From NCBI GenBank assembly GCA_030651695.1, contig JAUSCD010000028.1, positions 1 through 64,000 of the forward strand: a DNA stretch of 64,000 nucleotides, given 5' to 3'. Shown piece by piece: positions 1 to 64,000 of the stretch. How positions within the stretch are numbered: position 1 is the stretch's first letter; each line of letters opens with the position of its first letter. The DNA comes from Pseudohongiella sp. (lineage in GTDB: Bacteria > Pseudomonadota > Gammaproteobacteria > Pseudomonadales > Pseudohongiellaceae). The notes beneath the pieces were generated by a model. That model did no database searches. It saw only the letters and a list, made by a program, of their open reading frames with translations, and was not told the origin of the DNA. Made by a program: the position numbers and the translations under genes.

Positions 1-104
1 GCTGTTTTTTCAAACTTTCTGCGATCAATTTCGTTTCCAAAACCACTCGCAAAACTTTTGAATCAGCGTACCGACTCAGTCCCTTTCATGAGCTTCTCAT
101 GTCA

Positions 105-165
105 GGGGCGCGCATTATGCCACAGTATTTTTATCTGGCAAGAGCTAAATCAAAATACTTTTGAA
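105..165 (-). promoter_or_regulatory. probable rRNA operon promoter firing out of the window
   Basis: On the minus strand a -35 TTGCCA (136-141) and a -10 CATAAT (114-119) are separated by 16 bp. They are followed by the GC-rich discriminator GCGCGCCCC, which is typical of stringently controlled stable-RNA promoters. An AT-rich stretch upstream (142-170) could be an UP element. The approximately 100 bp towards the left edge has no reading frame and looks like an rRNA leader. In many gammaproteobacteria tyrS is followed by a 16S-23S-5S operon, so a leftward rrn operon just outside the window is inferred, not seen. Confidence 0.6.
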
Positions 166-190
166 ACTACCAAACATACCGGGTAGAAAC

Positions 191-1474
191 TCAGAAGCTC
201 AACAAGTGAAACAGCTTCTTGCCCCGCTTCAGCACAATGTATTTGTTGTACAAGGCAGCGTCTCTATTAATAGGAACCTCTTCGCCCACAATTTTCTTTC
301 CATTTATTGTTACAGCTCCGGCGGATAGAAACTCTCTTGCGGCGCGGTTGGACGTTGCCAATCCTGACTCAACAAGCGCCTCAACAATACCAAGAGAGTC
401 TGATGTGCACTTGGTGCTGGGCAATCCATCCAATCTCAGTTGCTCAAAGTCGGCCTCTGTCAAATCAGACAGATCGCCAGAAAACAATGCGCCTGTAATC
501 CGCGCAGCCGCCAACAGACCGGCATCACCATGAACAAGCCGTGTCACTTCACTCGCCAGGACAGATTGTGCTTTAGGGCGCCCACTTGCTGCAGCGTCTT
601 CTTCACGGATCGCCTCAATCTCGGCGACGGGCAAGAATGTGAAGTACTGCAAAAACTTGTACGCATCAGCATCTGCAGTATTCATCCAGAATTGGTAAAA
701 GGCATACGGAGATGTCTTCTTTGGGTCCAGCCATACCGCACCCGATTCAGTTTTGCCGAATTTCTGACCATCAGACTTGGTTACCAAAGGCAGAGTCAGC
801 CCGAAAACATGTCCCTGATGCATGCGTCGCGCCAGATCGATACCACCCGTGATATTACCCCACTGATCGCTACCACCTATTTGTATGGTGCACCCGTAGC
901 GCTTATACAGCTCAGCAAAATCGTAGGACTGGAGAATCATGTAGCTGAACTCGGTAAAAGATATGCCAGAGCCCTCTCTTTCGATCCGCTGCTTTACTGA
1001 CTCCTTCTGAATCATCGCATTCACAGAAAAGTGCTTGCCTATGCCGCGCAGAAAATCCAGGACACTCAAATCTTTGGTCCAATCCAGATTATTCACCACC
1101 ACGGCGGAGTTGACACCGCAGTCAAAATCCAGAAACTGCTCGAGCTGGCCTTTTAATCGATCCACCCAACCACTAATCACATCTGTAGAATTGAGTTGAC
1201 GCTCGGCAGCCTTGAAGCTCGGATCCCCAATCATCCCGGTAGCTCCGCCAACCAGCGCTACTGGCTTGTGTCCAGCTAACTGAAACCGGCGCAATGCCAG
1301 AAGAGGAACAAGATGCCCGATATGCAGACTATCCGCCGTAGGATCAAACCCGCTATACAAAGTCCGGCTTCCGCCGGCCATATGCGCCCTGAATTCGTCC
1401 TCAGACGACATTTGCGCCACCAGACCCCTGGACTCCAGATCTGTCAGTAAATCCGCTGGTAATTGAGCTATCAC
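191..1474 (-). CDS. tyrS: tyrosyl-tRNA synthetase
   Basis: Class I aminoacyl-tRNA synthetase that charges tRNA-Tyr in the cytoplasm. The 427-residue length is that of the bacterial TyrS family. The HIGH signature is at residues 51-54 and the KMSKS-equivalent loop reads KFGKT at 238-242. The tyrosine/tRNA pocket motif GGSDQWGN is near 200-207, and a C-terminal S4 RNA-binding domain starts around residue 360. The gene is divergent from the M23 peptidase gene with about 160 bp between, so each has its own promoter. Nothing is unusual in the sequence. Confidence 0.98.
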
Positions 1475-1638
1475 GCCACACCACTCCGTTCAAAAAAACC
1501 AAGGCCGGAGATTCTACACCAACATCCTTAATAAGACTTGACCTCGTCGCCAAAAGCCTTAAGAATTGGCCGCTATACGTGCTCTCCCAAGCGGCAGGGA
1601 CTCGTCATTCTGAAATTATAGAGACAATTAGAATTCTC

Positions 1639-3060
1639 ATGGATCCGATATCTACCGCTCGCCATATTTTTAAACAATACTATCCACGCAACCACTTGAT
1701 GCTCGCCAGCGCTCTCAGTGCCGGTCTTGTGCTGGTTGCCATGCTTGCCCCTGAAGAGTCAGCCCATGGAGACCGCCTTCGGAGTGAGATAAATGGATTG
1801 GTTGGCAATATTGATGAGTTACGCGCAACATCTGGCATCTCGGGCGAGAGATCAGCAACGCAACAAATTATGGAGAATGTTGCAAAAGCAGCCCATGAAG
1901 CTGCCCTGCAAAACGCTGAACGAGCATTTGTGACACAGGTAACTGTTCGTCAGGGAGACACGCTTTCCTCTCTATTCAGCCAGGTAGGCCTCAGCGCCCA
2001 GAGCTTATCGCGAGTCATCAACAGCTCCGATGAATCAACTGTCCTCAACCGCCTGTTCCCGGGAAACAAATTGAGCTTCTACGTCCCTGAGCCCGGCCAA
2101 TTGAAGCGACTGGAAGTATTCACTTCCCCGCTGGAAGGATTTGTCTTTACACTTAATGAATCGCGCTACGACGTAGAGCCAATTATCCGCACCCCGGAAA
2201 TAGTCCAGGTTGTTCGTGAAGGAAGAATTGCTGACAGCCTGTTTTTAGCCGGTCAACGCGCCGAGATACCGGCCAATGTGATCATGAGCATGGCTGATGT
2301 GTTTGGTGGTGTAATCGATTTTCTGCTGGATCCCCGACAGGGAGACGAGTTCAGTATCATATATGAAGAGAAGTATCTGGACGGACAGTTTGTAGGCACT
2401 GGCCAGATCCTTGCAGCACAGTTTATCAATCAGGGCAGAGAGCACGCAGCAGTGCGTTATGAAACCTCTGCGGGTGAAGCAGGATTCTTCAGCCCTGACG
2501 GCGAAAGCATGACAAAAGCGTTCCTCAAGAACCCGCTGGACGTGTTCCGCATCAGCTCCAACTTTAATCCGAACCGCATGCACCCGATTCTTAATACCAT
2601 CCGCGCACACAGAGGCACGGATTACGCCGCGCCCACAGGCACACCTGTCCGGGCAACTGCAGACGGCACGGTAACCTGGGCCGCCAGAAATGGCTCTTAT
2701 GGCAAGCTGATAGTCATAGAACACCAGGGATCTTTCGAAACCAAGTATGCACACCTCAATGATTATGCCTCAGGCATCAAAAAGGGCTCACGTGTTCGCC
2801 AAGGCGAGATAATTGGTTATGTCGGCGCGACAGGGGGAGCTACCGGACCGCACCTGCATTACGAATTTCTGGTTGGCGGTGTACACAAAGATCCTCGCAC
2901 GATAGTAGATCAACTGCCTCTGGCCATAGCGCTTGATGATACTGAAATGGTTCGTTTCCGAAAGCATAGCCAGGAAATTCTGCGGCAGCTCACCAAAAAC
3001 AGACCCGATAGCAGACTTCTCAGCTACAACAGCTACCCTATCTCCACCCAGCAGTTATGA
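1639..3060 (+). CDS. M23 family murein endopeptidase with LysM/OapA-like domain
   Basis: Envelope peptidoglycan hydrolase of the MepM/OapA type. An N-terminal hydrophobic segment (about residues 20-38) anchors or exports it. A LysM/OapA-like module follows (motif VRQGDTLSSLF), then a C-terminal M23 (LytM) domain. The zinc ligands are present: HRGTD supplies the first His and Asp, and HLH near the C-terminus supplies the last His, so it should be active. I chose the ATG at 1639; an in-frame GTG at 1579 would add 20 residues, but neither has a strong ribosome-binding site. The stop overlaps the anmK start (ATGA), so hydrolysis and recycling of wall fragments are translationally coupled. Confidence 0.93.
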   Translation: MDPISTARHIFKQYYPRNHLMLASALSAGLVLVAMLAPEESAHGDRLRSEINGLVGNIDELRATSGISGERSATQQIMENVAKAAHEAALQNAERAFVTQVTVRQGDTLSSLFSQVGLSAQSLSRVINSSDESTVLNRLFPGNKLSFYVPEPGQLKRLEVFTSPLEGFVFTLNESRYDVEPIIRTPEIVQVVREGRIADSLFLAGQRAEIPANVIMSMADVFGGVIDFLLDPRQGDEFSIIYEEKYLDGQFVGTGQILAAQFINQGREHAAVRYETSAGEAGFFSPDGESMTKAFLKNPLDVFRISSNFNPNRMHPILNTIRAHRGTDYAAPTGTPVRATADGTVTWAARNGSYGKLIVIEHQGSFETKYAHLNDYASGIKKGSRVRQGEIIGYVGATGGATGPHLHYEFLVGGVHKDPRTIVDQLPLAIALDDTEMVRFRKHSQEILRQLTKNRPDSRLLSYNSYPISTQQL

Positions 3061-4193
3061 CAGCAATCGTTGATGCCGAACTTTTCATAGGCATCATTTC
3101 TGGCACAAGCATGGACGGCATTGATTGCGCTATCACCAAGCTGGAGTCCGGGCGGCTGTGCCTTCTTGCCAGCAGCACTGTTAAATACCCCTGCGAACTA
3201 CGAGACGCCCTCTTTTCCGCTTGCAGCAGCCCTACAATCTCCCTCTCGGAACTTGGCCAGCTGGACATTTCGGTTGGCAAGGCATTTGCAGACGCCATTA
3301 ATCAGATGCTCGATGAGAATCAAATTAACTCAGGGGCGATCAAAGCAATTGGCAGTCATGGGCAGACTCTTTTCCACCTCCCAACAGGCGAGCACCCTTT
3401 CAGCCTGCAGATCGGCGACCCGAACACAATCGCTGAACGCACTGGCATCACAACGGTCGCAGACTTCAGGCGCAGGGATATGGCAGCCGGCGGACAAGGT
3501 GCACCGCTGGCACCTCTGTTCCATCAATATTTTTTCCATAAACGAGGTGCCTGCCGCTGCGTGCTGAATATCGGCGGCATCAGCAATATTACCTGGCTTG
3601 CCACTGACGCTGATTCTCCGCCGACAGGATTTGATACCGGACCGGGTAATGTGTTGATGGATCTCTGGGCCACTCGCTGGCTGGACAAACCATACGACAA
3701 TAACGGCGAATGGGCCGCAAGCGGCGACGTTCATCAGGAGTTACTGCAACTTCTGCTACAGGAACCCTATTTCTCAGTCCCCTCGCCTAAAAGCACAGGG
3801 CGCGAACTATTCAATGCAATCTGGCTGGAAGAACGACTATCCGGCTTCAGGCTTGTCACACCAGCCGACATACAACGCACACTACTTGAGCTGACAGCGG
3901 TGAGCATCACAAATGCAGTTAGCGAGAGCAAATTGGCAAACAGTGCGCCAGAATCAGAGTTGCTGGTATGCGGCGGGGGTGCGTACAACGGCCTGCTGAT
4001 GTCACGCCTGCAAGAGCTGCTCCCCGGCATGAGCGTAAGCAGCACCCAGCAATACGGCATGTCTCCCGACTGGATAGAGGCCAGCACCTTTGCCTGGCTT
4101 GCCTCACGCACACTGAAGAGAGAGAAAATCGACACAGGCGTACTGACTGGGGCCAGGCACCCGGTCATTCTGGGCGGCGTGTACTTCGCGTAG
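3057..4193 (+). CDS. anmK: anhydro-N-acetylmuramic acid kinase
   Basis: Phosphorylates and hydrolyses 1,6-anhydro-MurNAc to MurNAc-6-phosphate during cell-wall recycling in the cytoplasm. At 378 residues it is full length. The N-terminal phosphate-binding GTSMDG motif is at 16-21, followed by GSHGQTLFH and the VADFRRRDMAAGGQGAPL block typical of AnmK. It overlaps the upstream endopeptidase gene by 4 bp (ATGA), a functional pairing of wall cutting and wall salvage. It converges on erpA with only 17 bp between the stops and no obvious terminator. Confidence 0.97.
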   Translation: MTAIVDAELFIGIISGTSMDGIDCAITKLESGRLCLLASSTVKYPCELRDALFSACSSPTISLSELGQLDISVGKAFADAINQMLDENQINSGAIKAIGSHGQTLFHLPTGEHPFSLQIGDPNTIAERTGITTVADFRRRDMAAGGQGAPLAPLFHQYFFHKRGACRCVLNIGGISNITWLATDADSPPTGFDTGPGNVLMDLWATRWLDKPYDNNGEWAASGDVHQELLQLLLQEPYFSVPSPKSTGRELFNAIWLEERLSGFRLVTPADIQRTLLELTAVSITNAVSESKLANSAPESELLVCGGGAYNGLLMSRLQELLPGMSVSSTQQYGMSPDWIEASTFAWLASRTLKREKIDTGVLTGARHPVILGGVYFA

Positions 4194-4210
4194 TTGAAGT
4201 GTGTGCAAAG

Positions 4211-4564
4211 CTAGATTGAGAAGGAAGAACCACAGCCACAAGTAGTTGTTGCCATCGGGTTGTTTACCACAAACCGGGCACCCTCAAGATTCTCCACATA
4301 ATCCACTTTAGAGCCGACCAGGTACTGATAGCTCAGAGGGTCAACCAGCATGGTCGCCCCCTTATTCTCGACCACAGTATCCTCGTCGGAAACAGCTTCC
4401 TCGAAACTGAATCCATACTGAAAGCCGGAGCAACCGCCACCTGTCACAAACACACGTAGTTTCAGTTCCGGCTTTCCCTCTTCATCAATCAACGTTTTGA
4501 CTTTTGCCGCAGCATTGTCAGTCAGGGAAATGATGACAGGTTCAAATGTCTGGACGCTTGTCAT
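4211..4564 (-). CDS. erpA: iron-sulfur cluster insertion protein ErpA
   Basis: A-type Fe-S carrier that passes clusters to essential apoproteins, including isoprenoid synthesis enzymes. The 117-residue length matches the family. The three ligand cysteines are present: C45 in GGGCSGF, and C109 and C111 in the C-terminal CGCGSS. It is transcribed leftward in the same direction as argC, but 140 bp separate them and contain a promoter with an IscR-like site (annotated separately). It should therefore be regulated by Fe-S status independently of argC. Confidence 0.97.
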
Positions 4565-4611
4565 AAAGGAATAGGTACCCGGAAAATTACAGAAGACTTA
4601 CAACGAAAACG

Positions 4612-4645
4612 ATTATGGTCTTAACCTAGTAATTTAGTCAACTAT
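4612..4645 (-). promoter_or_regulatory. erpA promoter with IscR type 1-like operator
   Basis: On the minus strand a -35 TTGACT and a -10 CATAAT (4612-4617) are 18 bp apart. The -35 lies inside a 25-bp segment (4621-4645) beginning ATAGTTGACTAAATTACT. By eye this agrees at about 21 of 25 positions with the published E. coli IscR type 1 consensus. In E. coli IscR represses erpA when clusters are plentiful. Overlap of the site with the core promoter implies repression here too. IscR itself is not in this window. Confidence 0.65.
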
Positions 4646-4704
4646 TGCCACCCCAAGCTGCCACCCGGCCGGAGATATGTCAGGGCGCCGCAGTACACAA
4701 ACCA

Positions 4705-5742
4705 TCAGGGCAGTAGAGCGATCCCTTCGAGCCCCGCTGTCTCTTCACATCCAAACATGATGTTCATATTCTGAACTGCCTGCCCTGAAGCGCCCTTTAC
4801 CAGATTGTCGATAACCGACAGCACAACGATGATATTGCTGGCTTTCAAATAATGCACCGCGATCTGACACCGGTTGGAGCCCTTCACATTTCGTGTAGCT
4901 GGCTGACTTCCTTGTGGCATTACGTCAACAAACGGCTCGTTTTTGTAACGCTGCTCGTAAAGTGCCTGCAGATCCGGCGCATTCACCGATTGCACAGGAG
5001 TTGCATACAACGTTGCATGAATGCCCCGAATCATGGGCGTGAGATGCGGAATGAAGGTCAGGCCAACATCAGTGCCTGCTGCCAATCGCAAGCCTTGGGA
5101 GATCTCCGGCAAATGCCTGTGTCCGGCAACACTGTATGCGTTCAGCGACTCGGACGACTCAGATAGCAAACTGCCGACCGCGGCTTTGCGGCCCGCCCCA
5201 CTGACGCCTGATTTGGCATCGGCAATCAAACGGGTATGGTCGACGATGCCGGCCTCAAGCAGAGGAATCAGCCCCAGTTGCACTGACGTAGGGTAACAAC
5301 CCGGCACGGCGATCAGTTGAGCTTCACGGATTTTTTCCCTGTTAACTTCAGGCAACCCATAAACCGCCAGCTCCAGCAGTTCGGGGCTCTGATGCTCTTC
5401 TTTATACCAATGCTCCCACTGAGCACGGTCTTTTAAGCGAAAATCTGCCGACAGGTCTATCACGCGCACGCCCCTTTCCAGAAGACTGCGGGCAGACTTC
5501 ATAGCAACATTATGTGGCGTCGCAAAAAACACCACATCACATTGCGCCAGCGCCTCATCATCTGGCACGGTAAATGGCAGATCAACGTATCCACGCAAAT
5601 TCGGAAACAAGGATGATACCGGGGCACCTTCCATTTCGCGGGAAGTAACAACATCAATACTGACGTCTTTACGCAGCGCCAGAAGCCGCAGCAATTCAAC
5701 ACCTGTATACCCGGTTGCACCCACAATTCCGACTTTGATCAC
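4705..5742 (-). CDS. argC: N-acetyl-gamma-glutamyl-phosphate reductase
   Basis: NADPH-dependent reduction of N-acetylglutamyl phosphate to the semialdehyde, the third step of arginine synthesis. The start is the GTG at 5742, giving 345 residues: AAGGAG lies about 8 bp upstream, and the protein then begins [14 protein letters not shown] with the Rossmann glycines where the family expects them. A longer in-frame reading to 5919 would overlap hemJ and is rejected. The catalytic cysteine is C149 in VPGCYPTS. It is divergent from hemJ. Confidence 0.96.
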
Positions 5743-5895
5743 ACTATTCTCCTTCAAAACAACGTTCGGCACTGTTTTCAGACAGGCGGGTATTCTAGCA
5801 CTGCCTGCGACAGCTGGGTCGATAATTACTGTACTGCGCTGCGCTCCAGCGTCATAATCCAGCAGCATTTTTGTGCAATTACAGGAGGACCTGCC

Positions 5896-6318
5896 ATGGC
5901 CTGGGTTGAAGCTTTCCACATCATTTCAGTGATCTGCTGGTTTGCCGGTATTTTTTACATGCCCAGATTATTTGTGTACCACGCCATGAGCGAGGATCAG
6001 GTCAGCAAAGATCGCTTCATTGTCATGGAGCGCAAACTCTATCGCGGCATCATGACCCCCTCGGCGGTAGCGACTGTTGTGTTTGGCGGCTGGTTAATCA
6101 GTTTTGCCCCGGAATTTTACCTGAGCCAGGGCTGGCTGCATGCAAAGCTGAGTCTGGTCGCGCTGATGATTATTTATCACATCAGTTGTGGCTGGTTCTG
6201 GGCACGATTCAGAGATGACCGCAACACTCACAGCCATGTGTTTTTCAGATACTTTAACGAGATTCCTGTCGTGGTGCTGATTGCCATTGTAATACTGGTA
6301 GTTGTTAAGCCTATCTGA
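5896..6318 (+). CDS. hemJ: HemJ-type protoporphyrinogen oxidase (UPF0093)
   Basis: Integral membrane protein of 140 residues with four predicted helices, matching HemJ, which oxidises protoporphyrinogen IX to protoporphyrin IX in bacteria without HemG/HemY. The conserved N-terminal histidine region ([14 protein letters not shown]) and the following RLFVYHA motif are present. A clear AGGAGG lies just before the ATG. hemL, another haem-synthesis gene, is 1.6 kb downstream on the same strand, with the thiamine genes in between. Confidence 0.9.
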
Positions 6319-6339
6319 TCAACACAGATTACTTTCAAC

Positions 6340-7155
6340 GTGCTTTCTCCCGGAGTTTCATCATTGCAGACTGCCAAACCTTTTGTCGTTTGTTTTTCAG
6401 GACTTGATCCGACAGGCGGCGCCGGCATTCAGGCTGATATAGAAACGCTGCATTCGCTGGGTTGCCACGCGCTTCCTATTGTCAGCTCATTAACGGTTCA
6501 AACTACCCGTAATGTGCTTGAGACGCGCCCCAGCGACCCCGGGCTTGTTCGCAGACAATTTGACGCACTGATCGATTCTGAGCTCGACATTGCGGCAATT
6601 AAACTGGGCTTGATTGATAGCCCGCACGTCATGCGCTGCATCAGCGAAATCATCAGGCTGTGCCCCACTATTCCTGTTGTTGCAGACCCCGTGCTGACGG
6701 CGGGCGGCGGTTTTGAATTTGGCGGGGACAGCCTGGTGCAGCTATATCGCGAGTTGATATTGCCATACTGCCGGGTGCTGACACCCAACATACCTGAATT
6801 AAAGAAATTGAGCCCCCAAACCGGCTCGGAATATGAAGCTTTGCAGGCGCTGTGCGCCACAGGGTGTGAATACATACTACTGACAGGAGCTCACAGAGAC
6901 AGTGAACAGGTCACCAATCGCCTTTACTCGTCTATCAGTCCTGCCATTGACCATCAATGGCAATGGCCGAGACTGGCAGGTGAATACCATGGATCAGGGT
7001 GCACTTTAGCATCAGCCATGGCAGCAGGACTGGCTGCAGGAATGAGCTACACAACGGCAGCGGAGAGAGCTCAACAATTTACTTGGCAGGCATTAAAAAA
7101 CGCCCTCAAGACTGGCAACGGACAGTACCTGCCAGACAGGCGAAACCACTTGTAA
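6340..7155 (+). CDS. thiD: hydroxymethylpyrimidine/phosphomethylpyrimidine kinase
   Basis: Two-step kinase that makes HMP pyrophosphate for thiamine synthesis. The ribokinase-fold motifs are present: the substrate loop GLDPTGGAGIQAD near the N-terminus and the ATP/catalytic GSGCT loop near the C-terminus. The start is uncertain. GTG at 6340 gives 271 residues without a ribosome-binding site, while TTG at 6364 has GGAG 8 bp upstream and gives 263 residues. It sits directly before thiE, and I see no TPP riboswitch upstream. Confidence 0.95.
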   Translation: MLSPGVSSLQTAKPFVVCFSGLDPTGGAGIQADIETLHSLGCHALPIVSSLTVQTTRNVLETRPSDPGLVRRQFDALIDSELDIAAIKLGLIDSPHVMRCISEIIRLCPTIPVVADPVLTAGGGFEFGGDSLVQLYRELILPYCRVLTPNIPELKKLSPQTGSEYEALQALCATGCEYILLTGAHRDSEQVTNRLYSSISPAIDHQWQWPRLAGEYHGSGCTLASAMAAGLAAGMSYTTAAERAQQFTWQALKNALKTGNGQYLPDRRNHL

Positions 7156-7177
7156 TCAGACGAGCCGGGGTTAGCAG

Positions 7178-7891
7178 GTGTCTGTTAGAATAATGCCCGT
7201 CCACCCTAACGTGCAGACTACAGGTTCAATCTTGACATCCCCTCACCGGCTTTCTGGCGTATACGCCATCACAGATGACGAACTGCTGGCAGCAGAAAAG
7301 TTGCTCCCAGCCGTGGAGCAGGCGCTGAAGGGCGGCGTGTCAGTGCTGCAGTACCGTAGTAAAAGCAATGGCGACGCAAGCAAACCGTTTGCACTGAGGC
7401 AGCAGCAGGCTGCGGCGCTGACACGGCTTTGCCATCAATATCAGGCGCTGTTATTGGTGAATGACGATGTCGATTTATGCCAGGCGGCGGGTGCCGACGG
7501 TGTGCATTTGGGACAAGGTGACGTGTCGCTTGCTGAAGCCCGAAGGCGGCTGGGCCCATCAGCAGTGATAGGAATTACCTGTCACAACAATGACGACCTG
7601 GTTGAGGCCGCACAGAGATGGGGAGCGGATTATATAGCGTTGGGCAGATTTTTCCGATCCGCTACCAAACCAATGGCGCCTGCAGCCAGTATTGAGGACT
7701 TAAAAAGAATTCGCCAGTTAACGCAATTGCCAATAGTTGCCATAGGCGGAGTCAATGCCGACAACGGCAGAGAACTGATTACTGCCGGTGCAGATATGCT
7801 GGCCGTTATCCATTATTTGTTTTCGAGCGACCAGGTGCAGCAACGTGCGCAGACTTTGTCGCTATTATTTACTCATGCAAGGAACCAGTAA
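7178..7891 (+). CDS. thiE: thiamine-phosphate synthase
   Basis: Joins HMP-PP and thiazole phosphate to thiamine phosphate. It is a TIM-barrel protein with YAITDDELL near the N-terminus, the phosphate/Mg region [19 protein letters not shown], the [10 protein letters not shown] loop and the terminal AIGGV phosphate motif. The chosen start is GTG 7178 (237 residues); ATG 7193 is an alternative, and neither has a strong ribosome-binding site. It follows thiD by 22 bp and precedes hemL by 2 bp, so the three are probably one transcript. Confidence 0.96.
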
Positions 7892-7893
7892 TC

Positions 7894-9204
7894 GTGTCCG
7901 ATCTTAACTCTCACATAAGCACCAAAAATTCAGCAGCGCTGTTTGAAGAAGCGCAACTCTATATCCCCGGTGGAGTGAATTCCCCTGTGCGGGCGTTCCG
8001 CGGAGTCGGCGGCACACCGTTGTTTTTTAATCACGGCGAAGGCGCCTGGCTGATCGACGAGGACAACAATCGTTATGTCGACTACGTCGGTGCGTGGGGC
8101 CCCCTCATTCTTGGGCACTGTCACCCTGCAGTGATCTCGGCATTACAGACCCAGCTGACTCGCGGTCTTGGTTATGGGGCGTCCACTGCGGCAGAAGTGG
8201 AAATAGCTAAAACAATCTGCAAACTTGTGCCATCAATTGAAAAAGTGCGACTGGTCACCTCTGGCACCGAAGCAACCATGAGCGCCATTCGACTGGCTCG
8301 CGGCTATACCCGACGCGATAAAATCGTGAAATTTGAAGGCTGTTACCACGGCCATGTGGATGGTTTGCTGGTCAAGGCCGGATCTGGCGCGCTGACATTG
8401 GGTGAGCCGGATTCGCTGGGTGTCCCCAAGGCCTATACAGATCTGACTTATGTACTGCCTTTCAATGATATATATGCTATGAAGGCATTGTTTGCCAAAG
8501 AAGGTGACAGCATAGCGTGCATCATTGTTGAGCCCGTCGCCGGCAACATGAACCTGGTTCCACCAGTTCCCGGATTTCTTGAATCCATGCGCGAACTATG
8601 CACACAACACGGTAGCGTTCTGATATTCGACGAAGTCATGACCGGATTCCGCACAGCATTGGGCGGCGCACAATCTGTCTACGGCGTAACGCCTGATCTG
8701 ACAACGTTAGGTAAAGTTATTGGCGGTGGCTTACCTGTCGGCGCCTTCGGTGGACGCGCTGATATCATGAACTGCATTGCGCCGCTTGGGGCTGTCTATC
8801 AGGCAGGCACACTCGCGGGCAGTCCGCTGGCTGTCGCAGCAGGACTCGCCATGTTGACGGAGATTCAGAGGCCCGGATTCTATGAGTCTCTGACAAAACA
8901 TACCGCTCAGATGCTTACCGGCTTACAGGAGCGGGCGGATGCAGCTGGTATTCCGTTTTCAACCAACCAGGTTGGAGGTATGTTTGGTTGCTTCTTCACA
9001 ACGGAAGAAGAAGTCACCACCTTCGATCAGGTTATGGCTTGCAATGTCCCCCAGTTTAAACGCTACTTTCATGCCATGTTGGAAAATAAAATCTATCTGG
9101 CGCCCTCTGCCTTTGAAGCTGGATTTGTTTCTGCAGCCCATGGCGAAAATGAAATCGCAGCAACACTGAATGCAGCAGAAATTGCATTTGCATCACTCAA
9201 ATAA
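7894..9204 (+). CDS. hemL: glutamate-1-semialdehyde 2,1-aminomutase
   Basis: PLP enzyme that makes 5-aminolevulinate from glutamate-1-semialdehyde, the C5 entry to haem. At 436 residues it is full length. The family signature around the PLP lysine ([18 protein letters not shown]) and the earlier [15 protein letters not shown] block are intact. The start is GTG, with AAGGA about 10 bp upstream inside the end of thiE. The thiD-thiE-hemL order is common in gammaproteobacteria. Confidence 0.97.
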
Positions 9205-9221
9205 CTCAATTTTCAAACCGG

Positions 9222-10241
9222 ATGAAAAATATGGCCAAGCTGGATGTGTATGGAATTGGAAATGCATTGGTGGACAAAGAGTTTGAGGTGGAGGACTCGT
9301 TCTTTGCCGAAGCAGGCATAGAAAAGGGTTTTATGACGCTGATAGATGCGACACAACAGGAGCAACTGCTGTCTCTGTTGAGCCGCCGCTATAGTTTAAA
9401 GAAGCGAGCCGGCGGTGGCTCCGCCGCAAATTCTCTCTATGCCGTAAGCCAGTTCGGTGGCAAAGCTTTTTATTCCTGCAAAGTTGCCAATGATGAATCC
9501 GGCGATTTCTATGTAGAGGAGCTTGGCAGCAGCAACATCCAGACCAATCTGTCCACCGAGCGGGAAGAGGGGCATACCGGGCGTTGTATCGTAATGGTAA
9601 CTCCTGATGCCGAGCGCACTATGCTGACGCATCTGGGCATTTCCCAGCATGTGTCCGAAGCTGACTTAAAGCTCGATCTGGCAGCCACCGCACAGTACGT
9701 TTATATAGAGGGTTATCTTGTCACCTCTGATTCAGCGCGTCAGGCAGCAAAACGACTCAAGTCTGCAGCAGAGCAATCGGGCGTGAAAACCGCTCTGACA
9801 TTTTCCGATCCGGCCATGGTTGAATACTTCCGCGAGGGCGTGAACGAATTGATTGGCACAGGTGTTGATCTGCTGTTTTGCAATGAGAAGGAAGCAAAGA
9901 TCTGGTCAGGGGAGCAAGACTTTGATACTGCCTGTAAAAAAATCGGATCTGTTGCCAAAAAGTTTGCTATCACACGCGGCGCCAATGGTGCTTTGTTGTT
10001 TGATGGCGAGAATTACATCAACATTGCACCAAACAAAGTTGCGGCAGTAGATACAAACGGCGCCGGCGATATGTTCTCCGGGGCATTTATGTATGGTCTG
10101 ACTCAGGGCATGTCATTTAAAGATGCCGGTGATCTGGCAAGTCTGGCCTCAGCAACGGTGGTATCTCAATTCGGCCCGCGGCTCGCACCTGAGCAGCATG
10201 CAGAGCTGCTGCAGAAGTTCAACAAGTCCCGTAAGGCTTAA
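9222..10241 (+). CDS. PfkB family sugar/nucleoside kinase (adenosine kinase-like)
   Basis: Ribokinase-superfamily carbohydrate kinase of 339 residues. The N-terminal substrate motif GIGNALVDKEFEV, the AGGGSAANSLYA glycine block and the C-terminal catalytic DTNGAGDMFSGAF motif are all present. Overall layout resembles the adenosine/sugar kinases widespread in gammaproteobacteria, but the substrate cannot be told from sequence. ATG 9222 and ATG 9231 are both possible starts. A strong bidirectional terminator follows and separates it from convergent dnaJ. Confidence 0.85.
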   Translation: MKNMAKLDVYGIGNALVDKEFEVEDSFFAEAGIEKGFMTLIDATQQEQLLSLLSRRYSLKKRAGGGSAANSLYAVSQFGGKAFYSCKVANDESGDFYVEELGSSNIQTNLSTEREEGHTGRCIVMVTPDAERTMLTHLGISQHVSEADLKLDLAATAQYVYIEGYLVTSDSARQAAKRLKSAAEQSGVKTALTFSDPAMVEYFREGVNELIGTGVDLLFCNEKEAKIWSGEQDFDTACKKIGSVAKKFAITRGANGALLFDGENYINIAPNKVAAVDTNGAGDMFSGAFMYGLTQGMSFKDAGDLASLASATVVSQFGPRLAPEQHAELLQKFNKSRKA

Positions 10242-10254
10242 TAGCTGTAACAGC

Positions 10255-10287
10255 AATAAAAAAGGGCGCATGGCGCCCTTTTTTATT
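10255..10287. terminator. bidirectional rho-independent terminator between PfkB gene and dnaJ
   Basis: A 15-bp perfect stem with GGGCGC/GCGCCC at its core and a 3-nt loop is flanked by an A-run on the left and a T-run on the right. It can terminate both the rightward kinase transcript and the leftward dnaKJ transcript. Confidence 0.92.
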
Positions 10288-10306
10288 GGTATTGCACAAG
10301 ACTCCA

Positions 10307-11434
10307 TCAGGCCCGCAGATCGTCCACAAACTTCTTCACCCCATCAAACCAACTTGTTTTTTTGGGAGACTGAGAACCTTCTGATTCACCTATCGCCTGG
10401 AACTCCTGCAACAGCTCCTTCTGACGACGGGTAAGCTTGACTGGTGTTTCCACCACAACTCTGCACAGCAGATCACCCGCAGGCCCACCACGCACAGAGG
10501 TTACGCCTTTGCCACGCAGGCGGAATAATTTCCCGGTCTGTGTTTCTGTCGGGATTTTCAGTTTCACCCGACCGTCGAGTGTAGGAACTTCCAGCTCTCC
10601 GCCTAAAGCGGCATCCACAAAACTGATAGGAATTTCGCAGTGCAGGTCACGGCCATCACGCACAAACAACTTGTGAGGGCGCATATGGACCTGAACATAC
10701 AAATCACCGGATGGGCCGCCGTGAGTACCAGCCTGACCTTCGCCTGTCAGACGAATACGATCACCTTCATCCACACCAGCAGGCACTTTTACCGACAGTG
10801 TTTTTTGTTCCTCAACCTGGCCTCGCCCATGACAGGACTGACAGGGATCTTTAATTTGTTTGCCACTGCCGTGACATCGCGGACAGGTCTGCTGCACGGA
10901 GAAAAACCCCTGTTGCATACGGACCTGACCCACACCATTACACGTAGAGCAATCTACAGGTGATGAACCTTTTTTAGCACCACTGCCTTCGCATGTTTTG
11001 CAGACCACAGCAGTTGGAATCCGGATCTTGACGGTGGTGCCTTTTACCGCATCCTCCAGATCCAGCTCGAGGTTGTAACGCAGATCCGCACCTTTGCGCA
11101 CCCCCCCGCGTCCGCCGCCCGGACGGCCGCCTCCACCAAAGATATCGCCGAAAATATCACTGAAGATATCCCCGAAATCACCGGCACCAGCGCCTCCGCC
11201 ACCCTGTTGATTGACGCCTGCATGACCAAACTGGTCGTACCGGGCTTTTTTCTCCGGGTTGGACAATACTTCAAAAGCCTCATTCGCTTCCTTGAAAAGC
11301 TCCTCAGACTCCTTGTTGTCCGGATTACGATCCGGGTGATGTTTCATGGCGACGCGACGGTAGGCCTTCTTGAGGTCGGCCTCCGTCGCGTCACGGGCTA
11401 CGCCCAGCACTTCATAGTAGTCTCTTTTCGACAT
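10307..11434 (-). CDS. dnaJ: chaperone protein DnaJ
   Basis: Hsp40 co-chaperone that delivers substrates to DnaK and stimulates its ATPase. The N-terminal J domain carries HPD at residues 33-35. A Gly/Phe-rich linker contains repeated GDIF units. The zinc domain has four CxxCxGxG repeats ([32 protein letters not shown]), followed by the C-terminal substrate domains. It is 375 residues, the usual length. It lies 16 bp downstream of dnaK in the same operon. Confidence 0.98.
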
Positions 11435-11450
11435 AGTCCTTCAGCCAGGC

Positions 11451-13379
11451 TTATTTATCGTCCTTTACTTCTTCAAACTCTGCATCAACAGCGTCATTGG
11501 CGCCGTTATCAGAATTGCCGCCCGCATCACCGCCGCCTGCTGCGCCAGCGCTTGCCGCCTGCTGCTCTGCGTACATCTTCTGGGCAAGCCCTGAAGAGGC
11601 CTCTGTGAGCTCTTGGGTGCGCTGCTCGATCTGCGTGATTTCGCCCGCTTTCATGGCATCTTCCAGCGCCTCAATTGCACTTTCGATTTTAGCTTTCTCG
11701 GCATCATCCACTTTGTCACCCGCATCAGCCAGTGTTTTGCGGGTAGCGTGAATCAGGCCATCTGCAGTGTTGCGCGCGGTCACCAACGTTTCGAACTTTT
11801 TGTCTTCAGCCGCATTGGCCTCAGCGTCTTTGATCATGCGCTCAATTTCTTCATCGGACAGGCCGCTGGAGGCTTTGATCACAATAGATTGCTGCTTGCC
11901 AGTCGCCTTGTCTTTGGCGGACACGTTCAGAATACCGTTGGCATCCAGATCAAAAGCAACTTCAATCTGCGGCATGCCACGTGGAGATGGCGGAATGTCG
12001 CTCAGGTCAAAACGGCCCAGCGATTTGTTCTGGGTAGCCTGTTTGCGCTCGCCCTGTACCACGTGAATGGTCACTGCAGTCTGGTTGTCGTCTGCTGTCG
12101 AAAACACCTGAGTCTTTTTGGTGGGGATTGTTGTGTTCTTTTCGATCAGAACACTGGTCACGCCACCCAGAGTTTCAATACCCAGAGACAGCGGCGTAAC
12201 ATCCAGTAGCAAGACGTCATTTACTTCACCAGACAGAACAGCTGCCTGAATTGCAGCGCCCATGGCCACCGCTTCGTCAGGGTTCACGTCACGACGCGCT
12301 TCTTTGCCAAAGAACTCAGCTACTTTCTTCTGCACCAGAGGCATACGGGTCTGACCGCCAACCAGGATGACATCATTGATTTTGCTGACATCCAGATTTG
12401 CGTCTTTCAACGCCATCCGCAGAGGAGCGATGGTGCGCTCAACGAGCTCTTCAACCAATGACTCGAACTTGGCACGGGTCAGCTTTTGCACAAGGTGTTT
12501 CGGACCTGAGGCATCAGCCGTCACATACGGCAGATTGATTTCAGTCTGTTGCGCAGAAGACAGCTCGATCTTGGCTTTCTCTGCAGCCTCTTTCAGACGC
12601 TGCAGCGCCAGTGGATCGTTACGCAGATCCATGCCTGTTTCTTTCTTGAACTCATCGGCCAGATAATCAATCAGACGCAAGTCAAAATCTTCCCCGCCGA
12701 GGAATGTGTCGCCATTCGTGGAGAGCACTTCAAATGTGTGCTCACCATCGGTGTCGGCAATCTCGATGATAGAAATATCGAAGGTGCCACCACCCAGGTC
12801 GTATACAGCGATAGTGGCGTCACCACCTTTTTTGTCCATACCATAAGCCAGTGCCGCAGCAGTTGGCTCATTGATGATACGTTTGACTTCCAGACCCGCA
12901 ATGCGACCAGCGTCCTTGGTAGCCTGGCGCTGAGCGTCATTGAAGTAAGCAGGCACTGTCACTACAGCCTCGGTGACTGGCTCGCCAAGGTAATCCTCAG
13001 CGGTCTTTTTCATCTTTTTCAGAACCTGGGCAGAAATCTGCGGAGGCGACATGTTTTCGCCATTCACGCGCACCCAGGCATCACCGTTGTCAGCCTTGGA
13101 AATTTCATAAGGCACCATCTTGATGTCTTTCTGAACTACGTCGTCCTTGAACTGACGACCAATCAGACGCTTGATGGCAAACAGTGTGTTTTTCGGGTTG
13201 GTGACAGACTGACGCTTAGCCGGCTGCCCGACCAGAGTCTCACCATCTTTGGTGTATGCAATCACCGATGGAGTGGTGCGATCACCCTCGGCGTTCTCTA
13301 TTACTTTGGCCTTGCCACCTTCCAGAATAGCCACACAGGAATTGGTGGTCCCCAAGTCTATACCAATTATCTTGCCCAT
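11451..13379 (-). CDS. dnaK: molecular chaperone DnaK (Hsp70)
   Basis: ATP-dependent protein-folding chaperone of 642 residues. It starts with the actin-like ATPase motif [13 protein letters not shown]. The interdomain and substrate-binding regions are conserved ([14 protein letters not shown]), and the low-complexity tail ends in EEVKDDK. It is the first gene of dnaK-dnaJ and is preceded by a sigma-32 promoter. grpE lies upstream with its own heat-shock promoter. Confidence 0.99.
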
Positions 13380-13476
13380 CTGTTCATCTCCAGTGATCTC
13401 ACCCTTGTGCCGCTAGCGACCGGGGATTTGTCAATTAAGTAATCGTGATTTCAATTTCAAACTGCGTTGACCCCAT

Positions 13477-13505
13477 ATATTTGGTTCAGACACTATAATT
13501 TCAAG
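13477..13505 (-). promoter_or_regulatory. sigma-32 heat-shock promoter of dnaK
   Basis: Minus-strand -35 CTTGAAA (13499-13505) and -10 CCAAATAT (13477-13484) are separated by 14 bp, close to the sigma-32 consensus CTTGAAA / CCCCATNT. It lies about 100 bp upstream of the dnaK start, giving an untranslated leader of roughly 90 bp. Confidence 0.75.
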
Positions 13506-13551
13506 GGTCGTGCTGCAAATTCCCGGGCCCATTTGAACCCTGCCGCGGATC

Positions 13552-14145
13552 TCACGCGTTTACGTCCACGCCCTCTGTAGGAGCACGGGCGATCATTACC
13601 ATTGCCGGGCGCAATACCCGGCCATTGAGGCTGTAACCCTTTTGCATAACCGCCAGCACGCTGTCTGGCTCGGCAGTTTTACTTTCAACCATGCCCATGG
13701 CCTGATGAAATTGCGGATTAAACGGCTCACCCACCGGATCTATTACCTCCACATTGAATTTGCGCAGACAGTCGATAAAACTCTTGAGAGTCAATTCCAC
13801 GCCCTGCTTCAAAGCTGCTATCTGCTCATTGCCCTCACCCTGGGCAGCCTGCAAGGCTCGCTCCAGGTTGTCTATTACAGGCAACAGCTCAGACAACAGG
13901 CGCTCCTGCCCATACTTGTGAGCTTTCTCTACGTCCTGCTCGGCTCGCCTGCGGATATTTTGGGCATCTGCGTGCAATCGCAGCACTTCTGTCTGATGGC
14001 CCGCCATTACCGCATCGGCTTCGGCCAGTTTGAGCAGTGCCTGCTCCAGTGTTAACTCGCCGGCAGAGTCCTGTTCAGCGTTTATGCTGTCATCCATCAT
14101 CTGCTCTACTATTGGGTCGCTCTCTTTATTGAAGTCGTTAGTCAT
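13552..14145 (-). CDS. grpE: nucleotide exchange factor GrpE
   Basis: Promotes ADP release from DnaK. It has 197 residues, with an acidic N-terminus, a long coiled-coil helix (about 40-90) and the C-terminal beta domain containing NPQFHQAMGMVES and the terminal RPAMVMIA. It lies upstream of dnaK on the same strand with about 170 bp between. Its own sigma-32 promoter is clear, so the three heat-shock genes are co-regulated. Confidence 0.97.
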   Translation of the reverse strand: MTNDFNKESDPIVEQMMDDSINAEQDSAGELTLEQALLKLAEADAVMAGHQTEVLRLHADAQNIRRRAEQDVEKAHKYGQERLLSELLPVIDNLERALQAAQGEGNEQIAALKQGVELTLKSFIDCLRKFNVEVIDPVGEPFNPQFHQAMGMVESKTAEPDSVLAVMQKGYSLNGRVLRPAMVMIARAPTEGVDVNA

Positions 14146-14191
14146 GGCCAGATCCTGTTCTATAGCTGCACTAAAGTCCGATATCTGCTCA

Positions 14192-14219
14192 ATATGGGGT
14201 CGCCGTGATATGATTCAAG
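14192..14219 (-). promoter_or_regulatory. sigma-32 heat-shock promoter of grpE
   Basis: Minus-strand -35 CTTGAAT (14213-14219), a 13-bp spacer and -10 CCCCATAT (14192-14199) form a near-perfect sigma-32 promoter. It sits about 47 bp upstream of the grpE start in the divergent grpE/recN interval. Confidence 0.88.
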
Positions 14220-14295
14220 GCCTTCGACAAACTTGTCTCCCCAGGCTGAAAATTCGTGAGCCGGATGCAAATTTCGCAACTATAGTAATGGAACC

Positions 14296-16014
14296 ATGCT
14301 GACCAATCTGTCGATCCGAAACTACGCTATCGCAACTGCCCTTGATATCAGCTTCAAGCCGGGCATGACCGCCATTACCGGTGAAACCGGTGCTGGCAAG
14401 TCTATTATACTGGGCGCGCTTGGCCTTGCCCTTGGCGATCGGGCGGATCGGGACGTGGTTCGCGATGGCTGCGACAGAGCTGATATCAGTGTCGAATTTG
14501 ATGTCCGTGATTTATCGGCCGCCAGCCAATGGCTGGTTGAAAATGCGCTGGAATCCAATGATGACCCCGCGCTGTGCCTGCTGCGACGCAGTGTTTCCAG
14601 CGATGGCCGCTCACGGGCATGGGTAAACAACACGCCGGTCACTTTGCAGGCCCTGGCTGCGCTTGGTGAGCGCCTGATGGATATACACAGCCAGCATGAA
14701 CATCACTCGCTACTAAAAAAATCGACGCATCAGACGTTGCTTGATGATTTTGCCGGCCATCAGGACAAAGTGCGCCAATTGCGCGATCTGTCTGACCGCT
14801 GGCGGGAACATTACCAGCAACTGCTTGCCCTGCAGGGCGCTGCCGCGGAACAGACGGCGATCAATGAACTCGCCCGCTATCAGCTAAACGAGCTTGAAGA
14901 GTTAAGGCTGGCTGACGATGAATTACAGTCTCTGGAGCGGGAGCTGGATGAGCTTAGTCAGGCAGACGCCCGCCTGGCTGGTGTTCAATCCCTGCTCCTG
15001 ATCTGCCGGGAAAATGATGAAGGCAACATTCGGCAACAACTGCAACAAGCCCTGCAGATCCTAAGACAATTGACCCAAAATAAATCCGCCGGAGAGTCCA
15101 GTGGCAGCGTGGCCTCGCACCTGGGCTCAGTAGAAGAAATGCTTAACACTGCGCTGATTCAGGTTGAAGAGGCTGCCGACGAGATGAACAGACTGGCTGA
15201 TCGTATCGAGATCAATCCAGCCCGGCTGGAGCAACTCAATCGCCGCCTTAATGATATTCACCAGCTTGCGCGTAAACATAAAGTCAGACCCGATGAGCTG
15301 GCTGCCTTAAAACGACGGCTGCAAGAACAGCTGAACTCGGTACTGCAGAACGCTGATCAGATAGCCATCCTTGAAAAAACGCTGACTGAGCTGAAGGCTG
15401 ACTGGGAAAACATAGCAGCTGATCTGAGCAAAAAGCGAAAGATCGCCGCTGAGAAACTGGGGCTGTCTGTCAACACACAACTCCAGTCGCTGGGGATGAG
15501 TGAAGCTGCGCTGAGCGTTACCCTGCAGCCAAATGACTCTTTAACCCCTCAGCCTCACGGGCTCGAGCATACGGAATTTCTGATAAGCACCAATCGCGGC
15601 CAGGCTCCGCGAGCCCTGGCAAAAATTGCGTCGGGTGGCGAACTTTCACGCATCAGTCTGGCCATTCAGGTTATCACGGCCATGACGTCACAGACTCCTT
15701 GCCTGGTATTCGACGAGGTAGATGTAGGCATAGGAGGATCTGTAGCACGCGTAGTCGGCAAACTGCTGCGACAACTGGGGACGCGGGGGCAGGTTTTGTG
15801 CGTGACACACCAGGCTCTGGTGGCAGGACTGGCGCATCAGCATTTCCGGGTAAGCAAATCGTCAACAGCAGACAGCGCCCAGTCGCAGGTTACAGAGCTG
15901 GATGCCGAACAACGCCAAATGGAAATTGCCCGCATGCTGGGGGGAGAAGATAACAAAGGTCAGATCAGTACTGAATCAATTGCACACGCCCGCGAATTGC
16001 TGGCATCCGCATAG
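14296..16014 (+). CDS. recN: DNA repair protein RecN
   Basis: SMC-like ATPase acting in recombinational double-strand break repair. Of its 572 residues, Walker A GETGAGKS is at 29-36, the central part is coiled-coil, the ABC signature region reads ASGGELSRISLA, and Walker B is LVFDEVDVGIGG. It is divergent from grpE, as in other gammaproteobacteria. I did not find a convincing LexA box upstream, although recN is SOS-induced in E. coli. It converges on fur with 20 bp between the stops. Confidence 0.97.
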   Translation: MLTNLSIRNYAIATALDISFKPGMTAITGETGAGKSIILGALGLALGDRADRDVVRDGCDRADISVEFDVRDLSAASQWLVENALESNDDPALCLLRRSVSSDGRSRAWVNNTPVTLQALAALGERLMDIHSQHEHHSLLKKSTHQTLLDDFAGHQDKVRQLRDLSDRWREHYQQLLALQGAAAEQTAINELARYQLNELEELRLADDELQSLERELDELSQADARLAGVQSLLLICRENDEGNIRQQLQQALQILRQLTQNKSAGESSGSVASHLGSVEEMLNTALIQVEEAADEMNRLADRIEINPARLEQLNRRLNDIHQLARKHKVRPDELAALKRRLQEQLNSVLQNADQIAILEKTLTELKADWENIAADLSKKRKIAAEKLGLSVNTQLQSLGMSEAALSVTLQPNDSLTPQPHGLEHTEFLISTNRGQAPRALAKIASGGELSRISLAIQVITAMTSQTPCLVFDEVDVGIGGSVARVVGKLLRQLGTRGQVLCVTHQALVAGLAHQHFRVSKSSTADSAQSQVTELDAEQRQMEIARMLGGEDNKGQISTESIAHARELLASA

Positions 16015-16034
16015 AGCCGGCAACAACACCAGAA

Positions 16035-16454
16035 TCAGATGCGCTTACATTCAGAGCAAATGCCATACAGATAAAGACTGTGGTCTGTTATTTCAAAACC
16101 AAAGTCTGCGGCAATTTTATCCTGCCGGGATTCGATGATCTCATCAAAAAACTCTTCTACACGTCCGCATTTGTTACAAACAAGATGGTCGTGATGCTCT
16201 ACCGTGTGAAGTTCAAACACTGAGTGTCCGCCTTCAAAGCGATGACGCATTACCAAGCCGGCAGTCTCAAACTGCGTCAACACACGGTAAACCGTGGCCA
16301 GGCCCACCTCCTCGCCCGCCTCGATCAGCGCCTTATAGACGTCTTCTGCGCTCAAATGTCTGGTTTCAGAGCTTTCGAGCAGTTGCAGGATCTTCACCCT
16401 CGGAAGCGTGACTTTGAGTCCGGCTTTGCGCAGTTCCTGATTTTCTGAAGACAT
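16035..16454 (-). CDS. fur: ferric uptake regulator Fur
   Basis: Iron-responsive repressor of 139 residues from ATG 16454 (GAGAAG just upstream); a longer reading to 16517 adds residues that do not look like Fur. The winged-helix motif includes GLKVTLPRVKIL and GLATVYRVLTQFETAGLV. The metal-binding region has HHDHLVCNKCGRVEEF, and the C-terminal CSECK completes the structural zinc cysteines. It is divergent from bamE, the arrangement also known in Pseudomonas (fur-omlA). Confidence 0.96.
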   Translation of the reverse strand: MSSENQELRKAGLKVTLPRVKILQLLESSETRHLSAEDVYKALIEAGEEVGLATVYRVLTQFETAGLVMRHRFEGGHSVFELHTVEHHDHLVCNKCGRVEEFFDEIIESRQDKIAADFGFEITDHSLYLYGICSECKRI

Positions 16455-16632
16455 ATTACTTCTCGTACAGATGGAGTGTATTGCCGGATAGACCCACCAC
16501 AGCCTGTTGATTTGCAAGCAAGGTGATGTCTGGTTTTACCATCCGGATCGGCTGGGGTATTATGCACTCTTGTTCGAACAGATGAAAGTTCAAGCCCCAG
16601 CCCAATCGGCACACAGAGTGATCAGTAATCCT

Positions 16633-17073
16633 ATGCAAAACAAGCGCATCACATACATCACAAGAAGTACCGCAAAATCGAGTCTGCAAGTAGCCGGCGC
16701 ATTAATGCTGGCAGCCGTACTGGGTGCCTGCTCAAGTCTGCCTGTGCCTCAGTTTCCGGGGGTGTACAAAATTTCCATAGCTCAGGGCAACATCATTACT
16801 CAGGAAATGATCGATCAGCTGGAGCCGGGCATGACGCGCAGGCAGGTGATTTTTGTAATGGGCTCACCTCTGGTACGCGACCCTTACACTCAAAATCGCT
16901 GGGACTACGTTTTCAACTTCCAGCCTGGTGGTGGTGTTCGCGGGCAGGAACGTGTCACCCTGTTCTTTGAAAACGAGCAGTTGGTGAGCATGAGTGGAGA
17001 TTTTGAACCGGGTCCGGAGTCAGCCTGGTATGAAAGCACTGATCGGGATTCAACAACTGACACCAGCTCATGA
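16633..17073 (+). CDS. bamE: outer membrane assembly lipoprotein BamE
   Basis: Small lipoprotein of the BAM complex that inserts beta-barrel proteins. The start is ATG 16633 (146 residues), which puts a signal peptide before the lipobox LGAC with C33 lipidated. The conserved core [15 protein letters not shown] and the WDYVF motif follow. It shares a divergent promoter region with fur. The longer in-frame reading from 16507 lacks signal-peptide logic and is not used. Confidence 0.95.
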
Positions 17074-17107
17074 GATTTTTTACGGTTGCCGGGAACATCG
17101 CTATCTA

Positions 17108-17611
17108 ATGAATATCACTGAAATACACGGCCTTAGCAGCACCCCTGACGTCGAGAAAGTGCTGGATAGGGCACAGGCTATATGCGCTGAGCAGGGCGCC
17201 AAACTGACAGACAAGCGCCGCCGCGTACTCAAGGTGGTGCTGGATTCTGTTGAGCCGCTTTCTGCCTATCAGATAGCTGACCAATACCGTGACTTGTATG
17301 GCAAAACCCTGTCAGTTATGTCGGTGTACCGCATGCTGAACTTCCTGAAAGAAAACGAGCTGGTCCACAGACTGGAAACCACAAACCAGTATTTACCGTG
17401 CTCGCATATCAGTTGCCATCACGCGCATGAAGTACCGCAATTTCTGATTTGCGATAGCTGTCACGCCGTCGACGAAGTTGGGATACGTAAAGAAATTCTG
17501 AAAGAGTTGAGCACCAATATCGAAGATACCGGATTTGCCCTGGCTCGCCAGCAATTGGAATTCCACGGACTTTGCCGCGACTGCCAGCAGACAGGCGCGG
17601 CACCTGAATAA
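17108..17611 (+). CDS. zur: Fur-family transcriptional regulator, Zur-like
   Basis: 167-residue Fur-superfamily protein from ATG 17108, 34 bp after bamE. The DNA-binding half contains LTDKRRRVLKVVL and MSVYRMLNFLKENELVH. The metal half has cysteine and histidine clusters (CSHISCHHAHE, ICDSCH, CRDC) consistent with a zinc sensor. It is clearly distinct from the neighbouring fur. Zinc specificity is inferred from the Zur-like cysteine layout; no target operator was identified here. Confidence 0.8.
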   Translation: MNITEIHGLSSTPDVEKVLDRAQAICAEQGAKLTDKRRRVLKVVLDSVEPLSAYQIADQYRDLYGKTLSVMSVYRMLNFLKENELVHRLETTNQYLPCSHISCHHAHEVPQFLICDSCHAVDEVGIRKEILKELSTNIEDTGFALARQQLEFHGLCRDCQQTGAAPE

Positions 17612-17617
17612 AGCTGA

Positions 17618-18157
17618 CTACAAGGATACCGGAGGCAGAGCTACCTGTGAGCCATACCTGTCCAGTGTAGGCAGGTCAGGTTGGAACGCCCGGTGGCATG
17701 CCTCACATGTTTCAATCAACTGAGAACCCGCTCTGTCCATCAACTCGCGATTGCGACTACGCACAGCATTGACTGCACGGGCACCATCCTGACTTAGCTG
17801 TTCTGCCAACTGCTGCCAGTCCGCGTTGGATGTCCATGTCTTGTCCATCACGCCAGTGCCCGGAAACTTCAGTAAAGCGCCGCCAAGCTCAACCTGATAA
17901 GCAAGGTGTTCAAGCTCCCGCCAATCCTGCTCATTGCGGGGCACATTCCATGTGCCGGTCCAGTACGGATCGGAGACTTTATTCACCAAAGAAACTTTGA
18001 TCTCATTGATGCTCACTGGCAAAACCACTTCACCCCCGCCAGCTTGGCCAGAGCTGTTGTCTCCGCCGCCACAACTGACAAGAGCTGCCACCAAGGCCAG
18101 CGCAGTCACCGATCTTGTAATCCCACGTTCTCCTGAGCGTCCCGAAAGTTTATGCAT
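17618..18157 (-). CDS. lipoprotein with a single C-type haem motif (cytochrome c'-like)
   Basis: 179-residue putative lipoprotein. The signal peptide ends in the lipobox LVSC with C29 as the lipidated residue. A single haem-binding CEACH motif lies near the C-terminus (151-155). The late position of CxxCH in a mostly helical protein resembles cytochrome c' or c-556 (four-helix bundles). No partner enzyme is nearby. It converges on the Zur-like gene with 6 bp between the stops. The exact role is unknown, and electron transfer or gas binding is only a family-based guess. Confidence 0.6.
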   Translation of the reverse strand: MHKLSGRSGERGITRSVTALALVAALVSCGGGDNSSGQAGGGEVVLPVSINEIKVSLVNKVSDPYWTGTWNVPRNEQDWRELEHLAYQVELGGALLKFPGTGVMDKTWTSNADWQQLAEQLSQDGARAVNAVRSRNRELMDRAGSQLIETCEACHRAFQPDLPTLDRYGSQVALPPVSL

Positions 18158-18248
18158 TACACCACCCCTGTTCTGATTGATTTGATGTCATTCCCTGCTG
18201 CCTGACTACCAGACTGGCGCTACAAGAATCTGATTTGCTTACTTTTCC

Positions 18249-19229
18249 TTAGAACTTCTGAGCAAATGCCCGCAAACCGTCAACGCCAAGCACATCATGC
18301 GCTGCCAGCGTTAAATCTTTGCGCTGCAATCGTCCCAGTTTGTCTGACAACATGGCAAGATGGATTTCTTCCTGCATCCGACGCTCTGCCAGAAATCCCT
18401 GCATGCCCTCAGGCAAGCGCTTGTTTACCACCAATCCTGCCACGTCCACGCCGGCACGCTTTAACTGTGCATACAGTTCAATTGTTTCAAGAACAGGCAA
18501 GCGCTCTGCCGCCAATACAATAACAAAACCGGTCTTTTTGTGGTCTGCTATCGTATCGCGCAGTCCGGCAAAACGTTGTTTGCGCCTGTTTAATAGCCGA
18601 CGAATCCGGCTCTCTCTGTCTTCAACAAGATTCTCGGCATCACCACCAAACGCCTTGTCGCCCATGTCAGTGTCTTTGGCAAGGCTATTCAGAACCGCGC
18701 TGAACCGATCAGCTTTTTCACGCCGTTTGATCAAACCATCTGTCCAGGCGGACATCATTTCGGGCAACGCCATAAGTCGGGCTGTATGGCCCGACGGCGC
18801 AGTATCGAACACTATCAGATCATACGATGATGACTGTTCTGCGACCTCGGCAATACGCTCCAGAATGGCAGCTTCCTGCATGCCGGGCGCATCACGTGAC
18901 AATTCCATGTGCTTATCTACTTCAGCCGCCAGATGTATCGGCATCATGCGCCGGAGCGCAGCGGTCACTTCCTGCAGATGCTGCTCAACCGTCTGTTCCG
19001 GATCCAGTTCCATGCCATCGAGTCCCGGTGCAAGTCTTACCGGTGAAGGCCCGATCTTGCGATCGAACAGATGGCCCAGATTGTGCGCGGGATCCGTGGA
19101 AACCAGCAAAACATTTTTACCCGCATCCGCCATAGCCAAAGCAGTTGCCGCTGATACCGTGGTTTTGCCAACGCCTCCTTTGCCGCCAAAAAAAAGAATT
19201 CGTCTGTTTGCAGCCAGTTCTAGCAACAT
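18249..19229 (-). CDS. ArsA/Get3 family ATPase
   Basis: Soluble SIMIBI-class ATPase of 326 residues. The deviant Walker A GGKGGVGKTT is at about 15-24, switch I includes STDPAHNLGHLF, and switch II is FDTAPSGHTARL. No arsenite pump or ars operon is adjacent, so arsenic function should not be assumed. I place the start at ATG 19229, which overlaps the end of the upstream small gene by 10 bp and implies tight coupling. An in-frame extension to 19277 is possible but would overlap that gene by 58 bp. Confidence 0.85.
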   Translation of the reverse strand: MLLELAANRRILFFGGKGGVGKTTVSAATALAMADAGKNVLLVSTDPAHNLGHLFDRKIGPSPVRLAPGLDGMELDPEQTVEQHLQEVTAALRRMMPIHLAAEVDKHMELSRDAPGMQEAAILERIAEVAEQSSSYDLIVFDTAPSGHTARLMALPEMMSAWTDGLIKRREKADRFSAVLNSLAKDTDMGDKAFGGDAENLVEDRESRIRRLLNRRKQRFAGLRDTIADHKKTGFVIVLAAERLPVLETIELYAQLKRAGVDVAGLVVNKRLPEGMQGFLAERRMQEEIHLAMLSDKLGRLQRKDLTLAAHDVLGVDGLRAFAQKF

Positions 19230-19501
19230 TTGATATGGTCCAGAGGAGAGTGCTCCATTCCCATGCGGTTGTGCCATTCGTGAAAACGGTCATACACCAC
19301 GGGCAACAACTCGAGCGTGTAATAAGCTGCAGGATTGGGCACGCCGAGCGTTTCAGCAAACACCATCATCATAAAAAGATCTTCTTCATCGCGTTTCGCA
19401 CGCGCAAAGGTATGCCGGTATGGCGCCACATAGAATTCACGCAGACCATGCTCAATACGCTGAAAAAGCCCCGGTTGTGATTTTTTGTTATCGTCAGTCA
19501 T
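19220..19501 (-). CDS. small CC-ending protein (cory-CC-star-like), partner of ArsA ATPase
   Basis: 93-residue protein with an N-terminal FYVAPYRHTFARAKRDEEDLF-type basic/acidic block and a C-terminus ending in two cysteines right before the stop. From memory this matches the small 'cory-CC-star' family, named for its terminal CC-stop and found beside ArsA-type ATPases; I cannot verify this here. The 10-bp overlap with the ATPase gene supports joint function. A terminal cysteine pair could bind metal or form a disulfide. There is no signal peptide or membrane segment. Confidence 0.65.
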   Translation of the reverse strand: MTDDNKKSQPGLFQRIEHGLREFYVAPYRHTFARAKRDEEDLFMMMVFAETLGVPNPAAYYTLELLPVVYDRFHEWHNRMGMEHSPLDHIKCC

Positions 19502-19516
19502 ATCATTGTCCTCGAT

Positions 19517-19825
19517 TCAGCGCGCAGCTTTTTTCTTTTTTGCTGCACGCTGTAGCCTGGCTCGTTTAGGATCAATCAGCAAAGGCCGGTACAGCTCAAG
19601 CCGGTCTCCATCACGCATGATGTATGCGTCAGGCCCCGGGCTCACACGCCCATCCAACGGCCGTGAAAAAATACCCATATCCAAAGATGCAAAATCAACA
19701 TCAGGAAACTGGCTTTTCAGCCCGCTTTTATCAAGCGCCTGAGCGGCAGTACAACCGTCCTGAACTGAAAGTTCACACAAATATTGTTGGTCTGGCAAGG
19801 CATAAACCACTTCGACCCTGATCAT
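19517..19825 (-). CDS. rnfH: RnfH family protein
   Basis: 102-residue ubiquitin-fold protein (UPF0125/RnfH), with the N-terminal VEVVYALPDQQYL strand and VSPGPDAYIMRDGDRLELYRPL near the end, then a lysine/arginine-rich tail. It overlaps ratA by 4 bp, the same pair seen in E. coli between smpB and bamE. The role remains uncertain in the family despite the link of its name to the Rnf complex. Confidence 0.92.
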   Translation of the reverse strand: MIRVEVVYALPDQQYLCELSVQDGCTAAQALDKSGLKSQFPDVDFASLDMGIFSRPLDGRVSPGPDAYIMRDGDRLELYRPLLIDPKRARLQRAAKKKKAAR

Positions 19826-20259
19826 TTGGCACCGTAGATCTTGTGAGCGCGATTAACCAGCTCATCCACCAGTGAATTCGCCGAATGTTGAAACAACTTT
19901 TCCATCGCAGCACCTAACAGGCCACCCGACCAGTCGAATTTCATCTGCAGGCTTACCTTGCATGCATGAGGTGTCAGCGCTTTGAAGTGCCAGGTGGCAC
20001 CAAAACTGCGAAACGGCCCCTCCAGCAGACTCATGTCCATGCGCTCATTGGGAGTCAGTTGGTTACGGGTAGTAAATGAATAACGCATGCCGACTTTCCC
20101 CAAGGTCAACTTACCCACCAACTCTTCTGGCGTCCGGCTGATTTCCTCGGCGGCAATACACCCGTGCATAAACTGCGGATACTGACTGATATCGTCTACC
20201 AGAGCGTACATCTGCGCTGCGGAATATGGCACCAGAGCGCTGCGATCTATGGAAATCAT
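19822..20259 (-). CDS. ratA: RatA/COQ10-like START domain protein
   Basis: 145-residue single START/polyketide-cyclase domain. It begins with a strand-helix motif (SIDRSALVPYSAAQMYALVDDI) and ends in a long C-terminal helix. Homologues are described both as a ribosome-associated factor (RatA) and as a ubiquinone-binding COQ10-like chaperone, and sequence alone does not decide between them. It is coupled to rnfH by an ATGA overlap. A sodium symporter gene is 9 bp upstream on the same strand, interrupting the usual smpB-ratA adjacency. Confidence 0.88.
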   Translation of the reverse strand: MISIDRSALVPYSAAQMYALVDDISQYPQFMHGCIAAEEISRTPEELVGKLTLGKVGMRYSFTTRNQLTPNERMDMSLLEGPFRSFGATWHFKALTPHACKVSLQMKFDWSGGLLGAAMEKLFQHSANSLVDELVNRAHKIYGAK

Positions 20260-20267
20260 TCAAGCAG

Positions 20268-21698
20268 TCATCCTGCAAATATCATTAACAGGTCGATTGC
20301 AAAGTACTTCTGCGCGACCGAATTGATAAAAACAAACAGCAGCACCACCGGGACAAACGTCCTCAACGAAAAACTGAGATAGCGCTGCAGGAATGATCCG
20401 CGGAAAGACTCATCGCCCTCGCTCAGCTCATCAACAAAACCATCACGCCAGCGATATGCGCAATACAGACATACCAGAAAACCGCCAAGCGGCAAAATAA
20501 TTTCCGAGAAAGTGTCTGCTATCAGGTCGAAAAACGAACGGCTGCCACCGCCATAAGGAATAAAATCTGTCAAAAATGGCGACATGCCAAACGACAGTGA
20601 AGCCAGCGCCGCAAAGGTGGTAACCAGTGCCGCCTGTATCAATACTGCTTTGCGTCGAGAGAAATTGTGCTCGTCAATCATATAAGAGATCGGAATTTCC
20701 AGAATCGATACCAGCGAAGTCAGCGCCGCGAAAAACACCAGAATAAAAAAGCTGCCGGCGACCATACTGGCACCGACATAACCCACCGCGTCCTGCATGG
20801 AGAGAAAAATCTGGGGCAGGTAGGTAAAAATCAACCCGACGCTGCTGGATGACAGCTCATCGGGATTGGTGGAAGGATTAAAAGCGAAGATTGCTGGCAA
20901 GATTAGCAGTCCCGCCAAAAACGCTATGCCCGTGTCGGCCGTCGCGACCAGTTTCCCGGAGCTCACAATCCTGTCCTGGCGACTGAAATAGGAGCCGTAG
21001 GTAATCATGATACCCATACCCAGGGAGAGCGAGAAAAATGCCTGGTTAAGTGCCGCATTCAGTACGCCGCCGTTCAGGCGACTGAAGTCAGGAATCAGGT
21101 AGTAGCGCACACCCAACATGGCATCTTCGAGTGTGAGTACAAATATAATAAGTAGTACCAACATGATAGCCAGTACTGGCATCGCAACCCGGGCCATACG
21201 TTCGATGCCACCTTTGACACCCCCCAACAGGGTGCCGAAAACAATAAACTGTAGCAGAACAAACCACGGGAATATGCCCGGCGAACCAATCATTTCGCCG
21301 AAGGCATTGGTTGTCGCCAGCGTTTCAAGATCGCCTGTAAAGGCGCGGAACATAAAAATCAGAATCCAGACTGTAACCACGGTGTAAAACACCGCAATCA
21401 TGAATGGCGTCAGGATCGCCAATTGGCCGGCCCAGCGCCAGCGGCTGCGCTCACCGGCCAGCGCAACAAAGGCGCCTACCGGATTACGGCGCGTGTTGCG
21501 CCCCATTGCAATCTCGGCAAGCAGCACAGGGAAACAGATCAACGCCACAAACAGCATATAAACAATCAGAAAAACAGCACCGCCGTTTTTGGATGCCATG
21601 ACCGGAAACGCTACCAGGTTACCCAGACCTACTGCTGAACCTGCAGCCGCAAGTATAAAGCCCAGACGGGAACTGAACTGACCTCGCTCTACCGCCAT
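20268..21698 (-). CDS. neurotransmitter:sodium symporter (SNF) family transporter
   Basis: 476-residue inner-membrane protein with 11-12 predicted helices and the LeuT-fold signature at the N-terminus (SRLGFILAAAGSAVGLGNLVAFP), where the sodium/substrate site glycines lie. It probably imports an amino acid or related compound with Na+. The substrate is not predictable. It is divergent from smpB and may be co-transcribed with ratA-rnfH, since only 9 bp separate them. Confidence 0.93.
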   Translation of the reverse strand: MAVERGQFSSRLGFILAAAGSAVGLGNLVAFPVMASKNGGAVFLIVYMLFVALICFPVLLAEIAMGRNTRRNPVGAFVALAGERSRWRWAGQLAILTPFMIAVFYTVVTVWILIFMFRAFTGDLETLATTNAFGEMIGSPGIFPWFVLLQFIVFGTLLGGVKGGIERMARVAMPVLAIMLVLLIIFVLTLEDAMLGVRYYLIPDFSRLNGGVLNAALNQAFFSLSLGMGIMITYGSYFSRQDRIVSSGKLVATADTGIAFLAGLLILPAIFAFNPSTNPDELSSSSVGLIFTYLPQIFLSMQDAVGYVGASMVAGSFFILVFFAALTSLVSILEIPISYMIDEHNFSRRKAVLIQAALVTTFAALASLSFGMSPFLTDFIPYGGGSRSFFDLIADTFSEIILPLGGFLVCLYCAYRWRDGFVDELSEGDESFRGSFLQRYLSFSLRTFVPVVLLFVFINSVAQKYFAIDLLMIFAG

Positions 21699-21835
21699 AC
21701 CATCCTCTCTTATTGTATTGTTGCCTGATTGTGCTGTTTCAGCGATTGTAACAATCGCTATTTTAAAGGGCCAATTTACACTGTTGTATGCCTTGCACTA
21801 ACGGCATTCCCGGATAATGGGTATAATCCGCCGCC

Positions 21836-22318
21836 ATGGCAAAACCAAAGAAAGCAAAGACAACGGATACTAACATTGTCCGCAATAAAAAGGCGCTTCA
21901 CGATTATTTTATCGAGGACACTTTTGAAGCCGGACTGGTACTGGAAGGCTGGGAAGTCAAAAGCCTGCGCGAAGGTAAGGCGCAGCTGACCGACAGCTAT
22001 GTGCTGATCAAAGACGGCGAGGCATGGTTGCTCGGCTGTCACATCACACCTTTGAACAGCGCCAGTACCCACGTTGTCGCCGATCCGGACCGCACACGCA
22101 AATTGCTGTTACACCGCAAGGAGCTCGCTCGCCTGTTTTCCAACGTTCAGCAGAAGGGTTATACCTGCATCGCCAGCGCCATCTACTGGAAAGACCATCT
22201 GATCAAGTGCAAGATCTCGCTGGCCAAAGGCAAGAAGGATCACGACAAGCGCGGCGCTGAAAAAGACCGTGAGTGGCAGATCGAGAAACAGCGCATCGTA
22301 CGCCACAAAAACCGCTAA
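21836..22318 (+). CDS. smpB: SsrA-binding protein SmpB
   Basis: 160-residue tmRNA partner needed for trans-translation. The N-terminal [20 protein letters not shown], the [14 protein letters not shown] core and the basic C-terminal tail that enters the mRNA channel are intact. The tmRNA gene itself is only about 780 bp downstream, so both components of ribosome rescue sit together. Confidence 0.98.
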
Positions 22319-22373
22319 ACGCCTGACCCGGAAGCTGAACACACGCCTTAACCTGTCTGAATCGGACCTTCTT

Positions 22374-23018
22374 ATGAGTATCAAAGCCGTCATCTTTGAC
22401 TGGGATGGCACCGTCGTAGACTCCGTTGAGCACATTGCCGACTGCCTGCTACATGCCGCAGTAAGTACCGGCTACCCGGAACTGGAGCGAGCCGCCTACC
22501 GTGACATCATCGGCCTCGGCATTATGGAGGCGCTGAGACGGCTCTATCCGGGCATGAATGCAGAAGACACCGTGCGTATGCGTGAAGCATACAGCACCCA
22601 TTTTATGGCAAGCTCAGCCAGCAATCAGCGCATATTCCCCGGAATGACTGAGATTCTTCAGGATTTACATGCCACTGACAGACGCTGCGCCGTCGCCACC
22701 GGTAAAAGCCGCCGCGGCCTGAACGCAGCACTTGAATCCAGCCAGCTGGCTCACTGGTTTCACATCACTCGCTGCGCGGATGAGACTCGCTCCAAACCTG
22801 ACCCACGGATGTTGATTGAGATCCTGGAGCACTTTGAGCTGGAACCCGCCGATGCCGTCATGATCGGCGATACCAGCTACGACCTGCAGATGGCGCAGGC
22901 GATTGGCATGCCGTCGATTGGTGTGCGCTGGGGTGTGCATGGAGATGAAGTGCTGTCGTTGTTCAAGCCTGCAGCCATTGTTGGCAATACTACTGAGCTC
23001 GCTTCGCTGCTTAGATAG
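22374..23018 (+). CDS. HAD-IA family phosphatase (phosphoglycolate phosphatase-like)
   Basis: 214-residue haloacid dehalogenase superfamily hydrolase. Motif I FDWDGTVVDS carries the nucleophile D9 and acid D11, ATGKS is motif II, the SKPDPRM lysine is motif III and GDTSYDLQMA is motif IV. A helical cap lies between I and II, as in Gph/YniC-like enzymes. The start is ATG 22374; an upstream in-frame extension would overlap smpB. Substrate unknown. Confidence 0.88.
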   Translation: MSIKAVIFDWDGTVVDSVEHIADCLLHAAVSTGYPELERAAYRDIIGLGIMEALRRLYPGMNAEDTVRMREAYSTHFMASSASNQRIFPGMTEILQDLHATDRRCAVATGKSRRGLNAALESSQLAHWFHITRCADETRSKPDPRMLIEILEHFELEPADAVMIGDTSYDLQMAQAIGMPSIGVRWGVHGDEVLSLFKPAAIVGNTTELASLLR

Positions 23019-23093
23019 TACACCCGATCGCTGCCATTGAAAAAATCAATTCAGGCCCCATTAACAGTCCTGTGGTAGACTGACCACCACATT

Positions 23094-23455
23094 GGGGCCG
23101 ATTTGGATTCGACGCCGGTATCAAACCCTGAGGTGCATGTCGAGAGGGTATAGACTCTCGTAAATCAATCTATGCAACTTTATAGTTGCCAACGACGAAA
23201 GCTACGCACTCGCTGCCTAATTAGGCGCAGCGAGCGGTTGCCCCGGGATGCCTGTAAACCGGTGTATTGCAACCGTCATATAGAACAGGATCGCTAGCCT
23301 AGTGCGCCTGACACGAAGCGGCTAAAAGTATCGGGCTCGCCTGAACCACCCTGCCCGTCGGGCCGGTAAGGGTTAACTTAATAGACGACGCTAAACATGT
23401 AGATCCAAAGGCAGCGGACTGACGGACGGGGGTTCAAATCCCCCCGGCTCCACCA
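23094..23455 (+). ncRNA. ssrA: transfer-messenger RNA
   Basis: One-piece tmRNA of 362 nt. The 5' GGGGCCG pairs with the 3' CGGCTCC before CCA (with one G-U), and the T-arm GGGTTCAAATCCC is present. The resume codon is GCC at 23188, and the tag frame (23188-23220) reads ANDESYALAA then TAA. This differs from the E. coli tag by N-to-S at position 5. The 3' CCA is encoded and ends at 23455. The 3' end is the attachment site of the integrated element that follows immediately. Confidence 0.98.
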
Positions 23456-23468
23456 ACCATAGAAAAAT
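23430..23468 (+). repeat. attL: tmRNA 3'-end copy of the integration core
   Basis: The segment from GGGTTCA in the tmRNA T-arm through CCACCAACCATAGAAAAA is repeated imperfectly at 32331-32369. It spans the T-loop, acceptor stem and the first bases after CCA, the classic target region for tyrosine recombinases that integrate in ssrA. The tmRNA is kept functional by this copy. Confidence 0.75.
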
Positions 23469-23498
23469 GACGGCCATTAACAGCCAGTCAAACCACAA

Positions 23499-23526
23499 AA
23501 AGCCCCGTATCCCGGGGCTTTTTTGT
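23499..23526 (+). terminator. tmRNA terminator carried by the element
   Basis: Hairpin AGCCCCG / CGGGGCT (23501-23507 with 23513-23519) with a 5-nt loop and a T-run. It is preceded by an A-run, so it could also act leftwards. It lies 45 bp beyond the tmRNA CCA, inside the element, and would replace the host ssrA terminator displaced by integration. Confidence 0.9.
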
Positions 23527-23563
23527 TCTACAACGTCCATTACTGTCTTGCGGCATCCACAGA

Positions 23564-23617
23564 TTGATGTAACACTGTTTGTAACACGGCCTCCAATGTT
23601 ACAAGAACGGTGTTACA
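23564..23617. repeat. left-end integrase arm-type repeats (TGTAACAC)
   Basis: Two direct copies of TGTAACAC (23568-23575 and 23580-23587), 12 bp apart, are followed by TGTTACA (23597-23603) and an inverted GTGTTACA (23610-23617) that abuts the integrase start codon. The same pair with the same 12-bp spacing occurs at the right end (32261-32280), and a single copy lies at 24989-24996. They are probably Int arm sites and may also autoregulate int. Confidence 0.65.
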
Positions 23618-24870
23618 TGGCAGCGAGAACGAAGGCACTGAGTGATGCCCAGGTCAGGCAAGCGAGACCCCGCGAAAAGGAATACAACCTTGCGGATGGT
23701 GGCGGCTTGTTCCTGCGTATTAAACCGACAGGCACCCGAACCTGGCTATTCAATTACTTCAAACCCTACACCCGCACACGCTCCAATCTCGCTATTGGCC
23801 AGTATCCCGGCGTCACGCTGTCAGCCGCCCGTCAGAAGCGCACTGAGTACCTGGAGTTGCTGGCGCAGGATATAGATCCGAAAACCCACCGTGACACTGC
23901 AGAGCGCCTGCAACAGGAATCACACAATCAGACTCTGGCTGTAGTGACAGATGCATGGACGACCATCAAGCGCACCAAAGTCACCAAGGACTACGCGGAC
24001 GACATACGCCGATCACTGGATCTGCACATCTTGCCAAAGCTTGGGAAGCTACCTGTTCACCTGATACGCGCCCAGGACGCCATTACGGTACTTGAGCCTA
24101 TCGCTGCGCGCGGATCGCTGGAAACGGTCAAGCGCCTATGTCAGCGTTTGAATGAAATCATGACTTACTGTGTGAACACTGGGCTGATCGAACACAACCC
24201 ACTGGCTGGCATCGGCCAGGCGTTTATTGCGCCAGCCAAAAACCACATGCCGACACTCAGACCTGATCAGCTACCGGATCTGATGCTCAAACTATCTCGC
24301 GCCAGCATCCGGATAACAACTCGCTGCCTGATTGAATGGCAATTGCACACTATGGTGCGACCAACTGAAGCGGCCGGTACCCGATGGGAAGAAATCGACC
24401 TTGAGAAAGCACTGTGGACCATCCCCGCGCACCGTATGAAAAAGAAGCTGGCGCACACGGTTCCCCTTACCCAGCAGGCAATTGGGCTCCTTCAAACTAT
24501 GATGCCGATCAGCCGGCACCTGGTACACGTTTTCCCTGCAGACAGGAATTCAGGCACCCACACCCACCAGCAGACTGCCAATATGGCACTGAAGCGCATG
24601 GGTTATGAAGGGCAACTGGTTGCTCATGGTCTGCGCGCATTGGCCAGCACCACGTTAAACGAGCAAGGCTTTGACCCGGACATTATCGAATCCGCACTGG
24701 CCCACATCGACAAGAACAGTGTCAGGGCGGCATACAATCGCTCCGACTATGTTGCGCGTAGGCGCGTGATGATGAACTGGTGGTCGGAACACATTGAGGC
24801 CGCGGCTCACGGATCGCTAAGCATTTCAGGACACAAACACCTGCGGCCAGTACTGGCTAAAACTGCCTGA
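23617..24870 (+). CDS. int: P4-type tyrosine site-specific integrase
   Basis: 417-residue integrase with the N-terminal DUF4102-type arm-binding domain (KALSDAQVRQARPREKEYNL), a core-binding domain and a C-terminal catalytic domain. The catalytic residues are visible: R248 (HTMVRPTEA), H337 and R340 (HGLRALAST), H363 (ALAHID) and nucleophile Y373 (AYNRSDY). It sits directly next to the tmRNA attachment site. The start at ATG 23617 fits the family N-terminus; ATG 23596 and longer readings are possible. The repeats around the start suggest that Int represses its own gene. Confidence 0.95.
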   Translation: MAARTKALSDAQVRQARPREKEYNLADGGGLFLRIKPTGTRTWLFNYFKPYTRTRSNLAIGQYPGVTLSAARQKRTEYLELLAQDIDPKTHRDTAERLQQESHNQTLAVVTDAWTTIKRTKVTKDYADDIRRSLDLHILPKLGKLPVHLIRAQDAITVLEPIAARGSLETVKRLCQRLNEIMTYCVNTGLIEHNPLAGIGQAFIAPAKNHMPTLRPDQLPDLMLKLSRASIRITTRCLIEWQLHTMVRPTEAAGTRWEEIDLEKALWTIPAHRMKKKLAHTVPLTQQAIGLLQTMMPISRHLVHVFPADRNSGTHTHQQTANMALKRMGYEGQLVAHGLRALASTTLNEQGFDPDIIESALAHIDKNSVRAAYNRSDYVARRRVMMNWWSEHIEAAAHGSLSISGHKHLRPVLAKTA

Positions 24871-24983
24871 AGAGATAGGGTTTCGCGGTGTGAGAAAACT
24901 GGCGCCCGTAGTTAAAAAAGAAAAAGAATCTCCCACTTCAGCATCTGGCAAAACGAAACAGAGGGATATCAGGTTATGACCTT

Positions 24984-24996
24984 ATTGATGTAACAC
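24984..24996 (+). repeat. single internal TGATGTAACAC repeat
   Basis: TGATGTAACAC downstream of int matches the 11-bp core present at both element ends. It lies in the 207-bp gap before the next gene and may be an extra arm site or an operator of the following operon. Confidence 0.45.
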
Positions 24997-25077
24997 GCGA
25001 TCGATTAAAGCGGGGCGGCCGGTAGTGAAGTACCTGCCACCCCTCATCACAACCAGAACTACAAAGGAGTTCATGCC

Positions 25078-25500
25078 ATGACTGATAACAATTCTACTGC
25101 AACAAGCCCTCACGTCCCACTGTCGGGCGTACAACACGACCTTGATCATGCCTCGGTGGTGCTTAAGCTCATTTTTGACGCATCTGAAGACTATGACATC
25201 GATGAGGATCATGACGTCAGGACAGATGTATTCCGTGGCTATGAGGTCGCTGCGAACCTCCTGAATGATGCCCACACAGTGGCGGACGTTGCAGAAGTCC
25301 CTGCAGCACTCAAACATCCTTTAGCAATGTTCCAGATCAAATTACTCCACGTAGGAGAGTACTGCTTTTTGCTGCGGGATAAAGCTGGAAGTAAGCATTT
25401 TGACCGCCGCGCTCTGTCGGCCATAGCCGTTCAGTTGATGGAAGACATCCAGCGCGAATTCAATGGCCTTCTAAGCGCACAAATGGAGAAAGCAGCATGA
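25078..25500 (+). CDS. element protein of unknown function, 140 aa
   Basis: I do not recognise this family. It is a soluble, acidic protein with an acidic run (ASEDYDIDEDHD) around residues 40-50 and a helical C-terminal half. A very good ribosome-binding site (AAAGGAG, 9 bp upstream) supports the start. It is first in a tightly coupled trio: its stop overlaps the next start by 4 bp. There is no signal peptide or membrane segment. The position after int suggests an early/regulatory gene or an anti-phage/helper-interference cargo, but nothing in the sequence proves this. Confidence 0.75.
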   Translation: MTDNNSTATSPHVPLSGVQHDLDHASVVLKLIFDASEDYDIDEDHDVRTDVFRGYEVAANLLNDAHTVADVAEVPAALKHPLAMFQIKLLHVGEYCFLLRDKAGSKHFDRRALSAIAVQLMEDIQREFNGLLSAQMEKAA

Positions 25501-26003
25501 ACAATAATTCAAACCTGGCTGAGCCCACACTCTCCCCAACTGCCCCATACCAGCCGATCTCCGGTGAGCTCAGATTCAAGAGCCGCAAATCCCACCCTTT
25601 GCACCGCCTCCCGTTTGTCGGGCCGGTACCCGGCAAAGTTGGCTTGTCCTTTTGGGACGTGCCCAGATCAGGTGGCTATACAGGTGGTAACCTGACCGGT
25701 CAGGCTTTGGCGCGGTTTTATTTAAAGCATCTCAGAGTCCACGGAGCAAATGACACAGGCAACCTTCAAAACATAGTCCTGGATATGTTAGGCAGTGACG
25801 ATTCCGTCTCACCCGAAATGCTCACTCTACGCGGCCAAATCGTCGGTTTCTTCTCCGAGCTTGATGTGTGGCTTGCAAGTGCGGCCCAGAACATAGATGG
25901 CGGGTTGGACTCTGACGACAAAACAGCACTTCTAAAAAAAGCCAATCAGGGTCTGACTTTAAACGCTGAAGAATACTTCGCATCACTTTCAGGTCAGAAA
26001 TGA
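25497..26003 (+). CDS. element protein of unknown function, 168 aa
   Basis: Not recognised. The N-terminal 60 residues are proline-rich and basic, with a glycine-rich middle (SGGYTGGNLTGQALARFYLKH), followed by an acidic helical C-terminus. It overlaps both neighbours by 4 bp (ATGA), so the three genes must be translated together and may form one complex. There is no membrane segment. Confidence 0.75.
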   Translation: MNNNSNLAEPTLSPTAPYQPISGELRFKSRKSHPLHRLPFVGPVPGKVGLSFWDVPRSGGYTGGNLTGQALARFYLKHLRVHGANDTGNLQNIVLDMLGSDDSVSPEMLTLRGQIVGFFSELDVWLASAAQNIDGGLDSDDKTALLKKANQGLTLNAEEYFASLSGQK

Positions 26004-26554
26004 AAGCAAAGCCACACGAGATCCAGCAACCACCTGGAACTGAAGCGGAGCCCATTACCTCCGGCACCCCATCGCATGAATCCATCGATGGGGTGCCGGA
26101 CGTTGATTGGGAGGAGTCCAGACGGAAGTTGAAAATGTTTGGTTTCAAAGTTCAATTACAACGCGCTTCCGAAGAGTTTAATTTTAGACAGGCTCACGAC
26201 GCAGGAAATGAAAGTGCCGTGCTGTACGCAGTGGCGCTGGCGGCAATCACGGGCAAGAAAATTCCGAAGTGGGCAGCAGAGACGTTCGTTGAAAATTTCT
26301 TCTGTGTACGTGACTACCAGGCTAAAAGTTGGGATGACGTTTTTGGCAAGCCACATCCGCCCCGCACAAATTTTAAAGCTATCCAGAAATGGAAAAAACT
26401 GGCGTCACCAGTATTTTGGAGGATTGAAGAGCTTAGAAACCAAGGTATTCCAATTGATCAAGCTTTCGAAAAAGTCGCATCCGAGAAACTCATAAGCTCA
26501 TCGACAGCTCGAGACTATTACTATCGTTACCTCCGCGATTATCTGCCGTTTTAG
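26000..26554 (+). CDS. element protein of unknown function, 184 aa
   Basis: Third gene of the overlapping trio, not recognised as a family. The N-terminus is Pro/Glu/Thr-rich and probably disordered. The central part contains an SAVLYAVALAAITGKKIPKWA helix, and the C-terminus has SSSTARDYYYRYLRDY, which looks like a DNA-binding helix-turn-helix (recognition of a gap after 'ISSSTAR'). That hint is weak. A 117-bp gap follows before the AlpA-like gene. Confidence 0.72.
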   Translation: MKAKPHEIQQPPGTEAEPITSGTPSHESIDGVPDVDWEESRRKLKMFGFKVQLQRASEEFNFRQAHDAGNESAVLYAVALAAITGKKIPKWAAETFVENFFCVRDYQAKSWDDVFGKPHPPRTNFKAIQKWKKLASPVFWRIEELRNQGIPIDQAFEKVASEKLISSSTARDYYYRYLRDYLPF

Positions 26555-26671
26555 TACAGCTTTTGGGTTTACAAAAGAATCCCCTTCCGTTTGTAAAGAC
26601 CTACAACCTGACTGCCTATAACCTTCCTCACTATTGTCCAGTAATGACAACAGACAGCCAGTGAGGAACTC

Positions 26672-26932
26672 ATGCCAAAGATTGAAGAAAAAGCCCCCGT
26701 CTCCAAGCTCAACCCAGCGCCAGCAACAGCCAGAATTTTGCGCTGGCCTGAAGTCCAAACGCGCACCGGTATATGTCGAAGTCACGCACATGATCTGGTT
26801 AAAAAGGGCAAATTCCCCGCCCCAATAAAATTGGGCCCACGCGCCAGCGGCTGGGTAGAGGCAGATATCGACGCCTGGATACAGGATCGCATCGAGTGTT
26901 CACGCTCAGCCACTGAGCCATCTGGAAGTTAA
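26672..26932 (+). CDS. AlpA-family transcriptional regulator / excisionase-like
   Basis: 86-residue protein with a MerR/AlpA-type winged helix: ILRWPEVQTRTGICRSHAHDLVKKGKFPAPIKLGPRASGWVEADIDAWIQ, here described in parts, has the typical 'R-x-G-W-x-x-x-x-I-x-x-W' ending (residues about 57-70). AlpA proteins activate or excise P4-like satellites and cryptic prophages. GTGAGG precedes the ATG. In this element it is the best candidate for the excision or induction switch. Confidence 0.85.
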   Translation: MPKIEEKAPVSKLNPAPATARILRWPEVQTRTGICRSHAHDLVKKGKFPAPIKLGPRASGWVEADIDAWIQDRIECSRSATEPSGS

Positions 26933-26997
26933 AAAGCCATGCTCTGGTTGCAGCCAGAGACATGGCCAGATAAAACGCAAACCAGCGGCAATATACC

Positions 26998-27507
26998 ATG
27001 GCAAAGAAAAAGAATATCCACCCGCTCGACACACGCGGCGGCGTTATTGTCACCAGTCGGGCCATGTTGGAGTCACAACCATACCTGGCACTTTCTGCAC
27101 AGGCAAAGGTGCTTATGATGCTCATGCACTCGCAATGGCGCCCAGATCGGCCAATTGGTTACGGCGTGCGTGAAGCCATGGAGAAAATACCTTGCGCAAA
27201 AGGAACCGCACAAAAAGCGTTCGATGAGCTCGAGAGTGCCGGCTTCATAAAGATGATCGACCACTCACTTTTTATCGACCGCATACGCGCGAAGGCCCGG
27301 ACTTGGCAACTGAACTGGATGCCCTACATGGGCAGGCGTCCGTCACATGACTGGGAGCGGAAAGCTTCAAATATCCAAGACATAAAACCGCAACAAAAAA
27401 ACGATTTAACCGTACCAAAAACGCACCCTGTGGATACATCACAGGGTCAAAAACGCACCCCCAATTTATTACAGAGCGCTCCACAGGGTCAAAAATGCAC
27501 CCTGTGA
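26998..27507 (+). CDS. winged-helix Rep-like or regulatory protein
   Basis: 169-residue protein. Residues about 17-95 form a winged-helix resembling the N-terminal domains of phage/satellite replication proteins (TSRAMLESQPYLALSAQAKVL, then IPCAKGTAQKAFDELESAGFI, which looks like a recognition helix). The C-terminal 40 residues are low complexity because the DNA there contains repeated dyads (27415-27506). A Rep gene with binding sites embedded in its own 3' end is a common plan for iteron origins. No helicase or primase motif is present, so the initiator role is only an inference; a transcription factor is the alternative. Confidence 0.6.
   Translation: MAKKKNIHPLDTRGGVIVTSRAMLESQPYLALSAQAKVLMMLMHSQWRPDRPIGYGVREAMEKIPCAKGTAQKAFDELESAGFIKMIDHSLFIDRIRAKARTWQLNWMPYMGRRPSHDWERKASNIQDIKPQQKNDLTVPKTHPVDTSQGQKRTPNLLQSAPQGQKCTL
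27415..27506. repeat. iterated dyads, putative origin or operator
   Basis: Three related units lie inside the 3' end of the winged-helix gene: AAAAACGCACCCTGTGG (27417-27433), CACAGGGTCAAAAACGCACC (27440-27459) and CACAGGGTCAAAAATGCACC continuing to CCTGTG (27482-27506). The last is an 8-bp perfect inverted repeat, CACAGGGT/ACCCTGTG, with a 9-bp centre. Unit centres are roughly 22-42 bp apart. A nearby ACAGGGT also occurs at 27526-27532. Confidence 0.6.
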
Positions 27508-27587
27508 GGGGGTTTTTTCAGAGCTACAGGGTACATATTTGAGACGTACCTAATTAGCCACCACCTATCGCGATTGAGAGTGTTTTT

Positions 27588-27890
27588 ATGCTGGATGCTG
27601 GACTCATAAAAACTGACGCGGATTGCTATCAAGAGCGTTGCCGGCGCACACATGATGAGCTGCGTCATTGGTGCCGGCAAAACGATGTGCCCGTCACTGT
27701 TGATGGAAGGGTATCTGAAAAAATCGCTGCGCAAATTGCCGGTTATTCAGATGAATATTTTATGAACATGAGGAAGATCGGAGCAGGCCCGCCCTGGTAT
27801 CGGCTTTCTGCTGGTGATGGCCGGTTCAGTTACCGGCTATCTGATATTGCAAGTTGGATTGAAAACTTACGACAGGAGAACGAGAAATGA
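27588..27890 (+). CDS. small DNA-binding-like protein of unknown function
   Basis: 100 residues. The C-terminal half (KIGAGPPWYRLSAGDGRFSYRLSDIASWIE) ends in the Y-R-x-x-D-I-x-x-W pattern of AlpA/excisionase-type winged helices, so it may be a second small regulator. The N-terminal half is helical and basic. It overlaps the next gene by 4 bp. No ribosome-binding site is obvious. Confidence 0.65.
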   Translation: MLDAGLIKTDADCYQERCRRTHDELRHWCRQNDVPVTVDGRVSEKIAAQIAGYSDEYFMNMRKIGAGPPWYRLSAGDGRFSYRLSDIASWIENLRQENEK

Positions 27891-28135
27891 CAGATATGTA
27901 TTTTCAGAGCTTTGCAAATAGTGCTGCTTCTGCAGCTGCCCGGATGGTTTCGAATTTGTCCGTTGAAACACAGAGACGAGTAGAGGAGAAAATGGCAGGC
28001 GGCTGCAAGCTTTCAATCAGTCTGATCACTGGAGCCAGCCCAGCTGATGTGGAAATAGTATTGTTCCTGGTTGATGCGGCTGGAACACATCACCGCGTTG
28101 CAGCGGTACCGGCCAAGAATGCGGCTGTAAACTGA
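27887..28135 (+). CDS. element protein of unknown function, 82 aa
   Basis: Small protein, not recognised. It has an N-terminal helical stretch with many alanines and a C-terminal half of alternating hydrophobic residues (VEIVLFLVDAAGTHHRVAAV) that is probably beta. The start overlaps the stop of the previous gene (ATGA). A 106-bp gap with a hairpin-like palindrome region separates it from the capsid gene. Confidence 0.6.
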   Translation: MTDMYFQSFANSAASAAARMVSNLSVETQRRVEEKMAGGCKLSISLITGASPADVEIVLFLVDAAGTHHRVAAVPAKNAAVN

Positions 28136-28241
28136 GAAATGCCGATATTTCCGGATAACTCGGGATATTAAGTGGATGGTCTCGGTGGTGCTGGCGCCTC
28201 ACACTGAGACCTGATCCCCTTAATGATCAGAGGAAGTTGAA

Positions 28242-29420
28242 ATGCCAGAAAATGCATATGAACAAAACATGGCGTTCGTCGCCAAACAGTATCAAGCAGT
28301 GCAAAATAATTTGAGTGAAGTTGATGCCAACTTAAGGGATTTTGCAAAAAGCCGGGAACAAAAAGACTTCGAATTACAGGCGCGAATTATGGAAGTAGAA
28401 CAGAAATTGATTGCTGGCGCCGGTCAAAGTTTCCACTCGGTGGAGAGACCTTACAATCCACTGAATGATTTGCTCAAGGAAGCGGAGGATGATTACGGCT
28501 TCAGTAACCTGAAGAAATTCAGCCCAAACTCCTCTTTCAAATTGCCGGTTAACAGTTCTATCAGAGCAATACTTACAACTGATGGATGGGGCGATAGCAA
28601 CGCCACCTCGGTACCGTCACAACCCCAACGCGTGGGCGTGGTAGGCACACCGGAAGCTCCGCTGCGACTAATCGACGCATTACCCGCTCAGCCAGTCACG
28701 TCCGACTCGATTGAATACGTGAAAATGACCAGCAGCGGGGAAGCAGGCGAACAAGTCAAGCACGGCGATGAGAAAGCAGAGGTTGAATTTTCTGGCGAAT
28801 TGGAGCGTTCAGATATCGCGACAATTGCAGCGCACACAACCGCTTCCAAACAAGTCTTGGATGATAACGGGAATCTTGCAAACGAGATTGCCAGAATGCT
28901 CAATTACAAACTGGCCGCGAGAGTTGAGCATCAGCTTATAAACGGAGACGGCACACCCGGCAAAATTAAAGGCCTGCTGCTGCAAGCGTACCACTATATT
29001 TTTTCGGCCTCGCCGCTGTCGCCTGCTGACAAAATCGGCGCTGCTCTTACAGCGATGGAGATGGAAGGCTATCAACCGAGCATTGTGTTAATGAACCCGA
29101 TTGACTGGTTCACGATTCAGACCCAGAAAGATCTGCAGGAGCAGTATCTGTTTGGCTCTCCAACCAGTCCGCAACCGCCCAGCATCTGGACCCGACGTGT
29201 GGTGACCAGCAACAGCGTGCCAAACGGTACTGTTCTATGCCTGGACACCAACTACATCAAGTTACTTGATCGTGAACGCGCGTCTGTCTCGATGACCAAT
29301 AGCTATATGGATTATTTCACCAGAAACTTGGTCAAGATCCTTGGCGAATTACGACTCGGGTTGGCCGTGTACGATGAGAAGGCCTGTTACAGATTCAGTA
29401 TTGCAGACAGCAGCGAGTAA
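28242..29420 (+). CDS. HK97-fold phage major capsid protein
   Basis: 392 residues. The first 70 form a charged coiled-coil delta/scaffold-like region, then a typical HK97-type body follows: an SDSIEYVKMTS block, E-loop-like charged strands, KQVLDDNGNLANEIARMLNYKLAARVEHQLINGDG (the spine helix and the conserved 'GDG' seen in many capsid proteins), and an A-domain with SIVLMNPIDWFTIQTQKD. AGAGGAAG precedes the ATG. No protease or portal gene is adjacent, which is unusual because HK97 scaffolds are normally cleaved. In a satellite, such a capsid could redirect assembly of helper-phage particles. Confidence 0.9.
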   Translation: MPENAYEQNMAFVAKQYQAVQNNLSEVDANLRDFAKSREQKDFELQARIMEVEQKLIAGAGQSFHSVERPYNPLNDLLKEAEDDYGFSNLKKFSPNSSFKLPVNSSIRAILTTDGWGDSNATSVPSQPQRVGVVGTPEAPLRLIDALPAQPVTSDSIEYVKMTSSGEAGEQVKHGDEKAEVEFSGELERSDIATIAAHTTASKQVLDDNGNLANEIARMLNYKLAARVEHQLINGDGTPGKIKGLLLQAYHYIFSASPLSPADKIGAALTAMEMEGYQPSIVLMNPIDWFTIQTQKDLQEQYLFGSPTSPQPPSIWTRRVVTSNSVPNGTVLCLDTNYIKLLDRERASVSMTNSYMDYFTRNLVKILGELRLGLAVYDEKACYRFSIADSSE

Positions 29421-29528
29421 CAGTTATGGCGGAGAGCACACGGATTAGTCGGTGAGTGCCGTGTCATAGAAAAACCCCGACAGCTGGCGACACTTGTTTT
29501 TAATCATGTCCTCAGGTGTGTGGCTGGT

Positions 29529-29553
29529 GCCCGGTAGGCAATACCTACCGGGC
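29529..29553 (+). other. intercistronic hairpin after the capsid gene
   Basis: GCCCGGTAGG and CCTACCGGGC form a perfect 10-bp stem with a 5-nt loop and no T-run. It lies in the 175-bp gap between the capsid gene and the next gene. It could protect the abundant capsid message from 3' decay or attenuate the downstream genes. Confidence 0.55.
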
Positions 29554-29595
29554 CTACTCCCAAGTTAATTTTCCCCTTCATATTTGAGTATCGAT

Positions 29596-29904
29596 ATGAC
29601 CGAAAATGTCAGTGATGCTTCATTGCAGTTTGCCCGTCGACGGCTCGGCACTCACAGAAAGCGCGCGGCCGAGTATCTGTCAACAGAAATGATCCGGGTG
29701 GTGGAAAAATTATCAGAGGTGGTGATTGAACAGGGACAAACCGTCACTGCTGCAGAGCGTCCGCTGCTCGAGGTTGTAGCCTTGATTGTGTTGCAACGCA
29801 AAGCTTACCCGCGCATGTACCAGGATCTGCAAAGCACCCCGCTGGAAGTCATCCAGAAAATACTGGCAATCGACTTTGACGAGCTCACGAAGGACAAACC
29901 ATGA
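29596..29904 (+). CDS. small protein before tape measure gene (possible tail assembly protein)
   Basis: 102 residues from ATG 29596 (TTG 29584 would add four). Helical and soluble, not recognised. Its place immediately before the tape measure gene, with a 4-bp overlap, is where tail assembly chaperones (lambda G/T position) lie in siphophages. I saw no slippery frameshift site. Confidence 0.6.
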   Translation: MTENVSDASLQFARRRLGTHRKRAAEYLSTEMIRVVEKLSEVVIEQGQTVTAAERPLLEVVALIVLQRKAYPRMYQDLQSTPLEVIQKILAIDFDELTKDKP

Positions 29905-32033
29905 GCAAAAGAAGCTTAGGAACACTGACCGTTGATCTGATCCTGAAAATGGGCGGATTTACTGAAGGCATGGATTCAGCAAGCCGCGCGACCAAACAGA
30001 ACATGCGGGAGATCCAGAAGGCAGTCGATGCCAGCGCCCAGCGTGTGAAGAACTTTGTTGTTGCTGGCGCCGCGGCCATTACTGCAGGCCTCGCTATTTC
30101 CGCCAGTCTTGTTAACGCCTCCCGTGTGTCCATAGATGCCAACGCGAAGCTGGCGCGGTCTCTGGATGGCACCACTGACGGTCTGCGGGCGCTCAGGATC
30201 GCGGCCAGCGACTCCGGACTGGAGAACATGGAGTCCTCTTTAAACCGACTCAATCAGAACCTTGGCGCGGTGGAAATGAACGGTGGGCCCGCATTGGAAA
30301 CCGTCAAAGCGCTGAATCTGGATATGCAGGCTATGGCCGACATGGACATCGATGAAAAGGTTGCGTACATCGCTGACGGTATTCGTGATTATGGTGGTTC
30401 CGCGAGAGAGTCCGCTGAACATTTAAAACGTCTGGGGTTTGAACAAGAGTCGGCCATCGAACTGTTCCGCGCTGGTGGTGATGCGATCCGATCCGCCCGG
30501 GGTGAAGTGAATGACTATGGCCTTTCCCTCAGTGAGATTGATGCAAGGAAGGTCGAACTGGCCAACGATGCTATCTCTCGCATGAAGCTGGCGCAGGAAG
30601 GTCTCATCCAGCAGATCACTGCCGGCATTTCACCGTTACTGGTGGGAATGGCTGAACAGTGGAACGAATACAGCAAAGGCGTTGTGGGCAACGGTGCACA
30701 GGTAGAGGAAATGCTGGATCGGTTCATTGTCGGCGGTATCAACACAGCCGCTGCGTTCAGGTCAGGCGCCATCGCGATCAAGAACTTGGTTGAAGATTTG
30801 TGGGGCGGGTATCAGACCCTTCCATCTTGGGCGCAGGAAGTGGGAGTGGCCGGTGCCATCATTGGAGGCAAGAAAGGTGTGATGGTACTGGCGGGCATTT
30901 CTTATGCTCTTAAAGACCTTCAGACAAGTGTTGAGTGGTTCAAAATGTACCAGGAAGGTGCCATTGATTTTCAGGCGCTGGTAAATACCAGTCCGAACGA
31001 TGCGCGCCGGATCATGGAGCAGCTGGGTCGCGAAATTGGAGACTACCAGATCGAAGGCCCTTCTATCATAGAAACATTGTTTGGCGCGCCATCGTCTGAG
31101 GAATCGCGAGAGTGGGCCAATGAATTGATTGATGGTTACAAAAAAATGCGCGATGAGGTAACCCAGCGTGCGACTGCGTTGAACAATGAGTTCCAAGGGT
31201 TATCACCCGTTGAGGATCCACGCACTTCCGGTGCTGATGACCCCGAGCTCAAGCGCCAGGCAGAGCTGAACAGATTGTATCTGCACAGTGAAGAGTCAAT
31301 GAGGCGCCAGATTGAGTTGTTTGGAAAAGAGTCTGAGACCGCCCTCATGTTCTATGAGCTACAGCATGGCAGCTTAAAAGAACTCAATGAAGAGCAGCAG
31401 GAGCGCTTGCTCGGGCTGGCGCATGAGTTCGAACAAATGAAGGAACTGTCTGAGCAGGAGAACATCCGGCGCGCTGAGTTGGAAAAGCAGGCTGACCAGA
31501 TCACTGAGTTCGGGTCACAAGCCGCCCGTAATATCCAGACGCAGTTTGCCGACTACCTGTTTGACCCCTTTGATGATGGCGTCAAAGGTATGCTTAAGAA
31601 CTTCGGCAACATGATTCGTAGAATGTCAGTGGAGGTCGCCTCAGCCAAAGCGCTTAACTTCCTGTTTGGTGGGTTGGCCAGTTCGAGCAATCCCATACTG
31701 GCAGGCTTGGGCTCAGGGTTTGCCGGCATGTTCGATAGTGGCGGCATGATACCAGCCGGTGGCTGGGGCATAGTCGGCGAGATAGGGCCAGAGATTGTGC
31801 GCGGGCCAGCAACAGTGACCAGTCGTCAGGACACTGCCAGAACGCTCGGAGGGTCGACTCAGATAGTTATTAACAACCTTGCACCTGGTGTGCAGGTCAC
31901 GCGCAGCGCTGAACGGTTCGACGGTGGCCGGCGCGTATTAGAGCTCACAGTTAAGGCGCTCGCGGATGCGGCAGACACCGGGCAACTGGATCCGATCATG
32001 GCCATCTACGGTGCCACCCGCCGGGGACGATGA
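29901..32033 (+). CDS. phage tail tape measure protein
   Basis: 710 residues. The N-terminus has the TMP start motif (LGTLTVDLILKMGGFTEGMD), followed by an alanine-rich hydrophobic segment at about 50-70. A long helical middle contains Glu/Gln-rich coiled coil (about 420-550). The C-terminus is lambda gpH-like: FGNMIRRMSVEVASAKAL, a glycine-rich FGGLASSSNP... segment and the GGWGIVGEIGPEIV motif. At about 1.5 Angstrom per residue it would specify a tail near 100 nm, a family-based estimate. No other tail gene is present, so its partner must come from a helper or the gene serves to change tail length. Confidence 0.9.
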   Translation: MSKRSLGTLTVDLILKMGGFTEGMDSASRATKQNMREIQKAVDASAQRVKNFVVAGAAAITAGLAISASLVNASRVSIDANAKLARSLDGTTDGLRALRIAASDSGLENMESSLNRLNQNLGAVEMNGGPALETVKALNLDMQAMADMDIDEKVAYIADGIRDYGGSARESAEHLKRLGFEQESAIELFRAGGDAIRSARGEVNDYGLSLSEIDARKVELANDAISRMKLAQEGLIQQITAGISPLLVGMAEQWNEYSKGVVGNGAQVEEMLDRFIVGGINTAAAFRSGAIAIKNLVEDLWGGYQTLPSWAQEVGVAGAIIGGKKGVMVLAGISYALKDLQTSVEWFKMYQEGAIDFQALVNTSPNDARRIMEQLGREIGDYQIEGPSIIETLFGAPSSEESREWANELIDGYKKMRDEVTQRATALNNEFQGLSPVEDPRTSGADDPELKRQAELNRLYLHSEESMRRQIELFGKESETALMFYELQHGSLKELNEEQQERLLGLAHEFEQMKELSEQENIRRAELEKQADQITEFGSQAARNIQTQFADYLFDPFDDGVKGMLKNFGNMIRRMSVEVASAKALNFLFGGLASSSNPILAGLGSGFAGMFDSGGMIPAGGWGIVGEIGPEIVRGPATVTSRQDTARTLGGSTQIVINNLAPGVQVTRSAERFDGGRRVLELTVKALADAADTGQLDPIMAIYGATRRGR

Positions 32034-32035
32034 CC

Positions 32036-32120
32036 GGCGACCCCGGGGGCGGGTCGAAAGTTCAGAGGGTATCGCTTCTAGACCGTCCCCCCAGGTCGAT
32101 TTTTACACCCGCGAAAAATG
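32036..32120 (+). other. cos/packaging-site-like region
   Basis: Immediately after the tape measure stop. A G-rich dyad CGACCC (32038-32043) / GGGTCG (32051-32056) around CGGGGGC is followed by GAAAGTTCAGAGGGTATCGC, then CCGTCCCCCCAGG and an AT-rich CGATTTTTACACCCGCG. From memory this resembles the cos region found just upstream of small-terminase genes in HK97-like siphophages. Here no terminase follows, which is what a helper-packaged satellite would look like. No convincing gene overlaps it. Confidence 0.45.
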
Positions 32121-32258
32121 AAATTTAACTGGGCGCTGGCGCATTGCGACCGCTGACCCCTGGATCGAGTGCCATGACGAAGTGTTGTTGAGCACCTGGC
32201 AGCGAAAGTTTTCATTTTTATTTTCATTTTACGCGGGCTGACTGGGTACCGTCGGGCT

Positions 32259-32280
32259 GATGTAACACCCCATGTAACAC
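32259..32280 (+). repeat. right-end integrase arm-type repeats
   Basis: TGATGTAACACCCCATGTAA and its last bases contain two TGTAACAC copies (32261-32268 and 32273-32280) at exactly the 12-bp spacing seen at the left end. Their orientation is the same as at the left end. They lie about 55 bp inside attR. Confidence 0.65.
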
Positions 32281-32330
32281 CGTTACCCGTGCAAAATGCC
32301 AAAGCCAATTATTTCAGCTGCTTAAGTGCT

Positions 32331-32369
32331 GGGTTCACCTCCCCCCGGCCCACCAATCCATGAAAAAGG
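32331..32369 (+). repeat. attR: degenerate copy of the tmRNA 3' end
   Basis: GGGTTCA, then CTCCCCCCGGC, CCACCAA, CCAT and GAAAAA match the tmRNA 3' end and its flank (23430-23468), with two substitutions and three single-base indels over about 38 bp. The copy cannot form a tmRNA acceptor stem. The divergence suggests an old integration or a copy free to drift. Confidence 0.7.
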
Positions 32370-32404
32370 GGGACTCCTGCAAGGGAGTCCCCCTTTTTCA
32401 TGGA
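32357..32404. terminator. 21-bp perfect bidirectional terminator at the right junction
   Basis: TCCATGAAAAAGGGGGACTC plus C forms a perfect 21-bp inverted repeat with 32384-32404 around a 6-nt loop, with an A-run on the left arm and a T-run on the right arm. It overlaps the outer edge of attR. It is probably the original ssrA terminator displaced by the element, now ending the satellite transcript. Confidence 0.85.
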
Positions 32405-32405
32405 T

Positions 32406-32563
32406 CAGGGTCGGTGGGAAGTGAACTCTTATAGTCGGGTGACCGCCATAAATGGCGGGGATATCACAAAACGGCAGGAAAGCCGTTTTGGACGCCGGCG
32501 CAGCTGGCGGTGCGCAGCACCGAGCGCCAGGGATGGCGCGAGTCAAATCCCCCCCTGACCCTA
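32406..32563 (+). other. hairpin-rich non-coding segment, candidate structured RNA or REP-like repeat
   Basis: No reading frame is convincing here. The ends pair (AGGGTC 32407-32412 with GACCCT 32557-32562). Inside are successive short hairpins: CCGCCATAAATGGCGG, CAAAACGGC with GCCGTTTTG, and GCGCCAGGGATGGCGC. Their hexaloops are ATAAAT, AGGAAA and AGGGAT. A short TCAAATCCCCCC near its end also matches the tmRNA T-arm. It could be a small RNA (loops with GGA recall CsrA/RsmA targets), a REP family member or a relic of an older att site. Confidence 0.4.
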
Positions 32564-32736
32564 CTCAGTCACCAACCCTAAAGCTGATCACGTCGCTTGA
32601 TCGTATACCCCCGCGTCATTACACCCGTCAGTGCAACTGCGCTCCATTGTCAATCAGACCCACGTCCTTGAGCCTCAGTTTCAAATACCTAATACAATAG
32701 CGGCAGTTGCGGGCGACTAGCAGATAGAACGCGACG
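32564..32736. other. non-coding interval, nothing recognised
   Basis: Last part of the 703-bp gene-free stretch between the tape measure gene and the small two-TM protein. I see no repeats, RNA gene or clear terminator in it. The earlier part of the stretch holds the cos-like region, arm repeats, attR, terminator and hairpin segment. Confidence 0.5.
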
Positions 32737-33003
32737 CTACTTATCATCGTTGCTACTGCTTGGGTCATTGTCGACCCACCGGAACGTACCAGCTCGGCTG
32801 TTTACAACATTCAATACAACAAATCGGTGCCAGAAGAACAACACTGCCGCGAGAAAACCACCCCATCCAAAATTATTTGCAGTAAATGACAGCACAGTAA
32901 AAAGCGAGGCCCCCACAAATGTTACCAAAAGATCCAGCGTGTAGTTTTTACCGGCAGCGGACCGCAATTCTGCATCAAGCATTTTTTTAAAAATGACTTT
33001 CAT
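32737..33003 (-). CDS. small two-TM protein, putative bacteriocin immunity protein
   Basis: 88 residues from ATG 33003, with a GGGGGG purine run just upstream. Two hydrophobic segments are predicted (TLDLLVTFVGASLFTVLSF and GFLAAVLFFWHRFVVLNVV), with a basic N-terminus (MKVIFKK) and a short acidic C-terminal tail. It lies 75 bp downstream of the double-glycine peptide gene on the same strand, the usual place for an immunity gene. The family is not recognised, and the role rests on context and topology. Confidence 0.55.
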   Translation of the reverse strand: MKVIFKKMLDAELRSAAGKNYTLDLLVTFVGASLFTVLSFTANNFGWGGFLAAVLFFWHRFVVLNVVNSRAGTFRWVDNDPSSSNDDK

Positions 33004-33078
33004 TAGCCCCCCTGAAGACAATCTGGGCTGAACTGACCGCAGCCAGCTTCAACCCAGATATGCTGACATACCTAGCTC

Positions 33079-33267
33079 TCACGAGAAGAAATCTACACCC
33101 TCGCACGAACTTACAGCGTTAAAAAAAGCCCCAATCATGCCTGGTGGCCCCAGCAATGGCGAAATACCCACAAAAACCATCGCAGAGAAACAACCAACTC
33201 CCATAGTAGTTGGCGGCGACTCTCCACCGCCCACGACAGCAATTTCTTTAGCGTTAAGTTCTCTCAT
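33079..33267 (-). CDS. double-glycine-leader bacteriocin/microcin-like peptide precursor
   Basis: 62 residues. The leader MRELNAKEIAVVGGG fits the class II double-glycine rule closely: L at -12, E at -8, I at -7, V at -4 and GG at -2/-1 if cleavage follows G15. The mature part would be 47 residues, hydrophobic, rich in Gly/Pro/Phe, with two cysteines (mature positions 11 and 40) able to form a disulfide. AGGATTGAGG precedes the ATG. A C39-peptidase ABC exporter should exist elsewhere; none is in this window. A Nif11/other RiPP-type precursor is less likely given the short leader. Confidence 0.72.
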   Translation of the reverse strand: MRELNAKEIAVVGGGESPPTTMGVGCFSAMVFVGISPLLGPPGMIGAFFNAVSSCEGVDFFS

Positions 33268-33647
33268 GCCTCAATCCTCTCTGTAAAAAATGCTCCTGCA
33301 TCTTTGTTATAGCGTCTACTCTTTCAGAATGCCCAAAAAGTTCAATAAAAGGGTGGGGGCAGCCAGATTTTTGGATTAGTGCAGCTTCAATTCAATGCTC
33401 GGCAGTGATGTCAACTATTACCTGTACTTGGTTGCTCAAAACGGTAGCCAGGTAAGAGAAAAGTGATTTTTCGAGGTATATTTAGAATGAAAAGTTGATG
33501 CCTGACGCTTCAGTCGCGGCATTGCATGGCAACATGTCATGCCGGCTAATCAACACTGGTCAGATGCTTTTTCTATTTTGCGATAAAGGACAACTGGCCC
33601 AAACCCACGCATACTGAGGCACCCGCTTCAAACTGAAGGATCAACAC
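33268..33647. other. 380-bp non-coding interval between peptide gene and ACR3 fragment
   Basis: Divergent promoter region with no convincing gene. On the minus strand TTGGGC (33331-33336) and TATAAC (33306-33311) are 19 bp apart and could drive the peptide gene, but the spacing is long. A palindromic GGCATTGCATGGCAACATG stretch near 33522-33545 is noted without an assigned role. Confidence 0.4.
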
Positions 33648-33938
33648 ATGAGCGCCGCCTCAGTCATCGGCAATTTGGAACGCTACCTGTCGCTTTGGTT
33701 GGTACTTTGCATCGTCGCGGGCATAAGCTTAGGCATCGTATTGCCGGATGTTTTCCAGACTAAAGTGAGTATGGAATACAGCTCGGGGAATACTATGGTA
33801 TCTGTGCTGATCTGGTTTATGACGTGTCAGATGATGGTGTCATTGGACCCCATCACCCATCCAGTCCATGTCGCAGACACAGACACGGCCGGTCGCGATG
33901 TTATCTTGCAGCACTCCATAAACGAAGCCTTCCCATGA
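33648..33938 (+). pseudogene. N-terminal fragment of an ACR3-type arsenite transporter
   Basis: 96 codons. The first 60 read like the N-terminus of ACR3 (LERYLSLWLVLCIVAGISLG, then SVLIWFMTCQMM). Afterwards the sequence changes abruptly to an unrelated soluble tail (about 30 residues) and stops. A full ACR3 has about 350 residues and ten helices, so this is a truncated copy or chimera. Its stop overlaps the start of the next transporter gene (ATGA), so it may still serve as a translated leader for it. Confidence 0.7.
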
Positions 33939-34897
33939 ATCGCCCCACCCTCGAACGCCACCAAGTCTGGTTCTACCTCGCTGCCATTCTCTGCGGCCTG
34001 TTCCTGGGAAGCGTCCAGCCATCCCTTGCCACCGGCTTTTCAGCCTTGTTATGGCCCGTACTGGCCCTGTTGCTCTACACCACCTTCACGCAAGTGCCGC
34101 TGCTGCATGTGCGCGAAGCCTTCCGCGACGGGCGCTTTGTTCTGGCCATCCTGCTGGGAAACTTTGTGCTGATCCCCCTGCTCCTCTGGCTGAGCTTGCG
34201 ATGGCTACCCAATGACCCGGCACTGCAGCTCGGTGTCCTGCTGGTATTACTGGTGCCATGCACCGACTGGTTCATTACTTTTACCCAACTTGGGAAAGGC
34301 AACACTTCGCGCGCGATTGCGGTCACACCGATCAATCTGATTGTTCAGTTATTGCTGTTGCCGCTCTATTTATGGTTGATGTTACCGGTTGCAGATTTCA
34401 GCTCCGCAGTAGACATCAAAAAAATATTACCGGCTGCGTTGTTATTAATTGGTTTACCTTTGATCGCAGCCATAATCACCGAGCGCTGGATTGAGTCGGT
34501 GCCCGGCCGGATCATCTGGCGCGACCAACTCGGCTGGTGGCCAGTGCCCTTATTGGCAGTCGTAGTATTTTTGATTGCGGCAGCACAGGTAGGCACCGTG
34601 CTCAATGCCGGGCCTGTGCTGCTAATAGTGCTACCGGTGTTTGCAGGTTTCCTGCTGGTTGCTGCGCTACTGGCGCGACTGCTGACAAGGCTGTTGCACC
34701 TGTCCATGGAGTCAGGTCGCACACTGGCCTTCAGCATGGGCACCCGCAACTCATTTGTGGTACTCCCGCTTGCACTGGCATTGCCTGCAGGCTGGGAGAC
34801 TACAGTGGTGATAATAGTGTTTCAGTCTCTTGTTGAGCTGTTTGGTATGGTGTTTTATTTGTGGTGGCTACCGCGCCTCTTTAAACAGGGAAATTAA
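33935..34897 (+). CDS. ACR3/bile acid:sodium symporter family permease (arsenite efflux-like)
   Basis: 320-residue inner-membrane protein with about ten helices. A VPCTDWFITFTQLGKGNTSRAIA-type signature lies in the middle; the 'PCTDW' cysteine corresponds to the conserved ACR3 Cys in helix 4. FSMGTRNSFVVLPLALALP is the late conserved block. Start ATG 33935 overlaps the stop of the preceding fragment. No arsR or arsC is adjacent, so the substrate could be arsenite or another anion. It converges on the phytase gene with 8 bp between the stops. Confidence 0.8.
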   Translation: MNRPTLERHQVWFYLAAILCGLFLGSVQPSLATGFSALLWPVLALLLYTTFTQVPLLHVREAFRDGRFVLAILLGNFVLIPLLLWLSLRWLPNDPALQLGVLLVLLVPCTDWFITFTQLGKGNTSRAIAVTPINLIVQLLLLPLYLWLMLPVADFSSAVDIKKILPAALLLIGLPLIAAIITERWIESVPGRIIWRDQLGWWPVPLLAVVVFLIAAAQVGTVLNAGPVLLIVLPVFAGFLLVAALLARLLTRLLHLSMESGRTLAFSMGTRNSFVVLPLALALPAGWETTVVIIVFQSLVELFGMVFYLWWLPRLFKQGN

Positions 34898-34905
34898 GCG
34901 TCCAA

Positions 34906-35946
34906 TCAAAGAGGTAAGTTCGCAGCAGCGAGAATATCCTGCACCGAATAGTAGTGAAAGCGCTTATCGGTCGACATCACAACAAACAGCCCGCCCGGAT
35001 AACCCGGCAATTCCACGTGAGTGATATCACTGCCATCACTGTCAATCGCTTCCACCACAACACGCCCGATCTGCGGATGATCATGTGGATTGGCAGCTGT
35101 TCCTTCGCGGGGAAATATATTAAACGCATTTGCCTGCTGATCCGACACCAGAATGTAACCCGTTCCATCGCCGCGCTTGTATATGGAAATGCCTTCATGA
35201 TCACGGGCGAAACCGGTCAGGCCGAACTCAGCCAACATATCTTCTGCATCTTCCGCGTAAGGATCCGCCAGGTACTTTCTGACACCGTACATTTCATCGC
35301 TGTAGTAGATGTAACCAAGCTCGCTATCTACAGCTATCGCCTCCACTTCCTTTAGCCCGCTCCACTCGCCGAAAGCACGTGTAAACAGACCTTGCAACTG
35401 ACCATTACCATTGTCAGCCAGTCGATACTGACGCAAATAGCCCTGCTCAGGCGCAAAAGCATCTGAGCGGCTGACAACGGCAAAAAGCGCCTGATCGGAA
35501 GGGCGGGTATATAAAGCTATGCCCATGACATCGCGGGCACGCTCGCCTTCGAACACCGGTATCCCGCCACCATCGATTGCTGCCATATCAGGCAGTCGGT
35601 AAATGCGTAGCCGATTTGCATAACGTTCGGAGACAACCGCAATATCCACTTGCTCACCACCGACCCAGACATCGTAGGCGATATCAACATTGTTGGGGCG
35701 TAGCAGGCCGCGAATTACTTTGTCCTGCTGAATCTTTCCGTCCAGGTCAAACACATAAAGGGCGCCATCAACATCTTTATCAGTGCCGACGATCAGACTC
35801 TGCGCGGGATTAACTCTGTTTATCCAGATAGCGGGGTCATCGGTATCGTGCCTGACGGTGTCTGTGATAATACGCGGGGTGACAACCTGAGCGGATAGAT
35901 TGTGGCAAAGCAGTAAACTGACGATGACAATTCCGAGACGGACCAC
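34906..35946 (-). CDS. beta-propeller phytase (3-phytase)
   Basis: Secreted calcium-dependent phytase family that releases phosphate from phytate. From GTG 35946 (AAGGAG 7 bp upstream) it has 346 residues. The N-terminal signal peptide ends around NLSAQ. DTDDPAIWIN, GTDKDVDGALYVFDL and DHEGISIYKRGDG are family signatures with acidic metal ligands. A longer in-frame reading to 36021 would put 25 residues before the signal peptide and is not favoured. It probably serves phosphate scavenging; no pho box was looked for systematically. Confidence 0.9.
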   Translation of the reverse strand: MVRLGIVIVSLLLCHNLSAQVVTPRIITDTVRHDTDDPAIWINRVNPAQSLIVGTDKDVDGALYVFDLDGKIQQDKVIRGLLRPNNVDIAYDVWVGGEQVDIAVVSERYANRLRIYRLPDMAAIDGGGIPVFEGERARDVMGIALYTRPSDQALFAVVSRSDAFAPEQGYLRQYRLADNGNGQLQGLFTRAFGEWSGLKEVEAIAVDSELGYIYYSDEMYGVRKYLADPYAEDAEDMLAEFGLTGFARDHEGISIYKRGDGTGYILVSDQQANAFNIFPREGTAANPHDHPQIGRVVVEAIDSDGSDITHVELPGYPGGLFVVMSTDKRFHYYSVQDILAAANLPL

Positions 35947-36106
35947 TTGAACACTCCTTGCAAATTTCGCGGGCGGGATATCACATAGACTGGCATCACG
36001 CCGCGAACTTGATACATCCAAAAAAGAGCGGTCATAGCATCACAAAATTGTTACAACCTGATGACAGTCGGGTTGATTGTCTGTTCTGCATACATTGTCT
36101 TGCTAT

Positions 36107-37027
36107 TCACTCCGCCGGTAAGCCGGTCAACTCCCGACTCAATCTGTACAGCCGCTGACGCGCATTCGCGTCGTGCGCCTGAGCTGATGCCCTGGCTTCC
36201 CGCAAGCCGTTAAAGTAAAGCCCTGTGCGGCCCGCCATGTCCGGCGATGCTGCAAGATTCACCAGTGCCGCGGCACCTTCATCAACAGTGGTGCGCGCAG
36301 GCGATGACATCTGTCTGACCAATGTAGTGTCCATCATGGTTGCAGGATGCAGAGTATTAAATGTCACCATGTCCGGGTCGTATTGTTCCGCCATATAAAA
36401 AGTATGAAGAATCTGCGCCAGCTTGCTTTGAGAATATGCCGCGCCGGCATCAAAACTATTTTCCATCATGACATCATCAAAATTGACCGGGCGCTGCGCG
36501 CCGGACGCCACATTGATGACCTGCGACGGCGCGCTGGCTTCCAGTAAAGGCAGCAGCAAATCTGTCAGTAAAAAATGCGAGAGATAGTTCACCTGAAAAA
36601 TCATCTCGTAGCCGTCAGTGCTGGTTTGCCGGGTGCCACCGCCAAACCCGGAACCTATACCGGCGTTGTTGATCAGCATGTGCAATTGCTGGTGCTCAGT
36701 AATAATTACGGCAGCCAGTTCGCGCACATCAGCCAGGGACCCGAGATCTGCAGCATAAAACTGCGCAGTGCCCTCACCCGCATTGATCTCTTCGACTACT
36801 TCCGCACCGCGCCCGGCATTTCGGCCATGCACCAGTACATGCGCGCCAAGAGCGCCAAGGCGCAGGGCAGTTTCACGCCCAAGACCGTCCGTTGACCCGG
36901 TGATAAGTACGGTTTTACCTGCCATAGAGGGATACTCCCGGTCATCTGCCTGAGCAAGGCTGGCCGCAGGAAAGCCAATAAAAACTATAAAACTCAAAGT
37001 CTTAATGAGGATCTTCAAAGCTCGCAT
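36107..37027 (-). CDS. secreted short-chain dehydrogenase/reductase
   Basis: 306-residue SDR (retinol dehydrogenase-like) with an N-terminal signal peptide (MRALKILIKTLSFIVFIGF...ASLAQA), unusual for an NAD(P)-dependent enzyme. The cofactor motif TGSTDGLG, the NNAGIG motif and the catalytic serine (NVASGAQ) are present. The YxxxK pair is YSQSK. Start ATG 37027 has AGGAGAAG upstream. It is divergent from the TonB receptor gene with 217 bp between. If truly exported it would need a periplasmic cofactor; the hydrophobic N-terminus might instead be a membrane anchor. Confidence 0.85.
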   Translation of the reverse strand: MRALKILIKTLSFIVFIGFPAASLAQADDREYPSMAGKTVLITGSTDGLGRETALRLGALGAHVLVHGRNAGRGAEVVEEINAGEGTAQFYAADLGSLADVRELAAVIITEHQQLHMLINNAGIGSGFGGGTRQTSTDGYEMIFQVNYLSHFLLTDLLLPLLEASAPSQVINVASGAQRPVNFDDVMMENSFDAGAAYSQSKLAQILHTFYMAEQYDPDMVTFNTLHPATMMDTTLVRQMSSPARTTVDEGAAALVNLAASPDMAGRTGLYFNGLREARASAQAHDANARQRLYRLSRELTGLPAE

Positions 37028-37244
37028 AGTACTTCTCCTGTTCACTCGATCCGAATCCAGACATCGTTCTGAACAATTGAGCCTATACCAAAGCCCGCGA
37101 CGAGTCATGCTGAAGCGCACCTTGATGCCCCCGTCACGCCCGCTGCGGCGCCCCTCTGCGACATTACGCCACATTGTTTTGGCGGGCGGTTTTACTAGAC
37201 TAGGCAACGTTACCGCCTCCCCAACTCAAGAGAGACTTTTAAAA

Positions 37245-39524
37245 ATGCTGCGACAAAAACTTCTGGCGCGTGAGATTGCCGCCATAACAGCTCTGGCTGC
37301 TGCCTTCGGCGCCCATGCTCAGGATACCCCGGCGATAGAAGAAGTTACGGTTTGGGGCAGCGCAAGCAATCAGCGCGCAGCAGCCTCGCATCCGAGCAGC
37401 CTGCTGACGCAGCAGGATCTGGTCAGCATTAACGTGACCACAACAGAAGACGTGGTGAAGTTTGAACCCAGCCTGGTTATTCGCCGTCGGTTTATTGGTG
37501 ACTCCAATGGCACCATGGGTATGCGCGGCGCCAACATGTTCCAGACCTCACGCTCCATGGTGTTCGCGGACGGTGTGCCATTGCACTACTTGCTGCAATC
37601 GCGCTGGAACGGCGCGCCGCGCTGGACCATGGTATCTGCCAGCGAGATTGCGCAGGTTGAAGTGCTTTACGGGCCTTACTCTGCAGAGTTCAGCGGTAAC
37701 TCCATGGGCGGCGTGGTACTGATTGAGTCGGCGATCCCGCAAAAACGCGAGTTCCATTTTGACAGCTCCTATTTTTCCCAGAATTTCAGCGCCTATGGCT
37801 TTGACGACACCGTCAACGGATACAAGACCTTTTTCTCTTATGGCGACAAAATTGGTGATACCAGCATTTACTTGTCGTACAACAGACTGGACAGCCAGTC
37901 TCAGCCACAGACATTTTATTTTGGCGCCAATACCACCGCAGCCAACGTCACCGACGTCACTGGCGGCATCGTCGGCAACGATGAGCGTTCCGCTTCACGT
38001 CTGTGGTTTGGAGACACTGGTATACAAGACACCCTCACCGATAACTACAAACTAAAAATTGGCCATGATTTTGGCGAGTGGCAGGCACTGCTGAATGTCG
38101 CCTATGAAGACCGTTACAACGGTTCCAACAAACCCAACAGTTATCTGCGCAACAGCTCTGGCGCCACCGTCTGGAGTGGTAACGTGGTGCAAAATGGCTG
38201 GAAGAACAACGTACCATCTGCCCGACTCGGTGTGTCCGAGCAAGAGCGCGACAGTCTGTCAATTGGTTTGCGGGTACGCGGCCCGGTAGCTGATGGCGTC
38301 ATATTCGAAGCCAATGTGAACCAGTTTGAGATACTGCGCGATGATAACCGCGCATCGCTGTCTAATCCTGATGATCGTGTCTATACCACAGCGGGTCAGG
38401 TCACCTCCTTTGGCGACACCGGCTGGAAAAGTGCAGAGGCCAAACTGGCATTTGACCAACTGGGTGTTGAAGGCCTGGGTCTTATTGTCGGCGCCCGGCA
38501 CGACGCATTTGAGCTGAACATGGATGTGTTTAACACCGCGGATCACCGCATTGGCTCATTCAGCAATTTCACCAGCCGCAGCGGCGGTGAAACGCAAATG
38601 AATGCTTTATTCGCACAACTCAACTGGGACATCAATGCCCAGTGGGATTCTGGTTTTGGTGTGCGCTGGGAGGAGTTCAACAGCAACAATGGTTATTTCT
38701 CCCGCGATATCGCCAGCACGCCCGAGTTTGATCTGGTCGCAGTACCCAAAACGTCGCGCCGTGAAGTATCGCCCAAGTTCTCGCTGGGTTATCAGGTGAA
38801 TGAACAGTGGCGCGCAGCATATGCCCTCGGCAAAGCCTACCGTTTCCCGATAGTCGAAGAACTGTTCAGCCAGTATTCCGCTTATAACGCTATCAGTGTC
38901 GCCAACCCTGAACTCAAACCTGAGGACGGTGTACACCAGAACCTGATGATAGAACGCGAAATTGCCGGCGGTTATATTCGCGTGAATGTGTTTCAGGAAA
39001 GCATCCGTAATGTTGTAGAGTCTCAAGCCGAAAATTTACCTGGCGGGCTTAGCGTGCGCACCTTTATCCCGGTAGATGAAATCGACACCCGCGGTGTTGA
39101 GTTTATTGCCAATGTAGATGATGTGTTTATCAACAATCTGTCTGCGCGCTTTAATCTGGTCAATACAAAATCAGAGATCGTAAAAAATCGTCCCGACCCC
39201 GGCATAGAAGGCAATACTTATCCGCGCATGCCGGAATGGCGTGCTAATCTGCTGTTAACGTATTACCTGAGCAGCAACTGGAATGCCGGTCTTAACTACC
39301 AATATGCCAGCGACAGTTTTGGTCGCAATGACAATCTTGATCGCGAAAATGGCGTCTACGGTGCACAGGATGGTTTCAGTCGTGTTGGATTGAAGACAGA
39401 CTATAATTTTGCAAATGGCTTGAAAATCGGACTGGGAATAGACAACCTCACCGATGAAGTCGCTTACGTGGCCCACCCATGGCCGGGGAGAACATTGTTT
39501 GCCAACGTTTCATTTGATTTCTGA
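37245..39524 (+). CDS. TonB-dependent receptor
   Basis: 759-residue outer-membrane active transporter from ATG 37245. The signal peptide ends at GAHAQ, and a TonB-box-like EEVTVWGSA follows. The plug domain includes EDVVKFEPSLVIRRRFIG, MGMRGANMFQTSRS and VEVLYGPYSAEFSGNSMGGVV, then a 22-strand barrel ends in the terminal aromatic (FANVSFDF). The plug resembles copper/siderophore-type receptors (OprC-like in general layout), but the ligand is unknown. It is followed by a propeller protein and a TlpA-like thioredoxin that probably belong to the same uptake system. Confidence 0.93.
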   Translation: MLRQKLLAREIAAITALAAAFGAHAQDTPAIEEVTVWGSASNQRAAASHPSSLLTQQDLVSINVTTTEDVVKFEPSLVIRRRFIGDSNGTMGMRGANMFQTSRSMVFADGVPLHYLLQSRWNGAPRWTMVSASEIAQVEVLYGPYSAEFSGNSMGGVVLIESAIPQKREFHFDSSYFSQNFSAYGFDDTVNGYKTFFSYGDKIGDTSIYLSYNRLDSQSQPQTFYFGANTTAANVTDVTGGIVGNDERSASRLWFGDTGIQDTLTDNYKLKIGHDFGEWQALLNVAYEDRYNGSNKPNSYLRNSSGATVWSGNVVQNGWKNNVPSARLGVSEQERDSLSIGLRVRGPVADGVIFEANVNQFEILRDDNRASLSNPDDRVYTTAGQVTSFGDTGWKSAEAKLAFDQLGVEGLGLIVGARHDAFELNMDVFNTADHRIGSFSNFTSRSGGETQMNALFAQLNWDINAQWDSGFGVRWEEFNSNNGYFSRDIASTPEFDLVAVPKTSRREVSPKFSLGYQVNEQWRAAYALGKAYRFPIVEELFSQYSAYNAISVANPELKPEDGVHQNLMIEREIAGGYIRVNVFQESIRNVVESQAENLPGGLSVRTFIPVDEIDTRGVEFIANVDDVFINNLSARFNLVNTKSEIVKNRPDPGIEGNTYPRMPEWRANLLLTYYLSSNWNAGLNYQYASDSFGRNDNLDRENGVYGAQDGFSRVGLKTDYNFANGLKIGLGIDNLTDEVAYVAHPWPGRTLFANVSFDF

Positions 39525-39540
39525 TCGTCTGCGGCCTTTG

Positions 39541-39635
39541 CCCGGTCGCCCTTTGAATGGCCGCGCTTTGCACGGTCACTCTTTGCACGGCCGTCCTTTG
39601 CACAGCCCACGTTTGCAAGGCCGACGTTTGCCGGA
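39541..39635 (+). repeat. 15-bp degenerate tandem repeat between receptor and propeller genes
   Basis: Six or so diverged 15-bp units of the type CTTTGCACGGCCGTC are arranged in tandem. In the frame of the downstream gene they read as five-residue units GRPLN, GRALH, GHSLH, GRPLH, SPRLQ, GRRLP. The repeats each contain a TTG that could act as a start. They lie at the junction between the two genes and may reflect slippage or a leader. Confidence 0.6.
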
Positions 39636-40881
39636 GTGCCTGAACGCAATCCGGCTATTTTTTTTCAAGGCGCCATTAACGCTGGTCGCTTTGTTGCCGG
39701 CACTTTTATTATCCGCTCCCGCGCAGGCCATGAACTGCGAAGCACTGCGTGCGACTCACGGTGAAGATACTGTCAGCATTCACTGCGGCGGCGCACCCAG
39801 TGCCACCTTCGATCACAACAATCAGTTGTGGGCGGCGTTTGTATCAAAAAAACATGTATACGTTACACAGTCGGCCGATAAGGGAATCAACTTCTCAACG
39901 CCTGTGCGTGTCAATTCCGTACCTGAAGACGCTGAGTTTAACGGCGAGAATCGCCCAAAAATTGTGGTGGCGGATAACGGCACCGTGCTGCTGTCATGGA
40001 CCAACAAAACCTCCAACCGGTTCACCGGCGAGATCCGGTTCTCACGCTCTACTGACGGCGGTCACACTTTTGAATCTCCGCGCACCATCAATGATGACGG
40101 ATTGGAAACCGGCCATCGTTTTGATAGCTTACACCTGACGCCTTCAGGCAAACTCTATCTGACCTGGATAGACAAACGCGACATGGAGGCGAGCCTGGCG
40201 CGCGGTGACAACTATCCCGGCGCCGCAATTTACTACACGGTGTCTGACGATCTGGGTGCAAACTTTATTCCTAATGTGAGGGTCGCCCACAATAGCTGCG
40301 AGTGTTGCCGTATTGCTGTAGCGCCACATGGTGAGGATAAGGTAGCGATTCTCTGGCGGCAGATTTTTGGTGATCAGATCCGCGATCATGCCATTGCTGT
40401 GCTGAGCGCAGACGGCTCGGTCAGCGACATGTCACGCGCCACCGTGGATGACTGGCATATCGAAGCCTGCCCGCATCATGGACCCACCATGGTGCCGGCA
40501 GGCACTGATGGTCAGTATCACATGAGCTGGTTCAGTGCCGGCACCATACACAGCGGCATCCATTACGCACGTTATGATCTGGCCACCACCGCGCCATCGG
40601 ATATTATCAAAGTTGACGGCACACCCGGCGCAGGACATCCTTCGCTGGCTACTTTTAACGACACCATTTATCTGGTGTGGAAGGGTTTCGATGGTATGTC
40701 CACACCTGTACAGCTGATGCTTTCGCACGATGATGGCCGCAGCTGGTCAACACCTCGAACCATCCTCAGTACCGATCAGGCCAGTGATCATCCGTTGCTG
40801 ATCACCTCCTCACAAGGTGTGTTCCTGAGCTGGGCAAGTGAAGAGCACGGTTACGTGTTCAGGGAGTTAAGCAATGACTAA
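39628..40881 (+). CDS. secreted BNR/sialidase-like beta-propeller with CxCC motif
   Basis: About 417 residues from TTG 39628 (AAGG 7 bp upstream). This start gives a clean signal peptide (LFFFKAPLTLVALLPALLLSAPAQA). ATG 39454, inside the receptor gene, is the only in-frame ATG upstream. The body has sialidase-type Asp-box repeats (SRSTDGGHTF, SHDDGRSWS, SADKGINFS) but no arginine triad that I could place, so sialidase activity is doubtful. A cysteine cluster NSCECCR and nearby His pairs (ACPHHGP) suggest metal, perhaps copper, binding. The end overlaps the thioredoxin gene by 8 bp. Confidence 0.78.
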   Translation: MPECLNAIRLFFFKAPLTLVALLPALLLSAPAQAMNCEALRATHGEDTVSIHCGGAPSATFDHNNQLWAAFVSKKHVYVTQSADKGINFSTPVRVNSVPEDAEFNGENRPKIVVADNGTVLLSWTNKTSNRFTGEIRFSRSTDGGHTFESPRTINDDGLETGHRFDSLHLTPSGKLYLTWIDKRDMEASLARGDNYPGAAIYYTVSDDLGANFIPNVRVAHNSCECCRIAVAPHGEDKVAILWRQIFGDQIRDHAIAVLSADGSVSDMSRATVDDWHIEACPHHGPTMVPAGTDGQYHMSWFSAGTIHSGIHYARYDLATTAPSDIIKVDGTPGAGHPSLATFNDTIYLVWKGFDGMSTPVQLMLSHDDGRSWSTPRTILSTDQASDHPLLITSSQGVFLSWASEEHGYVFRELSND

Positions 40882-41374
40882 AATGAAACCAGGTACTGCG
40901 CTGTTTGTGTCAGCCTCATTGATGCTGGGCACCGTCCACGGCGCACTGGCCGACTCTGCGCCAGCGGACAATATTCAGGGGTTTGGGCAACAGACATTCG
41001 CTGAACTGAAAGCAGAGTTTGCAGGCAAACCCTTTGTAGTGAGTCTGTGGTCAGTAGACTGCGCGCCATGTCGCATAGAGCTGGACATGTTGGGGCAAAT
41101 GAAAAAAGCTGACCCGGACTTTCCTCTGGTTGTGATCTCTACTGACTCTATAGAAAAACGCGAAGATGCCGCAGACATTCTGGATGAATACCAGTTGGCT
41201 GCCGAGACTACCTGGATGTTTGCCGACAATTTTGTGGAACGATTGCGTTTCAGCATTGATCCGGGCTGGTATGGCGAACTGCCGCGCAGCTATTTTTATG
41301 ACGCCGAACACAATATGATGTCGCACAGCGGCATACTAACATTAGAAAAATTCAAAGAGCTGTTCCCCTACTGA
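40874..41374 (+). CDS. TlpA-like periplasmic thioredoxin
   Basis: 166 residues with a signal peptide (ending near GALAD) and a thioredoxin/AhpC-TSA-TlpA fold. The redox motif is CAPC in WSVDCAPCRIEL, followed by the cis-Pro loop GELPRSYF. Its start overlaps the stop of the propeller gene. TlpA/Sco-like proteins reduce or metallate cysteine sites, so this one may service the CECC motif of its neighbour. Function in metal uptake is an inference from context. Confidence 0.88.
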   Translation: MTKMKPGTALFVSASLMLGTVHGALADSAPADNIQGFGQQTFAELKAEFAGKPFVVSLWSVDCAPCRIELDMLGQMKKADPDFPLVVISTDSIEKREDAADILDEYQLAAETTWMFADNFVERLRFSIDPGWYGELPRSYFYDAEHNMMSHSGILTLEKFKELFPY

Positions 41375-41398
41375 CCCAGGGAGTGCGGTTGCTGTTCA

Positions 41399-41457
41399 AA
41401 GAGTTTCTTATTCGCCGCTGACCGGGAAGCCAGCCGTCAGGGAAGTAGGAAACTCTT
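41399..41457 (+). other. long-loop inverted repeat in the leader of the MFS gene
   Basis: AAGAGTTTC (41399-41407) and GAAACTCTT (41449-41457) form a 9-bp arm. Inside, CTGAC..GG and CCGTCAG make a second small stem with a bulge. It ends 27 bp before the MFS start. It may be a terminator for the thioredoxin gene or a leader structure; there is no long T-run. Confidence 0.4.
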
Positions 41458-41484
41458 AAACGCACGCCTCACCAGGAACAGCAG

Positions 41485-42813
41485 ATGACCGACTCAAGCG
41501 AAACCAGGCAAGAAACAGAACAGCAAGCGCCGCCAGCCGTTTTTAATCCCTACTCAACCGCCCGTGCCCGCAACTACGCACTGGGCGTACTCACCGTGGT
41601 TTACAGCTTCAATTTTATTGACCGGCAACTGCTATCGATCCTGCAGGAATCCATCAAACTGGATCTGTCGCTGTCAGACAGCCAATTGGGCCTGCTGACC
41701 GGGTTTGCGTTTGCGATGTTTTATGTCACGGCGGGTATTCCCATTGCACGCTGGGCAGATCGCGGTAATCGACGCAATATTGTTGCGCTCGCTATTGGCA
41801 CATGGAGCTTCATGACCGCCATCAGTGGTTTTGTGCAAAACTACGCACAACTGCTGCTTGCCCGCATTGGTGTCGGAGTCGGCGAAGCCGGCGGCAGTCC
41901 GCCTTCACACTCCATCGTGTCTGATATTTTCCCGCCGGCAAAACGCGCAACTGCACTGTCGATTTATTCGACAGGCGTCAACATCGGGATTTTGTTTGGG
42001 TTCCTGTTTGGTGGCTGGCTCAACGAATTTTTTGGCTGGCGGGTGGCGTTTGTGGTGGTCGGTGTGCCAGGCATATTGATTGCGTTCCTGATTCGCAGAA
42101 CCTTGCCCGAACCCATCCGTGGCCTGAATGAAAACAAACAAGTGCCTGAGGCGCTTGTGCCCTTCAAGGACGTACTGGGACTGCTCTGGAGCAGACGCTC
42201 ATTCCGACATATGGCGCTGGCGGCAGGACTTAATGCGTTTGCGGCCTATGGCACGCTGAACTGGCTGGCGTCATTTTTCATTCGCAGTCACGGCATGACA
42301 ACCGGTGAACTTGGCACATGGCTGGCAATGTCGACCGGACTTTTTGGAGCAATCGGTGTATTCGCCGGAGGTATCATCGCCGACAGACTGGCGCCGCGCG
42401 ACAAGCGCTGGTATGTCTGGTTGCCTGCGATCGCTGGATTTATCAGCTTGCCCTTTATGATTGTTATCTATCTGACGTCAAGCCAATACCTGGCATTGAT
42501 TCTGGCGTTTATCCCTGGTCTGCTGTTTAACGTTTACCTGGGCACCACCATCGCAACCTCTCATGCTCTGGTTGGACAGCGCATGCGCGCCACCGCATCT
42601 GCCATTTTGTTCCTGATCCTGAATATTATTGGCCTGGGACTTGGCCCCTGGTCGATTGGAATGCTCAGTGATTATCTACAACCGACACTGGGTAGCGAGT
42701 CACTGCGCTATGCCATGGTGGCATTAATCCCGACAGTATTGTTCTGGTCGTCCTGCCACTTTTACATGGCTGCCCGGAATCTCCGTGCCGATCTGGCCGC
42801 AGCGCCGGACTGA
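41485..42813 (+). CDS. MFS transporter, spinster-like
   Basis: 442-residue inner-membrane carrier with 12 helices. After a Gln/Glu-rich N-terminal tail, helix 1 has FNFIDRQLLSIL and the loop 2-3 motif reads GIPIARWADRGNRRNIVA. Helix 4-5 has RIGVGVGEAGGSPPSHSIVSDIF, typical of the spinster-type MFS branch common in sphingomonads and marine gammaproteobacteria. The substrate is unknown. CAGGAACAGCAG precedes the ATG. It may be co-transcribed with the thioredoxin gene 110 bp upstream. Confidence 0.9.
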   Translation: MTDSSETRQETEQQAPPAVFNPYSTARARNYALGVLTVVYSFNFIDRQLLSILQESIKLDLSLSDSQLGLLTGFAFAMFYVTAGIPIARWADRGNRRNIVALAIGTWSFMTAISGFVQNYAQLLLARIGVGVGEAGGSPPSHSIVSDIFPPAKRATALSIYSTGVNIGILFGFLFGGWLNEFFGWRVAFVVVGVPGILIAFLIRRTLPEPIRGLNENKQVPEALVPFKDVLGLLWSRRSFRHMALAAGLNAFAAYGTLNWLASFFIRSHGMTTGELGTWLAMSTGLFGAIGVFAGGIIADRLAPRDKRWYVWLPAIAGFISLPFMIVIYLTSSQYLALILAFIPGLLFNVYLGTTIATSHALVGQRMRATASAILFLILNIIGLGLGPWSIGMLSDYLQPTLGSESLRYAMVALIPTVLFWSSCHFYMAARNLRADLAAAPD

Positions 42814-42852
42814 CAGGCTGCTGGTCTCCCGTAAAAAGGGGGCGCATAAAAA

Positions 42853-42882
42853 GGGGTCGGAGGGCATTTGCTCTCCGACCCC
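42853..42882. repeat. REP-like palindrome after the MFS gene
   Basis: GGGGTCGGAG and CTCCGACCCC form a 10-bp perfect stem extended by inner pairs around an ATTT loop. An AAAAA run precedes it. The motif GGGG(T/A)CGGAG recurs in the palindrome at 57036-57084. It looks like the RAYT-associated REP family known in gammaproteobacteria, and may also terminate the MFS transcript. The rest of the 309-bp gap (42814-43122) holds nothing I recognise. Confidence 0.65.
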
Positions 42883-43122
42883 GTGCGGTCACTGCCAGGT
42901 CTTTACCAGTTCATCATAATCAACTGTGGTGGGGGTGGGTTTTTCATTATCCAGTCTCGGATTAGGCACACCAATCCAGCATTGTTTTTGTTCTGTCCCG
43001 GACATAGCATGTTTTAGTTTTTTTATAACAGCAAGTGAACCATACTGTCTGCAAGGATGTCTTGTTCTATTAATAACTACTGGTCAAACCAGAACAGCTA
43101 TACAACTTTACCCGGAGCACCA

Positions 43123-44010
43123 ATGAAAAAAACAGACCCGGTTGAAAGACGTGTTTATGAACTCTATGACAAATACTGCCACGGCGAAATAGACAGACGG
43201 CAGTTTTTCAAACGCGCAGCCGCACTGACCATTGGCGGCCTGTCTGCCCTGAGCATTGCAGAATCACTGATCCCCGACTACGCAAAAGCTCAGGAAATTT
43301 CATTCACTGACACTCGCATCAAACCCCGCTATGTGGAATACCCGTCGCCCGGTGGGAATTCCGGGACCATGAAGGGTTATCTGGTCGCCCCCGCCGGAGA
43401 CGGTCCATTTCCCGGGGTGTTGGTGATGCACGAGAACCGCGGCTTAAATCCCTATATAGAGGATGTTGCCCGGCGCGCCGCTGTTGCCGGATTCCTTGCG
43501 CTGGCACCCGACGGACTTGCTCCAGTAGGCGGTTACCCCGGCAATGACGACGACGGTCGCGCCATGCAGGCAGCTCTTGATCAGGACAAATTACGTCTGG
43601 ACATGCTCAACAGCGCACGGTATCTGAAGGCACATGAGCTGTCCACGGGCAAACTGGGTGCTACCGGATTCTGCTGGGGCGGTGCCACTACTAATTATCT
43701 TGCAGTGACGATGGGGCCAGACCTGCAGGCTGGCGTGCCATTTTATGGTCGCGCCCCAGCCAGCGCCGACGTTCCAAAAATCAGCGCTGCCATGATGGTG
43801 CAGTACGCCGAGGATGATGAAGGCGTCAATGCCACCCGTGCTGACTATGAGGCCGCACTCAGAGCCAATGGCAAAACCTTTGAGTTCCATACCTACCCCG
43901 GCACTTTGCATGGTTTCCATAACAATTCCACGCCGCGTTACAACAAAGAAGCAGCTGAACTGGCTTGGGAAAGGACCATCGCTTTTTTTAATACTCATCT
44001 ACGTAACTAA
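43123..44010 (+). CDS. Tat-exported dienelactone hydrolase family protein
   Basis: 295 residues from ATG 43123 (GGAG upstream). The N-terminus carries a twin-arginine signal, RRQFFKRAAALTIGG, cleaved near YAKAQ. The alpha/beta-hydrolase domain has the nucleophile C184 in GFCWGG. The aspartate is probably in YAEDDEGV and the histidine is in PGTLHGFHN, so the Cys-Asp-His triad of dienelactone hydrolases is present. Periplasmic location argues for a role on an external ester or lactone. Substrate unknown. Confidence 0.9.
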   Translation: MKKTDPVERRVYELYDKYCHGEIDRRQFFKRAAALTIGGLSALSIAESLIPDYAKAQEISFTDTRIKPRYVEYPSPGGNSGTMKGYLVAPAGDGPFPGVLVMHENRGLNPYIEDVARRAAVAGFLALAPDGLAPVGGYPGNDDDGRAMQAALDQDKLRLDMLNSARYLKAHELSTGKLGATGFCWGGATTNYLAVTMGPDLQAGVPFYGRAPASADVPKISAAMMVQYAEDDEGVNATRADYEAALRANGKTFEFHTYPGTLHGFHNNSTPRYNKEAAELAWERTIAFFNTHLRN

Positions 44011-44043
44011 ACTATTACACAGCTGAAAAAGGAGAATTCCAGC

Positions 44044-45183
44044 ATGTCGATTGTCATCAGTGTGCCCAAAGAAACCCGTGCCAGCGAGCAACGGGTGGCA
44101 TTGGTCCCCGATATTGTCAAAAAACTCAATGCCATGGGCGCAACTGTCCGCATTCAATCAGGAGCCGGTGATCTGGCGGGCTACGGCGACGCCGACTATG
44201 AAGCAGCATCAGCTACGATAGTTACCGACCTGCAATCTTTGTATCAGTCTGCTGATATCGTATTGACCGTAAACCCGTTAGAAGGCGAACAAATTCTGCA
44301 TTTAAAAGACGGTTCAATTCTGATTGGTTACCAGAATCCGTGGACGCAAACTGAGCGCTTCAGCGCCCTGAAAGACAAACACATCAGCGCTTTTTCCATG
44401 GAAATGGTGCCGCGTATTTCGCGTGCCCAGGCTATGGATACACTGTCCTCTCAGGCCTCAATTGCCGGTTATAAATCAGTGCTGATGGCAGCGTCTTTGT
44501 CAGGCAAATTTTTGCCGATGATGACAACGGCAGCGGGCACTGTCCGCCCTTCCAAAGTGTTGATCATTGGCGCTGGTGTTGCCGGGCTGCAGGCCATTGC
44601 GACGGCGCGTCGTCTGGGCGCAATTGTTGAAGGTTACGATGTGCGGGCCGCGGTGAAAGAACAGGTTGAATCACTGGGCGCAAAGTTTGTTGATATCGAC
44701 ATCAAGGCCGAAGGCAGCGGCGGTTACGCACGAGAGCTGACTGCAGAAGAAAAACAATTACAACAGGACATTCTGGCTCGCCATGTTGCCGCGGCAGACG
44801 TTGTTATTTGTACCGCCGCCATTCCCGGCCGTCCTTCACCGCGCATCATTACCACTGCCATGGTAGAAGCGATGAAAGGCGGCTCAGTGATTGTGGATCT
44901 GGCGGCGGAAGGCGGTGGCAACTGCGAGCTCACTCAGGCCGGCAAATCTGTTGTGCATCAGCGTGTCACAGTTTTTGGTCCGGTCAACGTGGCAGCCACC
45001 GTACCCAATCATGCCAGTGAGCTGTACTCAAAAAACCTGCTGAATATGCTGAGCCTGATCATCAAAGACAAGGCCGTGCATATTGATCTTGAGGATCAGA
45101 TTCTGAGGGACAGTCTGATCACCCATGCCGGAGAAATTGTAAACGCCGGTGTGCTTGAACGGCTGCAAAACACGGGTGCATAA
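44044..45183 (+). CDS. pntAA: NAD(P) transhydrogenase subunit alpha part 1
   Basis: 379-residue soluble NAD(H)-binding domain I of proton-translocating transhydrogenase. VPKETRASEQRVALVP opens the protein and the Rossmann motif is VLIIGAGVAGLQAIATARRLGA; RQ-loop residues (GYQNPWTQTE) are in place. AAAAGGAG precedes the ATG. Part 2 and beta follow in order, the split three-gene form rather than the fused PntA of E. coli. Confidence 0.97.
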   Translation: MSIVISVPKETRASEQRVALVPDIVKKLNAMGATVRIQSGAGDLAGYGDADYEAASATIVTDLQSLYQSADIVLTVNPLEGEQILHLKDGSILIGYQNPWTQTERFSALKDKHISAFSMEMVPRISRAQAMDTLSSQASIAGYKSVLMAASLSGKFLPMMTTAAGTVRPSKVLIIGAGVAGLQAIATARRLGAIVEGYDVRAAVKEQVESLGAKFVDIDIKAEGSGGYARELTAEEKQLQQDILARHVAAADVVICTAAIPGRPSPRIITTAMVEAMKGGSVIVDLAAEGGGNCELTQAGKSVVHQRVTVFGPVNVAATVPNHASELYSKNLLNMLSLIIKDKAVHIDLEDQILRDSLITHAGEIVNAGVLERLQNTGA

Positions 45184-45210
45184 ATACCATTATAAAAAGG
45201 GGAGTACATC

Positions 45211-45531
45211 ATGATTGAAGGATTAGCCGCACTTTATATTTTTCTGCTTGCCGGATTTACAGGTTTTGAAATCATCAGCCGTGTGCCAGTCATTCTGCAC
45301 ACACCGCTGATGTCCGGATCAAACTTTGTACATGGCATTGTGCTGGTCGGCGCCATGATTGCACTGGGCATCGCAGAAACCACCTCACAGCAGGTGATCG
45401 GGTTTGTTGCAGTTCTGCTCGCTGCCGGTAACGCTGTTGGTGGCTATGTGGTCACCGAACGCATGCTGGAGATGTTCAAAACCACCGGCAAACCAGGCAG
45501 TGGTTCAGACAAGCAGGGAGCCCACAAATAA
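45211..45531 (+). CDS. pntAB: NAD(P) transhydrogenase subunit alpha part 2
   Basis: 106 residues with three to four membrane helices, the membrane part (dII) of the alpha subunit: FLLAGFTGFEIISRVP, HTPLMSGSNFVHGIVLVGAM. AAAAGGGGAG precedes the start. The stop is directly adjacent to the pntB ATG. Confidence 0.96.
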   Translation: MIEGLAALYIFLLAGFTGFEIISRVPVILHTPLMSGSNFVHGIVLVGAMIALGIAETTSQQVIGFVAVLLAAGNAVGGYVVTERMLEMFKTTGKPGSGSDKQGAHK

Positions 45532-46956
45532 ATGGAACTCATCATTCAGATAAGTTATTTGCTGGCAGCTGTCCTGTTTATTCTTGGCCTCAAGCAAATG
45601 AGTTCGCCGGTCACTGCAAGACGCGGCATCCATTGGGCCGGCGCCGGCATGGTAGTGGCCACACTGGTGACATTTGCTGCTGAAGAAATTACCGGTAACG
45701 AACAGGCTGCCACCAACGTGATGCTGATTATCATCGCCATTGGGCTTGGTGGCGGTTACGCCTGGTACACCGGCAAACGTGTGGCGATGACTGACATGCC
45801 GCAGATGATTGCCATGTACAACGGCATGGGTGGCGGCGCAGCAGCAGCGATTGCAGCCGTTGAGTTATTAAAGGCACAGGCGGCTGTTCAGGCGGGCAGG
45901 GCAAGCAGCATACATGACTATCTGGGCGCAGATGTTGCGGTATTGGCGATTCTTGGCGCCATCATCGGCACCATCGCGTTCAGCGGTAGCATCATTGCCT
46001 GGGCCAAGCTGGACGGGCGCCTGAACAGCAACAAACTGCTGCCACAACAACAGCTGATCAATCTGGTGCTGGCAGTTGTACTGATTGGACTGGCGATTGG
46101 TGTTTACCTTGCAGGCTCGCTAAACCTGATCATCGCATTTTTTGTACTCGCGCTTGTGCTTGGTGTGTTTATCACCGTCCCGGTGGGCGGCGCCGATATG
46201 CCGGTGATCATCTCACTGTTTAATGCACTGACCGGACTGGCGGTGGGTTTTGAAGGATATGTGCTCGGTAATGCAGCGATGATCATCGCCGGCACCGTGG
46301 TTGGTTCAGCCGGCACATTGTTGACCCACCTGATGGCCAAAGCCATGAACCGGTCAGTAGCCAATGTATTTTTCAGCGGCTTTGGCACTGGTCCGGCGGC
46401 AGCTGCAGCTGCCGATGTCGATGGCACCCAGAAAGAAATACAGGCTCAGGACGCTGGCATCATGATGGCCTATGCCAATCAGGTGATCGTAGTACCCGGT
46501 TACGGCATGGCGGTAGCGCAGGCCCAGCACAAAATCTGGGAACTGACGCAGTTGCTGACCGAAAAAGGGGTGAAGGTAAAGTTTGCCATTCACCCGGTTG
46601 CCGGTCGTATGCCCGGCCATATGAACGTATTGCTGGCTGAGGCTGGTGTGCCTTATGACATGATTTATGACATGGAGGACATTAACGCTGACTTCCCGAA
46701 TACCACGGTGACCCTGGTAATCGGTGCCAACGATGTGGTGAACCCGGCAGCTAAAAAAGATCCGGCCAGCCCGCTCTACGGCATGCCGACTCTGAACGCA
46801 GAGGCGTCGCAGAATGTGATTGTTATCAAACGTGGTCGCGGCACTGGTTTCTCGGGTGTTGAGAACTCGCTGTTTGTTGCGGATAACACCCGGATGCTGT
46901 TTGGTGACGGACAGAAAGTTGCCAATGAATTGATTCAGGCTGTTAAAGAGCTGTAA
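45532..46956 (+). CDS. pntB: NAD(P) transhydrogenase subunit beta
   Basis: 474 residues. The N-terminal membrane helices (dII) are followed by the soluble NADP(H)-binding dIII, with VIVVPGYGMAVAQAQ, HPVAGRMPGHMNVLLAEA and GANDVVNPAA signatures. The complex uses the proton gradient to reduce NADP+ with NADH in the inner membrane. The GDPD-amidase gene starts 12 bp downstream and may share the transcript. Confidence 0.97.
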   Translation: MELIIQISYLLAAVLFILGLKQMSSPVTARRGIHWAGAGMVVATLVTFAAEEITGNEQAATNVMLIIIAIGLGGGYAWYTGKRVAMTDMPQMIAMYNGMGGGAAAAIAAVELLKAQAAVQAGRASSIHDYLGADVAVLAILGAIIGTIAFSGSIIAWAKLDGRLNSNKLLPQQQLINLVLAVVLIGLAIGVYLAGSLNLIIAFFVLALVLGVFITVPVGGADMPVIISLFNALTGLAVGFEGYVLGNAAMIIAGTVVGSAGTLLTHLMAKAMNRSVANVFFSGFGTGPAAAAAADVDGTQKEIQAQDAGIMMAYANQVIVVPGYGMAVAQAQHKIWELTQLLTEKGVKVKFAIHPVAGRMPGHMNVLLAEAGVPYDMIYDMEDINADFPNTTVTLVIGANDVVNPAAKKDPASPLYGMPTLNAEASQNVIVIKRGRGTGFSGVENSLFVADNTRMLFGDGQKVANELIQAVKEL

Positions 46957-46968
46957 AGGGATCTGTTT

Positions 46969-49434
46969 ATGCGACCTGTCTGGTGCACCGTTGCCATTTT
47001 TGTACTGCTTGCAAACTCCTCGCTTGCACGAGCGCAGGAGTTTGACCTGCAAGCCCACCGCGGCGGCATTGGCCTGGTCACTGAAAGCACACTCAAGGCC
47101 TTTGCCAACGCGCTGGAGCTCGGTGTCAGTACCTTGGAGCTGGACACACAACTGACTGCGGATGGGCACGTGGTTGTCACCCATGACAGACAGGTGCTCG
47201 CGCATCGCTGCCTGGATACCGCACCTGTTTTTGCCAATGATCCTGAATTTCCCTACGTCGGCAAATATATAAAAGACTTGTCACTGGCTCAGATCAGAAC
47301 ACTGGACTGCGGCTCACAACGCGCAGAACCACACGCTGGCCAGCAGACTGTTGCGGGCGAGCGCATGGTGCTGTTATCGGATGTATTCGATCTGGTCAAA
47401 CGCTACGGCGCTGACAACGTCATGTTAAACATTGAAACCAAAGTCGAAGCCGGTGCGCCACATGAAACAGCACCTCGCGAAGACTTTGTCAGCGCTGTAA
47501 TAGAGCAAGTACAAAAACATAATATGTTGGGTCAGGTCAGCATTCAGAGTTTCGATTGGGGCGCACTGATGCTGGTGCGCCAACTGGAGCCGGCGTTACC
47601 CATCATCGCTTTGTCCAATGCGCAGTCTTTCCTGCAATGTGGAATGCCCGGCGCCTCGCCTTGGACCGGCGGCATCGACATGGATGATTTTGATTGCAAT
47701 CTGCCTGCTGCAGCAGCGTCCTTTGGTGCTGATGCGATTTCGCCAGTGCATGGTTTGCCTCAGAACGGCCGCGTCACCGATGCAGATTATCAGGCATTTA
47801 CCACCCCTGAGATGGTGCAACAGGCGCATGCGCTTGGTCTCAGGGTTATTCCGTGGACAGTGAACGATGCCGCCACCGCTGAGTCTCTGATTCGCATCGG
47901 CATTGACGGCATTATCACCGATTACCCGGACATGCTGCGAGACGTACTAATCACGACGGGTCGCGACTTACCCGCTGCATACGCCAAACCCGAACCGGAC
48001 CTGGCTGAGAAATCCATACGCACATTGCAACAGCTTTTGTCCTCAGGCGAAACCAGTTCCGCACAACTGGCTCAGCATTATCTGAACAGAATTGCGGCCT
48101 ATGACGATCAAGGCCCGCAGCTGAACACGATGATCAGTCTCAACAACAACGCACTGGCCCAGGCGCGTGAACTGGATGCTGAACGTCAGCTATCTGGCCC
48201 GCGCAGCCTTCTTCACGGCATTCCGATTGTCATCAAAGACAACTACAACACCACGGATATGCCCACAACCGGCGCATCCCTCTCACTGGCCGATTTTATA
48301 CCCAGCCACGAAGCCACGCAGGTGACAAAACTGCGCGAAGCCGGCGCAATAATTCTTGGAAAAACCAATCTCCACGAATTTGCTTATGGCATTACCAGCA
48401 TCAGTTCTCTTGGCGGACAAACACGCAACCCCTATGATCTGCAACGTGTGCCAGGTGGCTCCAGCGGTGGCACAGCCGCCGCCGTTGCAGCGAATCTTGC
48501 AGTCATTGGCATGGGTTCAGACACCTGTGGTTCCATTCGTATTCCGGCGGCGTTTAATAATCTGGTTGGCCTGAGACCCACAAAGGGGCTGAGCAGTATT
48601 TATGGCATCATGCCCTTGTCGCACACTCAGGATGTGGCCGGGCCCCTGGCACGCAGTGTTGAAGATCTTGCAATCGTGCTGGACCTGACCGTTGGGTATG
48701 ATCCCGCTGATCCGGATACTGCTGTCATGCAGGGCCTGCCGCATCCCCGTTTTGCAGATCACCTTGGCAGTGAAAGCATCGCAGGGCTTCGTATCGGAAG
48801 ACTAAGCACATGGATGGACGCTGCCGATCCGCAGGTCCGCGCTCAGATTGATGCGGCTTTGCAGTTCCTCACAGATCACGGAGCGCAGGTGGTGAATTTC
48901 GAGTTACCCGGGATGGCTACACTGTTGTCCCAATCAGGTTTGATCGCCCACGAATTTGAAACTGATCTGGATGCTTACCTGCAATACTTTGGTAATAAAG
49001 ATTATCCCAGCCTGGAGGCAATTGTGGCTGGCGGAGAATTTCACGAGGCGGTTGCTGGTCTGCTCAGTCGTAGCGCTGCCTCTGAACAGAATACACAAGC
49101 TTATCAGGCGGCGCTGAATGCGCGCTCGGAATTGCAACAGGCAATTATTGCCAGTATGGATGCACAATCTCTTGATCTGATCGCTTACCCACCGATAGCT
49201 TCACTGCCAGCACTGATAGGTGAACCACAGCCCGGGAACAATTGTTCACTCAGCGGCAACTCAGGCTTCCCGGCCATGTCTCTGCCTGTGGGTTTCAGCA
49301 CAGAAGGATTGCCGATTGGCATGGAACTTCTCGGACAACCAATGAGTGACACCAGACTGCTTGCGATTGCTTATGCGATAGAACAGATAAGCTCACAACG
49401 AATGCCACCCCATACCGCTCCGGTATTGCGATGA
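46969..49434 (+). CDS. secreted glycerophosphodiester phosphodiesterase-amidase fusion
   Basis: 821 residues. A signal peptide (1-22, cleaved near ARAQ) is followed by a GDPD domain (about 25-330) with the catalytic set H30-R31 (AHRGG), E57, D59 and H72 (VVTHD). After a short linker (about 335-350) comes an amidase-signature domain with the Ser-Ser-Lys triad: K423 (VIKDNY), S498 (GGSSGG) and S522 (TCGSIRIP). Both active sites look intact. The two domains are normally separate proteins. The substrate could be an N-acyl phospholipid or its deacylated product, cut at both ester and amide bonds, but that is inference. Confidence 0.9.
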   Translation: MRPVWCTVAIFVLLANSSLARAQEFDLQAHRGGIGLVTESTLKAFANALELGVSTLELDTQLTADGHVVVTHDRQVLAHRCLDTAPVFANDPEFPYVGKYIKDLSLAQIRTLDCGSQRAEPHAGQQTVAGERMVLLSDVFDLVKRYGADNVMLNIETKVEAGAPHETAPREDFVSAVIEQVQKHNMLGQVSIQSFDWGALMLVRQLEPALPIIALSNAQSFLQCGMPGASPWTGGIDMDDFDCNLPAAAASFGADAISPVHGLPQNGRVTDADYQAFTTPEMVQQAHALGLRVIPWTVNDAATAESLIRIGIDGIITDYPDMLRDVLITTGRDLPAAYAKPEPDLAEKSIRTLQQLLSSGETSSAQLAQHYLNRIAAYDDQGPQLNTMISLNNNALAQARELDAERQLSGPRSLLHGIPIVIKDNYNTTDMPTTGASLSLADFIPSHEATQVTKLREAGAIILGKTNLHEFAYGITSISSLGGQTRNPYDLQRVPGGSSGGTAAAVAANLAVIGMGSDTCGSIRIPAAFNNLVGLRPTKGLSSIYGIMPLSHTQDVAGPLARSVEDLAIVLDLTVGYDPADPDTAVMQGLPHPRFADHLGSESIAGLRIGRLSTWMDAADPQVRAQIDAALQFLTDHGAQVVNFELPGMATLLSQSGLIAHEFETDLDAYLQYFGNKDYPSLEAIVAGGEFHEAVAGLLSRSAASEQNTQAYQAALNARSELQQAIIASMDAQSLDLIAYPPIASLPALIGEPQPGNNCSLSGNSGFPAMSLPVGFSTEGLPIGMELLGQPMSDTRLLAIAYAIEQISSQRMPPHTAPVLR

Positions 49435-49503
49435 GCTTATACATTATGCCGGACGTGACTCAGCAAGGTCTCGGTCTCGACACAGGCTCCCAGGGAAACG
49501 GAG

Positions 49504-52500
49504 TCAAAAGGCCCCTCCCAACAAGGCCGCATTCCCGCCCGCAGCTGCAGTATTAATAGTCAACGTTTGCTCTGTGGCAAAGCGGTACATCTGCCTTGGA
49601 TCACAAGCTTCATCAGCGGAAATAACTGGCACGATTGCAGTGCAGTGTTGAGCCAATTGCTGTCGCACTGTGCTTGTAGAATTATTTTCCCCATGTGCAA
49701 ATGCCAAAACGTCAATGTTGTACCCTTCCACCGCAAAGACATCACTGAACAGGCTTTCAACGCTGCCATGAAACAGCTGAACTACCGATTCCGGCACTCC
49801 TGCCAGCAACAATATATCCAATAGCCGCTGCACTGACTCCCTGTTGTTGTCGACAAGAATTGCTACCGCATTACCTGCCAGCAATGCAGCGACCACTGCG
49901 GCTGTAAGCACCTGCACATCGACGCCCGCCCCCGCACTCATCACAAGACACACGCCGCGACCACGGCAGCGCAGTTCATTTTTTTCTCCGGTGGGTCCTG
50001 GCAGAATTTTGGGGGCAAAATCGGAGAAAGCCTGAGTGACAAACTGTTGAACCATATCTGCGACTGGTAAATCCAACCTTTTTATGAGCTGACTGATGGT
50101 TTCCGCCCGCCGCTCCAACTGCACTACATTCCAGCTGCGGTGCGCTTCTTTCAATTCCACAAGACGTGAAGCAAACGGCTGATTGCGCATGCCGCCATGT
50201 GTCACTACAGGGGGATTTGACTGCAGCAGCCCACTGGCAGGAATGGCTGCCGCAGCGCAGAACCGGCGTAGGTAGAACGGTCCTCCGGCTTTGGGCCCGG
50301 TGCCAGACAGACCTTCTCCGCCGAACGGCTGCACACCTACCACTGCACCTGTCATGCTGCGATTGATATAGACATTACCTGCACGGGCGCATGCTGCAAG
50401 TCGCTCAGCGCGACTATCAATGCGGGTTTGTATGCCCATGGTCAGGCCATAACCGAGCATGTTGATCTGCGCAACCACTGCTTCGGGCTCTCCTTGCCAG
50501 CGCAGCACTTGCAAAACAGGTCCAAAAATCTCTCCTCCCACCTCGCTTATTTTTTTAATCCGGAACGCGATCGGCGCGATGACGCGTGTTTTTAACTCGT
50601 CCGGGGCCGCGCTGGCAAAAGGTGACCGGCAAATCAGAACTGCCTCTCGTTTCAGTCGCTCGATCTGCGCAATGACATTGTCATAGGCCTCGTCGTCGAT
50701 CAGCGGTCCAACATCAGTCGCGAGATCCGACGGATCGCCAACCGACAATTCCTGCATGGCGCCCGCCAACATTTCAATCACCTGGTCAGCAATACTGTCA
50801 TGCACACATAACAGACGCAGCGCTGAACAGCGTTGTCCGGCGCTTCCGAACGCACTCTGCACAACAGCATCCACAACCTGTTCAGGCAACGCGGTTGAAT
50901 CAACCAGCATGGCATTGATGCCACCGGTTTCGGCGATCAAGGGCACTGCTGGCCCGGATTTTTGTGCCAGCGCCCGGTTGATAATCTGTGCCACCTGGAG
51001 TGATCCGGTAAAACAAACACCCGCGCAGAGTGAGTGGGCAATCAAGGCGGCACCAATGCGCTCGCCGTCGCCGTGCAACATCTGCAATGCTTGTTCAGGA
51101 ACTCCGGCCTGATACAGCAGCGCTATCATCCTTCTTGCAATAAAGGGCGTCTGCTCCGCCGGTTTGGCAGCCACTGTATTTCCTGTGATCAGCGCTGCAG
51201 CAATCTGGCCGGTAAAAATAGCCAACGGAAAATTCCAGGGACTTATACACACAAACACCCCGCGCCCTTGTGGTTGAAGAGCTTCGGCCTCATCAGCGTA
51301 ATAACGCAGAAAGTCTACGGCTTCGCGCACCTCTGCAATACCATCATCCGGCGTTTTGAAAGCTTCTTTGGTAAGCAGGGCACAAAACTCAGGCAGCTGC
51401 GCCTCCAGCATGTCCGCCGCCTGACGCAGCACCATTGCGCGCTCATTGACCGGAGTGGCATTCCACAGCGGATAAGCCCGCGACAGCTGAGTCATGGCGT
51501 AATTTACCTGTGTGTCGGGGCTCTGCGGACACTGGGGCACAGATATCTTGTCGAGTTCGCTTAGTATAGGCGCGCGCTGATAGCAGTCGGTAATATCGAC
51601 ACCGCGTGAATTTGCCCGGCCCTGCCCATGAGTGTTGCGGAACAGATCGTGCGGCAACGCCAGACATCCCTCTGCCATCACATGCGTTAACGGAGACGCC
51701 AGCAACCCGGCTGGTGTCACGGAAGAGTCTCCCAGTTGGCGAACAAACGAAGAGTTGGCGCCATTTTCCAGCAGACGCCGCACCAGATAGGCCAATAGAT
51801 CCCTGTGTTCCCCGACTGGCGCATAGACGCGGCAGTTTACGCCCGGATCCTTGAGCACCTCACGGTAGATCCCTTCACCCATGCCATGCAATCTTTGCAG
51901 CTCATAATCTGCACCCGCTGCCTTCGCCATGCACAAAATCGCTGCGATGGTGCTGGCATTGTGCGTAGCAAATTGTGGATAAATGACGTCCGCCTGCGTC
52001 AGCAGCACCTTTGCACATGCGAGGTATGACACGTCAGTATGCTGTTTCCGGGTAAATACCGGGTAGGCTGCCACACCCAGTTCTTGTGCCCGTTTAATCT
52101 CCGCGTCCCAATATGCGCCCTTGACCAATCGCACTCTGAAGAACATTTGGTAGCGTCTGGCGACTGCTGAAACTTCGTGAATCACTGACACAGCCCGGGT
52201 CTGGTAGGCCTGCACTGCCAGACCCAATCCTTGCCAATGCGGGAATTGCACAGACAGGCGCTGAGCCAGCACCTCTAACAGATCCAGAGACAATTCAAGC
52301 CTGTCGACTTCCTCCGCATCCATGGTCAGATTGATATTGGCAGCAGCCGCTGATGCAACCAACTGCCAGAGCCGTGGTAACAATTCGGCGAACACCCGTT
52401 TACGCTGCAACACCTCATAACGCGCGCATAGCGCACTGAGTTTGATGGAAATACCGTCAGTCGATGCGGGTGTCGCAGCAATTGCAGAAATCGCCGCCAT

Positions 52501-53112
52501 ATAGGACGCCTGATAGCGTCGGGCATCTGCATCGGTACGGGCGCCCTCACCCAACATATCGAAAGAAAAGCGCAATGACTGATGACGTTTCCGCGCCTGT
52601 CCGGCCTCGCCGATAGCCTCGGCGATTGTTCGGCCGAGCACAAATTGTCGTCCCAGCAAATGTAATGACCGTACGGTTGCTGCCACAACAGCCCCGGCCC
52701 CGAGCCGGTTAAATATTCCACCCGCCCCCTCAGCTTCCGGCAGAAATTTTTTAGAAAAAGAAATGACAGAAGCTGACCAACTGCCTCTGAATTCAGCGTG
52801 GCCAAGCTGATCGGATGTCAAAGCGATAGCTGTGGGCATATCCGGCACGCGCAGCAAAGCTTCGGCCAGACGCATGAGTGCCAGACCTTCATTGCTGGTG
52901 ATGGGAAACTCACGCATCAGGGATTCAAGAGCCCAGAACGGTGCCGGGTTTGCGCGCACCTGGTCGACCCAGGGTCTGGCAAGCGACACCACCTGTGACC
53001 AGTCCAGCGTGTCTCCCGCCAGACTGTCAGTCAGCTCGTTGACTACCTCTGCCTCGTTGCGATACGGGCTCGGCAATCGGGGTGCTTCCGGTGTAAGCGC
53101 AAATGCGCTCAT
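49504..53112 (-). CDS. putA: bifunctional proline dehydrogenase / P5C dehydrogenase PutA
   Basis: Oxidises proline to glutamate in two steps. 1202 residues: an alpha and FAD-dependent PRODH barrel (about 60-480; MFFRVRLVKGAYWD, RLHGMGEGIY) is followed by an ALDH domain (about 560-1000) with catalytic C762 in SAGQRCS. A degenerate ALDH-like C-terminal domain follows. The N-terminus lacks the ribbon-helix-helix domain of E. coli PutA, so it cannot repress itself. Upstream on the same strand, 43 bp away, is a histidine-kinase-like gene. Confidence 0.97.
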   Translation of the reverse strand: MSAFALTPEAPRLPSPYRNEAEVVNELTDSLAGDTLDWSQVVSLARPWVDQVRANPAPFWALESLMREFPITSNEGLALMRLAEALLRVPDMPTAIALTSDQLGHAEFRGSWSASVISFSKKFLPEAEGAGGIFNRLGAGAVVAATVRSLHLLGRQFVLGRTIAEAIGEAGQARKRHQSLRFSFDMLGEGARTDADARRYQASYMAAISAIAATPASTDGISIKLSALCARYEVLQRKRVFAELLPRLWQLVASAAAANINLTMDAEEVDRLELSLDLLEVLAQRLSVQFPHWQGLGLAVQAYQTRAVSVIHEVSAVARRYQMFFRVRLVKGAYWDAEIKRAQELGVAAYPVFTRKQHTDVSYLACAKVLLTQADVIYPQFATHNASTIAAILCMAKAAGADYELQRLHGMGEGIYREVLKDPGVNCRVYAPVGEHRDLLAYLVRRLLENGANSSFVRQLGDSSVTPAGLLASPLTHVMAEGCLALPHDLFRNTHGQGRANSRGVDITDCYQRAPILSELDKISVPQCPQSPDTQVNYAMTQLSRAYPLWNATPVNERAMVLRQAADMLEAQLPEFCALLTKEAFKTPDDGIAEVREAVDFLRYYADEAEALQPQGRGVFVCISPWNFPLAIFTGQIAAALITGNTVAAKPAEQTPFIARRMIALLYQAGVPEQALQMLHGDGERIGAALIAHSLCAGVCFTGSLQVAQIINRALAQKSGPAVPLIAETGGINAMLVDSTALPEQVVDAVVQSAFGSAGQRCSALRLLCVHDSIADQVIEMLAGAMQELSVGDPSDLATDVGPLIDDEAYDNVIAQIERLKREAVLICRSPFASAAPDELKTRVIAPIAFRIKKISEVGGEIFGPVLQVLRWQGEPEAVVAQINMLGYGLTMGIQTRIDSRAERLAACARAGNVYINRSMTGAVVGVQPFGGEGLSGTGPKAGGPFYLRRFCAAAAIPASGLLQSNPPVVTHGGMRNQPFASRLVELKEAHRSWNVVQLERRAETISQLIKRLDLPVADMVQQFVTQAFSDFAPKILPGPTGEKNELRCRGRGVCLVMSAGAGVDVQVLTAAVVAALLAGNAVAILVDNNRESVQRLLDILLLAGVPESVVQLFHGSVESLFSDVFAVEGYNIDVLAFAHGENNSTSTVRQQLAQHCTAIVPVISADEACDPRQMYRFATEQTLTINTAAAGGNAALLGGAF

Positions 53113-53155
53113 GTCGTGCCCTCACGTCAGTGAATGGCGCTGGTTAATGGCATGG

Positions 53156-54532
53156 TCAGCTCAGAGACAGCTGAATATTAAAGCAGGTACCAAATTGCTC
53201 ATCTGAGGTCACAGACATATGGCCATGATGATGCTCGGTGATAATAAAGTATGGATACGACAGACGATGCTCCACCGGGCATGGCGTTTCCCGCGTTGAC
53301 AGAGCAAAAAACGGCTCAAAAATTTCAACCTGATCTTCTGCACTCAGCATCTGGCCTTTGTGCCAGACTTTGATCCAGAGCGAATCAATAAAATCGCCGA
53401 TCTCTATTTTGATCCAGGGTGTGTGCCCGGCGTCCCGGGTTTTTGCGTTCAGAGCATAAAATGCGTTACGCAGCAGACGGGTAAATACCTGTTCCAGTTC
53501 GGACGGGAAACATTTGATTTTTGGCAATGACGCTTCATAGGTGCGGCGAATTTCAATGTCTTTAAATGCCAGACCGTTCGCGTCGATAAACAACTCTGCT
53601 GCCAGACTGATACTACGATCCATGATCTCCGTCACGTCCGCAGTTTGCTCGATATTGCGGTGGCTGCGTGCCAACTCAAGCAGGTTCTGAGAGATGGCAG
53701 TAGCTTGCTGTGCGCTCTCACGAACGGTTTCCACTTCGCGTAACAGAAACTCGGTGGCAGGCCCAAGATCAGCGGCTTCGATTTGTTGCCGCGCACTGGA
53801 GACACGCTGGAAGATACTGTTGATCGGCAGGCTGATATCGTAGGCCATGGCTGATGCCAGTTCCCCGAGCGCCGATAGCTTGTCACGCTCAGCCACCTTG
53901 CTTTCCGCATTCACCTGCTTGGTGATGTCAGAAATCAGTATCACTATACCCGTGTCATCATGGTGCTCAAGACGGTAAACGGTAATGTCAAAGCTGTACT
54001 GACCTCGCTGGGTATGTTTGACCTGCAGCGTTTCACCACTTGTCAGGACACGGTTCACCTGATCTTCGGTGAGGGTAATGGAAGGATAAGCCACCCACAG
54101 ACTTTTGCCCGCCACATCTTCAAAGGGGCGACCGGTGGTGTCCTCGGCAAGCTTGTTCCACTGAGTAACCTGCAACTGGTTGTTTACACCAATCAACATC
54201 ACCGGCATGGAGGTAACGATACTGGCTATGTAGGCTTCACGCTTGCTCAGTTGTTCGGCTGTCTGCTGCAGATCGGCTGTCCGCTCCGCCACCCTGTCTT
54301 CCAGTGTGGCTTTGATTTCTGTCAGCGCCCGGTTGGAGCGCATGGCACGCAAATGCGCGCGAATCAGGAATAACAATACAACCAGCAGTATCAGGATAAG
54401 CAAACTGGCGCTGGTATTGGCGATATATTGCCAGTTGGTAGAGCCGTCTGGTTCGCGGAACACTGCAAAGATATCGGCGTAAGCCTTTAAACTCACGCTT
54501 GCCAGTACTATCAGGGCCAAAAACTGTTTCAT
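53156..54532 (-). CDS. membrane PAS histidine-kinase-like protein, probably catalytically inactive
   Basis: 458 residues from ATG 54532. It has a hydrophobic N-terminus (signal or TM), a second TM (about 35-60), coiled coil (65-105), a PAS domain (about 105-210), a DHp-like region (215-290) and a C-terminal ATPase-like domain. The H-box reads AMAYDISLP with Y231 in place of the phospho-acceptor histidine. The N-box NAFYAL is kept, but the G1 (DxGxG) and G2 (GxGxG) boxes are absent; VWHKGQ and EHRLSYPY stand at those places. It ends 43 bp before putA and is likely co-transcribed, perhaps as a sensor or scaffold without kinase activity. Confidence 0.88.
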   Translation of the reverse strand: MKQFLALIVLASVSLKAYADIFAVFREPDGSTNWQYIANTSASLLILILLVVLLFLIRAHLRAMRSNRALTEIKATLEDRVAERTADLQQTAEQLSKREAYIASIVTSMPVMLIGVNNQLQVTQWNKLAEDTTGRPFEDVAGKSLWVAYPSITLTEDQVNRVLTSGETLQVKHTQRGQYSFDITVYRLEHHDDTGIVILISDITKQVNAESKVAERDKLSALGELASAMAYDISLPINSIFQRVSSARQQIEAADLGPATEFLLREVETVRESAQQATAISQNLLELARSHRNIEQTADVTEIMDRSISLAAELFIDANGLAFKDIEIRRTYEASLPKIKCFPSELEQVFTRLLRNAFYALNAKTRDAGHTPWIKIEIGDFIDSLWIKVWHKGQMLSAEDQVEIFEPFFALSTRETPCPVEHRLSYPYFIITEHHHGHMSVTSDEQFGTCFNIQLSLS

Positions 54533-54666
54533 GCACAATGTCTCGTAACGGGGTCTGGCGACCGGTCTCTTGAATTCTGTTCTAATCTGACTGTTCAGAG
54601 GGGGATTTTACAGGACTCGCCATAAGAATAGGCAATTGTTTGGTCTGTCCGCAGAAAGATACCCGT

Positions 54667-55548
54667 TTATGGCGCGGCCTCAATCCCGGAGTGTTCATAC
54701 GCTACTTGCAGAACCTTATCGATGTCAGAGGCTTCGTGTCGCTCCCTCAACTGCCGCTCTGGTTTGCCCCAGGTGCAGTTCACAATACGTCCTCGTCTGA
54801 CTGCCGGCCGTGCGCCGACCTCTTTGGCCCACCGCATGACATTTGTGTAGGATTCCGCATTCAGAAACTCTGCGGCGCTGTAGATCTTGTTCAGTACCAG
54901 TGCGCCGTACCATGGCCAGATTGCAATATCAGCGATGGTGTATTCATCCCCGATGATGTAACGATTGTTTTGCAGTTGCCGGTCAAGCACATCCAGCTGA
55001 CGCTTAACTTCCATGGTGAAGCGGTCGATGGGGTATGCCCATTTCTCTGGCGCATAACAGTAAAAGTGACCAAACCCTCCGCCCAGATACGGCGAACTGC
55101 CCATCTGCCAGAACACCCAGTTCATTGTTTCTGTGCGAGCCGGCACAGCGCTGGGCAAAAACGCATCAAATTTCTCTGCCAGATAGAACAAAATTGACGC
55201 TGACTCAAACACTCGTTGTGGCGGATTTACACTGAAATCCCGTAACGCGGGGATTTTTGAGTTGGGATTGATCTCCACAAATTCGCTGCCGAATTGATCA
55301 CCCTCGGAAATGTTGATCAGATGCGCATCGTACTCCGCGCCGCTGTGACCCAATGCCAGCAATTCCTCTAACATCACGGTGACTTTGACACCATTGGGTG
55401 TTCCCAGAGAATACAGCTGCATCGGGTGGCGGCCGCGGGGTAACACTTTGTCATGAGTGGCGCCCGCAATGGGCCGGTTGATATTGGTAAAGCGGCCACC
55501 GCTTTGCTTATCCCATTTCCAGACTTTGGGTGGTGTGTAGTCGGTCAT
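54667..55548 (-). CDS. yghU: YghU-like glutathione S-transferase / disulfide-bond oxidoreductase
   Basis: 293 residues. The long N-terminal extension (YTPPKVWKWD, TNINRPIAGATHDK) and the motif PRGRHPMQLYSLGTPNGVKVTVMLEE are typical of YghU/YfcG-type GSTs, which bind two glutathiones and reduce disulfides. The glutathione site NPNSKIPAL and ESASILFYLAE follow. It is the last gene of a five-gene minus-strand operon. The symbol is given by resemblance to E. coli. Confidence 0.92.
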   Translation of the reverse strand: MTDYTPPKVWKWDKQSGGRFTNINRPIAGATHDKVLPRGRHPMQLYSLGTPNGVKVTVMLEELLALGHSGAEYDAHLINISEGDQFGSEFVEINPNSKIPALRDFSVNPPQRVFESASILFYLAEKFDAFLPSAVPARTETMNWVFWQMGSSPYLGGGFGHFYCYAPEKWAYPIDRFTMEVKRQLDVLDRQLQNNRYIIGDEYTIADIAIWPWYGALVLNKIYSAAEFLNAESYTNVMRWAKEVGARPAVRRGRIVNCTWGKPERQLRERHEASDIDKVLQVAYEHSGIEAAP

Positions 55549-55572
55549 AAAATCAGTACATCTCCATTTATC

Positions 55573-57015
55573 TTAACAAGCCGGCAAACCAGGCCGGTCG
55601 GGCGTGGTAAAACTGCAACCATAACGGTCATCGGCCACCACGGCCGGGTTCAATACATCGTCACCTGCTGGTTTGGGCCCGCCGTTCACCCAGTTTAACC
55701 AGTCTGTCAGCGCGCGACGGGTTTCGTCAGGCGAAAAATCGCAGTGGCCCGGCGCCCTGATCGCACGCTGCACCAATAGATGATCGTTTCCGTTTCGGGT
55801 GGCGCCCTCGCGGTATAACTGTTGGTGTCTGAATGGTACGTAGAAGTCTCCCAGCGTGTGCATTGTCAGGACCGGCACAGAGAAGTCTCCGTGAATCTCC
55901 GGCAACCAGCGTACACCATCGCTGCGTAGCGCATTCACACCGCGCGCCGCGTCAACCCGCGGCATCATCTCATTAAATGCCACTTCTTCTGCCGTCGGCG
56001 TCCCACCGTCGGTCCAGCGATAGAACCGGTTACTGTTGTCGTAAACATTGCGATCGAGTATGCCGCGCACCGTGCCATCATCGCCGCCACTGCCCATCAC
56101 AGTATTCTGGAAATTGGAACGAAATCCGTATTCAAAGATCGGGCGCTTTCCACCTGTAAGCATCTGCGCCATCAACATCAGGCGCTCACCATTCAGACTC
56201 GCTGGCTCCCAGGTTGGCGCGCCAGTCTGGGCATCCAGTTTAAACAGTGCTCTGATAACAGGGCCCGGACTGAGCAGCCGGGTCTCAGCGTTCATCTCAC
56301 CATAGAGGGATGGGAACTCTGAGTAAGGCATATATGCATAACCGGCCAGTGTTTGCGCCAGCCGACTGTAGTCACCCAGCCACTGGAACTGATTCTGTTC
56401 CGCCTGACAAAACGGTGCGGCGCCTGCGTACGGCACAGGGTACAAGGTGCGCTGCATGTTCTCCCGCTCAACCGCCGCTGCAGCTGTATGGCCACCCAGA
56501 GAATTGCCGGATATCAGGTATTGCGAGGGCAAGTTCAGACTGATATTCCAGTCGCGTTGCAGATAGTCCACCAATTGCATCGCCAGTTGATTGGTATCTT
56601 CCACGCCTGCACGCACATCATAAAAATTAGCGGAGTAAGAGGACGCCGCCCAGGCGTATCCGGCAGCCAGTACCGCTTCACGGAAAGCCGCTGGCGGTAC
56701 CGACACAGCAAGTCCGGCTCCCACGCCACGATAACCGTGGGTGTACATCACCAATCCTCCACCATCCCAGCCCGCGGGAAACTCCGCGGCGTAAACCGCA
56801 TCACCTTGCAGTGCTGCATAGGTGCCGTAGAATGCGCGCGCGCCCGGAAGAGCATCAAACGCCAGTTCGGCTGCAGGCATAAAACTGCGACTATCATGCT
56901 CTCTTGAGCCACTGGTCACTGTGCCGGAGCTGGCACAAGCTGCCAATACAGCGGCACTGATGGTCAACGCTACGATGGCGCGTAACAGCGCCGTTTGTCT
57001 GAATCCAAAGTCCAT
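55573..57015 (-). CDS. lipoprotein alpha/beta hydrolase of unknown substrate
   Basis: 480 residues. The N-terminal signal peptide ends in the lipobox VLAACAS. The oxyanion-type HGYRG, the nucleophile elbow GNSLGG and a late HCDF histidine support an alpha/beta-hydrolase of the secreted lipase/peptidase type. A likely acid residue is in LGDFYVPF. Its substrate cannot be predicted. The start lies about 20 bp beyond the REP-like palindrome in the intergenic region. Confidence 0.82.
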   Translation of the reverse strand: MDFGFRQTALLRAIVALTISAAVLAACASSGTVTSGSREHDSRSFMPAAELAFDALPGARAFYGTYAALQGDAVYAAEFPAGWDGGGLVMYTHGYRGVGAGLAVSVPPAAFREAVLAAGYAWAASSYSANFYDVRAGVEDTNQLAMQLVDYLQRDWNISLNLPSQYLISGNSLGGHTAAAAVERENMQRTLYPVPYAGAAPFCQAEQNQFQWLGDYSRLAQTLAGYAYMPYSEFPSLYGEMNAETRLLSPGPVIRALFKLDAQTGAPTWEPASLNGERLMLMAQMLTGGKRPIFEYGFRSNFQNTVMGSGGDDGTVRGILDRNVYDNSNRFYRWTDGGTPTAEEVAFNEMMPRVDAARGVNALRSDGVRWLPEIHGDFSVPVLTMHTLGDFYVPFRHQQLYREGATRNGNDHLLVQRAIRAPGHCDFSPDETRRALTDWLNWVNGGPKPAGDDVLNPAVVADDRYGCSFTTPDRPGLPAC

Positions 57016-57035
57016 AAATTTTTCCTGTTTTTTTA

Positions 57036-57084
57036 ATTGGGGACGGAGGAGTGGTCAGAATTTGATCACTCCTCCGTCCCCAAT
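57036..57084. repeat. REP-like palindrome overlapping a gene's 3' end
   Basis: GGGGACGGAGGAGTGGTCA (57039-57057) and TGATCACTCCTCCGTCCCC (57063-57081) form a 19-bp inverted repeat with one G-T pair and a 5-nt loop, extended by ATT/AAT. The same GGGG-A/T-CGGAG core occurs at 42853. The right arm encodes the last five residues and the stop of the reductase gene. Confidence 0.75.
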
Positions 57085-58250
57085 AAACGAAAACTCAATC
57101 CCGCGTGCGCCTGCAGCCTGTCAATCAGCAACGCCCCCATAGCAGCGCCAGCCGTCCAGATACCGCCGGTGGCAGCATCCGGATTCCTCAGAAGACACAC
57201 GGCACTTTCTGCGATCATTTTCGAGGTAGAACCGTAACCCGGGTCTTTATCGCCTTTGACGCTGACCGTCAGGCGCTGGCCCCGGGCATTGGAGCCGGCA
57301 AACAGCACTTCATAAAAACCGTTTTCACGTTCTTCTTTGGTGGGGCCATCGCCGGGTTTTAATGTACTGGCTGCCATAGACTTGTCAGCTGCTACCGCAT
57401 TGGCTGTGGCTTCGCCCTGCTCGCCAGGGCCAGTCAGCAACATTTCGTCGTAAACAAAATCCTTCCCCCATACATGGTCAAGTAAAAAATTGCTTCGATG
57501 AATATTTTTGGTATTGATAGTGGCCATCACAAATGGCGCAGACCAGCTGTTCAGATCATCATCAAATACTGGCGCCGCACCCGAAGGCTGTTCGGCACCT
57601 GCAACACCTTCTGTGAGCGCAAACGGGCTCATCATCACTTTTGTGACATTCGGATTTTTGGCAGCTGCGGCCATCGTGGCTTTCAGACTTGCCAGTGTGC
57701 CGCCGGAGAATCCACCTTTCATGGTTTTCACCCGGCCTTTTACGCGCGTCATTGGCGCATCAAATTTTTCCATAGCTTTTTGCTGCAGAAAAACCACACC
57801 CAGATCAAACGGAATAGAATCAAACCCGCAGGAAAACACAATGCGCGCACCACTGGCCTGCGCCACAGCACGATGTGATGCAATCATGTCGTGCATCCAG
57901 GCTGGCTCACCACACAGATCAACATAGTCCGTGCCCGCGGCCGCGCACGCGGCCACCAGATCCGAACCGTATAACTGGTACGGGCCAACAGTGGTAATCA
58001 CAACTTTAGTAGTTGCCACCATGGCGTTAATCGAGTCTGCATTATCCGCATCTGCAATAACAAATGGCACAGCCGCCGGCACACCAATTTCATCACGGAC
58101 CTGCTCAAGTTTGTCGCGGCTACGGCCAGCCATGGCCCACTTTACTTCGCCGTTCACGCCGTATTGATTGTTCAGATATTCACAGACCAGGCGCCCGGTG
58201 TAACCGCTGGCGCCGTACACAATAATGTCGAACTTACGATTTACAGACAT
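57066..58250 (-). CDS. saccharopine dehydrogenase-like / trans-acting enoyl reductase family protein
   Basis: 394 residues from ATG 58250 (AGGAAAAGTC upstream). The N-terminal Rossmann motif is IVYGASGYTGRLVCEYL, and VGPYQLYG, DYVDLCGEPAW and CGFDSIPFDLG are typical of the saccharopine-dehydrogenase-like reductases related to mycobacterial trans-acting enoyl reductases. The substrate is unknown, perhaps a lipid. The final residues LGTEE are encoded by one arm of the REP-like palindrome. It is part of the five-gene operon. Confidence 0.88.
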   Translation of the reverse strand: MSVNRKFDIIVYGASGYTGRLVCEYLNNQYGVNGEVKWAMAGRSRDKLEQVRDEIGVPAAVPFVIADADNADSINAMVATTKVVITTVGPYQLYGSDLVAACAAAGTDYVDLCGEPAWMHDMIASHRAVAQASGARIVFSCGFDSIPFDLGVVFLQQKAMEKFDAPMTRVKGRVKTMKGGFSGGTLASLKATMAAAAKNPNVTKVMMSPFALTEGVAGAEQPSGAAPVFDDDLNSWSAPFVMATINTKNIHRSNFLLDHVWGKDFVYDEMLLTGPGEQGEATANAVAADKSMAASTLKPGDGPTKEERENGFYEVLFAGSNARGQRLTVSVKGDKDPGYGSTSKMIAESAVCLLRNPDAATGGIWTAGAAMGALLIDRLQAHAGLSFRLLGTEE

Positions 58251-58267
58251 GACTTTTCCTGCAGCTC

Positions 58268-59158
58268 TCAAGTAAAACCCACAACATCCTCGTTCAACAC
58301 ATGTGCCAGCAACGGGCTAGCCGCCGCCCGCTCAAAGGCTTCATCAATCGCCTTGTAGCGCTGCTGCACAACGGGACGGTAGTTTGGATGAGTAAAGATA
58401 TACAGCTCGCCCGCATTAAGTGCCTCCACAACGCGCTCACCCACAACATCGACATTCAACCCGTTGTTGATGACGTTCTGCATATGTGCCGCGAGCGCTT
58501 CGCTTTTAAAACTGTCCGCATCACTTGCCTGCTCGTCACGTGAATAATCAGGCTGCCGGTTGCGTTCCGATAAGTTGATGCGGGTTTTAACAAAAGCCGG
58601 ACACAGCACCGAGACTTTAATATTGTGTGGTTTTAATTCGGCGTACCAACTTTCTGACATGGCCACCACAGCAGCTTTAGTGGCCGTGTACGCACCGGCA
58701 AATGGCACACCGACCATACCAGCCATAGACGCGACGTTCAGTAATCTTCCGCCTTCACCATGTTTTTTGATCAGCGGAACCATGGTCTGCGTGCCGTAAA
58801 TAACCCCCATCAAATTGACATCCAGCACCCAGCGCCAGTCATTGCGATCAGACTGCTCCACAGTGCCGGTGCCGCCGCCAACGCCGGCATTGTTTACCAG
58901 CATATGAATCTTGCCGAATTGCCGCTCTGCCTGGTCCGCCAGGTGGTGCCAGTGACCGATATTGGTGACGTCCATGGTGACGCCTGTGGCGCGCGCGCCT
59001 TCAGATTTCAGCTGCGCCAGCGCAAGGTCCAGCTGAACGGGATCTATATCGCCCAGCACGACATTCATGCCCTGTTTACCCAACGCGCTGGCGATGCTGA
59101 GTCCAATACCCTCTGCACCACCGCTGATTACAACGGTTTTCCCGGCAAATTGGCTCAT
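58268..59158 (-). CDS. SDR family oxidoreductase
   Basis: 296-residue classical SDR with the cofactor motif GGAEGIGLS, NNAGVGGG and catalytic YTATK (Tyr/Lys pair). The acidic residue D after the second strand (GDIDP) suggests NAD preference. It is 17 bp from the reductase gene and 4 bp from the DUF6265-like gene. Confidence 0.93.
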   Translation of the reverse strand: MSQFAGKTVVISGGAEGIGLSIASALGKQGMNVVLGDIDPVQLDLALAQLKSEGARATGVTMDVTNIGHWHHLADQAERQFGKIHMLVNNAGVGGGTGTVEQSDRNDWRWVLDVNLMGVIYGTQTMVPLIKKHGEGGRLLNVASMAGMVGVPFAGAYTATKAAVVAMSESWYAELKPHNIKVSVLCPAFVKTRINLSERNRQPDYSRDEQASDADSFKSEALAAHMQNVINNGLNVDVVGERVVEALNAGELYIFTHPNYRPVVQQRYKAIDEAFERAAASPLLAHVLNEDVVGFT

Positions 59159-59162
59159 GGCG

Positions 59163-59657
59163 TTAATCCCAGAGACTGCGTTTGGTCAGCACTAGATCCA
59201 TTTTCTGGCCGGTCGGCTGCTCGATATGGATGGTGAACGTCTCACCACTGAGTGTGTAGCCCAACGACTTCATACCGCTATCGCCCACATTATTAAAGTG
59301 CACATGGTTTTCCATGATCATGGCCAGCTCCATTTTCAGTGGCTCGGGCGTGCGTGGCTGAAAGCCCGGATCAAACTGCTGCAGATGCAGCACCAGCGAA
59401 CCATCAACTTCCTCGATGGTAATCATCTCAAACATGCTGGTGCCGGTTGGGCCGGTCATGCGCACCATGGCAGCAATGGAACCGGCTTGAGCTGCAATCC
59501 AGTTTTCTTCCAGAGTATTGGGGCCCAGCGCGCCGGCGTAATTGCCGGTCATCCACTGCAGCTGGTCAATAGTGGCAGCTGGTCCGGCGGCAAATGTCAT
59601 ACTGGACGAGAGCGAAAACAGACCAGCAGCAACAAGCGATTTATACGTGGTATTCAT
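59163..59657 (-). CDS. secreted DUF6265-like protein
   Basis: 164 residues with a signal peptide (ending near SMTFA). The motif QLQWMTGNYAG, EENWIAAQAGSIAAMVRM and LQQFDPGF match the DUF6265 family, small beta-barrel (lipocalin-like) secreted proteins of unknown role. It is the first gene of the minus-strand operon. Confidence 0.85.
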   Translation of the reverse strand: MNTTYKSLVAAGLFSLSSSMTFAAGPAATIDQLQWMTGNYAGALGPNTLEENWIAAQAGSIAAMVRMTGPTGTSMFEMITIEEVDGSLVLHLQQFDPGFQPRTPEPLKMELAMIMENHVHFNNVGDSGMKSLGYTLSGETFTIHIEQPTGQKMDLVLTKRSLWD

Positions 59658-59890
59658 GGGTGATTCCTTATGGATTACTCTTGATAAAAACTCTTGGACG
59701 GGCTAACGGTCTGACCCGAGCTTAGCACTACCGGCGAGCCCATGCACAGTGCCGGGCTGACAATAACCGGGCAAAATGAATGAATTCAGAGTCGCACTCA
59801 TCCGGTTTGACAACACCACAAAGGGATGTGTCATCATCCGGCATCACAAACAGTACCTCCGGAATACGAATACCCGGAAGAGAGCATCAC

Positions 59891-60910
59891 ATGAACCATC
59901 GTTATATCGGCAAAAGCGGGCTGCGCGTCAGCCCGATCTGTATGGGCACCATGAGTTTTGGCAGCTGGAGTGATGAGAAAGAGTCGTTCCGGATTCTTGA
60001 TAAAGCGTATGAACGAGGCATCAACTTCTATGACACCGCCGAGGTGTATCCGGTGCCGCCGCGCGCGGAGACCGTGGGCCTGACTGAAACCATTTTCGGC
60101 AAGTGGATCAAAACCAGAAACCGCGACTCTCTGATTATTGCCACCAAGGTGGCCGGCGCTGCCTCTGGCTGGTTTGTTCCACCCATCCGGGCTGGTCTCA
60201 CCGCAATTGACCGTCATCATATCGAACGCGCCGTTGAAGGTAGCCTGCAACGTATGGGGCTGGACTACATTGACCTGTATCAGGTGCATTGGCCGGATAT
60301 GGTAGTGCCGATTGAGGAGTCGATGGCGGCGCTTGATCGCCTGGTGGAGTCAGGTAAAGTGCGTTATCTGGGCACATCCAATGAGAATGCGTACGGACTG
60401 ACCAAGGCCAATACGGTGGCGGACTATGAGGGTTATGCGCGCTTTCATTCGATTCAGAATAATTTTTCTTTATTGAACCGGCGTTTTCTGGATGAGCTGG
60501 CATTGGTTTGTCGACGGGAGAATGTGTCGTTGTTGCCTTACTCGCCGATTGGTGGGGGTATGTTGAGCGGCAAATACAATACGGACAACATTCCGGACAA
60601 CAGTCGGTTCGGGGAGTATCTGAAGCTGGAGAGTCCGCGGCAGCGGGCGATGGCGGATCGGTTTTTGAATCCGCGGACTTTGGATTCTACGGCGCGTTAT
60701 ATTGAGATTGCGCGGGAGGCGGGGATGTCTACGACGACTCTGGCGGTGGCGTGGAGTATGAATTTTGATTTTGTGGCGTCGACCATTATCGGGGCGCGGA
60801 CGGCAGATCAGCTGGATGATTCTTTTGCTGCGCTGGATGTAAAACTGACGCCGGAGGTGTTGTCGGCTTGTGATGCGGTGCATCGGGATATTTTGTATCC
60901 GATGGGCTGA
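59891..60910 (+). CDS. aldo/keto reductase
   Basis: 339 residues from ATG 59891 (GGAAGAGAG upstream). The catalytic tetrad residues are visible: D and Y in FYDTAEVYP, K in IATKVAG, H in YQVHWPD. It is an AKR with Tas/YajO-like architecture, probably NADPH-dependent with an unknown carbonyl substrate. The last about 140 codons (from about 60480) switch to GCG, CGG, GGG and TTG codons, unlike the first part and the neighbouring genes. That suggests a recombined 3' half. Confidence 0.93.
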   Translation: MNHRYIGKSGLRVSPICMGTMSFGSWSDEKESFRILDKAYERGINFYDTAEVYPVPPRAETVGLTETIFGKWIKTRNRDSLIIATKVAGAASGWFVPPIRAGLTAIDRHHIERAVEGSLQRMGLDYIDLYQVHWPDMVVPIEESMAALDRLVESGKVRYLGTSNENAYGLTKANTVADYEGYARFHSIQNNFSLLNRRFLDELALVCRRENVSLLPYSPIGGGMLSGKYNTDNIPDNSRFGEYLKLESPRQRAMADRFLNPRTLDSTARYIEIAREAGMSTTTLAVAWSMNFDFVASTIIGARTADQLDDSFAALDVKLTPEVLSACDAVHRDILYPMG

Positions 60911-61067
60911 TTGGTTTTAGAACGCCTTGATTGGAGAGCGCACAGGGTCTCCGCACAGTCGATGAATCCGACTGAGGAAAACCGAGGCTAGGGAGATCAG
61001 TTGTATCAGGCCGCGGTGTTGACTACTCTTGCAGAATTATTCCCGGAACGATGAGTAATTCTCTGCA

Positions 61068-62798
61068 ATGGACTACTACAACAAGAATGCGCCACAGCTG
61101 TTCCGGCAGTATGAATCTCTGCCAGTAGAGAAAGTCCATGAGCCATGGCTTAAGTTGTTGCCTGAGCAGCCCGGCCTTGCCTGTGATATTGGCGCCGGCT
61201 CCGGTCGCGATGCTCGTTGGCTGGCGACTCAGGGTTGGGATGTTGTAGCTGTGGAGCCTGCGACAGAACTGCGCCTGCAGGGCGAAAGACAAAATGTGTT
61301 GCCTGCTTCCAGCGCATCTATCAAAAGTTCCGGCAGCGTCACCTGGCTGGACGACACGCTGCCTGAACTCAAAAAACTTCGTGCACTGGATCAGCGGTTT
61401 AATCTGATTCTGATCAGCGCGGTGTGGATGCACATGCCAGCGGCTCAGCATCAGCGGGCCATGCGTATTGTCAGTGAGCTGCTGGCTCCGGGGGGATTGT
61501 TAGTGATTACCCTCAGAAACGGGCCAGATGACCATGACCGTTTTTTCCCGGTAAGCGCAGATGATGTGATTGCGTTGGCGCAGGACCGCGCGCTGATCAG
61601 CAAATATCGATCGCGCGGCGATGACTTGCAAAGGGCTGATATTGAGTGGGATAGTCTGGTGTTTCAGTTGCCGGATGACGGCTCCGGAAGTTTGCCGCTG
61701 CTGCGTCATATTATCGTCAACGACAATAAAGCTGCCTCTTATAAACTCGGCCTGTTACGTGTGTTGATTCGAATAGCAGAAGGCGCCCCGGGAATGGTGA
61801 CCCGACGCACTGACGACTGGGTGGAAATACCGTTTGGACTGGTTGGACTGTATTGGATCAAAACCTATCTGCCTCTGGTGCTACGGCACAACCTTGTTCA
61901 GGCTCCGAAAGCGGATCACAGAAATCAGACTGGTTATGGCTGGGCAAAACCACAACATTTTTACAGTCTGCAGGATCAATCCGCTTACGACCTGAGAATA
62001 GGCGCCAGCTTTAATGCTGAAACTTCGAAACGTCTCAGAGGGGCTATCCATGACGCCTGCCTGAATATCAAGAATATGCCTGCAAAATACATCACCTACC
62101 CCGGACAAAGCCGGCAGGTATTTGAATGTGAGACCCGCACTTTCCGACACAGAGATAGCAGCTGGCAAATCACCAAAGAAAGTCTGCAGCATTTCGGCAG
62201 CTTCAGAATACCGGCGCAACTCTGGCAAACCATGAGTCAATATGCCTGCTGGCTGGAGCCGGCCATTCTTAATGAGTGGGTTAAGCTGATGCAAAGCTGG
62301 CGGGCAGAGTACAGTCTCAGTGTATACAGCAATGTCTTCCAGTGGATTGAGGCTGATCGTGACACATCAAAAGTGCGCAATCGTTTTCAGCAACTTCAAA
62401 ACGAGGGCAAGCCACTTCATTGTGTGTGGACTGAAAAAATGCTCGGCAATGAACGCTACGCCATTGATCATTGTTTTCCCTGGTCACGCTGGCTGAATAA
62501 TGATCTGTGGAACCTGATGCCAACCACAGAAAAAGCTAACAGCGCCAAGGCCGACAAATTGCCATCTGCCGCTCTTATGCATTATTCAAAAAAATTGATT
62601 GTGGACTGGTGGCAACAAGCTTATCTGGACGACAATTCACTACAGCAACAATTTTTTGTTGAAGCGCAATCAGCACTGCCCTTGCTGGATGACAATGCTA
62701 AAACGCTGGAGCCTGTGTTCCATGCCATGCAACATCAACGTGCGCGATTGAAGGCCAATCAACAATTGGCCGAGTGGGGATATCTGCGAAGCCGGTAG
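61068..62798 (+). CDS. SAM methyltransferase-HNH nuclease fusion protein
   Basis: 576 residues. Residues about 1-190 form a class I methyltransferase with motif I DIGAGSGRDARW (from D40) and VWMHMPAAQ, small-molecule-like (no NPPY/DPPY of DNA amino-methylases). The middle (about 215-290) has SYKLGLLRVLIRIA and PFGLVGLYWIKTYLPL, a region I associate with HNH nuclease proteins. The C-terminus (about 445-505) is an HNH motif with D467-H468 in YAIDHCFPW, N482 in DLWNLMP and a following Asn/Lys set. A single-chain modifier plus nuclease could be a defence protein; function is not known. Confidence 0.82.
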   Translation: MDYYNKNAPQLFRQYESLPVEKVHEPWLKLLPEQPGLACDIGAGSGRDARWLATQGWDVVAVEPATELRLQGERQNVLPASSASIKSSGSVTWLDDTLPELKKLRALDQRFNLILISAVWMHMPAAQHQRAMRIVSELLAPGGLLVITLRNGPDDHDRFFPVSADDVIALAQDRALISKYRSRGDDLQRADIEWDSLVFQLPDDGSGSLPLLRHIIVNDNKAASYKLGLLRVLIRIAEGAPGMVTRRTDDWVEIPFGLVGLYWIKTYLPLVLRHNLVQAPKADHRNQTGYGWAKPQHFYSLQDQSAYDLRIGASFNAETSKRLRGAIHDACLNIKNMPAKYITYPGQSRQVFECETRTFRHRDSSWQITKESLQHFGSFRIPAQLWQTMSQYACWLEPAILNEWVKLMQSWRAEYSLSVYSNVFQWIEADRDTSKVRNRFQQLQNEGKPLHCVWTEKMLGNERYAIDHCFPWSRWLNNDLWNLMPTTEKANSAKADKLPSAALMHYSKKLIVDWWQQAYLDDNSLQQQFFVEAQSALPLLDDNAKTLEPVFHAMQHQRARLKANQQLAEWGYLRSR

Positions 62799-62835
62799 GA
62801 CGATGTCAACCAAAACTGCACGCCGCAAGGTTTAC

Positions 62836-62881
62836 AACCGGCACTTTGCAATATTTCCAACCGGTACTTTGCAATATTTCC
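62836..62881 (+). repeat. 23-bp tandem duplication
   Basis: Two back-to-back 23-bp copies, AACCGGCACTTTGCAATATT then TCC (62836-62858) and the same with GGT for GGC (62859-62881), differ at one base. They lie in the 228-bp gap between the methyltransferase-HNH gene and the amidase gene. A small reading frame crosses them but looks accidental. Confidence 0.7.
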
Positions 62882-63026
62882 TCTCTCTTGCCGCGCGCTT
62901 GACCCGCTCTGCGTCAAAACACCCGCTTGTAAGCGCCGGCAATCTGCATTTAACTAGCAACCAGTTAACAACGATCTGCCTGCAGCCGGCTTAAGCGGCC
63001 AAGTCACCACGAGACGGGATTGATTC

Positions 63027-64000
63027 ATGAGAAATACCAGCCGATTTATCCAGCGCCTCTGTGTTGTGCTATTGCTATGGCTGAGTGTTGCCGCCCATGC
63101 ACAGGACTGGCAAGAACTCAGTGTCGCGGACGTCATGCGCGGTTATCAGTCCGGCGAGCTCAGCAGCGAGGCGTTGACGCGCTATTACCTGCAGCGCATA
63201 CAGACACTGGATCAGCAGACCGGGGTGAATGCCGTGGTGACGCTCAATCCGGATGCCGTGGCTGATGCCATCGCCGCCGATCAGCAACGGGCTGCGGGCA
63301 GTGGCACGGGTGCGCTGCATGGTGTTCCGATGCTGATCAAGGACAATATTGACGTCAAGGGACTGCCCACCACCGGCGGCTCGCTGGCGCTCAAACACAA
63401 TACTGCAGGCAGCGATGCGTTTCTTGTTGCGCAGTTGCGCGCAGCAGGCGCCATCATTGTGGGCAAGACCAACATGGCTGAATGGGCGTTCAGCCCTAAC
63501 GTCACGGTCAGCTCGGTCGCTGGCATAACGCGTAATCCCTACAATCTGCTGCACACAACTGCCGGTTCCAGCGGCGGCACCGGCGCAGGTGTCGCCGCCA
63601 ATTTTGCGGTGGCTGGTATCGGCACGGATACCGGCAATTCCATCAGAGGGCCGTCTTCTCACAGTGCGTTGGTTGGCATCCGCAGCACCATGGGGCTGAC
63701 CAGTCGCATGGGGGTGATTCCCTTGTATCTGCGCAACGACATCGCCGGACCAATGGCCAGAAGCGTGGCGGATGCCGCGACCATCCTGCAGGTCATCGCA
63801 ACAGCAGACTCCGCTGATCCGGCGACCCGTCACAGACCTGACAATGTCGATCGCAATTATCTGCAGGCGCTCAACACTGATGCACTGCAAGGTGCGCGCA
63901 TCGGCGTCATGCGCTATTACACACAAGAGGCTTCGATTGATCCGGCGGTACTGGCGCTGTTTGAACAGGCGCTGGCGGATCTGCGTGCGCAGGGGGCTGT
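63027..64000 (+). CDS. secreted amidase-signature hydrolase (runs off the window)
   Basis: First 324 codons of an amidase with a signal peptide (MRNTSRFIQRLCVVLLLWLS...AHAQ). The Ser-Ser-Lys triad is present: K105 (LIKDNI), S181 (AGSSGG) and S205 (TGNSIRG). The usual TGGSIR appears as TGNSIR. The reading frame is open to the last base, so the C-terminal part is missing only because the window ends. It is related to the amidase half of the GDPD-amidase fusion at 46969-49434. Confidence 0.93.
   Translation, partial: MRNTSRFIQRLCVVLLLWLSVAAHAQDWQELSVADVMRGYQSGELSSEALTRYYLQRIQTLDQQTGVNAVVTLNPDAVADAIAADQQRAAGSGTGALHGVPMLIKDNIDVKGLPTTGGSLALKHNTAGSDAFLVAQLRAAGAIIVGKTNMAEWAFSPNVTVSSVAGITRNPYNLLHTTAGSSGGTGAGVAANFAVAGIGTDTGNSIRGPSSHSALVGIRSTMGLTSRMGVIPLYLRNDIAGPMARSVADAATILQVIATADSADPATRHRPDNVDRNYLQALNTDALQGARIGVMRYYTQEASIDPAVLALFEQALADLRAQGA

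Follow-up and report, generated by a model that had tools for sequence, protein, structure and literature searches.

What is an integrated element that encodes a head subunit and a tail tape measure protein and no recognizable portal, terminase or lysis gene, and what would it do with that pair? A preliminary description of the window (the whole 64-kb stretch of DNA analysed here) had proposed a satellite-like element at the tmRNA gene that might set both the head size and the tail length of particles built by a helper phage. We examined the ends of this element, its gene content, the histories of its two structural genes and the occurrence of the same arrangement elsewhere.

An intact 8.9-kb element is integrated at the tmRNA gene

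The window contains one tmRNA gene (ssrA; 23094-23455, + strand, called by ARAGORN), which is the integration target of an intact 8.9-kb element at 23456-32355 (+ strand), bounded by that gene and by a distal att copy. The tmRNA 3' end forms attL (23430-23455, + strand), and a direct repeat of it forms attR (32331-32355, + strand). This repeat is imperfect, with two substitutions and one missing base, and was therefore tested against the ssrA loci of 13 of 14 genus mates, leaving out G006, in which ssrA lies near a contig end. In four of the 13 loci, homology to the window from 32331 onward begins within the tmRNA 3' end and continues without an intervening element into the flank, reaching only 13 nt into it in one of the four (L185). 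In two of these four, G009 and G004, the tmRNA end reads CCACCA followed by ATCCATGAAAAAG, matching the window after 32355. Because these tmRNA-to-flank junctions match the window from 32331, the att copies are real despite their mismatches, and comparison with the genus mates therefore fixes the element as 23456-32355. The proposed att-flanked integration at the tmRNA 3' end is thus borne out, imperfect repeats included.

The 13 ssrA stretches extend 0.9 to 13.7 kb past the gene, one of them reaching only about 1 kb; over these distances, no integrase profile match was found downstream of ssrA, and a complete prophage at this site, for which the same 13 loci were inspected, was found in none. 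The element's capsid was matched in one of 15 genus genomes, so that spread of the element was not seen.

Integration and replication genes

Eleven consecutive + strand ORFs follow the tmRNA gene, from an integrase to the 710-aa ORF ending at 32033. The tyrosine integrase (23617-24870, with a possible ORF start at 23467; PF00589, PF13356, PF22022) is followed by a 140-aa protein (25078-25500), a 168-aa protein of phage family phrog_12849, whose function is unknown (25497-26003; E 6e-23), a 184-aa protein (26000-26554) and an AlpA-type excisionase/regulator (26672-26932; PF05930, E 2e-16). A probable Rep (26998-27507), a 100-aa protein weakly similar to an excisionase/regulator family (27588-27890; phrog_66, E 0.0014) and an 82-aa protein (27887-28135) precede the capsid gene; the 140-, 184- and 82-aa proteins have no Pfam or PHROG match. 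Pfam and PHROG matches, all on the + strand, confirm the earlier reading of the integrase, AlpA, HK97-type capsid and 710-aa tape measure genes as intact and on one strand.

The 64 kb contain six copies of the octamer TGTAACAC, where 1.3 would be expected; none of 100 shuffles reached six. All six copies are inside the element, and five lie at most 170 nt from its ends: three arm-site-like copies at the left end (23568-23617, the third on the - strand) and two at the right end (32261-32280, + strand), with one pair per element end and a 12-nt spacing in both pairs. These octamers are likely the integrase arm sites of one attP.

The Rep-like gene reported earlier is present and has three iterons, but its family call is weak. 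The 169-aa product is O/DnaD-like by its match to phrog_186 (DnaD-like, E 0.01), and it scores 7.9 bits (E 1.4e-4 in a one-sequence search) against a profile of the Reps of three other loci treated below (L043, L151 and L221), the window being left out. When the proteins of seven loci were searched by phmmer with the window Rep, no match was obtained at E 1, and the matches of a 'rep' profile that holds both the window and the L043 Reps are no test of their kinship. The sequences suggest a weak kinship of the window Rep to those of L043, L151, L221, L150 and L219, which themselves match families of initiation proteins or helicase loaders, in most cases weakly.

The three 21-nt iterons (27408-27502, + strand), found by repeat searches, lie within the last 100 nt of rep, at 95% and 76% to the reference copy, and are a candidate origin. 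Repeats inside or just past a rep-like gene are also found in L219, L221, L150 and L151 and are absent in L043. Phage lambda has an O-type initiator with the origin inside its gene, and the iterons inside the rep-like gene of the element recall this arrangement.

Missing genes and the search for a helper

We built profiles from five portals, four large terminases (TerL), three proteases and two central fibre proteins (J) and applied them at E 0.01 to ORFs of at least 60 aa on both strands of 23094-33700. None of the four kinds was matched, a result that very divergent versions could escape. Pfam and PHROG family matches of the element ORFs scanned include no lysis gene and no connector, and none to a small terminase (TerS), several small ORFs there being without an assigned family. 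At this level of search the reported lack of terminase, portal, protease, fibre and lysis genes stands. Remnants of terminase or portal genes, which would speak against a satellite, were looked for by profile and none was found, and both the satellite nature of the element and its pairing of capsid and tape measure are supported. The element has its own integrase, defined ends and an incomplete structural and packaging set, as satellites in general do.

Queries of the element's own genome with its tape measure protein and capsid matched only the element itself. PF04860 detected one portal in this genome, in a P2-like prophage with another capsid family, and searches with PF03354 and PF05136 for a helper portal had no match. 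That prophage (L056; 112000-131999 of contig C21 of genome G000) encodes a phrog_70 capsid, scaffold, TerL, portal, sheath and tape measure protein. Single-protein scans of genome contigs and viral contigs returned no match. Nor was there a cos candidate, no stretch of more than 16 nt being shared between the element and the compared stretches; the longest were 16 nt with L056 and L057 of its own genome and 15 nt with the G007 prophage (L037). We rejected these 15-16 nt stretches as evidence of a helper, one shuffled control having given 13 nt. The own-genome queries with tape measure, capsid and portal and the shared-DNA comparison thus identified no helper phage, and the helper prophage with a similar capsid and cos suggested as a target of search did not emerge.

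Capsid and tape measure appear to have different histories

The capsid gene (28242-29420, + strand) encodes an HK97-type major capsid protein (PF05065, E 5e-29; phrog_10, E 7e-44) that our trees assign to a satellite lineage. In a 35-row tree, eight satellite-labelled rows and L158 are separated from the remaining 26 by a branch with 100/100 support; by the AU test, a single clade of the eight satellite rows was not rejected (p 0.236), nor is it thereby proved. The labels in these trees were partly assigned after the trees had been seen: L158, labelled phage in the 35-row tree, was relabelled satellite for a 43-row tree once its genes had been inspected. The latter tree, from which the long-branch rows L037, L058, L123 and L091 were removed and L216 left out, groups nine satellite rows at 96/94. 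Adjoining them on a long branch is L215, the capsid of L221, a portal-less stretch in which a protease accompanies the capsid; a second portal-less pair, L201 and L212, is placed elsewhere (96/99). The satellite label needs two changes in this tree, owing to L201; L215 and L212 were labelled 'other', and their portal-less surroundings were recognised only afterwards.

Satellite-clade capsids are rare. A satellite-capsid profile matched 13 of 361 genomes of the order, and the matches comprise four in the satellite clade (the element's own genome, G077, G081 and G087), eight in portal-bearing loci (G094, G129, G242, G263, G267, G341, G357 and G391) and one in G228. Two portal-less stretches with protease and capsid, L201 and L219, have capsids outside the window's capsid clade; the former also has a TerS-like protein and the latter a tape measure protein.

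The tail tape measure protein (TMP; 710 aa, 29901-32033, + strand) matches phrog_2854 (E 1e-41) and is 45% identical to the TMP of the G007 prophage. We compared it in a 77-row tree computed by a quick method from the first 420 residues, with ORFs shorter than 380 aa and the duplicate L067 dropped; among the rows labelled 'other' are partial contigs of unproven prophage status and L064, which is probably related to the L063 element. The window TMP is joined to the TMP of a prophage from the same genus (SH-aLRT 98). For the four satellite TMPs this tree requires four changes, all forced by starred branches, and by this reading of the sequences they have four separate origins.

The same-genus prophage with the paired TMP carries portal, protease, major capsid, adaptor and lambda-type J genes, and the window capsid has no match in its genome. 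The window capsid thus goes with portal-less stretches and the window TMP with a complete prophage, and the head and tail genes would therefore differ in history: the capsid would belong to an old satellite lineage, and the tape measures would have been captured separately. Such separate captures suggest that a tape measure has to fit local helpers.

These differing histories are also the strongest argument against a deletion remnant, that is, a complete phage at ssrA that has decayed and lost all but its capsid and tape measure genes. Both retained genes are ordinary phage genes, the element is found, by its capsid, in only one of the 15 genus genomes, and a degraded capsid element does exist in L158, whose capsid is in two ORFs. 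However, the genes of the element are intact and tightly spaced, and a capsid that goes with portal-less stretches and a TMP that goes with a prophage of a capsid-mismatched genome can hardly come from one phage. The gene order is also found elsewhere with different genes, L043 and L219 having it at tRNA sites. We therefore consider a decaying prophage highly improbable, and the sequences make a fresh prophage deletion an unlikely origin.

With 710 aa, the window TMP is 16 aa shorter than the closest prophage TMP (726 aa). Tail shortening was rejected as its role, since 710 aa lies inside the length range of kin TMPs, and length lends no support to the earlier suggestion that the pair sets tail length. 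Fit to its own assembly, escape from TMP-directed defence and DNA entry are equally possible reasons for the element to have its own TMP.

Overlapping the TMP start is an ORF for a 106-aa helical protein (29584-29904, + strand), in the position of a tail assembly chaperone. Its model is all-helical (pLDDT 68) and had no PDB match with E under 4. The protein had no PHROG match and only weak Pfam matches below the cut-off, and is no more than a candidate tail chaperone. This ORF, like the iterons and the arm sites, was absent from the preliminary description.

The capsid and tape measure order recurs in other small elements

A capsid gene followed by a TMP gene was found in three other small elements. 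L151 encodes an integrase, an O-like Rep, a capsid and a TMP of 402 aa only, for which no continuation was found. L150 encodes an integrase, a weak Rep, a protease, a capsid, a TerS-like protein and a TMP that is 1115 aa long and belongs to another family. L219 comes from a genome with nothing closer than the phylum in common and has an integrase adjoining tRNA-Ser, a 17-nt repeat at 13679, a weak O-like Rep, a protease, a capsid and an 831-aa TMP.

L043 is perhaps a further case, with a weak capsid. It spans 9.4 kb between 50-nt repeats at tRNA-Thr and encodes an integrase, an O-like Rep, a 337-aa capsid-like protein, two small proteins and a 685-aa TMP; L067, from Litchfieldella qijiaojingensis, is a copy of it. 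We did not accept the 337-aa protein as a capsid (model pLDDT 37, no phage match, no Pfam family) and call it capsid-like only. It has weak PHROG matches to families of unknown function and an hhalign probability of 10.8 (E 0.003, in the right order).

Capsid and TMP genes are 480 nt apart in the window; in the window, L043, L151, L150 and L219 taken together this gap spans 98-669 nt, the values for L150, L219 and L043 being entered by hand. It is 2493-6104 nt (median 3554) in 23 portal- or TerL-bearing loci with both genes on one strand, which include the near-duplicates L126/L127 and L115/L116, and 3348-7002 nt in seven further partial contigs without a portal or TerL match.

Neither a portal nor a terminase profile match was found in L038, L039, L040, L043, L063, L148, L149, L150, L151, L158, L201, L219 or L221, of which L038, L149, L150 and L151 reach or approach contig ends, so that genes beyond are possible; strongly diverged portals may also have gone undetected in these loci. 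Proteases were found in L158, L150, L219 and L221, and in L201 by profile. A capsid with no TMP seen occurs in L039, L040, L148, L149 (cut at a contig end) and L221, and L063 (Vreelandella nigrificans, tRNA-Ser) has a TMP, no capsid being seen. The TMP profile misses the TMP families of L150 and L219, and 'no TMP seen' covers only the kinds searched. All six have an integrase and a Rep, helicase or primase, all but L221 have an AlpA profile match, and the capsids of L039, L040, L148 and L149 fall in the window's capsid clade. Since relatives occur with the capsid alone or the TMP alone, the pairing is not obligatory; it is a state that recurs and is not fixed. In Vreelandella olivaria, a relative of the L063 TMP is split into two ORFs near a contig end (L064, 701-3872).

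Comparison with known satellites

Gram-negative PICIs have int, AlpA and a replication gene, together with a small terminase or another packaging-redirecting gene; the window element likewise has int, AlpA and a replication gene, its Rep being weak. P4-like satellites have a P4-type primase-helicase, and the window element differs in that none of its proteins has a Pfam or PHROG match to one.

The closest functional parallel for the TMP is provided by the PLE satellites of Vibrio cholerae. The available text of PMC12987554 reports that particles contain the satellite TMP in place of the phage one, with chimeric tails about 10 nm shorter, as TMP length predicts, and that loss of tmp lowers transfer by 96% to about 99.9%. 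It presents PLEs as the first family of satellites in which manipulation of tail assembly is known, and notes putative tmp genes in satellites outside Vibrionaceae, cf-PICIs among them. Like the window element, PLEs have their own TMP, and they rely on helper tube, baseplate and fibre proteins. They differ in that PLE11 particles hold helper capsid proteins, whereas the window element has its own capsid gene, and in that all PLEs encode a tail assembly chaperone and some a hub protein, whereas the 106-aa ORF is a candidate chaperone by position only (PMC12987554, text as available). Furthermore, the window TMP is related to those of siphophage-type prophages, PLEs being compared here by published description.

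For the head, the accessible text of PMC8569155 describes Ccm of SaPIbov5, which is homologous to capsid proteins, becomes part of helper procapsids and alters their shape. The likeness is an HK97-fold capsid homologue carried by a satellite; SaPIbov5 differs as a staphylococcal PICI for which that text mentions no satellite TMP. The cf-PICIs are integrated satellites with their own capsid, some with a putative tmp (PMC10690885 and PMC12987554, in the parts available), but encode, besides the capsid, a protease, a portal, connectors and both terminase subunits (PMC10690885, same parts), whereas of these only the capsid was found in the window element. AH14b of Pseudomonas is helper-dependent, with an incomplete structural set and a tail assembly protein I gene, and differs in that the available text of PMC4936722 mentions no capsid or TMP gene of its own.

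Among PMC8569155, PMC10690885, PMC4936722, PMC11364771, PMC10884400 and PMC12987554, only the last describes TMP-bearing satellites in the text available. A portal-less element with capsid and TMP was not found in the literature searched, which lay largely outside subscription journals and bioRxiv. The earlier statement that no described element with exactly this pair was known therefore holds for the combination within that literature and needs qualifying for its parts, since a satellite TMP (PMC12987554) and a satellite capsid homologue (PMC8569155) each appear in the available text of those sources. The principle is known from the PLE TMP and the SaPIbov5 capsid homologue; what is new is the small capsid and TMP pair.

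A proposed chimeric head and tail

We think it likely that the element is a phage satellite, integrated at ssrA, that builds particles from its own head subunit and tape together with helper parts. Its helper would probably be a siphovirus, because the nearest TMP sits in a prophage with a lambda-type J gene. When a helper phage grows in the cell, the element would excise through its integrase and AlpA, replicate from the iterons in rep and express the genes for the capsid, the 106-aa protein and the TMP. The capsid subunit may replace or co-assemble with that of the helper, giving heads that would accommodate a 9-kb genome or multimers of it, and the TMP would nucleate tails whose tube, tip and fibre proteins come from the helper, which would also supply terminase, portal, protease and lysis proteins. 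By analogy, we infer that the element does both what PLEs do with their TMP and what Ccm does to the head. In this proposal the element has long kept a capsid of its own, and the TMP has been acquired from phages repeatedly, since it needs to fit the tail proteins of the helper.

A second possibility is that heads are mainly helper-made, the capsid being a minor, Ccm-like redirecting subunit and the TMP serving escape from defence or DNA entry. The HK97 TMP reportedly acts in genome injection, which would suit the latter role, and the window TMP is near its nearest kin in length (710 against 726 aa). Ccm itself co-assembles with the helper capsid protein, as the accessible text of PMC8569155 has it. 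We regard this possibility as quite improbable.

The two proteins might instead poison the assembly of invading phages in a dominant-negative manner and shield the host, the element itself being transferred rarely or not at all. Defence systems are known to target tail assembly: the available texts describe Tai (PMC11364771), Tab acting on a TMP (PMC10884400) and Rta acting on the ICP1 TMP (PMC12987554), but these systems act on tail components and are not themselves TMPs. Both genes of the element are moreover of phage-like length, and integrase, AlpA, iterons and att arms are kept intact. An interference element thus seems improbable to us, and we retain the satellite with its own head subunit and tape.

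We see about an even chance that the element represents a widespread, unnamed class of satellites of roughly 8-12 kb, with morphogenesis reduced to a capsid-tape module, a satellite-only capsid lineage and a tape re-captured from local helpers; head and tail would then be chimeric and the tape exchangeable to follow the helper. Small capsid and tape elements in other host groups would make the remodelling of both virion halves a general satellite strategy, and the contrast of an old capsid lineage with repeated TMP capture makes it directly testable which virion parts must match the helper.

Sequences flanking the element

A hairpin at 32356-32400 of the window resembles one directly 3' of ssrA in G009; in the window, the 8.9-kb element separates it from the tmRNA gene. 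Just outside the element, a 62-aa ORF (33079-33267, - strand) that begins MRELNAKEIAVVGGG and has no Pfam match looks by eye like a bacteriocin-type peptide with a double-glycine leader. Further along (33648-34897, + strand), a 96-aa ORF without a Pfam match, which by eye resembles a truncated transporter start, overlaps an ORF of the sodium/bile-acid symporter family (PF01758).
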